From positions 1-33,664 of the forward strand of contig JAUPKF010000012.1 of assembly GCA_030837625.1 (NCBI GenBank): DNA of 33,664 nucleotides. The letters are read 5' to 3'. The notes under the pieces are model-generated. The model was not told where the DNA came from and did no database searches. It was given only the letters and a program-made list of their open reading frames with translations. The translations under genes were made by a program, and so were the position numbers. The stretch comes from Patescibacteria group bacterium (GTDB lineage: Bacteria; Patescibacteriota; Minisyncoccia; Moranbacterales; UBA2206). Below, piece after piece: positions 1-33,664 of the stretch. Position 1 is the stretch's first letter; every line of letters begins with the position of its first letter.

Positions 1-127
1 AAATTTACCAAACCATTTACAGATATAACAACGAGCGGATTCATACCGCTCTCAAAATGCCTCCAATTCAATTTGCTAATCATTTTTTAATCTCAGAGTT
101 CGTGTCTAAGAAAATGGGTACTTGACA
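1..127 (+). mobile_element. 3' end of an IS3/IS481-type insertion sequence (partial)
   Basis: The window opens inside an insertion sequence. It holds the last codons of a DDE transposase and ends at the terminal motif TGTCAAGTACCC (read on the minus strand from 127). Directly beyond 127 the PhoH-like gene resumes in frame at the codon after its Gly-Ser-Lys, so 127 is the element boundary. The other end and any target duplication lie outside the window. Confidence 0.75.
3..125 (+). CDS. DDE transposase, C-terminal fragment (IS3/IS481 type)
   Basis: Forty codons of an open frame run from the window start to a TGA at 123-125. The peptide contains YNNERIHTALKMPP, which matches the usual end of the rve integrase core in IS3-family OrfB proteins, where a tyrosine, Asn/Glu-Arg and His-x-Ala-Leu precede the last helix. 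The stop lies only two bases inside the element end, as is common in this family. The catalytic DDE residues are upstream of the window, so it cannot be told whether the enzyme is intact. The family is assigned from the tail alone; IS481 is the main alternative. Confidence 0.7.
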   Translation: MYQTIYRYNNERIHTALKMPPIQFANHFLISEFVSKKMGT

Positions 128-1040
128 CTTTGCTTCCAGGAAGATAGCCTATATCATTTCCCATTGGGACTAACGGTCTCACTACGACAAGCTTGTCGTA
201 TCGTCTTTTTTCAACCACAGCCTCCATACCAACCGCAAGTGAAAGAAGAGTCTTGCCTGTTCCAGCCGGTCCGATTATGGATACAACGGGAATGGCATCA
301 TCCATAAGAAGCTCCTGCGCCATCCTTTGCCCGACATTCAACGGCTTAAGTCCCCAATTATCATCTTCCTTGTCATCTAGGGAGACTAATAAACCGGATT
401 TAAAACAAGCAACTAACGTGTCATCTTCCTCCGTTTCGCAAATAAAAAACTGATTCGGAAATGCTTTCTGCCCCGCGACTAAGTTTGTAGCTTTCAACTT
501 ACGAAGCTCGTTTTTCTGCTGTTCGGAGAAATTAATCATTGAAAATCCCGCATACATGTCGCCGTAGTCTACTCTGTCCTTCCGATAGTCATCCGCCTTT
601 ATGCCACAAACATCGGCTCGCACACGAAGATTGAGATCTTTAGACACCAAAATGACATCTCTTGCGTCAGTTTGGTTTTTTGTCCTTCCGTGCTTCAAGC
701 CCAAGGCAACGGCCAAAATCCGATTGTCGGGTTTATTCATATTGAGAGATGGAATATTCTTGGGAAGTCCGCTATTGTTAACGTTGTTCAGCTCAATCCT
801 TACGATTCCCTTGCCGACAGATACCCCCTCGCTTAAGCTTCCTTGGGAACGCAAATCATCAAGATATCTGTTCACTTTTCTGGCGTTCCTGCCAATCTCA
901 TCCTGTCTTTTCTTGTGCTCGTCTATTTCACCAAGAACTACAAAGGGAATGACCACTTCGTTATCCTGGAAGTCAAAAAGCGCCTCCGGATTGTGGAGCA
1001 GGACATTGGTATCCAAAACATAAATTTTGGCCTTGGACAT
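93..1040 (-). pseudogene. PhoH-like ATPase with N-terminal PIN domain, truncated by an IS
   Basis: The first 304 residues are a normal YlaK/PhoH2-type protein. A PIN ribonuclease domain spans residues 5-150, with acidic positions in YVLDTN (D10), GEID (E39, D40), KPDNR (D106) and VSKD (D135). A PhoH P-loop NTPase domain follows, with Walker A GPAGTGKT at 257-264 and then RPLVPMG. After PGSK (301-304) the frame enters the IS and adds 11 foreign residues before stopping at 93. The Walker B (DEAQN) region and the rest of the ATPase, roughly 120-150 residues by family norm, are missing. The start at 1040 has a good Shine-Dalgarno (AAGGAGATCGT). The family couples an RNA helicase-like ATPase to a PIN nuclease. 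This copy should lack ATPase function, though a PIN-only product remains possible. Confidence 0.85.
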
Positions 1041-1188
1041 ACGATCTCCTTTTCACCAAGAGATGGCCTGTGTTTTCAAGGAACTGATCAGCCTCTTTTC
1101 GCCGAAAACAAAAAAGAAGCCTCCCTCCTTCCTGAATCCATCCTATCCCCTGCAAGTATTTTTTGCAACTAGGTAAAGCCCAAACGAT

Positions 1189-1217
1189 TTGACAAAATAG
1201 GTTTTTAATTCAATAAT
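1189..1217 (+). promoter_or_regulatory. sigma70-type promoter of the 1275 gene
   Basis: TTGACA at 1189-1194, a 17-base spacer and AATAAT at 1212-1217. The only mismatch to consensus is the first base of the -10 box. It lies 58 bases before the start codon of the next gene. Confidence 0.7.
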
Positions 1218-1274
1218 GTTTTGACAACTTGGCGAAGGTCGGAAACCATTTCTACCTATTGAGAGGAGGGCATT

Positions 1275-1556
1275 ATGACTGAAATCGATATAAAAGGTCT
1301 GACAGTGGATTACTCGGCTGTAGAAAAAGCCGCCAAAGTAAAATCGGATCGGGCAAAGGAGGAAGCAAAAGCCATCGAGAAGCTCCAGAGTGGCATCTCT
1401 GGCGAAATGGCGGAAGGACTTTGCCTTCTTGGCGAGATAAAAAACATCTCGCCAAAAACCCTTGTCCGCCTGGCTTACCTCAAGCTCAAACTCGAGGAGG
1501 CCGGTCACACGCAGGTCGCCCAAAACATTGGGCATGTCTGCAAACGGCCAACTTGA
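1275..1556 (+). CDS. small hypothetical protein, helical, 93 aa
   Basis: The family is not recognised. The start is set by a strong Shine-Dalgarno (AGGAGG, 1264-1269) five bases before ATG. The protein is charged and mostly helix-forming, with an Ala/Lys/Glu-rich segment at residues 15-38 and a second helical stretch around LVRLAYLKLKLEE (61-73). It has one Cys near the end and no signal peptide or membrane span, so it should be cytoplasmic. It forms a one-gene unit, with a near-consensus promoter upstream and a strong terminator 12 bases after the stop. This dedicated transcription suggests a real gene despite its size. Confidence 0.65.
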   Translation: MTEIDIKGLTVDYSAVEKAAKVKSDRAKEEAKAIEKLQSGISGEMAEGLCLLGEIKNISPKTLVRLAYLKLKLEEAGHTQVAQNIGHVCKRPT

Positions 1557-1561
1557 GACCC

Positions 1562-1604
1562 AAAAAAACCGACGGATGACTTCATCCGTCGGTCATTTTA
1601 TTTT
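1562..1604. terminator. bidirectional rho-independent terminator
   Basis: An 11-bp stem, CCGACGGATGA (1569-1579) pairing with TCATCCGTCGG (1582-1592). It is preceded by AAAAAAA and followed by TCATTTTATTTT, so it can end both the plus-strand gene at 1275-1556 and the minus-strand export cluster ending at 1622. Confidence 0.85.
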
Positions 1605-1621
1605 CCGTTATATTAAGAAAA

Positions 1622-2653
1622 CTATTCTCCCGATTCCGCTCCGGGCTTTTTAATTTTCTTCTTAAGCATCCAAAGATAAACAAGATGCGAAACAATCGCC
1701 AAAATTATCGCGCCGTATAAAAACCACTGGTACTCCCGGCACTTGTCAAAAAAATACCAGAAAGCCGCCGCCGCCCCAGTCCAAGCCAGCGCCGTTTTCC
1801 AGCCAAATTGTATTTTCAAATAATTTCTCCGCGCTTCCAAAAATAAACCCAGCACAAAAACGACGAGCGCCAAAATCCAAACCCACTTCGGCCAACCCTG
1901 ACAAACCGCATCCTCCGCGCCGGAAGTCTCTCCGTTGGAACTTTCCTCTCCCCTCACTTCCTCTCCTCCGCCCTGGTTGTTTTCTTCATCTTCGCCATCC
2001 GCCCCCTCAACTGGAGAAAAAAGCGCCCCCGCCAAATCAGCGATCCCGCCGCCACGCCTTCCGCCTCCGCCATCATTGTCATCGTCGTCATCATCATCGT
2101 CATTACTATCACTTGTTACTCTCAATATTGGCGGATTATATACATCAGATTCCACACCTAAAGATAAATCAAACCTTGTTCTACTTTTGGACTGGTCGGT
2201 CGCCAAGGGATCGAAAACAAAAAATATCTCATAAGACTGCGAGTCGCCCGATCCGAGAATATCGAAATTCCTAGCCGCCGTTTCATCGTATAAATTTCTA
2301 AGCGTTGTTCCTGGTAAAAATGGGAAATCCACCAATTCGCCGCCCGATCTTTTTATTTCCACTAATATTTCAGATTCCAATCCAGTATTAAAATCAAGAT
2401 AAGAATTTGAGTCGAGCCGAAGCATTACCAATCTCTGGTCAGGTGTTTTATTGGTAATGATGATTTTTCGGGAAAATTTGTCTCCGGGTAAAATATTTGA
2501 CTCATCAATGATAAAGCTCGGTCCGAAAGCTCCGGACGGATCAAGCGTTATCTCCACCATATCTGCATCTTCAGCGTAAGTAAGGTTTCCGCTTAGCACA
2601 AAAAGTAAAGTAATTATCGCTAAAAAACAATATTTTCTAATTTTACCATTCAT
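1622..2653 (-). CDS. secreted-then-anchored membrane protein with Asp/Gly linker, export cluster
   Basis: A 343-residue protein of unknown family. Residues 1-27 form a signal peptide ending ...LTYA. Residues about 30-180 look like an extracellular beta-sandwich of the kind found next to TasA-like proteins (ILPGDKFSRKIIITN resembles the 'PGD...' strand of CalY/TasA-type modules). A linker rich in Asp then Gly (about 183-205) and a Glu/Gly-rich stretch follow. The C-terminal third has three hydrophobic spans (roughly 255-275, 283-303, 310-330) and a Lys-rich tail. It overlaps the upstream lamin-tail gene by 11 bases (ATG inside GAATGGTAA), which implies translational coupling. By context it is probably a membrane partner or anchor for the surface fibre proteins encoded with it. 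That role is inference. Confidence 0.7.
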   Translation of the reverse strand: MNGKIRKYCFLAIITLLFVLSGNLTYAEDADMVEITLDPSGAFGPSFIIDESNILPGDKFSRKIIITNKTPDQRLVMLRLDSNSYLDFNTGLESEILVEIKRSGGELVDFPFLPGTTLRNLYDETAARNFDILGSGDSQSYEIFFVFDPLATDQSKSRTRFDLSLGVESDVYNPPILRVTSDSNDDDDDDDDNDGGGGRRGGGIADLAGALFSPVEGADGEDEENNQGGGEEVRGEESSNGETSGAEDAVCQGWPKWVWILALVVFVLGLFLEARRNYLKIQFGWKTALAWTGAAAAFWYFFDKCREYQWFLYGAIILAIVSHLVYLWMLKKKIKKPGAESGE

Positions 2654-4760
2654 TGTTTAGATCCGTTGAATTATTATCTTCTTCTTTTATAACTGGATTA
2701 TTTGTCTTGGCGCCCTCTTTCTCTCCAATGGTAACTTCGGATTCTTCCGTCTTACCTTCACCTTCACCAGAATTTCCCACGTCATTATCCTCTGATTCAG
2801 TCAAAAAAATTTCTCCTCCCAAATCCGACACCCCTACAGGCCCATTTGTATCAGACAAAACAATTTGACCAACAATCAGTTTCTCAATTTCTTTCAGCAT
2901 CTCTGCCAATTTTTTTTCTTCCTTTTCTTTCTTCATTTCCAAAATATCAAGCAAAATGTCGTCGTCTATTGTCTTATCGTTCGCGTTTTTTATCATTCCC
3001 AAAAATTCCAAAAATACCGGGTTGCACACGGATTCTTTTTTCTTTTTATCCACTTTTTCTCCGTCAAAGCATTCTTCGTAGGCCAGGAAACGGAAGCTTC
3101 TCATTTCTTTTTTGTCCAGTTTGTTTTCTTCTCCTGGTGTTGCTTCCGGATCAATCCAAATGCCCACTCCGTCAGGAAATCGGGCGAAAGATTTTCCTTC
3201 CGGAAATTCACTGGCTTTCTCATATTTATATATATCCTCGAGCATCCCCATGCCATTGTAAAAAGACAGCGTATCTTTGTCGTTATCCAAAAAGTCTTCT
3301 TCCAGATACACCACCAAGCGTTTTCCTCCTGCGATTTCAGTGTCCCTTGCGTTATCTTCGGAAATTATTATCTTTTCACCTTGGCTATTTTTGAAATACC
3401 AGCCAGAAACATCCACTTTTCTTTCGGAAATATTGAAAAGCTCTATCCATTCCCCTCCGGGCTTTTTCGCGCTGTCATCTCCCAAAGAATTAGCCACAAA
3501 CTCGTTCATCACCACCGGCGAGAGATTGGCCGCACCCGGCGTGCCATAATTGTTTCCATCCGCACTGTCCCAATACGTGCCATCATTGCAATTGCCGCTG
3601 ATACAGGTGTGCCAACTGGCCGAAAGCGTTCCATCACCCGGAATATCTTCCCGCTCCATGGATTGATATAATCCTTCGCAAACTCCATTCTTATCGTTAC
3701 ATCCGGCCGGCCAGGTTGAATTTTTCCACGCGGTATCAATCGTGATATTATTTTCATTCTGCAAAATCAAATCCTCTCCTGTTTGCAGCAGGCTCATATT
3801 GGAAACATGGGTATACCCTTCATCCTTGTCCAAATCGCCATCTAAGTTTATGGCTGTTTCGTCGTATTTTTTCTTCGTAATTAAAAAATATCCACTGGCT
3901 TTTATGCTGTATCCGCTAGGAATTTCAATATGCCCGCCAACGCCTGATCCGCCATGGACGATGTTCCAGTTTGAGATATCAATATCTTCGTTTGTCATAT
4001 TACGAAGCTCGATCCATTCATCGTTGTCATTCCCGCTGTTTCCCATCCACATAATTTCGTTTATTACAACATCACCTTCGCCTTCCCATTCTCCGGTTTT
4101 GATTTCTATACCATCGGCGCTTGGATCGGCCAGTTCTTCATCCCAAAAACCCAAGGAATTGTCGATGAAATCCGTTTGCCAGGCGGTAAATTTAAAATTG
4201 AACTCGCAAGTTTCATCTTCCAGCGTTTGAGAAGAATCCGCCGGAAGTTCCAGAACAAATGTCCAGTCATCGCTTTCGGCCGGATCAAGGATTAATGAAT
4301 TGACCATCACTGGTGGAACCGGAGAAATGATACTTCCCATATCAAAATCCTCAAGCGAAAGCTTATCATAAACCACGGTGGAATTTTTTTTAGCCGTAAG
4401 CGTCAACGCCTCGCACAAATCTCCATCATCTGTTTTCAGATATTTCACTTTATACTGAAAAGGCAAATCTCCCTGATTGGTAAAATCAACTTCCTGCGTG
4501 ATAGCATCGCCCGGCTCCATCGGCTCTGATCCTGTAGTATATCCGAAAGATGTTTGCGTCGCCACTCCGTCTAAGATTCCCGCCGTTACGGAGTTTTCTT
4601 CGCTTTTTTCTTCATCAAAAAAACCGGCGCTAGTCCCACGAATAGTCAAAATCGGGACAAAAAGAGCCACCATCAAAACCGTCACGCCTAACTTATGCAG
4701 CGACCTCGTTATCCTTTTGGTAATTATTGATTTGTATTTACTTTTCTGTTTTCTCCTCAT
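2643..4760 (-). CDS. surface protein with TasA/CalY-like N-domain and two lamin tail domains
   Basis: About 705 residues. A long basic N-terminus with a hydrophobic core (27-41) ends at TSAGFFDEE, a SipW-type cleavage region followed by the Ser/Thr-rich start of a CalY/TasA-like beta domain (about 48-200). Two lamin tail domains (LTD, an Ig-like fold) follow: one from VVINEIMWMG with DEWIELRN (about 231-345), the second from VVMNEFVANS with GEWIELFN (about 418-530). The C-terminal 120 residues are Lys/Glu-rich, possibly coiled coil, then acidic. It lies directly behind the signal peptidase gene and overlaps its end. ATG at 4760 is preferred over the GTG one codon upstream. The likely role is a secreted adhesive or fibre-associated protein processed by the neighbouring SipW; substrate status is inferred from order and cleavage motif. 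Confidence 0.8.
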   Translation of the reverse strand: MRRKQKSKYKSIITKRITRSLHKLGVTVLMVALFVPILTIRGTSAGFFDEEKSEENSVTAGILDGVATQTSFGYTTGSEPMEPGDAITQEVDFTNQGDLPFQYKVKYLKTDDGDLCEALTLTAKKNSTVVYDKLSLEDFDMGSIISPVPPVMVNSLILDPAESDDWTFVLELPADSSQTLEDETCEFNFKFTAWQTDFIDNSLGFWDEELADPSADGIEIKTGEWEGEGDVVINEIMWMGNSGNDNDEWIELRNMTNEDIDISNWNIVHGGSGVGGHIEIPSGYSIKASGYFLITKKKYDETAINLDGDLDKDEGYTHVSNMSLLQTGEDLILQNENNITIDTAWKNSTWPAGCNDKNGVCEGLYQSMEREDIPGDGTLSASWHTCISGNCNDGTYWDSADGNNYGTPGAANLSPVVMNEFVANSLGDDSAKKPGGEWIELFNISERKVDVSGWYFKNSQGEKIIISEDNARDTEIAGGKRLVVYLEEDFLDNDKDTLSFYNGMGMLEDIYKYEKASEFPEGKSFARFPDGVGIWIDPEATPGEENKLDKKEMRSFRFLAYEECFDGEKVDKKKKESVCNPVFLEFLGMIKNANDKTIDDDILLDILEMKKEKEEKKLAEMLKEIEKLIVGQIVLSDTNGPVGVSDLGGEIFLTESEDNDVGNSGEGEGKTEESEVTIGEKEGAKTNNPVIKEEDNNSTDLNNEW

Positions 4761-5304
4761 CACCTTCTTTTTCCCCGCGTTTTTTAATTCTTCTTCTGTA
4801 ATCCAACTTTAACAAAATTTCCTTTTTTATCTTCTGCGCTTCGTCATAAATTATGATCACCGCCGGCACGATCACAATCAGCACGAATCCAACCGGTTTT
4901 TGCGCCGCCGCTACGGCATAGCCGACATATGGCGCGCCAGTAATCAACTTTCCAATTATCTCCCCCTGACTGACTGTTTTTTGGTCGGGTGAATTGTTGG
5001 CATCGCCTTTTGTCACATAGGCTTTTTTTCCATCGACTTCTTTTATCTCAAATATCCTGTGCGTCGTCGGCGTTTTGCTCTTCCCGGATTCTCCGAAAGT
5101 AACGATATCTCCTACTTTATATTCCGCCGCCGGTTTCACCAAAATCACGCTTCCCGTCCTGATCGCCGGCTCCATCGAACCGGAAAGAACCACCAACGTC
5201 TTCATCCCGCCCACCGAAAAAACCGAAAGCACCAGTGTCAGGGCGATCACGGCAATCACCGCCAGAATCAGGTAATATATAATTTTGAATATTTTTGAAA
5301 ACAT
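4738..5304 (-). CDS. sipW: SipW-type signal peptidase I
   Basis: A membrane-bound serine peptidase that removes signal peptides from exported precursors. Taking ATG at 5304 gives 188 residues. A transmembrane helix spans about 7-30. SGSMEPAIRTG carries the nucleophile Ser43. THRIFEI carries His82, where canonical bacterial signal peptidase I has Lys, so it is the archaeal/ER/SipW type. GDANNSPD supplies the third conserved Asp. A second membrane span (about 137-153) and a highly charged tail follow. A TTG at 5343 would add 13 residues; neither start has a clear ribosome site. It overlaps the downstream lamin-tail gene by about 23 bases and sits one small gene from the TasA-like gene, as in Bacillus tapA-sipW-tasA. 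Its natural substrates are probably the three exported proteins beside it. Confidence 0.9.
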   Translation of the reverse strand: MFSKIFKIIYYLILAVIAVIALTLVLSVFSVGGMKTLVVLSGSMEPAIRTGSVILVKPAAEYKVGDIVTFGESGKSKTPTTHRIFEIKEVDGKKAYVTKGDANNSPDQKTVSQGEIIGKLITGAPYVGYAVAAAQKPVGFVLIVIVPAVIIIYDEAQKIKKEILLKLDYRRRIKKRGEKEGDEEKTEK

Positions 5305-5326
5305 AGATTGTATCGAAGATAGTCCG

Positions 5327-5548
5327 CTATTTGTTACTCCCAAAAACCGCTTCCATCATTTTTTTTCTCTCCTCCATGGCACACTCTGGACAGTAGCCAT
5401 GACTGTCCTTATTGATAGGACTTTCCACTTCTCCCATATCCTTTTCACATACAGAACAAATTTTCCTGACTTTATATGTTCTTTTATCTTCTTTTTCGCT
5501 TCTCACCGGCTTCTCCGCCGGCATTTGGTTAAAATTAGTTCCCTCCAT
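5327..5548 (-). CDS. small zinc-ribbon-like protein, 73 aa
   Basis: The family is not recognised. A disordered N-terminal half is followed by a likely metal site: CSVC at about 31-34 and CPEC about 20 residues later, typical spacing for a zinc ribbon. The C-terminus is a charged helix (MEERKKMMEAVF). There is no signal peptide. It is the first gene after the promoter-containing gap at 5549-5693, and its 3' end reaches into the region of the alternative TTG start of the signal peptidase. Its position suggests a regulator or assembly helper of the export operon; this is inference only. Confidence 0.6.
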   Translation of the reverse strand: MEGTNFNQMPAEKPVRSEKEDKRTYKVRKICSVCEKDMGEVESPINKDSHGYCPECAMEERKKMMEAVFGSNK

Positions 5549-5693
5549 TTTTTTACCCCATTGAATTGTTTCGCTTTAACGAAACACTGCGAAACAGTAT
5601 TCGACCGAGGTTGTTTTATTTTTTTATACTCAAACCCTCACTCCCCCGCCCCTTCAATAAAGAGGCGAGGCAAGAGAATTCAATCAATACGGA
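5549..5693. other. gap between TasA-like gene and the SipW operon
   Basis: Contains a 7-bp hairpin TGTTTCG/CGAAACA (5567-5573 and 5580-5586), with a further partial copy of the GAAACA motif just downstream, and an A/T-rich tract. No convincing -35/-10 pair is visible, so it is unclear whether the sipW operon is co-transcribed with the TasA-like gene. Confidence 0.4.
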
Positions 5694-6683
5694 TTATAAA
5701 TCAGTGTCGTAATAATCAATCATAGCTGTTTCAAACAGATATGACGCTCCGTGCCAGCCTGTCATGTTAGTTTCATTCCAGTCAGATGCTAAAATTACCC
5801 AAACCTTAGCATTTTCTACTGAGTTATTCAGATCAATAGCCTGACCTGACACACTGAAAGATCCAGTACCATCAGTAGTAAATGATCTTATGGCTGATGT
5901 ATCTGTTCCAGAATATGGATTAGTACCAGTTACTAACACATAGTTAGTGTTAACAGCTAGACCCGCAACAGATAAATCATACTTGAAATCTGCATCTTTG
6001 ACCTTATAAGTCAAAACGGCATTGGCGTTTGAATCTTGATCAATGTCATCCCAATCACTCCCAGTTTTGTGAACCATGGTAACAGTATTTGTCAGCTGTT
6101 CAGCAAACAAGCGCATATCAAAAGTCATTGTTTCGCCCTGATACTTGTTGTCATCATTTGTTGATTCCATAGTATAGCTTTGTTCAACTTCCATGTATCC
6201 CTTAGCTGGAATCATACCAAGAAGAACACCATCGCCTGTTTCGCCACCATAAATTTCACTCAAAGTCTTTCCGTCTGCATCAGTATATATGGTTTGAAAC
6301 CAAAGGGGAGATTCTCCCCCTTGCGCATATACCTTAACAGACAAGTCATACACAATTGCGTCTTCCAAATTAGCAACTGTATCTGTGTTGCGTTCATTTC
6401 TTGCTGTCTTAAAATCAGAGAGCTTTTTCCAAACATTAGCAGGGTTTGAGCCAACATTATTAATTTTAAAATTAATATAGTCGGTATATCCAGGTTTCAT
6501 GTCATTAAGAGCATATGGCGCCTGTTCCTTCCAAGTTCCTCCATTGACGTTAATATCAATGGTTCCTGTGGAAATCGTATTCCCCGTTGATGTTTCCGTG
6601 TCATAGAAATACGCCACAGTTCCTCCGATTGCCAACGCCGCGACAGCCGCGATCATCAACAAACTTTTTGTTATATTTTTCAT
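5694..6683 (-). CDS. TasA/CalY-like secreted fibre protein
   Basis: 329 residues. The N-terminus is a short basic segment, a hydrophobic core (8-25) and VAYFYDTETSTGNTIS, the classic SipW-dependent signal of TasA/CalY/camelysin proteins, in which cleavage is followed by F/Y-x-D/S-x-E and then GTIDI. A beta-rich domain spans about 40-200 (MKPGYTDYINFKINN is the conserved 'PG' strand). A second Thr/Ser-rich beta module spans about 215-329 with no recognised name. In Bacillus this family forms extracellular fibres of the matrix. The only signal peptidase gene in the cluster is 350 bases downstream on the same strand. There is no Shine-Dalgarno; the leader is made of repeated AATCAA units. A weak promoter (TTGATT, then GATAAA, about 6739-6768) could drive it. 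Confidence 0.85.
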   Translation of the reverse strand: MKNITKSLLMIAAVAALAIGGTVAYFYDTETSTGNTISTGTIDINVNGGTWKEQAPYALNDMKPGYTDYINFKINNVGSNPANVWKKLSDFKTARNERNTDTVANLEDAIVYDLSVKVYAQGGESPLWFQTIYTDADGKTLSEIYGGETGDGVLLGMIPAKGYMEVEQSYTMESTNDDNKYQGETMTFDMRLFAEQLTNTVTMVHKTGSDWDDIDQDSNANAVLTYKVKDADFKYDLSVAGLAVNTNYVLVTGTNPYSGTDTSAIRSFTTDGTGSFSVSGQAIDLNNSVENAKVWVILASDWNETNMTGWHGASYLFETAMIDYYDTDL

Positions 6684-6840
6684 AATTTGATTTTTTGATT
6701 AATTGATTTAATGATTGATTAATTACATTGCCCTCGGAAAATTTTATCTTAACCTCCTTGAGACAAAATCAACCGGGACAATTTTCAGCACTTAGGCAGC
6801 TTACTCCATCGACCCTTAAAAAATTATTTAAACTCACTCG

Positions 6841-6880
6841 TACATTAGTATATTCGTACAGATTCGTAATTCGTAAAGAA
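6841..6880. repeat. dispersed TTCGTA repeat, copy 1
   Basis: AT-rich repeat built from TTCGTA units (ATTCGTACAGATTCGTAATTCGTA). The same units recur near 10322, 11976, 16628, 17108, 21858 and 22351. It lies between the candidate RNA at 6879-7094 and the TasA-like gene. Confidence 0.6.
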
Positions 6881-7094
6881 AAACAAAAAGACCAACCGCT
6901 GTCCACTATTCAACCCGAATAATGAACGCCGGTTGGCCTTCGTAAAAACGAAACAATCTTTTGGTTCGCAAAAAGACGTCGTCATTTCACCCGTATTTTC
7001 CATCCTGTCAGACAACGTCCACCAAGCGAACGCCATTTGGCAAAATGAATTTGTTTTATTTTTCCTTTTCGTTTCCCCTTGCAACGCCTCCTTA
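6879..7094 (-). ncRNA. candidate structured RNA with own promoter and terminator
   Basis: The transcript predicted from the promoter at 7101-7128 would start near 7094 and end in the T-run at 6890-6879, about 215 nt. It folds well by eye. GACGTTGTC pairs with GACGACGTC around a 24-nt loop, and GTTCGC/GCGAAC encloses it. The 3' hairpin has a 10-bp outer stem (AAGGCCAACC/GGTTGGTCTT, one wobble) and a 10-bp inner helix (TTCATTATTC/GAATAGTGGA, two wobbles), followed by TTTTTGTTTTT. The 5' end carries AAGGAGG. An open frame of 79 codons (7084-6845) starts at a TTG only two bases after it and runs through the terminator, so coding is unlikely. The RNA family is not identified. Confidence 0.5.
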
Positions 7095-7100
7095 ACTCAA

Positions 7101-7128
7101 ATTATACTCTCCGCCTAAATTATTGCAA
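7101..7128 (-). promoter_or_regulatory. promoter of the candidate RNA at 6879-7094
   Basis: Minus strand: TTGCAA (7123-7128), a 16-base spacer and a perfect TATAAT (7101-7106). Confidence 0.6.
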
Positions 7129-7201
7129 ACCCACTTATCCACAGTTTTGGCTTGACAAAGCCTTTATTTTATGTTTTAACTAAAAGCGTCCTTTTCCCCT
7201 C

Positions 7202-7230
7202 TTTACAAACCTGTTATAATATGCTATAAA
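7202..7230 (+). promoter_or_regulatory. promoter of the 7477-8760 operon
   Basis: TTTACA (7202-7207), a 17-base spacer and TATAAA (7225-7230). A perfect TATAAT also lies at 7215-7220. A second candidate is TTGACA at 7152-7157 with TTTAAC 17 bases later. The resulting leader of about 240 nt would include two large hairpins. Confidence 0.6.
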
Positions 7231-7258
7231 AGACAGTTACAGCTCGTTGACAATTTCA

Positions 7259-7383
7259 TCCCCCACCACTTTTCCGCTACGCCAAAGGCGTTATCGGTTC
7301 ATATCACTTCCGTATATTTTTGCTTGAGCTATCTTGGAAAAATATTTCTCCCAAGAAGCAAAGAGCGGAAAAGTGGTGGGGGA
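7259..7383. repeat. 125-bp element with perfect 20-bp inverted ends (TCCCCCACCA family)
   Basis: TCCCCCACCACTTTTCCGCT (7259-7278) is the exact reverse complement of 7364-7383. The outer ten bases, and the flank GGGGGACAAG on one side, are shared with the inverted repeat around the GIY-YIG gene at 9091-9379. The inner ten bases differ but still pair. The interior has no open frame of note. Confidence 0.75.
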
Positions 7384-7387
7384 CAAG

Positions 7388-7439
7388 TCAAAGCCCCGCT
7401 TTTACGCCTCTTTTCAGCGGCATAAAAGCGGGGCTTTGA
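7388..7439. repeat. near-perfect hairpin in the operon leader
   Basis: A 17-bp outer stem (TCAAAGCCCCGCTTTTA against its complement ending at 7439), then CGCC/GCGG and a short loop. There is no T-run, so it is not a terminator. It ends 25 bases before the ribosome site of the 7477 gene and would fold in the mRNA leader. Confidence 0.65.
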
Positions 7440-7476
7440 ATCGGAAATGCTGATAATGCTATTGAGGAGGAACAAG

Positions 7477-7743
7477 ATGGAAGAAGGCAACTATTTTACG
7501 ATGCTCAAGGAAAACAGTCTGCAAAAGCTGGCGGAAGATCTGGGACTGGAAGTGAGAAACAAGGAGTATCTGTATCTTACCACCGGCGAAGTTTTCGTAA
7601 CTCACGTCTGGGAATCGAAATTGTTCATTAACCGGTTTTTTTTCGGCTTGGACAAAAGAAAGTTCCCGACTATAAACAAAAAAGTTGAGGAGCTGGATTA
7701 CGTCAAAAAGTTCAACCCGATGAAGAAAGGAGATGCGGCATGA
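7477..7743 (+). CDS. hypothetical protein, 88 aa, first gene of unknown operon
   Basis: The family is not recognised. ATG at 7477 is chosen because GAGGAGG (7464-7470) sits at ideal distance; an in-frame ATG at 7447 has none. The protein is soluble, with a helical N-terminus (SLQKLAEDLGLEV) followed by alternating beta-like segments and a Lys-rich end. It has no signal or membrane span. Its stop overlaps the next gene's start (ATGA), so the two are translationally coupled. Its neighbours are membrane or exported proteins, suggesting a cytoplasmic partner of an envelope complex, but no function can be given. Confidence 0.65.
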   Translation: MEEGNYFTMLKENSLQKLAEDLGLEVRNKEYLYLTTGEVFVTHVWESKLFINRFFFGLDKRKFPTINKKVEELDYVKKFNPMKKGDAA

Positions 7744-8111
7744 CCGACTGGGAACTCAAACACGGACGCATCGGCGCGTCCGAATTGGAAGAAGCTGAAA
7801 GTGCCGGAGAAATTTATCCGGTTATGTGGCTCTTGTTTTTCCTAGCGGGACTTTTCATTTTTTGCGTTCTGGTCTCGCCGAAATTTAAGGCCGAAGGAGT
7901 ACTGGAAGAAGTCTGCGCCATAGCTTTTAATTGTATGGCGCCATTTGTACTTTTTTTGGCAGCCTGCATCGGACTCAGCGGGATTTTGATTCATATCGCT
8001 TTCTTCCTGTTACTTCGCCATATTGTAAGCAGTAAAGTGGATATCGCGATAGTTGTATGTGTGATTATCGCGAGCGAGGCGTATTTTTTTTATCAACTCT
8101 TTTTCAGTTAA
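7740..8111 (+). CDS. hypothetical integral membrane protein, 123 aa
   Basis: A soluble N-terminus of about 25 residues is followed by three hydrophobic spans (about 27-46, 59-90 and 98-121). The start overlaps the previous stop by four bases and has AAAGGAG upstream. The middle hydrophobic stretch is long enough to count as one long or two tightly packed helices, so three or four spans are possible. No family is recognised. The operon position between a small soluble protein and a single-pass exported protein suggests a three-protein membrane unit. Confidence 0.65.
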   Translation: MTDWELKHGRIGASELEEAESAGEIYPVMWLLFFLAGLFIFCVLVSPKFKAEGVLEEVCAIAFNCMAPFVLFLAACIGLSGILIHIAFFLLLRHIVSSKVDIAIVVCVIIASEAYFFYQLFFS

Positions 8112-8124
8112 GAAAGGAAATGTC

Positions 8125-8760
8125 ATGAGTAAAAAAATCACGCCGTTGTCATTCCCTGAATTCTGGATATTCCTGGTGGCAGCACTCGTTGCCACAGTGC
8201 TGGTAATATTATTCTGTATCGATCCCACCCGCGCCGCCGACAGTGTGGTATACGTCAGTGACAATGAGGACGACGATCGAAAACCCATCATCCTGGTCAA
8301 CGCGGAAAAAGCGGTTTTCCTCCTTTTCCCAGAGTTTGGGGGATGTTACATACGCTCCGAGGACAAGGTGGACATGATATACGTGCCCGAGGAAAAAATT
8401 CCTGCCCAGTTTTCTGAGGTTGGAGTGAGAGAAGACCTAAACAACAAGCCTCTCTACTTGGACAACTACTTCGTTCAAGAGATGCTCGGGGCGTCAATAG
8501 AGGAAAAGTGCAACTGCTCCAAAGCTATTTTGACCGCCGATGACGATAATCTGGCGGTTCTCGTCTACAGTGACGGGTCAGAGGAATGCTTTCACAAGGA
8601 AGACATTCCTCACGGTCTTTGGAGCCGTCTTATGTTGGACGGCGACCAGATCGTCAAAGTGGGAAAAGGCCCATTCGCGGGCCAAGAGCAAGTTTTCACG
8701 CTGGAAAGCATGGAATCGAGGTGGCAGTGTTCCTTCTTCGCTGCCTCATTCTATCGATGA
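8125..8760 (+). CDS. hypothetical exported or single-pass protein, 211 aa
   Basis: An N-terminal hydrophobic segment (about 13-33) ends in PTRAADS, which can serve as a signal peptide or anchor. The outside domain of about 175 residues is acidic, with a Cys pair in CNCSK (about 130-134) and further single Cys residues. It looks mixed alpha/beta with a DDDNLAVLVYSDGSEE strand-turn-strand segment. The ribosome site is AAAGGAAA. The gene ends eight bases before a strong terminator. No family is recognised. Confidence 0.65.
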   Translation: MSKKITPLSFPEFWIFLVAALVATVLVILFCIDPTRAADSVVYVSDNEDDDRKPIILVNAEKAVFLLFPEFGGCYIRSEDKVDMIYVPEEKIPAQFSEVGVREDLNNKPLYLDNYFVQEMLGASIEEKCNCSKAILTADDDNLAVLVYSDGSEECFHKEDIPHGLWSRLMLDGDQIVKVGKGPFAGQEQVFTLESMESRWQCSFFAASFYR

Positions 8761-8767
8761 AGATCAT

Positions 8768-8808
8768 CCCCCGTTTGGCACCATTGCCGGACGGGGGTTC
8801 TTTTTTTT
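8768..8808 (+). terminator. rho-independent terminator of the 7477-8760 operon
   Basis: CCCCCGT (8768-8774) pairs with ACGGGGG (8791-8797), followed by TTCTTTTTTTT. A second small pairing, TGGCA/TGCCG, is possible in the loop. Confidence 0.85.
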
Positions 8809-8824
8809 GTGATACCTACAAATT

Positions 8825-8937
8825 ACCTGCCCGAAATGCTTCGATACTAACTGAGGTTGATAATAACTCACGAGCTGAATTAGCTAATCGTGTCGGTACT
8901 AAGCAACCAATTGGCATTTCGAAGCAGGCGGGCGAAT
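8825..8937. repeat. 113-bp inverted-repeat element, copy A (ACCTGCCCGAAATGC family)
   Basis: The left end ACCTGCCCGAAATGCTTCGA and the right end GCATTTCGAAGCAGGCGGGC are imperfect inverted repeats (CCTGC[C/TT]CGAAATGC). A copy in the opposite orientation with the same pair of unequal ends lies at 22377-22490 and is almost the same length. The interiors of the two copies are not obviously similar. Confidence 0.7.
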
Positions 8938-9090
8938 CCATACAAATATACAAATTGCGAATATAAAAACAGTCCCGATAATAATAACGGAACCGTTTTT
9001 ATATGCGCTCATCTCTTTTTAATTGATGAGAGAAAGACAAGGAATCTAGTCTTTGATTTTTTTAGGCTTTCGCCTTTTTGTTTTTGCTTG
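8938..9090. other. intergenic stretch with small hairpins, no gene seen
   Basis: Contains a wobble-paired hairpin (AAAAACAGTCCCG ... CGGAACCGTTTTT, about 8965-9000), a weaker AAAGAC/GTCTTT hairpin before a T-run near 9034-9064, and AGGC/GCCT with T-runs. None can be assigned to a gene with confidence. Confidence 0.4.
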
Positions 9091-9379
9091 TCCCCCACCA
9101 TTTAGGCTTTTAGACTTTTCTCTATCCTCTTCCGGAGCTCAATCAATCCTCTCTTATGCCGTTTCAATTGTTTTTCTCTTTGAAAAGCATCGTCCTTGGA
9201 GAAAAAAGCCTCATAATACCTTACTTCCCATGGACGTTTGTCCTTGGTGTAAGTTGACTTTCCTGAATTATGTTCCTCTAACCTTTTTCTCAAATCGCCA
9301 GTACAACCGATATAAAAAGAATCTTTCTTTTTACTTTTAATCAGATAAACATAATACATAAAGCCTAAATGGTGGGGGA
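9091..9379 (-). mobile_element. candidate GIY-YIG element: gene bounded by perfect 20-bp inverted repeats
   Basis: TCCCCCACCATTTAGGCTTT (9091-9110) is exactly complementary to 9360-9379. The enclosed open frame starts at the base next to one repeat (ATG 9357-9359), and its stop codon TAA (9102-9104) lies inside the other. The unit is therefore repeat-gene-repeat with no spare sequence. The outer ten bases and the flanks (ATCCCCC... on one side, ...GGGGGACAAG on the other) match the 125-bp element at 7259-7383. No target duplication is obvious. Confidence 0.6.
9102..9359 (-). CDS. GIY-YIG domain nuclease, single-domain, 85 aa
   Basis: A compact GIY-YIG fold protein. YVYLI (3-7) gives the first strand and FYIGCTGDLRKRLEEHNSGK the second, with the catalytic Arg in RKRL. 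RYYEAFFSKDDAFQREKQLK holds the conserved Glu of the family helix. The length is normal for YhbQ/URI-type singletons. These are predicted to cut one DNA strand; cellular roles of the singletons are poorly known. There is no Shine-Dalgarno; the leader is the inverted repeat itself. The last codons and the stop are also repeat sequence, so the gene is physically part of the repeat element, unlike a bystander gene. Host-repair function is the alternative. Confidence 0.85.
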   Translation of the reverse strand: MYYVYLIKSKKKDSFYIGCTGDLRKRLEEHNSGKSTYTKDKRPWEVRYYEAFFSKDDAFQREKQLKRHKRGLIELRKRIEKSLKA

Positions 9380-9486
9380 TAAATTTATTTTTATTTTTGT
9401 TTTATCCCCTACCGTCTTTATTCAATTTCTTAAATACAAACAGCAAGGGACAATACAGTATACACTCCCCTCCTAATTACTATTTA

Positions 9487-10314
9487 CTAATTACTCTTCA
9501 ACAATTTCTTTTCTTCGACCAGGATCAAGATATTTTTGATTCCCACCGAAAGGAACGCCAACGGCATCAATACCAGCGAAAGCATATATATCCAAACAGC
9601 GGAAAGTTGCAAAATCAAGATGGCAGAACTTTTGCTCTTCGCCAAACCATCGGCGATTTTTTTGAAAAATCCGTCTTGGGATTTCACGGAATTCCCGGAC
9701 GGGTTCGTCCCGTTCTCAGGAACGCTTTTCACCGACAACACCGACGGAACTATTTCCTTGCCTTCTTCGATCAAATTCTTGTTCCCCTGCCCAGAAAAAT
9801 TCTTTTCCCCGTCAACGATATCCGCCGCCCCGACTTTCCGGCCGAATTCCTGAACAGAGATGATAGCCGTCTGACCGTTGATTTCCCCGGCCGCCACCGC
9901 CACGCCGATTTCCTGGTAGTTGGCGTTCAAAATATTTTTTCGATGGGTGGGAGAATTCATCCAAGCTTTGTGCTGTTCCTCCGCCGTCAAAAAGTTGATG
10001 GCCAGATTTTCTCCGGCGTACCGGTAATCATATTTATTCTTCTCAAACCAATGCCAAGGAGCGGTGCCGGAAGGCGAAGTGTGGGCGAAATAATTATTTT
10101 TGATCATATCATCCAACTTGTCTTGGGCGGCGCGCGCCAGATTTCCGTCTTCGGACAATTTAGAAAACCCTTGCGCTTCTCTGGACTCGTTCACAAATCG
10201 GATAACATTAGCGCTGGTTATCTCGCTCGCCAAAGCCGGTCCGGCCATCAAAAAGAAAACAAACGCAAAAGCGAGAATTTCAAGGATGTATTTTGTTTTG
10301 AGTTTGTTAATCAT
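9487..10314 (-). CDS. CAP/SCP-domain (YkwD-like) exported protein
   Basis: 275 residues. A signal peptide or anchor spans 9-29 (ends PALAS). A CAP domain spans about 35-160, with VNESREAQGFSKLSEDGNLARAA as its first helices, YFAHTSPSG, YAGENLA and WMNSPTHRKNIL; His and Glu of the CAP cavity are present. A Gly/Asn/Ser linker follows, then a C-terminal hydrophobic region (about 228-262) and a short Lys-rich tail, so the protein is probably held in the membrane with the CAP domain outside. CAP proteins in bacteria are of mostly unknown biochemical role (some bind or cleave cell-wall or lipid components). No Shine-Dalgarno is seen. Upstream lies a TACGAA inverted repeat. Confidence 0.85.
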   Translation of the reverse strand: MINKLKTKYILEILAFAFVFFLMAGPALASEITSANVIRFVNESREAQGFSKLSEDGNLARAAQDKLDDMIKNNYFAHTSPSGTAPWHWFEKNKYDYRYAGENLAINFLTAEEQHKAWMNSPTHRKNILNANYQEIGVAVAAGEINGQTAIISVQEFGRKVGAADIVDGEKNFSGQGNKNLIEEGKEIVPSVLSVKSVPENGTNPSGNSVKSQDGFFKKIADGLAKSKSSAILILQLSAVWIYMLSLVLMPLAFLSVGIKNILILVEEKKLLKSN

Positions 10315-10321
10315 ATTGGTA

Positions 10322-10408
10322 TTTACGAACTACGAAATAAGCGAATTACGAAGTGCTTGGAATAATTTTTCGTATTTTCGTAGTTAGTTTATTTCGTAGT
10401 TAGTAAAT
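10322..10408. repeat. dispersed TACGAA/TTCGTA inverted repeat, copy 2
   Basis: The left arm TTTACGAACTACGAAATAAG is mirrored by a right arm ending TTTCGTAGTTAGTAAA. It is an imperfect hairpin of about 85 bases lying between the CAP gene and the terminator of the candidate 6S-like RNA. Confidence 0.65.
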
Positions 10409-10431
10409 AAAAAAAACGGGCTTTTCACCCG
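10409..10431 (-). terminator. terminator of the rod-shaped RNA
   Basis: Minus strand CGGGT-GAAAA-GCCCG followed by eight T residues. Confidence 0.75.
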
Positions 10432-10629
10432 ACTTTCCCACCAACTTTCGGCTCTCAAGCCTGTCTTGAAAGTCACTTTCGTTGCGAGGGTTTCAAATTT
10501 CGAGCAGAATTTTTTATAAATTTTTGAGTCTATGCCTAAGCATAGGTGATAAAATTTAGAAAAAATTATGCCGAAATTTGGAAGCCGCAGCAGAAAACGG
10601 ACTTTTAAGACAGGCTTTAAGCCATCACT
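10409..10629 (-). ncRNA. rod-shaped candidate RNA, 6S-like
   Basis: About 220 nt between its own promoter (10636-10664) and terminator (10409-10431). By eye it folds into one long rod centred at 10537. An 18-bp closing stem (AAGCCTGTCTTAAAAGTC against GACTTTCAAGACAGGCTT, one mismatch) is followed by a poorly paired internal region of about 20 nt per side with a central TGCG pairing. Then come AAATTTCG/CGAAATTT, AATTTTTT/AAAAAATT, and a terminal hairpin CTATGC-TTAG-GCATAG. A long rod with a large central bubble, 150-220 nt long, is the shape of 6S RNA, which binds RNA polymerase as a promoter mimic. The identity as 6S is inference; no sequence match could be tested. Confidence 0.6.
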
Positions 10630-10635
10630 ATCCCT

Positions 10636-10664
10636 AGTATAGCATACTTTTGACTTCGACGCAA
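10636..10664 (-). promoter_or_regulatory. extended -10 promoter of the rod-shaped RNA
   Basis: Minus strand: TTGCGT (10659-10664), a 17-base spacer, and TGC directly before TATACT (10636-10641). The TGn extension compensates for the weak -35. It begins right behind the terminator of the ileS operon. Confidence 0.6.
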
Positions 10665-10665
10665 G

Positions 10666-10703
10666 AAAAAAGGCCTTGCCGGAGGAACGCCCCCAGCAAG
10701 ACC
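10666..10703 (-). terminator. terminator of the ileS operon
   Basis: Minus strand: GGTCTTGC/GCAAGGCC (one wobble) with an inner GGGGG/CCTCC helix and CGTT loop, followed by TTTTTT. It lies 15 bases after the stop of the 50-aa gene. Confidence 0.88.
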
Positions 10704-10717
10704 CGCTTGAGAGAAAG

Positions 10718-10870
10718 TCAGGCAACATGACTTGCCAACTCCTCTCTCCGTTTCTGCATTTCTTCAAGCGCCCTGTCGGACGCTTGATCTCCTTGTTTGA
10801 GCATAGAACAAAGCGCCCAAGCAAAGAAATAACAAAAAAACACAACAACGACAACCCCGAAAGTAACCAT
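10718..10870 (-). CDS. small membrane protein, 50 aa
   Basis: A short gene found by its ribosome site: GAGGAGG lies seven bases before ATG 10870 and overlaps the previous gene's end. Residues 3-21 form a Val/Phe-rich membrane span. The rest is a charged amphipathic helix (SDRALEEMQKRREELASHVA) that should face the cytoplasm. It is the last gene before a strong terminator in a chain of three small genes behind ileS. No family is recognised. It could be an accessory subunit of a membrane complex with its neighbours. Confidence 0.7.
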   Translation of the reverse strand: MVTFGVVVVVFFCYFFAWALCSMLKQGDQASDRALEEMQKRREELASHVA

Positions 10871-10881
10871 ACTGCACCTCC

Positions 10882-11253
10882 TCAGTTTAAAATTGTTTTA
10901 GTTCTCTCTATGGAAGCCTCCGGCAGAAACTCCCAATCATCGACATCAAATGCGTTACCGTATATATATCTGCTACAAGAGGAGCAAATATATCCCGCCC
11001 CATCGACTGGGATAGAGCCAGGTCTTTCCCAGCAGGCCACGCACATGCCGTGTTGGTGGGCATGGAGCTGGCGAAAATTTCTTTTCTCTTTGTTTCTGGC
11101 GAAAAACAACGCCACCACGATCGCCTCCAAGCAACAACCATACCAGGGCAGATGTTTCACCGAAAGAAACACCACCACAGTAGCAACCGCCACGTATGTA
11201 ACAGTGATGACCGCCCCGACAAACACATTCACTGCGTGTTGCACCCTAGACAT
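10882..11253 (-). CDS. small membrane protein with zinc-ribbon-like Cys pairs, 123 aa
   Basis: Two hydrophobic spans at about 9-31 and 37-52 are followed by a cytoplasmic or periplasmic domain with CVAC (about 72-75) and CSSC (about 90-93), the usual spacing of a zinc ribbon. The end is acidic (DVDDWEFLPEASIE). Start ATG 11253 has AGGAAAGGGG seven bases upstream. It is the middle gene of three small genes sharing strong ribosome sites. The gap to the next gene is 11 bases, with that gene's Shine-Dalgarno lying across this stop. No family is recognised. Confidence 0.7.
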   Translation of the reverse strand: MSRVQHAVNVFVGAVITVTYVAVATVVVFLSVKHLPWYGCCLEAIVVALFFARNKEKRNFRQLHAHQHGMCVACWERPGSIPVDGAGYICSSCSRYIYGNAFDVDDWEFLPEASIERTKTILN

Positions 11254-11292
11254 AACTACCCCTTTCCTGCTGCTTCCTAAAAACAGCTCGAG

Positions 11293-11394
11293 TTATTTTG
11301 AAAGTGCCCAAATCCAAGCGACGATCAATCCGACAATTAGCCAGACTATGTCGTCGTACTTTTTTTCTTGTTTCTTAAAGAACATCGGACACAT
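11293..11394 (-). CDS. very small membrane protein, 33 aa
   Basis: A short open frame whose ribosome site (AGGGGG) overlaps the ileS stop codon, seven bases before ATG 11394. The protein is a Lys-rich head (KKQEKKYDD) followed by one membrane span of about 17 residues with three Trp (VWLIVGLIVAWIWAL) and SK. An internal ATG four codons in is possible but badly placed relative to the ribosome site. It looks like a genuine single-pass microprotein. Function unknown. Confidence 0.6.
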   Translation of the reverse strand: MCPMFFKKQEKKYDDIVWLIVGLIVAWIWALSK

Positions 11395-11405
11395 ATGTGC
11401 GCCCC

Positions 11406-14400
11406 CTACTTCTTGATGTTTATCAAAAGTTTTTGGCCTTCAATGACAAATTCCTTTTGAAGGTCAAAATCTTCCGACTTTTCAACATATTTCAACTTGT
11501 CCGCCAGCGTTTCTTTGGCGATCAAATCGCCGAATTTCTGAAACACAACTGACTGGGGACTATAGCACACTTGGATGCGATTGTCAACCTCGTAACCCGC
11601 CTCTTTTCTCATTTCCTGGATATGCCGAATGACTTCGCGGGCAGCGCCTTCCAGTCGCAAGTCTTCGGTAATTTCCAAATCTAACCCCACTAGTTCAACG
11701 TCAGTCCCTAATTCTGCGCCTTTAACATTCAACTCTTCTGTCAATATGATACTCCATTCTGGTTTATTTATGAGTTCGTTAAAAACGCCGGAAAACTTCT
11801 GGCCAAGTATCACTCTCGCTAACGGCTGTCGAACCTTTATTCCATGCTTCGCCCTTTCTTGTAATCCTAAGCTTATAATTTCACGCAAATCGGACATATT
11901 TTTATTCAATTTCTCATCAATCAATTTTTCATCCGCCATAGGAAAATCACAAAGATGCACCGACTCCGGATTATTTGTAATTCGTACATTCGTACCAGAT
12001 TCGTAATTCGTAAGGTTACCCCAGATTTCCTCCGCCACAAACGGCGTGAACGGCGCCATCACTTTCGCCAAGGTTACCAAAACATAATGCAAAGTTTCAT
12101 AAGCCTCGTTTTTGTCCGTGTCGTTTTCGCTCTTCCAAAATCTTTTCCGACTACGGCGGATGTACCAATTGGAAAGATTGTCGATGAATTTTGGAAAAAG
12201 TCTGGACGCGCGAGTAAGTTCGTAAGCTTCCATGTTTAGATTTATTTCTTTTATAAGCAACTGCAACTCGGAAACAATCCATCGATCCAGTAGGGGCGGT
12301 TCATGAACCGCCCCTACGGAATTTCCGGACGGTTTAAACCCATCTATGTTCGCATACAATACAAAAAACGAATACGAATTCCAAAGCATTCGCATCATTC
12401 CGCGCGTGATATCCGCCACGTCGCTTTCTTTGAAATTGAGATCTACCGCCTGCATAACCGGCGAAGCTGTTAAATAATATCGCAAAGAATCGGCTCCGTA
12501 TTTTTCCAACATATACATCGGATCCGGATAATTTTTGAGCCGCTTGGCCATTTTTTGCCCGTCCTCCGCCAGAACAATACCGTTCACCACTACATTGCTA
12601 AACGCCCGGTTGTCTTTTATCCCGCTCGCAATCACGTGCAGATAATAAAACCATGCCCGAGTCTGATCAATCCCTTCCGCGATAAACTGCGCCGGAAAAC
12701 CCGCTTCGAACTTTTCTTTATTTTCGAAAGGATAGTGCGTCTGGGCATACGGCATCGAACCGCTGTCAAACCAAGTGTCCAACACGTCCGCCACCCGTTT
12801 CATCGCGCCATCACACTTTTCACACTTGAAAGTAATTTTGTCGACGATATGTTTGTGGATGTCCGTAATTTTCTCGCCCGATAGTTCTTCCAGCTCTGAT
12901 ACTGATCCAAAAACTTTCATCTCTCCGCAATCGCACCGCCAGATTGGCATAACGCTGGCCCAGAAGCGCTGGCGGGAAATGGACCAGTCGCGCGCGCCCT
13001 CGAGCCAGTTGCCCCAGCGGCCGTTTTTAATGTGAGCCGGCGACCAGTTGATATCCTCCGCCAATTCGAGCATCCGCTCTTTGATTTTTTCCACGCTCAC
13101 AAACCAAGAAGTGGTGGCGTAATTCAAAAGCGGCGTGTCGCATCGCCAGCAATGCGGATAGGAGTGTTCGTACTTTTCTTTGCTAAAAAGCAAATTGTTT
13201 TTTGCCAGATATTTTATAATTTCAACATCGGTTTTCTGGGTATCTTCAATCGGTTTGACGTGCAATCCCGCGAACTCCCCCGCCTCCGGCTTTATAACCC
13301 CGTCCATCCCAACGTGCTGAATAAACGGTAAATCATATTTTTTTCCGAGATTCATATCGTCTTCCCCAAACGCCGGCGCGATATGCACCACGCCTGTCCC
13401 CTCCTCCGTCGTCACAAAATCTCCGGCATAAATCTTCCAACCCCGCCCGCCTTCGCTACGCGAACGCGTTGCGGGCGCGGCGTTCTCGCGGTTCTGTAGG
13501 GGCGGTTCATGAACCGCCCCTACGACGTAATAATCAAAAAGCGGTTTATAACTTTTGCCAATTAAATCTTTACCAGCAATCTCTGACACTATTTCATATT
13601 CTTTGTCTTTCAAAACATCCTCCAGCCTGTCAGCCGCGACTATATATTTATTTTCGTCCTGCTTGATACTTACTACCTTATACTTTATACCCTCCCCCAC
13701 CGCCAATGCTGCATTCCCGATCAAAGTCCACGGCGTCGTCGTCCATGCTAAAACATACGTCCCGGGCTCGTCAACCAACTCAAACTTGGCAATAACCGAC
13801 AAATCCTTCACATCCTTGTACCCTTCCGCTACTTCCGACTGCGAAAGAGTAGTTTCACAGCGCGGACAGATGTGCATCGAACGATAGGATTCATAAATAA
13901 GCCCCTTGTCCCAAAGTTGTTTAAATACCCACCAAACCGATTCCATGAAAGGCAGATCCATGGTTTTGTAGGCATTTTCCATATCCGCCCAGCGTCCGAG
14001 GCGCGTGATCACTTTTTTCCACTCGTCCACATATCCCAAGACTTTCGAGCGGCAAAGTTCATTGAACTTGTCCACGCCTAATTTTTTAATGTCCTTTTTC
14101 GTTTTCGAGCCAAGTTCTTTTTCAACAATATTTTCAATCGGCAAACCATGGCAGTCCCAGCCCCATTTACGTTCCACGCGATAACCTTTCATCGTCCAAT
14201 ACCGCGGCACCACGTCTTTCATTGTGGACGCCACAATATGTCCATAGTGCGGCGTGCCGGTGGCAAACGGCGGCCCGTCATAAAAAACATAGGGATTTTC
14301 TTTATCCCTATTCTCCACGGATTTCTCAAAGATTTTATTCTCTTCCCAAAATTTTATAATATCCTCCTCCATTTTGGGAAGAGACATTTTAGGATCAACT

Positions 14401-14411
14401 TTCTTAAACAT
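11406..14411 (-). CDS. ileS: isoleucyl-tRNA synthetase with in-frame repeat insertions
   Basis: Class Ia synthetase charging tRNA-Ile, 1001 residues. The HIGH-type motif is HYGH (55-58). The CP1 editing domain contains WTTTPWTLIGNAALAVG, and the catalytic loop is KMAKRLKNYPDP (about 619), where the usual second residue Ser of KMSK is Ala. A CPRC pair and CDCG suggest zinc sites. Domain order fits the eukaryote-like type 2 IleRS. Three segments are foreign: GAVHEPPL plus a following Arg/Glu/Gly-rich stretch in the editing region (from 13444-13523), a second GAVHEPPL before the anticodon domain (12290-12317), and NYESGTNVRITN in the anticodon domain (11976-12016). All are multiples of three and encoded by palindromic repeats. 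The start overlaps the upstream glycosyltransferase stop by eight bases. No Shine-Dalgarno. Confidence 0.95.
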   Translation of the reverse strand: MFKKVDPKMSLPKMEEDIIKFWEENKIFEKSVENRDKENPYVFYDGPPFATGTPHYGHIVASTMKDVVPRYWTMKGYRVERKWGWDCHGLPIENIVEKELGSKTKKDIKKLGVDKFNELCRSKVLGYVDEWKKVITRLGRWADMENAYKTMDLPFMESVWWVFKQLWDKGLIYESYRSMHICPRCETTLSQSEVAEGYKDVKDLSVIAKFELVDEPGTYVLAWTTTPWTLIGNAALAVGEGIKYKVVSIKQDENKYIVAADRLEDVLKDKEYEIVSEIAGKDLIGKSYKPLFDYYVVGAVHEPPLQNRENAAPATRSRSEGGRGWKIYAGDFVTTEEGTGVVHIAPAFGEDDMNLGKKYDLPFIQHVGMDGVIKPEAGEFAGLHVKPIEDTQKTDVEIIKYLAKNNLLFSKEKYEHSYPHCWRCDTPLLNYATTSWFVSVEKIKERMLELAEDINWSPAHIKNGRWGNWLEGARDWSISRQRFWASVMPIWRCDCGEMKVFGSVSELEELSGEKITDIHKHIVDKITFKCEKCDGAMKRVADVLDTWFDSGSMPYAQTHYPFENKEKFEAGFPAQFIAEGIDQTRAWFYYLHVIASGIKDNRAFSNVVVNGIVLAEDGQKMAKRLKNYPDPMYMLEKYGADSLRYYLTASPVMQAVDLNFKESDVADITRGMMRMLWNSYSFFVLYANIDGFKPSGNSVGAVHEPPLLDRWIVSELQLLIKEINLNMEAYELTRASRLFPKFIDNLSNWYIRRSRKRFWKSENDTDKNEAYETLHYVLVTLAKVMAPFTPFVAEEIWGNLTNYESGTNVRITNNPESVHLCDFPMADEKLIDEKLNKNMSDLREIISLGLQERAKHGIKVRQPLARVILGQKFSGVFNELINKPEWSIILTEELNVKGAELGTDVELVGLDLEITEDLRLEGAAREVIRHIQEMRKEAGYEVDNRIQVCYSPQSVVFQKFGDLIAKETLADKLKYVEKSEDFDLQKEFVIEGQKLLINIKK
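11976..12016. repeat. dispersed TTCGTA repeat inside ileS
   Basis: GTAATTCGTACATTCGTACC and ATTCGTAATTCGTAAGG, the same units found between genes at 6841 and 22351, read through in frame as NYESGTNVRITN in a region that joins directly in ordinary IleRS proteins (EEIWGNL to VHL). Confidence 0.7.
12290..12317. repeat. 28-bp perfect palindrome inside ileS, copy 1
   Basis: GTAGGGGCGGTTCA followed by its exact reverse complement. Identical to 13496-13523. Read in frame on the minus strand as VGAVHEPPL. Confidence 0.9.
13444..13477. repeat. GC-rich palindromic insertion inside ileS
   Basis: CGCCCGC (13444-13450) pairs with GCGGGCG (13471-13477) around a 20-base loop. It adjoins the second 28-bp palindrome, and both are part of one extra segment of the editing domain. 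Confidence 0.6.
13496..13523. repeat. 28-bp perfect palindrome inside ileS, copy 2
   Basis: Identical in sequence to the copy at 12290-12317 and read in the same frame, giving GAVHEPPL again. Confidence 0.9.
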
Positions 14412-15579
14412 TTTTCAAAAGATTTTTATACACATCCAAAGTTTCTCTTGCCGTCTTTTCCCAATTGAATTTGTCCACTTGCTTTTTCCCTTTTTCGCGG
14501 TATTCGTTTTTCAGGTTTTCATCCGCGGCAAACTTGAGCATCGCGTCGGCAATCTCTTGGGTATTTCGCGGATCGATGAGCATCGCCGCGTCGCCGGCCA
14601 CTTCCGGAATAGAAGAAACGCCTGACACGATCGCCGGAGTGCCGGTAGCGAACGCTTCCAAAACCGTCGTGCCGAAGCCTTCATAAAGCGAAGGCATCAC
14701 AAAAAAGTCGGCGTTTTTGAAAAGCGGCACCAGCTCGTCGCCGATAATGTAGCCGGTGAAAATAACGTCTTTGGCGATTACCAGATCCTTGGCGATTTGC
14801 TTATACTCGGAAGCCAGCCAGCCGTTCTTTCCGGCAATAACCAATTTATGGGCGCATTTCGAAGAGTTTTTCAGACAATTTTCTTTGAAAATCTTGAAAG
14901 CCTCAAAAAGCCGGGTGATGTTTTTCACTGGTTCCAGCGTTCCCAAGAACAAAATGTACTTTTTCTCGCCGTTGATGCCGTATTTTTCCAGCACTTTTTC
15001 CCGCGCCACTTTCGATTCTTCAAAAAATCTTTTGTCAAAACCGCTGTAAATCACGCTTACCCGTTCCGACGGACAATGGAAAGTTTCGCAGATGTCTTTT
15101 TTGGTCGATTCGGAAACGGCGATAATTTTGTCGGCTTTCCCCGCCATCAGGTTCATCGTGGCTTTGGTCTTGGCTCTTTTGACGCGAGGAAAAACTTCCG
15201 GCACTTTGTACGCCGCCATATCATGGAACGTCACCACCATTTTCCCGCGATACGCCGCCGGGATGCGGCTCATCGGCGAAGTAGCGTGGAGCACGTCCAA
15301 TTTTTCCCGCACCAGCGTAGCTGTTCCCAAAATTTCGTTATACGCTCCCGGCAGATACTTCTTGTAATCCGAAAACGGATAAAATTTTATCTTTACGTTC
15401 GGCCGGCTGAATTTTTTGATATCCTTTTCCCGCACGCGAAAATCAAAGAAAATCACGTACTCGTTTTCTTTGTCGATTTCCAAAAGATAGCGGATCAACT
15501 GGTAGGTGTAGTGCCCTACCCCGATCGCGTCGCCTTTCTCCGGGTTCAAAATTGTCCTGGCGTCTATTCCTATTCTCAT
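14404..15579 (-). CDS. glycosyltransferase family 4 (GT-B), mannosyltransferase-like
   Basis: 391 residues. The N-terminal GT-B half starts MRIGIDARTI and has GVGHYTYQLIRYL. The C-terminal half carries ILFLGTLEPVKNITRLFEAF, VIAGKNGW, VIFTGYI and PSLYEGFGTTVLEAFATGTP, the E-x7-E donor site of family GT4, then the usual PEVAGDAAMLIDP. Such enzymes transfer sugars from nucleotide donors to surface glycans; the actual sugar and acceptor are unknown. It leads the ileS operon and overlaps ileS by eight bases, an odd functional pairing probably reflecting compact operons. No Shine-Dalgarno is visible. Confidence 0.92.
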   Translation of the reverse strand: MRIGIDARTILNPEKGDAIGVGHYTYQLIRYLLEIDKENEYVIFFDFRVREKDIKKFSRPNVKIKFYPFSDYKKYLPGAYNEILGTATLVREKLDVLHATSPMSRIPAAYRGKMVVTFHDMAAYKVPEVFPRVKRAKTKATMNLMAGKADKIIAVSESTKKDICETFHCPSERVSVIYSGFDKRFFEESKVAREKVLEKYGINGEKKYILFLGTLEPVKNITRLFEAFKIFKENCLKNSSKCAHKLVIAGKNGWLASEYKQIAKDLVIAKDVIFTGYIIGDELVPLFKNADFFVMPSLYEGFGTTVLEAFATGTPAIVSGVSSIPEVAGDAAMLIDPRNTQEIADAMLKFAADENLKNEYREKGKKQVDKFNWEKTARETLDVYKNLLKNV

Positions 15580-15739
15580 ATATTTGTAAGGTTTTTATTC
15601 GATTTAACTGCTTTCAGTCTATAACTTTTTCCCGAAAAAGTCCAGCATCGGTCTTATTGAAAAAAGAAAATCTCAAAATGGAAAATGACAGATAAAAATA
15701 AAAAATGTTTTAACAATTTTACATTCTACATTGTCATTT
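15580..15739. other. AT-rich gap with inverted repeat
   Basis: AAATGACAGATAAAAATAAA and its near-complement (TTTTTATTTTTGA near 15740) form an imperfect inverted repeat, and a short ACTTTTTC/GAAAAAGT hairpin lies at about 15620-15640. The repeat runs into the 3' end of rnhB, whose last residues (SKCKNQK) are repeat-encoded. Confidence 0.5.
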
Positions 15740-16483
15740 TTATTTTTGATTCTTGCATTTTGATTTTATGAGGCTTCTGATAGGCTCAAACGATTTTCTA
15801 TGAATTTCGCATGATCCAAATTCCCGAATCTTAGCCATATGCGCCGCTGTGCCATATCCCTTATGCTTGTCAAAACAATACTCCGGGTACTTCTCGTGAA
15901 ACTCCCGCATAATCCGGTCTCGCGTCACTTTGGCCACAATCGACGCCGCCGAAATGCTTTTAACGATCTTATCGCCGTTGACAATGGCGCGTTGCTCGAT
16001 GCTCAAATTCGGAATGCTCTTATTTCCGTCAACCAAGATTATGTATTTAGTATCTGGTATTTGGTATCTGGTATTAAAATCTTGAATTTTGCATTGTAAT
16101 TTTGCATTTTGCCTTTTGATTTTTGATCTTAGCTGTGAAACAGCGCTCTTCATCGCCAAATACGTCGCTTCAAGTATATTTATTCTATCAATTGTCCGAT
16201 GGTCGCAAATCCCGACACCGACATAAAAATTTTCAAAAATAAAATCATACAGGCTTTCCCGCTGCTTCTCTGAAAGAGTCTTAGAATCGCGAATGAGTTG
16301 AGACATCGGATGTCGGGACAAGGTATCTTCTTGCCGCAAGACATCCGATGTCCGAAGAGTGCAAGCGCAAGCGACGACTGGTCCGGCAAGCGGCCCTCTC
16401 CCCGCCTCGTCAATCCCGATAACAAAATCATACCCGCTATCGAATAGCTCACGCTCATGTTCAAAACTTGACTCGTTTTTCAT
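15740..16483 (-). CDS. rnhB: ribonuclease HII with two repeat-encoded insertions
   Basis: Cuts RNA in RNA-DNA hybrids and removes misincorporated ribonucleotides. The DEDD active site is visible: GIDEAGRGPLAGPV (D24, E25), VDGNKS and VTRDRIM, with KHKGYGT near the end. 247 residues against roughly 200 for the family. The extra length is explained by two insertions: about 20 residues after ACTLR (TSDVLRQEDTLSRHP), coded by a 12-bp inverted repeat at 16303-16351, and about 25 residues before YIILVDG (KIKRQNAKLQCKIQDFN...), coded by a simple repeat at about 16037-16130. The C-terminal tail also comes from a repeat. The catalytic residues are untouched, so the enzyme is probably active. No Shine-Dalgarno. 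Confidence 0.93.
   Translation of the reverse strand: MKNESSFEHERELFDSGYDFVIGIDEAGRGPLAGPVVACACTLRTSDVLRQEDTLSRHPMSQLIRDSKTLSEKQRESLYDFIFENFYVGVGICDHRTIDRINILEATYLAMKSAVSQLRSKIKRQNAKLQCKIQDFNTRYQIPDTKYIILVDGNKSIPNLSIEQRAIVNGDKIVKSISAASIVAKVTRDRIMREFHEKYPEYCFDKHKGYGTAAHMAKIREFGSCEIHRKSFEPIRSLIKSKCKNQK
16037..16130. repeat. simple repeat inside rnhB
   Basis: Tandem ATCTGGTATTTGGTATCTGG units followed by TTTTGCATT units; the TTTTGCATT motif also appears at 15750-15770. It encodes the Lys/Gln-rich insertion before the second active-site Asp. Confidence 0.6.
16303..16351. repeat. 12-bp inverted repeat inside rnhB
   Basis: ACATCGGATGTC (16303-16314) and GACATCCGATGT (16340-16351) are exact reverse complements, read in frame as an extra loop next to the first active-site motif. 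Confidence 0.75.
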
Positions 16484-16600
16484 AATGTGGGAAAATAACT
16501 TGGTGTTTTTGTTTCAGTTCTTTCCGAATTATTTCCAAACTCATCTTACCATGGAAGAATGGGTTTGGATATAATAATATTGAATTCAAAATGAAAAAGA

Positions 16601-16624
16601 ATCCGGAAACCCGGATCTTTTTTG
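16601..16624. terminator. small bidirectional terminator hairpin
   Basis: ATCCGG-AAAC-CCGGAT followed by CTTTTTTG on the plus strand; on the minus strand it is followed by TCTTTTTC. No plus-strand gene ends here, so it may end transcripts entering from the 16728-17067 unit. Confidence 0.55.
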
Positions 16625-16627
16625 TTA

Positions 16628-16722
16628 CTTTACGAACTACGAAATGAGCGAGCTACGAAACCTTTGCATTCCCATCTTTTCGTATTTTCGTATTTCGTAT
16701 TAATTTTGTATTTCGTAACCAT
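16628..16722. repeat. dispersed TACGAA/TTCGTA inverted repeat, copy 4
   Basis: TTTACGAACTACGAAATGAG on the left and TTTCGTATTTCGTATTAA / TTTCGTAACC on the right form an imperfect hairpin. Confidence 0.65.
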
Positions 16723-16727
16723 AAAAA

Positions 16728-17067
16728 AACCCACTAAGATTAGTGGGGGGTGGGACGTGGCTTTGCCACGGAGAGACTCATGAAGCCTCCCAAGATGCGC
16801 TGGGCATCGTGAATGCCCGGCAAAGCCATCGTCCCAGAAGGTAGGAGCGGCGCGATCACACTGTGAACAAAGCCAACCCAGCGAGAATCGCCGTCTCCAC
16901 CCGAAGAAAGTTTGTCCGGGATTTTAGGAAACCGCACCCGAACTTGGCGTTCCCTCATCGGCAAATTTATAGCTTTTCCCGCTCCTTTCGGGAATAACAT
17001 CTTTGTTTGGCGCCTGCCGACAACTGGCGCGAAACCAAAGGCAGCATTTTCATCTCTATTGGGGGGT
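16728..17067 (-). ncRNA. GC-rich transcript of unknown nature, possible structured RNA
   Basis: A promoter (17074-17103) and a terminator (CCCACTAA/TTAGTGGG then T7, 16727-16746) bracket about 340 nt that are clearly richer in G+C than the flanks. Many small hairpins are visible on the minus strand: GGGCAT/ATGCCC, CGTGGC/GCCACG, TTCCCG/CGGGAA with AAAGGAG in the loop, GCGA/TCGC, GAAC/GTTC and GCGCC/GGCGC. Searches by eye for tmRNA (T-loop, CCA end, tag ORF) and RNase P signatures (GAGGAAAGTCC, ACAGAAA) found neither. The alternative is the small protein entered separately. Confidence 0.4.
16740..17000 (-). CDS. possible 86-aa protein in the same transcript (uncertain)
   Basis: An open frame from ATG 17000 to a stop inside the terminator stem. 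No usable ribosome site precedes either this ATG or the in-frame ATG at residue 15. The peptide is basic and Pro/Gly-rich with no recognised motif. Evidence for it: it stays open through the whole GC-rich unit. Evidence against: the stop lies in the terminator stem, there is no initiation signal, and there are abundant hairpins. A structured RNA seems at least as likely. Confidence 0.25.
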   Translation of the reverse strand: MLFPKGAGKAINLPMRERQVRVRFPKIPDKLSSGGDGDSRWVGFVHSVIAPLLPSGTMALPGIHDAQRILGGFMSLSVAKPRPTPH

Positions 17068-17073
17068 ACTTTA

Positions 17074-17103
17074 TTTCTATCACAACTCCCGTTTTTGTGT
17101 CAA
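17074..17103 (-). promoter_or_regulatory. promoter of the 16728-17067 unit
   Basis: Minus strand: perfect TTGACA (17098-17103), an 18-base spacer and TAGAAA (17074-17079). Confidence 0.5.
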
Positions 17104-17107
17104 ATAA

Positions 17108-17140
17108 TTTACGAACTACGAAATGAGCGAAATACGAAAC
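17108..17140. repeat. dispersed TACGAA repeat, copy 5 (single arm)
   Basis: TTTACGAACTACGAAATGAG plus CGAAATACGAAACG. The matching second arm is absent here. Confidence 0.6.
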
Positions 17141-17171
17141 GCTGAAAAACCAAATCCTTCATGATTCTTAA

Positions 17172-17320
17172 AACTTATGCTATACTATTTTCATAATCAT
17201 CCTGCCGAACTCCAGCGAGCAATCCGGGGCAAGGAGGATAACAAAAAAAAATGTTACTACCTCTATTATTTAATCACAATAAATCTAACTACTCTTTACA
17301 GGTAGTTTTTATTTTCTAAA
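17172..17320 (+). promoter_or_regulatory. extended -10 promoter and leader upstream of dnaE
   Basis: TATGC directly before TATACT (17181-17186) forms an extended -10; the -35 is weak. The leader carries CAAGGAGG (17230-17237) followed by only a very short frame from ATG 17250. Then comes a long-loop hairpin ACTACCT/AGGTAGT ending in TTTTTATTTTC near 17310, which could act as an attenuator or simply a terminator. Confidence 0.45.
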
Positions 17321-17452
17321 AATTTCTAATTCATCTAATTTCTAATTCATCTAATAAAATTTCCAATGCCAAATTCCTAAATTTTGCTATTTGGTTTATT
17401 TGACCTTTTATTAGGTGAATTAGGTAATTAGACAATTAGGTGAATTCAAAAT
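17320..17452. repeat. AT-rich inverted repeat (CACCTAAT family) before dnaE
   Basis: A left arm of TTCTAATTCATCTAAT units and a right arm of ATTAGGTGAATTAGG units, joined by a TTTGGCATT-type centre. A second copy of the same design lies at 32525-32655, directly before thrS. Confidence 0.65.
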
Positions 17453-17461
17453 CGCGCCCAC

Positions 17462-20400
17462 ATGGAAGCACAGCCAAAATTTACACACCTCCACGTCCAT
17501 ACGCATTATTCTCTATTAGATGGATTGGCCAAGATCGACGACATCCTTGACCGCGCCAAAGAGTTGGGAATGGACAGTCTCGCCATCACCGATCACGGCG
17601 TGCTTTATGGCGCCATTGAATTTTCCATCAAAGCCAAAGAAAAAGGCATCAAGCCCATCATCGGCTGCGAAATGTATCTGACCGCCGGCGACCACCAAAG
17701 CCGCAACAACACCCAGGAAGACAAAACCCGCTACCATCTCATCTTGCTTTGCAAAAATAATGCCGGCTACAAAAATTTAATGAAGCTGATCTCTATCGCC
17801 CACCTGGAAGGTTTTTATTATAAACCCCGCGTCAACCGCGAAATTTTGAAAAAACATTCTGAAGGCCTCATCGCCCTCTCGGCTTGCGTCGAAGGCGAGG
17901 TGCCAGCGGCGGCCGTGACGGGAAATTTGGAAAAAGCCGAAGCGCTGGCGCTGGAATACCAAAATATTTTCGGAAAAGGAAACTTCTATTTAGAAATCCA
18001 GCACCATCCCAAATTTCCCAACCAAGCCACGGCCAACAACGCTCTCATAGAAATATCCAAAAAGCACAACATCCCGCTGGTTGCCACCAATGACATCCAT
18101 TACGCCAAAAAAGAAGACGCCGAGATTCACGATATTCTTCTTTGTATTCAAACCAACCGCAAAGTCGAAGACCAGAACCGGATGAACATGATGGATTTCG
18201 ATCTTTGGCTCAAAAGCCCCGAGGAAATGCGCGCCCATTTCGCGCACATTCCCGAGGCTCTGGAAAACACCCAAAAAATCGTAGAGCAGTGCCAGCTGGA
18301 GATAAAACTAGGCGAAACCCAACTCCCCCATTTCGACGTACCGGAGGGAAAAACACCCGAATCATATTTGAGAGAATTGACAGAAAAGGGACTCCGCGAA
18401 AAATTTAGCGACAACATCACCGAACAGCACAAGGAGCGAATGGAATATGAGTTGGGCGTGATTGAAAAAACCGGCTTCGCTTCCTACTTTCTTATTGTGG
18501 CTGATTTCGTCAACTGGGCCAAAAGCCAAGGCATCGTCGTGGGGCCGGGACGCGGAAGCGCCGCCGGCAGTTTTGTGTCGTATCTTACCGGCATAACCAA
18601 TATTGATCCGATTAAATATGATTTACTTTTCGAAAGATTCCTGAACCCGGAAAGAATTTCCATGCCGGACGTAGATATGGACTTCGCCGACACCCGCCGT
18701 GACGAAGTATTGGATTACGTCCGTAAGAAATACGGCAACGACCACGTGGCGCAAATCATCACTTTCGGAACTATGGCGGCGCGCGCCGCCATCCGCGACG
18801 CCGGACGCGCCCTGAACTTGCCTTACAGTTTTTGCGACCAGACCGCCAAGATGATTCCGATGTTCTCCACCATCCCTCAAGCGCTGGAAAATACCAAAGA
18901 ATTTTCCGACCTTTACAAAAATACTCCCGACGGAAAGAAACTGATTGACAGCGCCGCCCGTTTGGAGGGCGTGGCGCGCCACGCCTCGATGCACGCTTGC
19001 GGAGTAGTCATCACCCCCGAACCGGTTACAGAGTATTCTCCATTGCAAAAGATAACCAAAAAAGGCAAAGACGGAATTGAAGGGACGGTAACCCAGTACT
19101 CTTCTTCCACCAAATCCAGCTACATTGAAAAAATCGGTCTTCTCAAGATGGACTTTTTGGGACTCAAAAACCTGACCATCATCCAAAACACCTTGCGCAT
19201 CGTCCGAAAAATACATGGAGTTGACATTGATATTGAAAAGATACCCCTGGATGACAAGAAAGCTTACCGGCTTTTGCAAGATGCCCAAACCACCGGCGTG
19301 TTTCAATTGGAAAGTTCCGGAATGAAAAGATATCTAAAGCTTCTCGCCCCCAATGTTTTTGAAGACATCATAGCCATGGTGGCGCTATACCGCCCCGGTC
19401 CAATGGACTGGATTCCGGACTTCATCTCCCGGAAACACGGCGAGAAACAAGTCCAATACCTTCACCCCAAACTGAAGCCCATCTTAGAAAAAACTTACGG
19501 CATCGCGGTTTATCAAGAACAGGTGATGCAAATCGCCCAAGCGCTGGCCGGTTTTTCCCTCTCTGAAGCGGACGTACTGCGAAAAGCCATGGGTAAAAAA
19601 ATCTTCACTCTTATTCAAGAGGAAAAGAAAAAATTCGTCCGAGGGTGCATCGACGAAGGCATCACGCAAACTGTTGCCGAAAAAGTCTTCTCTTTCATCG
19701 AACCCTTCGCCGGTTACGGGTTTAACAGATCACACGCCGCTTGCTACGCCCTTATCGGCTATCAAACCGCCTACCTCAAGGCTCATTATCCTGCGCCGTT
19801 TATGGCGGCTCTGCTCACCTCCGACCAGGACAATATCGACCGCGTCGCTATTGAAGTATCCGAATGCCGCGAAATGGGAATCGAGGTGCTCCCGCCGGAT
19901 GTCAACGAAAGTTTCGAGGAATTTGCGGTGATAGCGCGGACTGGAGCTGACGTAACGCAGACAGACGCGGACGATAAAATACAAACCGGTACAGAACGAA
20001 TCAGGTTTGGTCTCAACGCCATCAAAAACGTCGGCCACACCGTGGCTAAAGAAATCGTAGAAGAAAGAAAGCGCGGCGGACGCTTCAAAAGCCTGACTGA
20101 CTTGATCGAACGTGTCACCCACAAAGATCTTAATAAAAAATCCCTGGAAGCGCTGGCCAAAGTCGGGGCGCTGGACGGTCTAGCCGAAAGAAACCAAGTC
20201 ATCTCATCCGTGGAGAACATAATCTCCCATTCCAAAAAAGTCCAAGCGCAAAAAGAATCCAATCAAATCAGCCTTTTTGGGCAAGAAGAAATCGCTCTGC
20301 CCGAAATACAGCTGGTTTCAATTGAACCCGCTTCCAAAAAAGACCGCCTTTCCTGGGAAAAAGAACTTCTGGGCCTTTACATCTCCGACCACCCGGTCAG

Positions 20401-21103
20401 AGACTACCAAGAATATTTTAGAAAAATGGCTCTACCCATCCGAGATATTACACCGGAAATCGTCGGACAAAACATCAGCATCGGAGGCGTCATTACCAAG
20501 ATCCAAAAAATTACACTCAAGAATAAAAATACGATGCTTTTCGTAACGGTTGAAGACACTGATTCTAAAATAGAAATTTTGGTCTTTCCTAAAGTCTTGG
20601 AAACAACCGGCTCTCTTTGGCAAGAAGACAAAATAATCTTAGCTTCCGGCCGTCTTTCTGACAAAGACGGCGCTTTCAAGCTTTTAGCCGATAGCGTGAA
20701 GTCCGTCAACCAGCAGGAACTGGAAAATTTCAAGAGAGTTTTGGCCACACAAACTAAAAACGGAAATTCTCATCCTCCTCTCCCATACTCGAGAGAGGAT
20801 GCCCCGACGTACTCGTCGGGGCAGGAGAGGGCGCATAACTCGTCTATCGTCAAAGAAACTTCCCCACGGTACGCGCGAGAAAACGCTCAACCCAAACTTC
20901 TTATCACTTTCCCGCCAAACTTTGACAAGGAAATCCTGAAGCAACTTTCCGCTTATTTCGACCATTGCGATTTGGGCGCGCTGAAAGTTTACCTCCAAAT
21001 CGGCAACACCAAACTCGAAACGCCCTATTGCATCAAACAAATCGACGGCCTCCCCGAAGCCGTCCGAAAAATCATCCCCGAGGGAAGAGTAGAAATAAGA
21101 TAA
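17462..21103 (+). CDS. dnaE: DNA polymerase III alpha subunit
   Basis: The replicative polymerase, 1213 residues, DnaE1 type. PHP domain from THLHVHTHYSLLDG (8-21). Palm motifs are GPGRGSAAGS (about 361-370), PDVDMDF with catalytic D403 and D405, and KMDFLGLKNL with the third Asp (about 562). The fingers region includes YRPGPMDWIPDF and GYGFNRSHAACYA. A helix-hairpin-helix follows (FGLNAIKNVG), then an OB domain (ISIGGVITKIQ) and a C-terminal module. Between the OB fold and the last module sits an insertion (SHPPLPYSREDAPTYSSGQE...) coded by nested palindromes at 20777-20830. No Shine-Dalgarno; ATG 17462 fits the family start well. It is a one-gene unit behind its own leader. Confidence 0.96.
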   Translation: MEAQPKFTHLHVHTHYSLLDGLAKIDDILDRAKELGMDSLAITDHGVLYGAIEFSIKAKEKGIKPIIGCEMYLTAGDHQSRNNTQEDKTRYHLILLCKNNAGYKNLMKLISIAHLEGFYYKPRVNREILKKHSEGLIALSACVEGEVPAAAVTGNLEKAEALALEYQNIFGKGNFYLEIQHHPKFPNQATANNALIEISKKHNIPLVATNDIHYAKKEDAEIHDILLCIQTNRKVEDQNRMNMMDFDLWLKSPEEMRAHFAHIPEALENTQKIVEQCQLEIKLGETQLPHFDVPEGKTPESYLRELTEKGLREKFSDNITEQHKERMEYELGVIEKTGFASYFLIVADFVNWAKSQGIVVGPGRGSAAGSFVSYLTGITNIDPIKYDLLFERFLNPERISMPDVDMDFADTRRDEVLDYVRKKYGNDHVAQIITFGTMAARAAIRDAGRALNLPYSFCDQTAKMIPMFSTIPQALENTKEFSDLYKNTPDGKKLIDSAARLEGVARHASMHACGVVITPEPVTEYSPLQKITKKGKDGIEGTVTQYSSSTKSSYIEKIGLLKMDFLGLKNLTIIQNTLRIVRKIHGVDIDIEKIPLDDKKAYRLLQDAQTTGVFQLESSGMKRYLKLLAPNVFEDIIAMVALYRPGPMDWIPDFISRKHGEKQVQYLHPKLKPILEKTYGIAVYQEQVMQIAQALAGFSLSEADVLRKAMGKKIFTLIQEEKKKFVRGCIDEGITQTVAEKVFSFIEPFAGYGFNRSHAACYALIGYQTAYLKAHYPAPFMAALLTSDQDNIDRVAIEVSECREMGIEVLPPDVNESFEEFAVIARTGADVTQTDADDKIQTGTERIRFGLNAIKNVGHTVAKEIVEERKRGGRFKSLTDLIERVTHKDLNKKSLEALAKVGALDGLAERNQVISSVENIISHSKKVQAQKESNQISLFGQEEIALPEIQLVSIEPASKKDRLSWEKELLGLYISDHPVRDYQEYFRKMALPIRDITPEIVGQNISIGGVITKIQKITLKNKNTMLFVTVEDTDSKIEILVFPKVLETTGSLWQEDKIILASGRLSDKDGAFKLLADSVKSVNQQELENFKRVLATQTKNGNSHPPLPYSREDAPTYSSGQERAHNSSIVKETSPRYARENAQPKLLITFPPNFDKEILKQLSAYFDHCDLGALKVYLQIGNTKLETPYCIKQIDGLPEAVRKIIPEGRVEIR
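20777..20830. repeat. nested palindromic insertion inside dnaE
   Basis: The inner stem GCCCCGACG-TACT-CGTCGGGGC (20801-20822) lies within the outer pair CCTCTCC (20777-20783) / GGAGAGG (20824-20830). Read in frame in the linker before the C-terminal module of DnaE. Confidence 0.75.
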
Positions 21104-21106
21104 AAT

Positions 21107-21259
21107 AGGGTTTGTGCGTTTGATTCGTACCGTTGAGTCCATGAAGGCTCGCCAATAAGATAGAAATTTCCGGAACTGTACAATATTGGAGTATGCAATT
21201 ATAGAAAACAAACGTTCAGCCGGAATCACGAAACGGGACGAGGCAAACGCACAAAACCT
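21107..21259. repeat. 153-bp element with inverted ends (TGTGCGTTTG)
   Basis: AGGGTTTGTGCGTTTG at the left and CAAACGCACAAAACCT at the right, extended by TCGTACCGTT against AACGGGACGA. It fills almost all of the gap between the dnaE and ygjP-like stops and may also end both transcripts. Confidence 0.65.
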
Positions 21260-21272
21260 CAAAAAAGTTAAC

Positions 21273-21842
21273 TCATAACTTCCTGATTTCTTTTCGTATT
21301 TTTTTATACTCCGGCACGGTTTTTTCCACCAACTGCCAAAAGTTCGCCGAGTGGTTGAATTCTTTCAGGTGGCAAAGTTCGTGAACGATAATATAGTCGC
21401 GTTGAACATCGTTCAGAAGGATTATTTTCCAACTGAAGCTCAGATTACCCTTGCGACTACAACTCCCCCAACGAGTCTTCTGGTCGCGAATGGAAATATT
21501 GGCGAAGCTGAATCTATAGAATTGGTTGAAATATTTTGCCCTCTCTCTTGCCGCTTCTAGCGCTCTCCATTTGTTTGCCAAATAATCACTTCTGGTGCTC
21601 TTGGGCAAACGCTTGTCTTTGTGTTTTTCAAAATAATCAACCTTCTCAATAATCCAATTGATTTTGTCGTACAAGAATTCCTTGCCTCTCTCTAAACTCA
21701 AACGCCACGGGATAGTCAGCGAAACCGCTCCTTCGCAAGAAACCGAAAGCCGGACGCTCCTGGCGCGCCGGCTTTTTTTCAATCTATATTCTATTTCCCT
21801 TCCTCCAAAAACCAGCGTTTCTCTTTTCTCCTTGGGATTCAT
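21273..21842 (-). CDS. YgjP/DUF45-type zinc metallopeptidase-like protein
   Basis: 189 residues. The zinc site is HELCHLKEFNHS (HExxH with the third His in NHS). The preceding motif TRWGSCSRKGNLSFSW is the family hallmark (WGSCS). The N-terminal half contains RRARSVRLSVSCEG and VSLTIPWRLS strands typical of the family. The family resembles SprT/WSS1 peptidases; the physiological role is not firmly known, with DNA-protein crosslink or phage-defence links proposed for relatives. Its neighbour on the same strand is an alkyltransferase, so a DNA-repair setting is plausible. No Shine-Dalgarno. Confidence 0.9.
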   Translation of the reverse strand: MNPKEKRETLVFGGREIEYRLKKSRRARSVRLSVSCEGAVSLTIPWRLSLERGKEFLYDKINWIIEKVDYFEKHKDKRLPKSTRSDYLANKWRALEAARERAKYFNQFYRFSFANISIRDQKTRWGSCSRKGNLSFSWKIILLNDVQRDYIIVHELCHLKEFNHSANFWQLVEKTVPEYKKIRKEIRKL

Positions 21843-21857
21843 TTTTTAAAAAATAGT

Positions 21858-21935
21858 TTTACGAAATACAAAACGTTAGCATCTCGTCATCTTTTCGTAT
21901 TTCGCTCATTTCGTATTTCGTAAAACTAAAAAACA
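21858..21935. repeat. dispersed TACGAA/TTCGTA inverted repeat, copy 6
   Basis: AGTTTTACGAAATAC at the left mirrored by GTATTTCGTAAAACT at the right. It provides the last 20 or so codons of the alkyltransferase gene (SFTKYEMSEIRK...). Confidence 0.7.
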
Positions 21936-22287
21936 CACGTTTATTCTCAAAATCAACAACTCTCCCCTTTTCAACCAGAACTCCTTCTTTTCTAAGAAGT
22001 TTTATTTTATCGCCGCAACCGCTCGCGAATCCGCCGATTTCTCCGGTACTTTTGACAACACGGTGACACGGCACGACAGGCCCGCTTCGACTCGATAAAA
22101 CACCTCGTCGAATCGAGGCGAGCGCGAAAGGGTTTTTATTAAGCGCGTTGCCCACCGCCCGCGCGGACTTCGACCTTCCGATCGCTCTCGCGATATCCCG
22201 ATAAGTCGAAACTTTTCCCCGCGGAATCTTCTTCGTCGCAGCGTAAACCAGTTTTTGAAACAAAGTTATTTTATTTCCCATAATCAT
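21859..22287 (-). CDS. 6-O-methylguanine-DNA methyltransferase / alkyltransferase-like protein
   Basis: 142 residues, only the DNA-binding and active-site domain. KIPRGKVSTYRDIARAIG is the HTH, RAVGNALNKNPF holds the Arg finger, and PCHRVV carries the acceptor Cys, so it is an Ogt-type enzyme rather than an alkyltransferase-like protein lacking Cys. Between NPF and PCHRVV ordinary proteins have two to four residues; here about 17 (ALASIRRGVLSSRSGPV) are encoded by a palindromic repeat at 22083-22121. The C-terminal 20 residues come from the TACGAA repeat. The insertion is next to the active-site loop, so activity cannot be assumed. Confidence 0.88.
   Translation of the reverse strand: MIMGNKITLFQKLVYAATKKIPRGKVSTYRDIARAIGRSKSARAVGNALNKNPFALASIRRGVLSSRSGPVVPCHRVVKSTGEIGGFASGCGDKIKLLRKEGVLVEKGRVVDFENKRVFFSFTKYEMSEIRKDDEMLTFCIS
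22083..22121. repeat. palindromic insertion inside the ogt-like gene
   Basis: CGCTTCGACTCG and CGAATCGAGGCG form an imperfect inverted repeat (two mismatches), read in frame just before the PCHR motif. Confidence 0.6.
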
Positions 22288-22350
22288 AATACAATTTTCA
22301 TTATAGCATATTCAAATACCCGATATTTATCTTTGTAACAATCCGTTATC

Positions 22351-22380
22351 ATTCGTATATTCGTACTTGATTCGTAATTC
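22351..22380. repeat. dispersed TTCGTA repeat, copy 7
   Basis: ATTCGTATATTCGTACTTGA followed by TTCGTAATTCG, directly abutting the inverted-repeat element at 22377-22490. Confidence 0.6.
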
Positions 22381-22490
22381 GCCCGCCTGCTTTGAAATGC
22401 TAACAAGCCATCAAATACCAATCCAAATAGTTTCAATAAAATACCAGCTATTATTTACTCTATTTAACATCAAAGCATTTCGGGCAGGTA
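22377..22490. repeat. 114-bp inverted-repeat element, copy B (ACCTGCCCGAAATGC family)
   Basis: Starts ATTCGCCCGCCTGCTTTGAA and ends AAAGCATTTCGGGCAGGT. It is the reverse orientation of the element at 8825-8937, with the same asymmetric pair of ends and nearly the same length. The T in CTTTGA (copy A has CTTCGA) is matched by A in the other arm. Confidence 0.75.
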
Positions 22491-22495
22491 GAGAA

Positions 22496-22527
22496 AAACA
22501 AAAACCAGCCCCCTTGCGAGGGCTGGT
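22496..22527 (-). terminator. terminator of the HU gene
   Basis: Minus strand: AACCAGCCC-TCGCAAGG-GGGCTGGTT followed by TTTGTTTTT. Confidence 0.85.
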
Positions 22528-22545
22528 TGATATTTCCCAAAAAGA

Positions 22546-22827
22546 TTACAGAACCGCTTCTTTGGCGGCTTTTGCCAATCGAAACTTGGTAACGGTCTTG
22601 GCGGCGATTTTGATTTTTTCGCCAGTCGCTGGATTTACTCCCATTCGGGCGGCTCTTCTCACTTTCACCATCTTCCCGAATCCCGGAAGAACAAACTCCC
22701 CGCTTTTCTTCACTTCCGAATACGCCATCTCGGTCAGCGTATCCATAAAACCTACGACGTCCTTTTTCGCCAGCCCCGTCTTTTCGGCCAGCGCAGTCAT
22801 CAACTGCGACTTTGTCATTTTCGCCAT
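22546..22827 (-). CDS. HU-family nucleoid DNA-binding protein
   Basis: 93 residues, normal length. MTKSQLMTALAEKTGLAKKDV is the N-terminal helix pair. GEFVLPGFGKMVKVRRAARMGVNPATGEKIKI is the beta arm with the invariant GFG and the RxGxNPxTG tip; KTVTKFRLAKAAKEAV ends the fold. It bends and packages DNA as a dimer. It is a single-gene unit with a clear promoter and terminator. The leader carries a hairpin (TTCTCT/AGAGAA with GC-GAA-GC) ending ten bases before ATG, where no Shine-Dalgarno is visible. Confidence 0.96.
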   Translation of the reverse strand: MAKMTKSQLMTALAEKTGLAKKDVVGFMDTLTEMAYSEVKKSGEFVLPGFGKMVKVRRAARMGVNPATGEKIKIAAKTVTKFRLAKAAKEAVL

Positions 22828-22889
22828 TTGTGTTTTTTTCTCTCGCTTCGCAAGAGAAGAATTAGTTAGTTAATTCCCCTACTCCCTAT

Positions 22890-22917
22890 ATTATATAGGT
22901 TTTAAAAGGGTTTGCAA
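22890..22917 (-). promoter_or_regulatory. promoter of the HU gene
   Basis: Minus strand: TTGCAA (22912-22917), a 16-base spacer and a perfect TATAAT (22890-22895). Confidence 0.7.
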
Positions 22918-23047
22918 GCGATTTGTCAACCCCGTCACCATTTTGGCAAAATTATATCCAAAAAACAAGACCAAGGCAAAGCCGTTTAGCTTGAATATTG
23001 GCATTTATGATAAAACCACATTTGAAATGGTGATGGGGTCAAGCAGA

Positions 23048-23755
23048 TTACTTTTTCATCGCCTCTTTCCGCAAGCTTTGCGGCATTTTTTCAATGGCAT
23101 AACGCAAGGCTGTCCGCGGCAGGCGATCTTTGTTCCGCATAACATAATCAAAAACTTCTTCCTGATGCGCCTCGCTGGCGGCTTTCAGCATCCAGCCGTA
23201 GCCTTTTTGGACCATATCATCGCCATCTTCCAAAAGAATGTCAGCAATCTCAAAAATATCCTCCAGAAATTTTCCACGACGCGCCGGAACAATCAAACTC
23301 ACTGCGGCGGCGCGGCGCGTCCAGCGATTCTTCGACCGCGCCCAAATTTTCAAACTTTTGAGACGCTCCGGATACGCTTCCACGAACGCGCCAACCGTAT
23401 GATTGCAAAAAGTGTCGCACTTCGCCCAATTATCAATATACCTTTCAATCCATCTCTCAAAAATTTTGAAATCCGCCCTCTGGTATTCTTTTCTCAAATT
23501 GTACGACCAATCGCAGGCAATCCGCGCCTCATCGTTATATCCCGACCGCCAAAGCTCCCCGCAAAACGCGAAAACATTTTTCTTCCCGCTGTTTTTCACT
23601 TCCTGAAAATATTTCTTGCCAATCGCCACCACCATCGCGGATCTTATCCCATAGCATTTCACTTTCTCCTTGAAAAACCTCTGCTCGCTCTCACGCAACT
23701 TTACATCACCGTTCTTTCTTAGTTCCCTCCTAATCAGAGAAATTATTTTAGTCAT
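23048..23755 (-). CDS. AlkD-like DNA alkylation repair protein
   Basis: 235 residues of alpha-helical HEAT-like repeats. Family motifs: YGIRSAMVVAIGKKYF, WAKCDTFCNHTVG with the Asp that contacts the lesion strand, SKNRWTRRAAAVSLIVPARRG, and DDMVQKGYGWMLKAAS with the Trp/Lys surface. AlkD-type glycosylases remove bulky or cationic alkyl bases such as 3- and 7-methylpurines without base flipping. It overlaps the upstream flavodoxin-like gene by eight bases (ATGACTAA). Together with the nearby alkyltransferase it makes two alkylation-repair genes within 2 kb. Confidence 0.92.
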   Translation of the reverse strand: MTKIISLIRRELRKNGDVKLRESEQRFFKEKVKCYGIRSAMVVAIGKKYFQEVKNSGKKNVFAFCGELWRSGYNDEARIACDWSYNLRKEYQRADFKIFERWIERYIDNWAKCDTFCNHTVGAFVEAYPERLKSLKIWARSKNRWTRRAAAVSLIVPARRGKFLEDIFEIADILLEDGDDMVQKGYGWMLKAASEAHQEEVFDYVMRNKDRLPRTALRYAIEKMPQSLRKEAMKK

Positions 23756-24335
23756 GGCTTGTATCTAACAATTTTTTTCCTAAATTTAGCAATTCTCTAT
23801 CTTTTAACTCCGGACTTCCATGAATAGCAGCCATCTTTCCCACAACTTTCATCCCCAAAAGATTACAAAAATATTCCATTGAGTTTAAGCACCTCTCAAC
23901 CGTTTTTTCACAACCGCCCGTTTCTTTGCACCAAAGACAGTTTCCTTTTTTATCGCTCTCCACAAGCTCCTTGAAACCTCCGACGCTGACTAATCCTGCT
24001 TTCCTTCCTGCGAGTTCCCCGGAAAAATAAAACGGCAGACATCGATCCATAAAGTTTTTCATAATCCCGCTGACATTGTCAAAATAAGTCGGACTGCCTA
24101 GCAAAATAACATCTGCTTCGATTAGTTTTTCGTATATTTCGGTCATATCGTCCGCAATTGCACATTTAAAAGTCTTATGACAGCTTTTGCAATTCCGGCA
24201 AGGTTGAATGTTTTTGTCTTTTAAAAATATTATTTCCTTCTGATACTCATCATTAAAAGCTTCCAGAACTTTTCGGAGCATATAGTTCGTCGTCTTATCC
24301 CGCGAGCTTCCAGAGATAGCCAAAACCTTTCCCAT
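23748..24335 (-). CDS. flavodoxin-fold NAD(P)H-dependent FMN reductase-like protein
   Basis: 195 residues. MGKVLAISGSSRDKTTNYML is the FMN phosphate loop. CRNCKSCHKTFKC (about 46-58) is the Cys-rich segment of iron-sulfur flavoprotein/WrbA-like reductases. ILLGSPTYFDNVSGIMKNFMDR is the flavin-ring loop. A second Cys group (CLWCKETGGC) follows, unusual for plain reductases and possibly a metal site. Its partner and substrate are unknown. Operon with the AlkD-like gene, driven by the promoter at 24374-24402. Confidence 0.88.
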   Translation of the reverse strand: MGKVLAISGSSRDKTTNYMLRKVLEAFNDEYQKEIIFLKDKNIQPCRNCKSCHKTFKCAIADDMTEIYEKLIEADVILLGSPTYFDNVSGIMKNFMDRCLPFYFSGELAGRKAGLVSVGGFKELVESDKKGNCLWCKETGGCEKTVERCLNSMEYFCNLLGMKVVGKMAAIHGSPELKDRELLNLGKKLLDTSHD

Positions 24336-24373
24336 AATTTCAATTTTTTTAATTTAACTGCTTACTTTCCCCA

Positions 24374-24402
24374 TTTATAGCCCATTCCCCCCGAAATTTC
24401 AA
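24374..24402 (-). promoter_or_regulatory. promoter of the reductase-alkD operon
   Basis: Minus strand: TTGAAA (24397-24402), a 17-base spacer and TATAAA (24374-24379); one mismatch in each box. Confidence 0.65.
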
Positions 24403-24461
24403 GCGCTTTCCGTATCAAAGTCATCCTTTCAATGCGTGCATTCGCCGTTGCAACGGAGAAA

Positions 24462-25316
24462 CTATTTTAGCTTACGTTTTCTCGAACTCGACAAGGCTTT
24501 GAAATTTTTCCCGCTTACCACTTTTTTGCCGGTTTTTTGTTCCAACTCCAGCCTGGCGTTTCTGGCAACCCGCCCGCCTTTTTCCGCCGGAATTTTGTTT
24601 TCTTCCAGTCCCTTAGCCTCCGAAACTTCAGCGATTTCTCTAGTGGAAAGTTCAGCAAGAGCCGTGAAAATCAACTCCGCGTCCGTCATATGGTCGCGCA
24701 GATTTTCTCTTTTCAAGTTCTTCAAATTTTTATGTTCTCCGACTGTAAAATCGCTCCATTCTTTATGAATGATATTCGTCAAAATCGCGTATTCGTCTTT
24801 TTCTTTGACTTCATTGTTCCTCCAATAACCCGTTAGCTTATTCCGAATTTCCTGTCCCATCATTCTCCTTTGAATCCACTCGTTGCTTCGCCCCATTCTT
24901 TGCCAATAATCCCGGCTACGATTGAGCGCTTTTTCCGGGTCGCTTATTTCTTCGATTCTTTCATAACCAACTCGCGCCAACCAAAGCTTTATCGGCTCTG
25001 CTTTTGGACTCGGCACGGATTGAATAAGACGCAAAAGAGTTTCGACGTCAGCCGCGTCGGTTTTATAAAATTTACCATCAGCCGATTGCATTTTCAGTTG
25101 GTCACATTTTGTGACCAACTGACTTCCTTCATCTTTTAGGCGACTTTTAAGCGTCGTCCAGTAGCTTTTAGCTTTCTTAAAATCTGATTGCTCAATAAGC
25201 ACAGCGACTACGTCAATCACCGAAAAATACCATTTATCTTCTTTTCCATCCCATATCCGACGAATCTTTTTGCCTTCAAAAATCGCCAACGATCTTCTTT
25301 TGTTTTCTTGAAACAT
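24462..25316 (-). CDS. Bro-N domain protein (phage antirepressor-like, DinD-like)
   Basis: 284 residues. The N-terminal Bro-N fold runs from IFEGKKIRRIWDGKEDKWYFSVIDVVAVL through the KSYWTTLKSRLKDEG segment to AEPIKLWLARVGYERIEE. The C-terminal half resembles DinD-type proteins (RSRDYWQRMGRSNEWIQRRM, LTNIIHKEWSDFTVGEHK, and a Lys/Arg-rich tail). In phages the Bro-N domain acts in antirepressors; chromosomal relatives include the DNA-damage-inducible DinD. A foreign origin is likely. No Shine-Dalgarno. Confidence 0.85.
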   Translation of the reverse strand: MFQENKRRSLAIFEGKKIRRIWDGKEDKWYFSVIDVVAVLIEQSDFKKAKSYWTTLKSRLKDEGSQLVTKCDQLKMQSADGKFYKTDAADVETLLRLIQSVPSPKAEPIKLWLARVGYERIEEISDPEKALNRSRDYWQRMGRSNEWIQRRMMGQEIRNKLTGYWRNNEVKEKDEYAILTNIIHKEWSDFTVGEHKNLKNLKRENLRDHMTDAELIFTALAELSTREIAEVSEAKGLEENKIPAEKGGRVARNARLELEQKTGKKVVSGKNFKALSSSRKRKLK

Positions 25317-25353
25317 ATTTTTGCATTTAAGTTACTTATTTCCAATGCTTCTT

Positions 25354-26949
25354 TTATCTCCCCCTCCTTATCTTCGCCGCCACCAGCTTTATCTTTTCAT
25401 AGCTGATTTCTTCCAGCAAAACACTCTTGATAGGACTGAGCCTTTCCATTCCAACTTTAGCGATGGCTTCGAGGATTTGGCTTTGTTCCAAAGAACTAAC
25501 CAGATCCTCAATCGCCAATTCTCCGCCGGCTTCGTACCATTCGATAAGATGTCCCATAACTGTGCTCACGCCCAAACCCCGCATTTTGGCGATGCGAAAA
25601 ACATCATAACCGTCTTGATATAATTTGACCGTTTCTTTAACTGTCTCGGTGATAAACCCTTTTCCTGTGTCGCTCCGTCCGCTTCTGTGTTGCTCCGTAT
25701 TTCTTTTCCAGCCAAGACACACATCGCACCCGCGGCAATTGCCGCTGTGGTTTTTCACCTCTGGATCGCTGAAATACTCCAAAATCATTTTCCGCCGGCA
25801 TTTTCTCTCTGTCGCGTACCTCATTATTTTATCCAAACGATCGTATTTAATGTCGGATATCCGGCTGGCTTCCTGCCAGCTCTTCCCTTGACCAAGCATA
25901 TCATTATGGTTCGCCCGGATAAAAAATTTATGCGTGTTGGTGTCTTTTTTACTGTGAAGCAAAACGCAATACGCTTTTTCGCCGTCGCGGCCCGCCCGGC
26001 CCGCTTCCTGGTAATATCCCTCCAAGCTCCCCGGCATACCGGAATGGATAACATAACGAACGTCTGATTTATCCACTCCCATCCCGAAAGCAATCGTGGC
26101 CACGATTACCTGAAAATTGTTTTCCATAAAATCGTTTTGGATTTTTTCGCGTCGCGCCGCTTCCATGCCGGCGTGGTAGGCTGCCGTTTTCACGCCGTTT
26201 TCCTGAAGATACCCCGCGATAATTTCGGTTTCTTTCCGCGTCAAAGCATACACTACTCCGGAGCCATCCAAGGATTTTACGATGCGCAAAATTTCCGCGT
26301 ACCTCTCTTTAGGCTTAAGGTCGCATTGCACCAAAAATTTCAGATTCGGCCGGTCAAACCCCCTGACAAATACCGCCGGTTCGCGAAGTTCCAGGCGGGT
26401 TATAATATCGTCTTTGACTTCCGGCGTGGCCGTGGCGGTGAAAGCCGCCACAATCGGACGTCTCTTAAGATTTTTTATATGATTTTTGATGTTTAAATAA
26501 TCTGGTCGAAAATCGTGCCCCCATTGCGACACGCAATGAGCTTCGTCCACCGCCAAAAAATCCACCTTAAGCTCGGAAAAAAACTTTTGAAAACCTGGCG
26601 CGCCCAAGCGCTCCGGCGCAATGTAGAGTATTTTTGTCCGGCCGGATTTGATATCGGCAACCCTTCTTCCAACTTCCGCGGAATTGATACTGCTATTTAT
26701 GAAAGTCGCCGCGATACCGCGCGCCGAGAGCGCGTCCACCTGGTCTTTCATAAGCGCGATGAGCGGCGAAACCACCACCGTGAGCCCGGGAAAAATTATC
26801 GCCGGCAACTGGTAACACAAGGATTTTCCTCCTCCGGTCGGCATTAGCGCCACCGTGTCCTTCCCGGAAGTTATCGCCTCCACAATTTCACGCTGTCCCG
26901 GACGAAAATCGGCAAAGTTAAAATATTTTTGAAGGTTTTGTTCAAGCAT
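25354..26949 (-). CDS. recQ: RecQ-family ATP-dependent DNA helicase
   Basis: 531 residues. A Q-motif-like FRPGQREIVEAI, Walker A PTGGGKSLCYQLPA, DEAH in VDEAHCVSQWGHDFRPDY, TATATPEV, and motif VI QEAGRAGRDGE. The zinc-binding region has CRRKMILEYF ... CRGCDVC. After a linker with a short direct repeat (NTEQHRSGRSDTG) a C-terminal helix-turn-helix replaces the usual RQC/HRDC pair (DVFRIAKMRGLGVSTVMGHL). It unwinds forks and recombination intermediates. A 31-bp palindrome lies 22 bases before the start codon. Confidence 0.94.
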   Translation of the reverse strand: MLEQNLQKYFNFADFRPGQREIVEAITSGKDTVALMPTGGGKSLCYQLPAIIFPGLTVVVSPLIALMKDQVDALSARGIAATFINSSINSAEVGRRVADIKSGRTKILYIAPERLGAPGFQKFFSELKVDFLAVDEAHCVSQWGHDFRPDYLNIKNHIKNLKRRPIVAAFTATATPEVKDDIITRLELREPAVFVRGFDRPNLKFLVQCDLKPKERYAEILRIVKSLDGSGVVYALTRKETEIIAGYLQENGVKTAAYHAGMEAARREKIQNDFMENNFQVIVATIAFGMGVDKSDVRYVIHSGMPGSLEGYYQEAGRAGRDGEKAYCVLLHSKKDTNTHKFFIRANHNDMLGQGKSWQEASRISDIKYDRLDKIMRYATERKCRRKMILEYFSDPEVKNHSGNCRGCDVCLGWKRNTEQHRSGRSDTGKGFITETVKETVKLYQDGYDVFRIAKMRGLGVSTVMGHLIEWYEAGGELAIEDLVSSLEQSQILEAIAKVGMERLSPIKSVLLEEISYEKIKLVAAKIRRGR

Positions 26950-26970
26950 TATCGTAAATTTTATGTCCCC

Positions 26971-27001
26971 CGTAGAGACGCCCCGTCGAGGCGTCTCTAC
27001 G
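26971..27001. repeat. palindrome GTAGAGACGC in the recQ leader
   Basis: GTAGAGACGC (26972-26981) and GCGTCTCTAC (26991-27000) around CCCGTCGAG. It would form a stable hairpin in the recQ leader. Similar GTAG...CTAC palindromes are the ones found inside ileS. Confidence 0.8.
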
Positions 27002-27012
27002 TCCGGAAATTG

Positions 27013-27303
27013 CTACTGGAAATATTCTTTGAGTCCAAGAAGAGTATTTCCAAAATCGGAAAAGTTATCCTTAAAGATAGTAAGGCGGTTGTTGACTTTC
27101 TGACCATCCTTTTTGGTATAGGACTCGGCGATGGACAAATAATTGGAACCATTCGACGCTTTTTTGACATCGAAGAAATAAACCTTACTCCCAGCCTTTA
27201 GCATCTGGGAATGTACCTTCTCCTGCACACTTTGTGCTTGCATTTTGTTTTTGCGTAACGCCTGCGATTCGCGTGACGCGCGTTCGTAGTGCGCTATTCG
27301 CAT
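27013..27303 (-). CDS. PUR-alpha/DUF3276-like nucleic-acid-binding protein
   Basis: 96 residues from ATG 27303. The recognisable part is GSKVYFFDVKKASNGSNYLSIAES...RLTIFKDNFSDFGNTL, the single PUR repeat seen in bacterial DUF3276/PUR-alpha proteins that bind single-stranded DNA or RNA. The N-terminal 40 residues are Arg/Gln/Ser-rich and coiled-coil-like. A GTG at 27330 would add nine residues but lies in a hairpin (ATCGCGAG/CTCGCGAT, 27314-27337). Starts further inside are also possible. It precedes recQ on the same strand. Confidence 0.75.
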   Translation of the reverse strand: MRIAHYERASRESQALRKNKMQAQSVQEKVHSQMLKAGSKVYFFDVKKASNGSNYLSIAESYTKKDGQKVNNRLTIFKDNFSDFGNTLLGLKEYFQ

Positions 27304-27390
27304 ACTAATAATTATCGCGAGCGTTTCCACTCGCGATGTTATTATACCACTGTTACCTTATCACTTCAAGCTCCTCCTGTGGATAAGTTT

Positions 27391-27505
27391 ACCCCGCACT
27401 AATTTTATAGAGAAAACGACAGACTAATTTGCGCTAAGCCGCAGGCGATTCCGAGAAAGAAAATACCGCAAGCCAAAACACAGTCTTTGAAATTTAGTGC
27501 GGGGT
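27391..27505. repeat. 115-bp element with inverted ends (ACCCCGCACTAA)
   Basis: ACCCCGCACTAA (27391-27402) and TTAGTGCGGGGT (27494-27505) are exact reverse complements. Inside, CAGACT/AGTCTTTG add weaker pairing. Similar in size and design to the elements at 7259, 8825, 21107 and 22377 but with different ends. Confidence 0.65.
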
Positions 27506-27515
27506 TTACCCGGCG

Positions 27516-29258
27516 TCACCAACCTCCTCCCCCACCGCCGCCTCCCCCGCCTCCGGATGAACCGCCGCCGCCGGATCCCGAGGATGAAGAAGTATTTTGA
27601 GAAATGCTTGATGAAAGCGAGTTTATGGCCGAAGTAAGACTGTCCGCATCAAAAGAAGCCGCCGAGGCTCCCACGTACCAAACCGGCGCATGCGTGGCAA
27701 AATAGTCTTCGCCGTATATCTCTTTCATTTTCTTTATCCAAATATCCGTCATCTCGAAAGCGATGGCATACGGCAAAAATTTTTCAAATATGTTTTCTTC
27801 CTCGTAAAACTTTGCCCGATGTTTGTCCACTGTTTCCATGAAAAGTTTGAACCCTTTTATCTTCCAAGCCAACTCGGCGCCTTCTGGCGTCCTTTTCCGC
27901 AAAAGTACGCCAAAAACGATCGCAATAATACCAGACAAAAACAAACTCCCCGAAACATGTCCTGAAACAGAAAAATCATTCGTTACTGAAACGGCGAACA
28001 TTATGAAGGCCGCGATAACGATAAGAACGCCGGCCGTTACGAAATTAAGCATCTTTTTTTCTCCGGACAAAGTAATAAGATTTTTGTTTCCGACGCACCG
28101 CACCGCCGCGTCTTCAACTTTTTTCAAAAATTCGGGAAAAGTCGCTTTCAAATCGGAAAGTTTGGTTTTGTCGCCGTCTCTGAAAATTTTATCCAGAATC
28201 ATTTTTTGGGGAGTGATAAGCTTGCTCTCTTTTCCGCTATCGCGCTTCCTTTCCAAAACATAATCTTTTATATTAAAAAGCAAAATCTTGCTGTTGGTTT
28301 CCCTTATAGTTAGCAGTCCGATTGCCGCGAGGTTTATGATCTCGGCCGTAGTCAGCGCGTCATAATAGCTGCCGTTGTCCAAGATACCCATCTCCATAGG
28401 GGTCAGATTTCCCGGCGGAGAATATTCGGCGATAACCGTTTTATCCACCTTGGGATCCCGCCCGAATTTCCACCAGTAACGGAAGCAATAGATAAACGCG
28501 AGCAGAGGAAGAGTGAACCATAAATACCGGCCGTAAGTTTCAAAAAAACCTGGCTGGTACGGCGTAAAAATATTCTTTGGAAACGTAACCGACGCGGTAA
28601 TGCCATCCCCCCTCACCAGCGTTCCAGTTGACTCAAATTCCAAAACATTCCCTTCTGTCCAGCGATATACGGCCTGATTTTTATATTTAGCTCCCAGCGA
28701 TCCCGTGTAATAATCAACAGCCGTATTTTCTTGATTAATTTCCAAAGGAAAGATAATTTTGGCACGAAACTCATCCGTTTCCAAGTCCCAAAAATTGCCG
28801 TTCAAATTCCAATACAACTCGTCAAAATTCGGCTGGAAACGAATGGCGTTTTTGACTCGATAATGTATTTGGTAATGATTCTCTCCCGTGACAGTTCGGT
28901 CAGGATCGCCGATTTTCCAAGTTACGGTAGCGTCATAGCTGTTTTTTGAACGGGTATATTTCAATTTCTGTCCATCGAAATCAGTGATGCCGATCAGTTC
29001 GATCGGTGTTTTTATTTTTTCTCCCGAAGTTAATTTTATCTCCTCCGGCAAAATCCGAAAAATTCCGTGTTTCCCCGGCGCGTTGCCGCAATCAGCCGTG
29101 ATTTTTTCCGTGATGTCCAAAGACGAATCGGCATTCACAATGATTTCCGTATCGAAATTTTTTATATACCAATCCGTCACGTTCTCCCGAGCCAAAACCG
29201 GTTCGGCGCCAAAAACAAATCCCCAAACCAAAACCCCTGTGATAAGTATTTTTTTCAT
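27516..29258 (-). CDS. DUF2207 membrane protein with glycine-rich tail
   Basis: About 580 residues from ATG 29258 (MKKILITG); a TTG at 29285 lies in a hairpin. A signal peptide is followed by the DUF2207 ectodomain (DWYIKNFDTEIIVNADSSLDITEKI, then GIFRILP and ENHYQIHYRVKNAI). One membrane span (about 247-265) is followed by the cytoplasmic YSPPGNLTPMEMGIL helix domain, two more spans (about 410-455), and a C-terminal helical region with FLPYAIAFEM. The protein ends in Ser-rich then Gly-only residues and a final Trp, as in YciQ-type relatives. Function unknown; the family is common in bacterial envelopes. Confidence 0.9.
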   Translation of the reverse strand: MKKILITGVLVWGFVFGAEPVLARENVTDWYIKNFDTEIIVNADSSLDITEKITADCGNAPGKHGIFRILPEEIKLTSGEKIKTPIELIGITDFDGQKLKYTRSKNSYDATVTWKIGDPDRTVTGENHYQIHYRVKNAIRFQPNFDELYWNLNGNFWDLETDEFRAKIIFPLEINQENTAVDYYTGSLGAKYKNQAVYRWTEGNVLEFESTGTLVRGDGITASVTFPKNIFTPYQPGFFETYGRYLWFTLPLLAFIYCFRYWWKFGRDPKVDKTVIAEYSPPGNLTPMEMGILDNGSYYDALTTAEIINLAAIGLLTIRETNSKILLFNIKDYVLERKRDSGKESKLITPQKMILDKIFRDGDKTKLSDLKATFPEFLKKVEDAAVRCVGNKNLITLSGEKKMLNFVTAGVLIVIAAFIMFAVSVTNDFSVSGHVSGSLFLSGIIAIVFGVLLRKRTPEGAELAWKIKGFKLFMETVDKHRAKFYEEENIFEKFLPYAIAFEMTDIWIKKMKEIYGEDYFATHAPVWYVGASAASFDADSLTSAINSLSSSISQNTSSSSGSGGGGSSGGGGGGGGGGGW

Positions 29259-29270
29259 GTTTATTTTTTG

Positions 29271-29290
29271 AGGACTTACGCGCAAGTCCT
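29271..29290. promoter_or_regulatory. leader hairpin before the DUF2207 gene
   Basis: AGGACTT-ACGCGC-AAGTCCT, 12 bases upstream of ATG 29258. Confidence 0.5.
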
Positions 29291-29337
29291 GTTTAATATT
29301 GCCTCAATTTTACCCTAAAGCCAGTCTGTTGGCAAAA

Positions 29338-29371
29338 TAAAAAAACAAACCCCCGAATCGCCAAGGGTTTG
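29338..29371 (-). terminator. terminator after the DUF1428 gene
   Basis: Minus strand: CAAACCC (29365-29371) pairs with GGGTTTG (29346-29352), followed by TTTTTTT. Confidence 0.85.
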
Positions 29372-29393
29372 CGACTACTGCTATTTCAGAAAA

Positions 29394-29771
29394 TTAAGCT
29401 TCGACAATGGCCTTGAATCCCCCATAAGCCATCCTCTTCATATCAAACGGCATCGGCTTGTCCTTCATTTTCGGATCATTCATCACGGGATCTTTCATTA
29501 TCTTGGCATTGACCTGATCGCGGTGCTTTTTCGATTTATAAACAATAAAAGAAAACACCACTGTTTCTCCGGGCTTGGCTTTAGCCAGAGCGGGAAATTT
29601 CGTAAACTTCATTCCCATCATTTTTGGATCCAAGTCATCGCCGGCCGCTTCCAAACATTCCAACGCTCCGTATTTCTTAGTAAGCTTGGCCATCATGCCG
29701 GCCATCCGGCGATAGGTGTTCATGTTCTTCTTGGGAACTGGCAGAACAAAACCATCCACATATTTTGCCAT
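29394..29771 (-). CDS. DUF1428 family protein
   Basis: 125 residues. MAKYVDGFVLPVPKKNMNTYRRMA is the family start (YVDGFVxPVP). TVVFSFIVYKSKKHRDQVNAKIMKDP and MPFDMKRMAYGGFKAIVEA are the other conserved blocks. The fold is a ferredoxin-like (dimeric alpha/beta barrel) domain; the biochemical role is not known. Met and Lys are unusually frequent. It sits 62 bases behind the Gmad2 protein gene on the same strand and is followed by a terminator, so it probably ends that operon. Confidence 0.92.
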   Translation of the reverse strand: MAKYVDGFVLPVPKKNMNTYRRMAGMMAKLTKKYGALECLEAAGDDLDPKMMGMKFTKFPALAKAKPGETVVFSFIVYKSKKHRDQVNAKIMKDPVMNDPKMKDKPMPFDMKRMAYGGFKAIVEA

Positions 29772-29833
29772 AATTTTTTGGTTACCAATTACTGGTTTTA
29801 CTACATCTCAAACAACAAAAAATTACGCGCGAC

Positions 29834-31066
29834 CTATTTCTCCCCGATGACCTGGAATCTGGAAAGCCAGATATTGTAGAACTGACGGGCTTGGGGAGTA
29901 GAGACATCAAGCATGACGATTTGGAAGATTTTTTTGTCCCAGATATAGTACACTTCCCGCCGGGAATAGGCTTGGGGCGAAGCGGGAAAGTAGATATCGT
30001 TTCCGCTGAAAAGTTTCCCGTCTTTGCCGGAAAAGTAAATATTATCGAACATAGGCAGGCAATCTTTGTCCCAAAAAAATTTTTCCTTGATCCACTCACC
30101 TGTTCCTGTCTGGGCGGGAGGATTGTAAGCCGGAGTGTCGAAATGCCTGATTTCTATCAGCGGCCAACTGCTCTCCGACAAGTCGCCGGACAACATAACC
30201 GAATCGCCACCTTGCTCTTCGGAAACGCAACTGGTATTTTTGCAATTATTCGTCAGCTTGAAATCTTGCGGATAACGAAAAGAATAGCCATATTTTTTGT
30301 TGCGGTACACTTTCCAATTTTCCGTATTGCAATCCTCACCGCAGTCGCCCAGAATTTTTTCGTTGGAAGGATAACCGCCGCATTTGTCAAAAGCATAATC
30401 GGACTCGAGAGTAAATTTACTAGAATCAAAGTCAAATGTCACCGGAATATGAACGGCAACGCCATAACGGGGAAAACCGGAAGGATCGTCCGGTTCCAAA
30501 AGCAAGAAACCTTCCGAGTCGTCAGGAACAGGAAATTCGATAGTTCCGGAAAACTCCACCCATTCTTTTTCCGTCCAATCTTCCTGGGCGCTGGCGTATG
30601 TTTCCGCCAAAACCGTCCGGTCGCTAGCTAGAATCTTTACCGGAAAGCTGCCTTCGAAAAACCACCCTTGCTTGGCGCGACCCTTGACCGTCAATGGGCT
30701 TCCAACCGCTTCGCCTTTTCGGGGAGAAATGATCTCGATTCCCATCTCTTCGGAAAAGTAAGCTTCCTCTAACGGCGCCTTATCACTTGACGGCGCTGTT
30801 TGGAAAAATTCCTGACTCTCGCCTTTTTCCGCCACCGGATTTGAAGATTGGATAACGCATCCTCCTCGCGGCTTTCCACTCAAGGGGAAACCGTCGCGAA
30901 TCCACTCCCCCTCGACGCATCGCCAAGAACTGAAAATGTTAACAGCAATGAGAGCGACAGCCGCGGTGGAAATAATCGATACGGCCGCGACCAAAACAAA
31001 CTTCATTTTTCTCGACTCGGAAGAAGGATCGGAGCCGACACTCACATTTTCATTTTCATTTTCCAT
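29834..31066 (-). CDS. membrane-anchored protein with Gmad2 Ig-like domain
   Basis: 410 residues. A charged N-terminus precedes one membrane span (about 22-45), so the rest is outside. A short Cys-containing module (WRCVEGEWIRDG...GGCV) is followed by a disordered stretch. A Gmad2-type Ig-like domain spans about 108-210 (IEIISPRKGEAVGSPLTVKGRA, WVEFSGTIEFPVP, GFLLLEPDDPSG), the domain also found beside germination and lipoprotein modules. The last 170 residues form a domain beginning YGYSFRYPQDFKL (PsbP-like) with several Cys that could form disulfides. Role unknown. It lies 19 bases after the exonuclease gene. Confidence 0.82.
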   Translation of the reverse strand: MENENENVSVGSDPSSESRKMKFVLVAAVSIISTAAVALIAVNIFSSWRCVEGEWIRDGFPLSGKPRGGCVIQSSNPVAEKGESQEFFQTAPSSDKAPLEEAYFSEEMGIEIISPRKGEAVGSPLTVKGRAKQGWFFEGSFPVKILASDRTVLAETYASAQEDWTEKEWVEFSGTIEFPVPDDSEGFLLLEPDDPSGFPRYGVAVHIPVTFDFDSSKFTLESDYAFDKCGGYPSNEKILGDCGEDCNTENWKVYRNKKYGYSFRYPQDFKLTNNCKNTSCVSEEQGGDSVMLSGDLSESSWPLIEIRHFDTPAYNPPAQTGTGEWIKEKFFWDKDCLPMFDNIYFSGKDGKLFSGNDIYFPASPQAYSRREVYYIWDKKIFQIVMLDVSTPQARQFYNIWLSRFQVIGEK

Positions 31067-31085
31067 TTTGTTTTTTATTTATTTT

Positions 31086-31736
31086 TTATTTCCCAAATGT
31101 CATTTTTTGATACACCGCCCGCGTGGCTTCGACGTCGCGCTTGCAATAGTCGCAAATTTCTTTGGCCTTCCCGGCCTGGTAGAAATTCCACACTTGCGAA
31201 CCGTCGATGCCGTCTTTGGGGGTGGGGATGCCCAGCGCCAAACATAGCGTTTCCAGCCCCACGTTCATATTCGCCCATTTGACCCATTCTTTCATCGTGT
31301 CGTAAATCGGATAGCTTCGATAGCGGGCAAAGTTGAGATCATAAGCCGGTTTCACCCCATTTACGATTGACCGCTGATAGATGAACCGCAAATCGAAATC
31401 CATCACATTGTGGCCGATAAACTGGACGCCGTAGTCGGGATATTGGGTGTTGTATGCTTCTTTGCTGATGGATTTGACTATCTTCCAAAATTGCGCCAGC
31501 ATCTCCTTTTCTCCGCCGTCTTCGGCGCTCAAAACTTCCGCCGGATCATTGTCGATGGCGTAGCTGATGCAAAGGATCCGCCCGAAAGCTCCGTCGAAAG
31601 AAGTGCCCAGAAGATATTGTTCAAAATCGACTTTCTTGTCCCGCTTTTCTTCCCGCTTGCTATGGATAACTTTCAATTTTTCGTGATTTTCTTCGCTCGC
31701 CGGCAAAGTCTCGATGTCTAAAAATAGTTTTCGCAT
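31086..31736 (-). CDS. DEDD 3'-5' exonuclease (PolB-like/RNase H fold)
   Basis: 216 residues. ExoI motif FLDIETLP (Asp7, Glu9), ExoII GHNVMDFDLRFIYQR with the second Asp, and ExoIII YCKRDVEATRAVY, where the Tyr four residues before Asp makes it DEDDy. This is the stand-alone family related to the proofreading domain of family B polymerases, with predicted exonuclease action on single-stranded DNA or RNA. The biological substrate is unknown. First gene of the unit with the Gmad2 protein. Confidence 0.9.
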   Translation of the reverse strand: MRKLFLDIETLPASEENHEKLKVIHSKREEKRDKKVDFEQYLLGTSFDGAFGRILCISYAIDNDPAEVLSAEDGGEKEMLAQFWKIVKSISKEAYNTQYPDYGVQFIGHNVMDFDLRFIYQRSIVNGVKPAYDLNFARYRSYPIYDTMKEWVKWANMNVGLETLCLALGIPTPKDGIDGSQVWNFYQAGKAKEICDYCKRDVEATRAVYQKMTFGK

Positions 31737-31857
31737 TTTCGTAAGCGACCCGAATGATTCGAATCCGCACTCGAATTACTCGAATTTTTAAAATTATGTT
31801 AATTTCTACAAAACTACAACCTCGCACTCTTATCTTACGCTAAAAACGTCTTTTAGA

Positions 31858-31910
31858 CAAAAATAAAACCGGCTCGCATCTCTGTCATGATAGACATTCG
31901 CGCGAGCCGG
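31858..31910 (-). terminator. terminator of the Cys-rich small-protein unit
   Basis: Minus strand: CCGGCTCGC (31902-31910) pairs with GCGAGCCGG (31869-31877), followed by TTTTATTTTTG. The loop contains a weaker second helix. Confidence 0.85.
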
Positions 31911-31930
31911 GCTGAATGCCCCGATGGACA

Positions 31931-32134
31931 TTATTCCCTCCTCTTTTTCCCATTGCCGTTGCCGTTGCCATTCCTGCTTATCGTCCTCTTGATTTGATCC
32001 AAGAGAACTTTGGAACAGCGTCCATCGGCTTCGATAGTAAAAGAACAAACTGAGGAGCATTTTCGAGAGCCAGGATAAACCCCTTCCATGCTCCCATACA
32101 AAGGACACTCTTTGGCATTTTTTTCTATAACCAC
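31931..32134 (-). CDS. Cys-rich small protein, 67 aa
   Basis: GTG at 32134 is chosen because AAGGAGG is five to six bases upstream; the longer frame from 32167 has no ribosome site and starts inside the attenuator hairpin. Cys residues occur at CPLYGS, KCSSVCSF and GRCSK, five in all counting the leading one, suggesting a metal site or disulfides. The end is basic with a Gly-Asn repeat (NGNGNGNGKKRRE). No family is recognised. The terminator 21 bases later and the leader upstream make it a one-gene regulated unit. Confidence 0.6.
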   Translation of the reverse strand: MVIEKNAKECPLYGSMEGVYPGSRKCSSVCSFTIEADGRCSKVLLDQIKRTISRNGNGNGNGKKRRE

Positions 32135-32163
32135 TTTCTCCTCCTTCTTGAGAAATAAAAAAT

Positions 32164-32235
32164 CCACCCTGTCAGGTGGTCTTGTTTTTGAGAAATTATC
32201 CTTTAGAAGTTCCCGAAAACAGCCACCTTAGGTGG
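32164..32235 (-). promoter_or_regulatory. tandem hairpins, attenuator candidate
   Basis: Minus strand hairpin A, CCACC-TAA-GGTGG (32235-32223), uses the stop codon of the leader peptide as its loop. Hairpin B, CCACC-TGACAG-GGTGG (32179-32164), is followed by ATTTTTTATTT. The second arm of A can pair with the first arm of B, giving mutually exclusive structures. Confidence 0.5.
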
Positions 32236-32290
32236 ATGAAGATCCGGATCCTCCGCAAAGAATAAATGTTCTCAATTCTTGTTTGCTCAT
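32228..32290 (-). CDS. leader peptide, 20 aa
   Basis: The frame starts six or seven bases from the predicted transcription start, so it would be translated from a nearly leaderless end. The peptide ends LCGGSGSSST, a run rich in Gly and Ser codons (GGA GGA TCC GGA TCT TCA TCC ACC), just before the stop in the loop of hairpin A. This matches the design of classical attenuator peptides, where ribosome stalling at scarce codons changes the fold of the downstream RNA. The amino acid sensed would be Ser or Gly; this is inference. Confidence 0.45.
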   Translation of the reverse strand: MSKQELRTFILCGGSGSSST

Positions 32291-32302
32291 TTTGGTAAGT
32301 CC

Positions 32303-32331
32303 ACTATACCGCTTCTTCCTTTTCTTGTCAA
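32303..32331 (-). promoter_or_regulatory. promoter of the attenuator unit
   Basis: Minus strand: perfect TTGACA (32326-32331), a 17-base spacer and TATAGT (32303-32308). The -35 shares its bases with the -35 of the divergent thrS promoter. Confidence 0.75.
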
Positions 32332-32352
32332 ATCCCGATATCCGTGTATAAT
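32325..32352 (+). promoter_or_regulatory. promoter of thrS
   Basis: TTGTCA (32325-32330), a 16-base spacer and a perfect TATAAT (32347-32352). Overlaps the divergent promoter of the leader-peptide unit. Confidence 0.75.
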
Positions 32353-32358
32353 CAAGAT

Positions 32359-32523
32359 ACAATTCAATCAGGCGTTAACGCGGCCTCACCAACCGCCTAG
32401 CTTGCGTTTTGAAGTTTACGAATAAACTCAAAGAGTGCCCAAGAATCTGAGGGAAGCCAAGTGGAACCGTCCTTATCCAAAAGGACCTTGGCAGTCATCA
32501 GATTTTTGGGTATTTTATTTTTT
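32359..32523 (+). promoter_or_regulatory. T-box-type riboswitch leader of thrS (short stem I)
   Basis: The antiterminator is textbook: A1 helix GCCAAG (32456-32461)/CTTGGC (32487-32492), the seven-base bulge TGGAACC (32462-32468) matching TGGNACC that pairs with tRNA NCCA, and A2 helix GTCC/GGAC. A competing terminator, CCAAAA (32477-32482)/TTTTGG (32504-32509) then TATTTTATTTTTT, is mutually exclusive with it. A 6-bp hairpin AGTTTA-CGAA-TAAACT (32413-32428) fits stem III. The 5' part is short: AACGC-GGC...GCC...GCGTT with a loop CTCACCAACC containing ACC, a Thr codon followed by A. The downstream gene is thrS, which fits. Stem I lacks the usual long form and T-loops, so the specifier is tentative. 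Confidence 0.65.
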
Positions 32524-32524
32524 A

Positions 32525-32655
32525 ATAATTCATAATTCACCTAATTTCTAATTCACCTAATAAAAGGCTCAATTCAAAATAATAAAATATTTTAGAATTT
32601 GGCATTGGAGAATTTTATTAGAAATTAGACAATTAGATGAATTAGAAATTCTAAA
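32525..32655. repeat. AT-rich inverted repeat (CACCTAAT family) before thrS
   Basis: A left arm CACCTAATTTCTAATTCACC and right arm AAATTAGACAATTAGATGAA around a centre with TTTGGCATTGG. It matches in design and sequence the repeat before dnaE (17320-17452); both end within ten or so bases of the start codon. Confidence 0.7.
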
Positions 32656-32657
32656 CC

Positions 32658-33664
32658 ATGAAAAGCGATAAAAACAAGCTGGAGATACTAAGGCACTCCA
32701 CATCACATGTTTTAGCGACAGCAGTTTTAGAGATGTTCCCCGAAGCCAAACTAGCCATCGGTCCGGCTATTGAAAACGGGTTCTATTATGATTTTGATTT
32801 GCCGCGAACACTCATTCCGGAAGATTTGGAAATTTTGGAAGGAAAAATGCGCGAAATCATCAAAAAAAATTACGCTTTTGAGAAAGCGGAAATTTCTGCC
32901 GACGAAGCAATTAAAGATTTCGAAAAAGCCGGGCAGAATTATAAAACTGAACTAATCCAAGATTTAGAAAAAAAAGGCGAGAAAAAAGTTTCGGTTTATA
33001 AGTCTGGGAGCTTGGTAGATTTATGCGCCGGCCCGCACCTGGATTCCACCGGCGAAATTCCGTCCGACGCTTTCAAATTAACCAAAATATCCGGCGCCTA
33101 CTGGAAAGGCGACGAAAAAAACAAGATGCTTCAGCGCATTTACGGCGTGGCGTTTGAAACCAAGAAAGAACTGGAAGACTATTTGAAAATGATGGAGGAA
33201 GCGGAGAGAAGAAACCACGTCAAGCTAGGAAAAGAATTACGATTGTTTTCCACCCACCCGGAAGGTCCCGGATTCCCTTTCTTTCACCCGAATGGAATGA
33301 TAATCTGGAATGAATTGATCAGCTACTGGAAAGAAGAACATAGAAAAGAAGGTTATCAAGAAATCAGCACCCCGATAATTCTTAATCAGGAACTTTGGGA
33401 AAAAAGCGGCCATTGGGATCACTACAAGGAAAACATGTATTTTACCAAAATAGATGATATCAACTACGCGGTAAAACCTATGAACTGTCCCGGAGGAATT
33501 TTAGTTTACAAGTCGGATATGCATAGCTACAGAGAACTGCCCTTGAAACTAGCGGAAATCGGATTGGTCCATCGCCACGAGCTTTCCGGAACTCTTAACG
33601 GGCTTTTCCGCGTAAGAATGTTCCGACAAGACGACGCCCATATTTATTGCATGGAAAACCAAAT
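32658..33664 (+). CDS. thrS: threonyl-tRNA synthetase, 5' part, no TGS domain
   Basis: 335 codons are visible; the gene runs off the window. Class II synthetase charging tRNA-Thr. The usual N-terminal TGS domain (about 60 residues) is absent: the protein begins directly with the editing domain, LEILRHSTSHVLATAV (HxxxH) and CAGPHLDSTG (Cys and His of the editing site). The linker is SGAYWKGDEKNKMLQRIYG. The catalytic core starts with LFSTHPEGPGFPFFHPNG, motif 2 region VKPMNCPGG with the zinc Cys, and ELPLKLAEIGLVHRHELSGTL...RVRMFRQDDAHIYC with the zinc/adenosine His. No Shine-Dalgarno; ATG 32658 is the first in frame after the repeat. Confidence 0.95.
   Translation, partial: MKSDKNKLEILRHSTSHVLATAVLEMFPEAKLAIGPAIENGFYYDFDLPRTLIPEDLEILEGKMREIIKKNYAFEKAEISADEAIKDFEKAGQNYKTELIQDLEKKGEKKVSVYKSGSLVDLCAGPHLDSTGEIPSDAFKLTKISGAYWKGDEKNKMLQRIYGVAFETKKELEDYLKMMEEAERRNHVKLGKELRLFSTHPEGPGFPFFHPNGMIIWNELISYWKEEHRKEGYQEISTPIILNQELWEKSGHWDHYKENMYFTKIDDINYAVKPMNCPGGILVYKSDMHSYRELPLKLAEIGLVHRHELSGTLNGLFRVRMFRQDDAHIYCMENQ

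Follow-up and report, generated by a model that had tools for sequence, protein, structure and literature searches.

The two palindromic elements of the window, i.e., of the whole 33,664-nucleotide stretch of DNA analysed here, are insertions that a related genome lacks, and sequence comparison suggests that they rather likely belong to a family of mobile hairpins, in which autonomous-type units carrying a nuclease gene and gene-less units bearing the same arms would both be mobilised by the nuclease. Membership in such a family would explain how the arms change sequence while staying paired. The features concerned are the following:

7255..7384, + strand: hairpin element carrying no gene; its arm ends span 125 bp, with TTCA further out to the left and C to the right; an insertion with respect to genome G001
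7259..7278, + strand: left arm of the 125-bp element, TCCCCCACCACTTTTCCGCT, inverted repeat of 7364-7383
7279..7291, + strand: small hairpin ACGCC-AAA-GGCGT adjoining the left arm, from folding and from the alignment of sister copies
7364..7383, - strand: right arm of the 125-bp element, inverted repeat of the left arm
9089..9382, - strand: hairpin element with a gene; its arm ends span 289 bp and are flanked by TG and TAA; not in G001
9091..9110, + strand: arm of the 289-bp element, TCCCCCACCATTTAGGCTTT, holding the nuclease stop codon
9102..9359, - strand: 85-aa single-domain GIY-YIG nuclease P0001 (Pfam)
9360..9379, - strand: second arm of the 289-bp element, its inner end touched by the nuclease ATG (9357-9359)
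about 9404..9453, strand not assigned: hairpin ATCCCCTACC...AGGGACAA of this kind, probably older and decayed, shared with G001

Both elements are intergenic, the 289-bp one lying between convergent genes. The sequence-only reading had described two perfect 20-bp repeats with a shared outer decamer and differing inner halves, and exact complementarity bears this out: 7259-7278 and 7364-7383, like 9091-9110 and 9360-9379, are exact reverse complements that have the outer decamer TCCCCCACCA in common, but not the ten bases inside it. The asymmetric flanks that it had ascribed to both elements are indeed the same (A-TCCCCC / GGGGGACAAG), once the 289-bp element is read on the - strand. Single-strand folding against dinucleotide shuffles gave z values of -9.7 and -6.0 (0/200 and 0/100 shuffles as stable), which excludes chance for these hairpins. 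The exact decamer occurs nine times in the 0.97-Mb genome, four of the occurrences being the window arms, and a small hairpin similar to that at 7279-7291 follows one arm in the alignment of many sister copies.

G001, the only other genome of the same genus compared at this locus, has flanks beside the elements that are 81-89% identical and lacks both elements, which are therefore insertions. At site 1 the empty sequence GACAATCCAAAGTC corresponds to GACAAT/TTCATCCCCC...GGGGGAC/AAGTC in the window (slashes mark the junctions), and at site 2 GGCT/ATTTATTTTT corresponds to GCT/TGTCCCCC...GGGGGATAA/ATTTATTTTT; no target duplication was found at either site in comparison with the empty sites of G001. 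The hairpin at 9404-9453, beside site 2 in both genomes, is probably an older and decayed relative. The 125-bp element is followed directly by a near-perfect inverted repeat of 24 bp whose loop measures 4 nt (TCAAAGCCCCGC..., 7388-7439); this repeat is found in G001 too, where the 125-bp element is missing. The inner arm of the 289-bp element, TTTAGGCTTT, recurs at 9061-9070 as part of a small hairpin that lies 30 bp upstream and is older than the insertion, a match to which 18 of 5000 shuffled flanks gave an equal. Copying of inner arms from the insertion flank was nonetheless rejected for the 59 gene-less copies described below, in which no excess of such matches was seen (2 vs. 2.7 expected).

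The two loci do not stand alone: many further copies exist, and their inner arms are paired as well, so that neither of the conditions named as refuting the sequence-only reading applies. The arm that we call type A (TCCCCCACCAYYTTT) was counted 45 times in G029, 20 in G019, 15 in G018 and 12 in G032, mostly in pairs 50-131 bp apart, while the reversed pattern did not occur in the genomes searched. The type B arm (ACCCTRTTAARTAA), which is the arm of the own-genome nuclease L011, forms some 25 pairs without a gene (63-194 bp, most often 141-145) and 8 gene-bearing pairs (289-294 bp). Gene-less copies of both types share their arms with nuclease units, and in both the upstream arm is preceded by TTC and the gene-side arm followed by AA(A); a third type (C) has few gene-less copies. 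L084 and L089, located before different genes of one genome, have 88% identical interiors and are, judging from this identity, a recent copy within that genome. Short type A hairpins (L097, L276, and L278; 65-68 bp in those with two exact arms) seemingly stand at the same gene, and their occurrence at this apparently shared position in two genera (G029, G032, G001) implies that some copies may be old. The recurring parts of type A copies are the arms and, often, one small hairpin; their interiors can point either way with respect to the TTC/TAA ends, and the general claim of one conserved RNA fold was rejected (mean z about -0.6, 35 interiors). Type B copies are all oriented alike and share a three-helix fold in which base pairs are compensated. 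As to the proposal that the 125-bp element is a gene-less derivative of the 289-bp one, it is gene-less, but descent from its neighbour did not hold up: its arm CTTTTCCGCT is closer to the gene-bearing elements of relatives (L016-L018, CYTTTA...) than to TTTAGGCTTT of the 289-bp element, which makes it a member of a sister lineage and not simply the neighbour minus its gene.

We read 59 gene-less type A copies, most of them retrieved with an exact outer-arm query, so that part of the outer-base conservation is due to ascertainment and only inner and flanking positions count as independent evidence. Positions 16-19 of the arms were Watson-Crick paired in 45, 50, 53, and 54 copies, respectively, as compared with means of 25.6, 17.5, 18.9, and 30.8 and maxima of 36, 29, 29, and 40 in shuffles, with four pair types at most of these positions. 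In the ortholog pair L096/L106 the change was made in both arms in step, and at the HAD gene of another species (L349) a hairpin with the same outer TTCACCCTGT and a different yet paired inner arm repeats the window pattern of fixed outer bases and changed, paired inner arms. The pairing is thus kept despite sequence change, as had been claimed from the two window elements. The covariation may result from selection or from arm-to-arm copying. Correction of one arm by the other is known for imperfect inverted repeats, as a matter of general knowledge, and a purely mechanical origin of the covariation (template switching or quasi-palindrome repair), with no selection on the hairpin, is a serious possibility to which we give somewhat less than even chances; it would be compatible with nuclease-driven mobility. 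The two orientations of type A interiors, such as loop inversion between arms would give, favour copying or inversion. On the other hand, inner bases drift while outer ones stay fixed, and the uncorrected mismatches that persist (5-6 of 59 copies at positions 16-18; L273 and L321 keep theirs at the same place), together with the single orientation of type B interiors, favour selection.

The only gene of the 289-bp element, on the - strand, fits exactly between the arms, its ATG touching one and its stop codon lying inside the other. The GIY-YIG domain (Pfam, E 5.5e-18) spans the whole of P0001, the nearest solved structure by sequence and by predicted fold is UPF0213 (1zg2), followed by Slx1, and these two are also the closest folds to the predicted model (pLDDT 86). 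Residues Y5, Y16, G18, R26, H30, and E50 are invariant among close relatives, and the protein belongs to the UPF0213-like single-domain branch of the GIY-YIG superfamily; searches of PADLOC and PHROGs returned weak, uninformative matches only. Nuclease genes of this kind are common in candidate-phyla bacteria; within the family, probably Candidatus Moranbacteria, 32 of 34 genomes have relatives of P0001, with up to 12 per megabase. The five closest (L014-L018) are all bounded by inverted repeats of 20-24 bp, with different yet matching arms. Strong inverted repeats flank the nuclease genes at 26 of 93 family loci, a few of these repeats being unrelated palindromes nearby, vs. 3 of 372 mismatched-flank controls; among 80 named relatives, mostly from candidate-phyla bacteria and sharing five loci with the former set, 43 lie between inverted repeats vs. 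6 of 400 controls, in gene-bearing units of about 280-330 bp. Comparison of 67 gene-bearing units shows an outer CCC that hardly varies and a variable remainder, and the two arms agree in 91-100% of units at positions 1-13, a figure that is partly circular because arms were picked by complementarity. One nuclease gene (L035) has an NTS-like arm. The window's genome has yet another GIY-YIG gene, its third (L012, about 1390-1860 of G000:C3), which neighbours tRNA-Asn and is preceded by a partial duplicate of the 5' end of that tRNA, and a lone half-site TGGTGGGGGACGAG is found in the same genome downstream of a tRNA gene (L002, about 1501-1520 of G000:C21).

Arm similarity follows protein similarity (Spearman 0.34 vs. 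a permuted maximum of 0.13), and the type A arm was present in 6 of 6 genomes with a type A nuclease (at least 60% identity) vs. 7 of 28 others (p 0.0013, uncorrected for relatedness). This correlation weighs against the proposal that some other enzyme, e.g., a RAYT-like Y1 transposase, moves the hairpins and that the nuclease is a passenger or parasite. Y1 (HUH) transposase genes were detected in 9 of the 11 genomes searched, the window's included, so that another enzyme could move the gene-less copies, and copies without a cognate nuclease do exist, G019 and G032 having type A gene-less copies and no clear cognate. Nevertheless, the two best Y1 loci have no A, B, or C arms within 1.5 kb and copies are present in G020 and G032, which gave no Y1 match, and we therefore consider this proposal unlikely.

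Judging from the predicted reading frames, most gene-less copies immediately precede a start codon, and their 3' arm is positioned like a Shine-Dalgarno sequence. An ORF of 60 codons or more begins 5-18 nt after GGTGGGGGA in 34 of 59 type A copies, as compared with 3.8% per end for random positions at the same loci, and 18 of 20 type B copies end exactly in ...TTATTTAACAGGGT-AA-ATG, i.e., 2 nt before the ATG. The downstream genes encode PGK, MreB, RecA, and a T4SS pilin according to Pfam and, as read by eye, LexA-like, PilC-like, and PilM-like proteins, L9, ProS, RibH, and a hydrogenase subunit; they are unrelated, and a regulon was rejected. Congeners lack the element at the mreB, recA, gtrA, Dsb-like, pilM-like, HAD, hydrogenase, and ribH genes, with flanks otherwise continuous at most of these sites, the upstream sequence differing more at pilM. 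No target-site duplication was found at the mreB, gtrA, Dsb-like, HAD, and hydrogenase sites; one recA copy may have a 3-bp (TAA) duplication. In G020, NTS/dRS3-like repeats (ATTCCCGC...GCGGGAAT; L355, L358) lie upstream of genes where other species have type B hairpins.

Gene-bearing units are also retained within structural RNA genes. Five lie in rnpB (L209, L217, L218, L235, and L253), where RNase P RNA was confirmed at L253 (E 1.3e-23) and the other four were assigned by the shared AGGAAAGTCCG motif and their flanks; at L218 the nuclease gene is antisense to rnpB. Three of these loci (L217, L218, L253) have, in addition to the nuclease unit, a second, gene-less hairpin, CCAGCCCTTTTGG...CCAAAAGGGCTGG. 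Others are inside 23S rRNA (L203, L208) and 16S rRNA genes (L188, L201, L231, and, at the 5' part, L228), and L233, L258, and L261 lie against tRNA 5' ends, where stretches of the tRNA are directly repeated, these repeats being partial at L213 and at the own-genome copy L012. Direct repeats of about 10-16 bp were seen only at tRNA sites. Rfam gave no match in the window and no family for the hairpins; over 60 related loci no match overlapped the nuclease genes beyond the host rRNA, tRNA, and RNase P RNA, and a relaxed threshold at 16 loci, mostly gene-less, added only host RNAs and chance-level matches. A group I or II intron was rejected, no intron RNA core being found by Rfam around the nuclease genes.

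The tight spacing to start codons, the fixed orientation and compensated three-helix fold of type B copies and the arm pairing kept by orthologs could also indicate that the gene-less hairpins are cis-regulatory mRNA leaders, in which TCCCCCACC hides the Shine-Dalgarno-like GGTGGGGGA until a signal arrives, mobility being secondary or historical. We judge this improbable, given that the downstream genes are unrelated, that the leader is missing before the same genes in close relatives, that the same arms bound nuclease genes and that related units occur in rRNA and RNase P RNA genes. Ordinary terminators, or palindromes flanking a small ORF by chance, would suit intergenic hairpins and an element between convergent genes, but are hardly credible, being contradicted by the empty sites and also by the existence of copy families, by a gene that fits inside its arms and by the mismatched-flank controls.

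We favour, then, the mobile hairpin family. Its autonomous-type unit, of about 290 bp, would consist of two inverted arms enclosing one small GIY-YIG nuclease gene, and its gene-less units, of 60-150 bp, would retain the same arms. The nuclease may recognise the folded arms in single-stranded DNA and nick at or near them, and nicking would mobilise units with matching arms both in cis and in trans. Copies would then persist at sites of little harm, tolerated because, ahead of a start codon, the 3' arm can double as a Shine-Dalgarno site or because, in a structured RNA, the arms lengthen one of its helices. The needs of the nuclease and, near start codons, also of the ribosome would be reflected in the constant outer bases, whereas the inner bases would merely have to pair. 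A bolder version, which we put forward only tentatively, is a transposase-free class of mobile DNA, spread across the candidate phyla, in which a small GIY-YIG nuclease moves a hairpin with its own ribosome-binding site and inserts it exactly in front of start codons and in helices of structural RNAs, rewiring translation starts. Mobile hairpins do lie repeatedly at the ribosome-binding-site position, upstream of recA, mreB, and probably rplI, a placement that offers mobile DNA a possible route to alter translation control.

Ssn proteins are site-specific single-stranded-DNA GIY-YIG nucleases associated with NTS repeats, and the nuclease/hairpin system is probably a relative of theirs. It shares with that family a single-domain GIY-YIG protein and a cognate palindromic repeat family; the repeated palindrome is indeed present in the same genome, as the A and B arm families with their gene-less copies, and NTS-like ATTCCCGC...GCGGGAAT repeats occur here too (L355, L358). 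It differs in its arm families and in that nuclease and arms are joined in one unit, of about 290 bp, that is polymorphic for presence and absence. Since arm types follow nuclease types, the natural variants provide a testable pairing of nuclease and hairpin.

GIY-YIG insertions matching no intron have been reported in 16S and 23S genes of candidate-phyla bacteria in a study that places rRNA insertions mostly at the tops or bases of stem-loops, makes no mention of inverted repeats and leaves their spread unexplained (PMC11270868). Our results supply an anatomy for these insertions and tie them to dispersed gene-less hairpins, units of this kind, which have gene-less relatives, also being found in intergenic DNA, in rnpB and at tRNA genes. 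L203 and L208, and these only, resemble the intervening sequences (IVS) of 23S rRNA as inverted-end insertions that extend an rRNA helix, but they carry a GIY-YIG gene and belong to a family extending beyond rRNA. The gene-less derivatives with the terminal inverted repeats of a gene-bearing element recall MITEs, although there is no transposase and no clear target duplication was seen at protein genes. The accounts of REPIN (PMC3116915) and TnpA_REP (PMC8266576) describe short mobile palindromes with dispersed gene-less copies and an enzyme gene bounded by palindromes, and to that extent the likeness to REP/REPIN-RAYT is close, with mobile palindromes, gene-less copies between genes and an enzyme gene with matching palindromes. 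It differs in that the gene inside the arms encodes a GIY-YIG nuclease, in place of a Y1 (HUH) transposase gene bounded by the repeats, in that the arms are 20-bp long-range inverted repeats enclosing the gene, and in the sites occupied, at start codons and in structural RNA genes. By analogy, our best reading is that the system works like REPIN-RAYT, without a Y1 transposase inside the arms.

Follow-up and report, generated by a model that had tools for sequence, protein, structure and literature searches.

A GIY-YIG nuclease gene enclosed by perfect inverted repeats, a candidate minimal mobile element of Patescibacteria

Intervening sequences (IVSs) that carry an S23/23S_rRNA_IVP ORF are known from the rRNA of Salmonella, Leptospira and Coxiella (PMC4990558). 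For the Coxiella IVS, cleavage by RNase III has been shown and heptamers lie upstream of the ORF; the mobility of IVSs and the role of their ORFs are discussed as hypotheses (PMC4990558). GIY-YIG ORFs in rRNA insertions of CPR bacteria, none of them intron-like, were described by Tsurumaki et al. 2024 and placed outside the homing context; the study covers rRNA genes and treats these ORFs as minor exceptions to homing (PMC11270868). In a text search, the same article (PMC11270868) proved to mention neither inverted repeats nor hairpins nor RNase P. No description of inverted-repeat-flanked GIY-YIG units in CPR was found in the literature searched, with subscription papers and preprints outside its scope.

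The window analysed here is the whole stretch of 33 664 nucleotides of contig JAUPKF010000012.1 (assembly GCA_030837625.1), from a patescibacterial genome of 967 kb in 31 contigs. The nearest named relatives of the gene under study belong to Candidatus Moranbacteria. At positions 9091-9379, a GIY-YIG ORF lies inside a perfect 20-bp inverted repeat, 289 bp from end to end (table 1), the plus-strand sequence TCCCCCACCATTTAGGCTTT (9091-9110) being the exact reverse complement of AAAGCCTAAATGGTGGGGGA (9360-9379). This bears out a preliminary description, made from the letters alone, of a GIY-YIG gene enclosed by such a repeat; the gene is on the minus strand. As also described there, the ATG (9359-9357) abuts the arm ending at 9360, the TAA lies within the opposite arm and no Shine–Dalgarno sequence is present upstream of the ORF. 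The unit is intergenic, with no rRNA around it according to Rfam. Its arms form a perfect stem in RNA by folding prediction, and the stem of the unit is predicted for single-stranded DNA and RNA with z values of -6.2 and -7.5. A search of the host genome with the arm sequence detected no further copy of this arm pair; a second unit, on contig C18, has a different pair of perfect 17-bp arms. Elsewhere in the window, on the minus strand (4738-6683), the translations alone suggest a signal-peptidase-like ORF (4738-5343) adjoining an ORF for a TasA/camelysin-like secreted protein (5694-6683).

Table 1. Features of the GIY-YIG unit and its surroundings (positions of the window).
Feature	Position	Strand	Remarks
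Inserted segment, whole	9089..9382	-	294 bp; delimited by comparison with the empty site of G001, a genome of the same genus; borders exact within a few bases' alignment ambiguity
Upstream (5') arm	9360..9379	-	TCCCCCACCATTTAGGCTTT in ORF sense, ending directly before the ATG
GIY-YIG nuclease ORF	9102..9359	-	85 aa, MYYVYLIKSKKKDSFYIGCTGDL..., ATG to TAA
Downstream (3') arm	9091..9110	-	holds the stop codon 9104-9102
GGTAGGGGATAAA motif	9401..9413	-	about 20 bp outside the 5' arm; like the element's own end GGTGGGGGATAAA

The protein matches the Pfam GIY-YIG family PF01541 with an E-value of 5.5e-18. The residues Y5, Y16, G18, R26 and E62 (catalytic-type Y, YIG, R and E) are invariant in 15 relatives, and the nearest solved folds to the AlphaFold2 model (pLDDT 85.8) are the UPF0213 protein BH0048 and the branched-DNA nuclease Slx1, I-TevI also being matched. 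The motif, the Arg and Glu residues and the alpha/beta fold of the GIY-YIG superfamily are all present, and the protein consists of the catalytic domain alone, with no separate DNA-binding domain through which specific ends could be recognised. Stand-alone proteins of the UPF0213/Slx1-like type are closest to it by sequence and fold. Slx1 cuts branched DNA; neither mobility nor flanking inverted repeats are known for UPF0213/Slx1-like proteins. No known transposase family (DDE, HUH, serine or tyrosine) was detected, GIY-YIG-type domains alone being found, and PADLOC gave weak, marginal matches to the candidate PDC-S14. A phage or plasmid origin was considered and rejected: the GIY-YIG matches are remote only. 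Over 15 pairs of copies, dN/dS is mostly 0.05–0.3, values indicative of purifying selection on the protein; the pair L078/L080 gives 0.66, and the ORF of L080 stops early, in a copy that may be decaying.

GIY-YIG relatives are present in 49 of the 55 relatives and in 238 of the 286 genomes of the class, which are incomplete MAGs in a sample of relatives, not a census. An arm score of at least 13 was obtained for 107 of the 196 non-redundant GIY-YIG genes read with their flanks, mostly from Patescibacteria. When the left flank of one GIY-YIG gene was combined with the right flank of another (8000 trials), this score was reached in about 1.4 per cent and a score of at least 20 in four; the inverted repeat of the window is therefore not due to chance. 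Repeats do not accompany every gene of this class: about 80 of the 189 related GIY-YIG genes of the protein tree set have no arms, so that arms are not required for every relative. About half of the GIY-YIG singletons sampled can be classed as mobile-type units. One armless gene, on contig C3 of the host (L002, 1385-1820), lies between a partial 5' half of tRNA-Asn, broken by two palindromes of about 30 bp, and an intact tRNA-Asn. In three genomes (L030, L031 and L048), perfect or near-perfect 32-bp palindromes (GTCTGGCTACGCCAGATCTGGCGTAGCCAGAC) occur upstream of the GIY gene, beside tRNA-Cys; they form a separate palindrome family without a tie to the gene ends.

The detailed set comprises 103 units shorter than 345 bp, in which the median length is 296 bp for the unit and 20 bp for the arms. 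The arms are perfect in 65 units, the stop codon lies within the right arm in 76, and an SD-like motif is found at -18 to -4 in three. The outer ends mostly read (A/T)CCC...GGG(T/A). Arm families include CCCCCACC (that of the window), CCCACACC, CCCCTCAC, CCMGCAC, CCCxGTTA and CCCGGTAGTG. The arms differ strongly between lineages and their families follow the protein tree, which points to co-evolution of the protein and the ends.

In a genome of the same genus (G001, locus L221), the flanks of the unit align by blastn to positions 1491-1533 and 1534-1661, which abut exactly, the 294 bp of the inserted segment being absent; the left match is short (43 nt), though the site is supported by the conserved synteny, with the upstream CAP gene present at 80 per cent amino acid identity. 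Empty sites, a check suggested at the outset, were thus found for the window unit and were aligned for seven others (L042, L080, L020, L026, L078, L003 and L024), mostly from related species and not from one population. The L020 insertion is absent from six genomes; for L078 and one L024 site, the empty site is elsewhere within the genome that carries the filled one. The L003 unit splits a MazE/AbrB-family gene, whose rejoined halves exceed the Pfam cut-off and which is intact in three relatives, and the L026 unit took the place of the last codons of the upstream gene.

Several genomes carry more than one copy. L078 and L080 are 95.5 per cent identical within unrelated flanks, and L061 and L064 are 87 per cent identical; the copies of genome G061 (94.5%) have the 4-bp direct repeats TGTG and TAAG, respectively, and those of G317 (98.9%) sit in two pilin-like genes. 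At locus L296 of G317 (contig C27, reverse complement, around 450, 1210 and 3060), three GIY-YIG units, two of them 98.9 per cent identical, lie in frame in three neighbouring pilin-like ORFs, of which only one is matched, weakly, by Pfam N_methyl. They sit at a GF(T/S)-type cleavage motif, which is rebuilt, the GIY C-terminus reading ...LPLTG/FTLIE. At L133 (1261-1274), a right end, a 2-bp spacer and a left end follow each other (...AGGTGTGGGGGT-TG-ACCCCCACACCT...), an arrangement that could be a tandem or circle-type junction.

Taken as the general marks of a mobile element, an empty site in a relative and copies at different, unrelated loci identify the window unit as inserted, mobile DNA. 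The minimal mobile element envisaged in the preliminary description is strongly supported: second copies exist, and a search for distant orthologues at the same locus without the repeat found none. That the units are ordinary host GIY-YIG genes of the UPF0213-like type, standing between terminator-like or regulatory inverted repeats, is hardly credible. UPF0213 does provide the nearest solved relative, and inverted repeats are common in these genomes. However, the arm scores are far above those of the mismatched controls, the position of the arms with respect to the start and stop codons is fixed, empty sites are exact, one host gene is split, and other insertions are found within genes for rRNA, tRNA and RNase P. 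At the window locus this reading is refuted by the empty site of G001, and a chance inverted repeat or a terminator pair is ruled out by the controls together with the empty sites.

The two arms of a unit pair by Watson–Crick rules at 96.7 per cent of 2090 arm pairs. Between related elements, 149 positions showed a change in both arms and 50 a change in one, where about 18 double changes would be expected from independent changes, an estimate made from these counts for compared pairs that are not themselves independent. G-U mismatches number 21 in the sense and 21 in the antisense strand, and no excess of G-U over A-C was found in the sense strand of the 2090 arm pairs. Since G-U is equally frequent on both strands, the constraint probably does not act on the transcript alone, and a constraint on RNA only is not needed to explain mismatches without strand bias. 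We infer that the arm data are better explained by a function as DNA hairpin or by one arm being copied from the other.

Direct repeats of at least 3 bp flank 23 of the 103 units (against 3.6%). Repeats of at least 4 bp accompany 12 of 29 units of the CCCACACY subfamily and eight of 15 of the CCCCTCAC subfamily, with a control of about 4 per cent; in the subfamily of the window there is one in 10, near chance, and in most of the empty-site cases too the direct repeat is missing. A universal target duplication is not supported, as the frequency varies by subfamily. Joining chemistry may differ between subfamilies, some of which often have such repeats while others lack them.

Like IS200/IS605 and RAYT/REP systems, the units combine one nuclease gene with hairpins at the ends, little or no target duplication and an end-like target; unlike them, they encode a GIY-YIG and not an HUH tyrosine nuclease, and a single perfect terminal inverted repeat spans the gene. 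As in insertion sequences with terminal inverted repeats, the arms are at the borders of the inserted segment, but no known transposase is present. The comparison with RAYT transposases and REP sequences, made in the preliminary description, is retained as a loose analogy. Its stricter form fails, the protein being a GIY-YIG and not an HUH transposase, and the window arms having no further copy in the genome. Dispersed ORF-less palindromes with unit ends are rare, one each in three of 13 genomes and not hundreds as for REP, and REP-like high-copy palindromes were not found in the genomes searched. As the arms always flank the gene itself, the unit is IS-like or IVS-like rather than REP-like. 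In the right flank of L052 (1920-2090), an AbrB-type gene contains a short palindromic insert without an ORF, CCCTATTAAATTGTGGTACCCCACATTATTTAACAGGG; its ends are those of the CCCxGTTA subfamily, and it looks like a non-autonomous derivative.

The existence of ORF-less palindromes with the same ends, including that inside abrB, would suit a passenger or MITE-like unit that depends for its movement on an unrelated transposase acting in trans, while the GIY-YIG protein serves, for example, defence, repair or the exclusion of competitors. GIY-YIG proteins are not among the known transposases, and the weak PADLOC matches could be read in the same direction. We nevertheless consider this improbable: the GIY-YIG ORF is the one protein common to all units and is under purifying selection between copies, the ORF-less copies are rare, the PADLOC matches are marginal, and the arm families differ between lineages in step with the protein tree.

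The sites of insertion are not random. A tRNA gene is touched by 11 of the 103 units, all in sense and all at tRNA-Ala or tRNA-Val; in 10 of the 11, the first base of the tRNA is 2-3 bases before the right end of the unit, so that the right arm supplies the tRNA start. Rfam places further units in 16S or 23S rRNA (L016, L106, L119, L120, L152, L162, L168, L158, L122, L127, L105 and L085). RNase P RNA is entered at P3, in sense at L189, L128, L139, L169 and L172 and in antisense, at the same site, at L140; this position, like 16S helices 6, 10 and 17 and 23S helix 25, was assigned by eye from conserved sequence. Helix 25, the site of the L105 and L085 units, is a classical IVS site. Rfam matched no group I or II intron in the window region or, for the rRNA and RNase P loci covered, at the units, and this explanation was rejected. 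One 16S rRNA gene (L152, 2601-2885) contains a group I intron in addition to, and separate from, its GIY-YIG unit.

A start codon follows within 15 nt downstream of 21 of the 103 units (random 6.5%) and on the opposite side of one. In 36 units, the left border coincides with the end of a sense ORF (random 5.4%). Overall, insertions cluster at the 5' ends of tRNA-Ala and tRNA-Val, rRNA hairpins, RNase P P3, operon junctions and start codons. These counts place the units where transcripts pass and harm is small. Orientation relative to host genes is nearly always sense, a bias that could stem from selection or from a step through RNA rather than from a mechanism purely at the DNA level. Target types are shared within clades of the protein tree, target choice following the protein lineage. 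The left flanks ahead of the direct repeat often have a G-run like that of the right end (tRNA GGGG, GGGGTGTG, GGGGGTAAG), and this likeness suggests that the enzyme recognises its target and its own end alike. Near the window unit, the GGTAGGGGATAAA motif is older than the insertion, since it is also found in the empty site of G001; it is a possible target-recognition motif.

The window unit resembles rRNA IVSs, short inserts with complementary ends and a small ORF without a good Shine–Dalgarno sequence, and shares with them, through its family, the tips of rRNA hairpins. It differs in that its ORF encodes a GIY-YIG nuclease, whereas the IVS ORF encodes a four-helix bundle. The window unit itself is not in rRNA, though other members are; the family is not confined to rRNA but extends to genes for tRNA, RNase P and mRNA as well as to intergenic positions, and empty sites exist. 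The CPR rRNA insertions of Tsurumaki et al. have in common with the present units a GIY-YIG ORF, the lack of a group I or II intron, low target conservation and stem-loop positions, and are very probably the same elements. Outside rRNA, 25 of 30 S23/23S_rRNA_IVP genes from the same order (PF05635, L265-L294) are bounded by inverted repeats with a score of at least 11, against 8.8 per cent of controls. Their arms seem to be made of tandem repeats of about 7 nt and recall the heptamers of the Coxiella IVS.

The units share the catalytic fold and the selfish nuclease gene of I-TevI, I-BmoI and the free-standing Seg/Mob endonucleases, but contain neither an intron nor a DNA-binding module, have palindromic ends of their own and occur as copies at non-homologous sites. 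A homing-type selfish gene would make a site-specific double-strand break in the empty allele and be copied in by homologous repair of the host; its arms would matter only after insertion, as an RNA stem that is excised by RNase III and so leaves the host transcript functional. The clade-specific targets (tRNA-Ala/Val 5' ends, 16S helix 6 and RNase P P3) would agree with this, as would the many units without a direct repeat, which homing predicts. GIY-YIG homing endonucleases are indeed known. IVSs with inverted ends occur in 23S rRNA helices 25 and 45 (PMC4990558). Homing cannot, however, yield copies in one genome without flank homology, some with different 4-bp direct repeats. If the arms served in RNA only, G-U mismatches should outnumber A-C mismatches in the sense strand, which is not seen, and the antisense RNase P insertion at the same site as the sense ones is also at odds with homing, as is the position of Tsurumaki et al. 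on the GIY-YIG ORFs of CPR rRNA (PMC11270868). On balance we find a homing origin unlikely.

Sequence comparison establishes insertion, multiple copies, bounded ends, paired evolution of the ends, selection on the protein and non-random sites, and indicates that selection or copying maintains the arms as well as the protein. The window unit is probably an autonomous DNA element of minimal size, encoding a structure-specific nuclease that would recognise both the palindromic ends of the unit and targets that look like them. The proposed element, of about 280-310 bp, would carry a single gene, for a GIY-YIG nuclease of about 85 aa, between terminal inverted repeats that are perfect and about 20 bp long. 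Its arms would form a 20-bp hairpin when the DNA is single-stranded, or would be bound in the duplex as a palindromic pair, and the nuclease would cut at the base of this structure as well as at end-like targets, namely G-runs or CCC motifs, hairpin tips and tRNA 5' ends starting with GGGG. The unit would then join at the cut target, with no duplication or, in some subfamilies, one of 3-5 bp, the joining being done by the host or by the enzyme. In the host transcript, the arms would fold as a closed stem, which would make insertion into structural RNAs or operon junctions tolerable; RNase III probably cleaves this stem, as with rRNA IVSs, while the GIY-YIG gene would be expressed from the same transcript. 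A nuclease acting on its own hairpin ends, as we infer, would fit the perfect covarying arms, the unbiased mismatches and the likeness to Slx1.

We lean slightly towards seeing in these units an undescribed class of autonomous transposable elements, in which an 85-aa GIY-YIG nuclease alone would act as the transposase on perfect palindromic ends. If so, at less than 300 bp, they would be among the smallest autonomous elements known, and, if the nuclease is the mobility enzyme, another catalytic fold would join the list of transposases. GIY-YIG singletons, which are widespread in Patescibacteria, have so far had no assigned role. This offers a rule for annotation: where an rRNA, tRNA, RNase P or abrB/mazE gene of these bacteria looks split or odd, such an insertion may be the cause. 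Since S23/IVP genes of the same genomes also lie in inverted-repeat units, the bacterial rRNA IVS would, if the GIY-YIG class is real, be one outcome of the same lifestyle, and the mobility of rRNA intervening sequences and the role of their ORFs would become directly testable.
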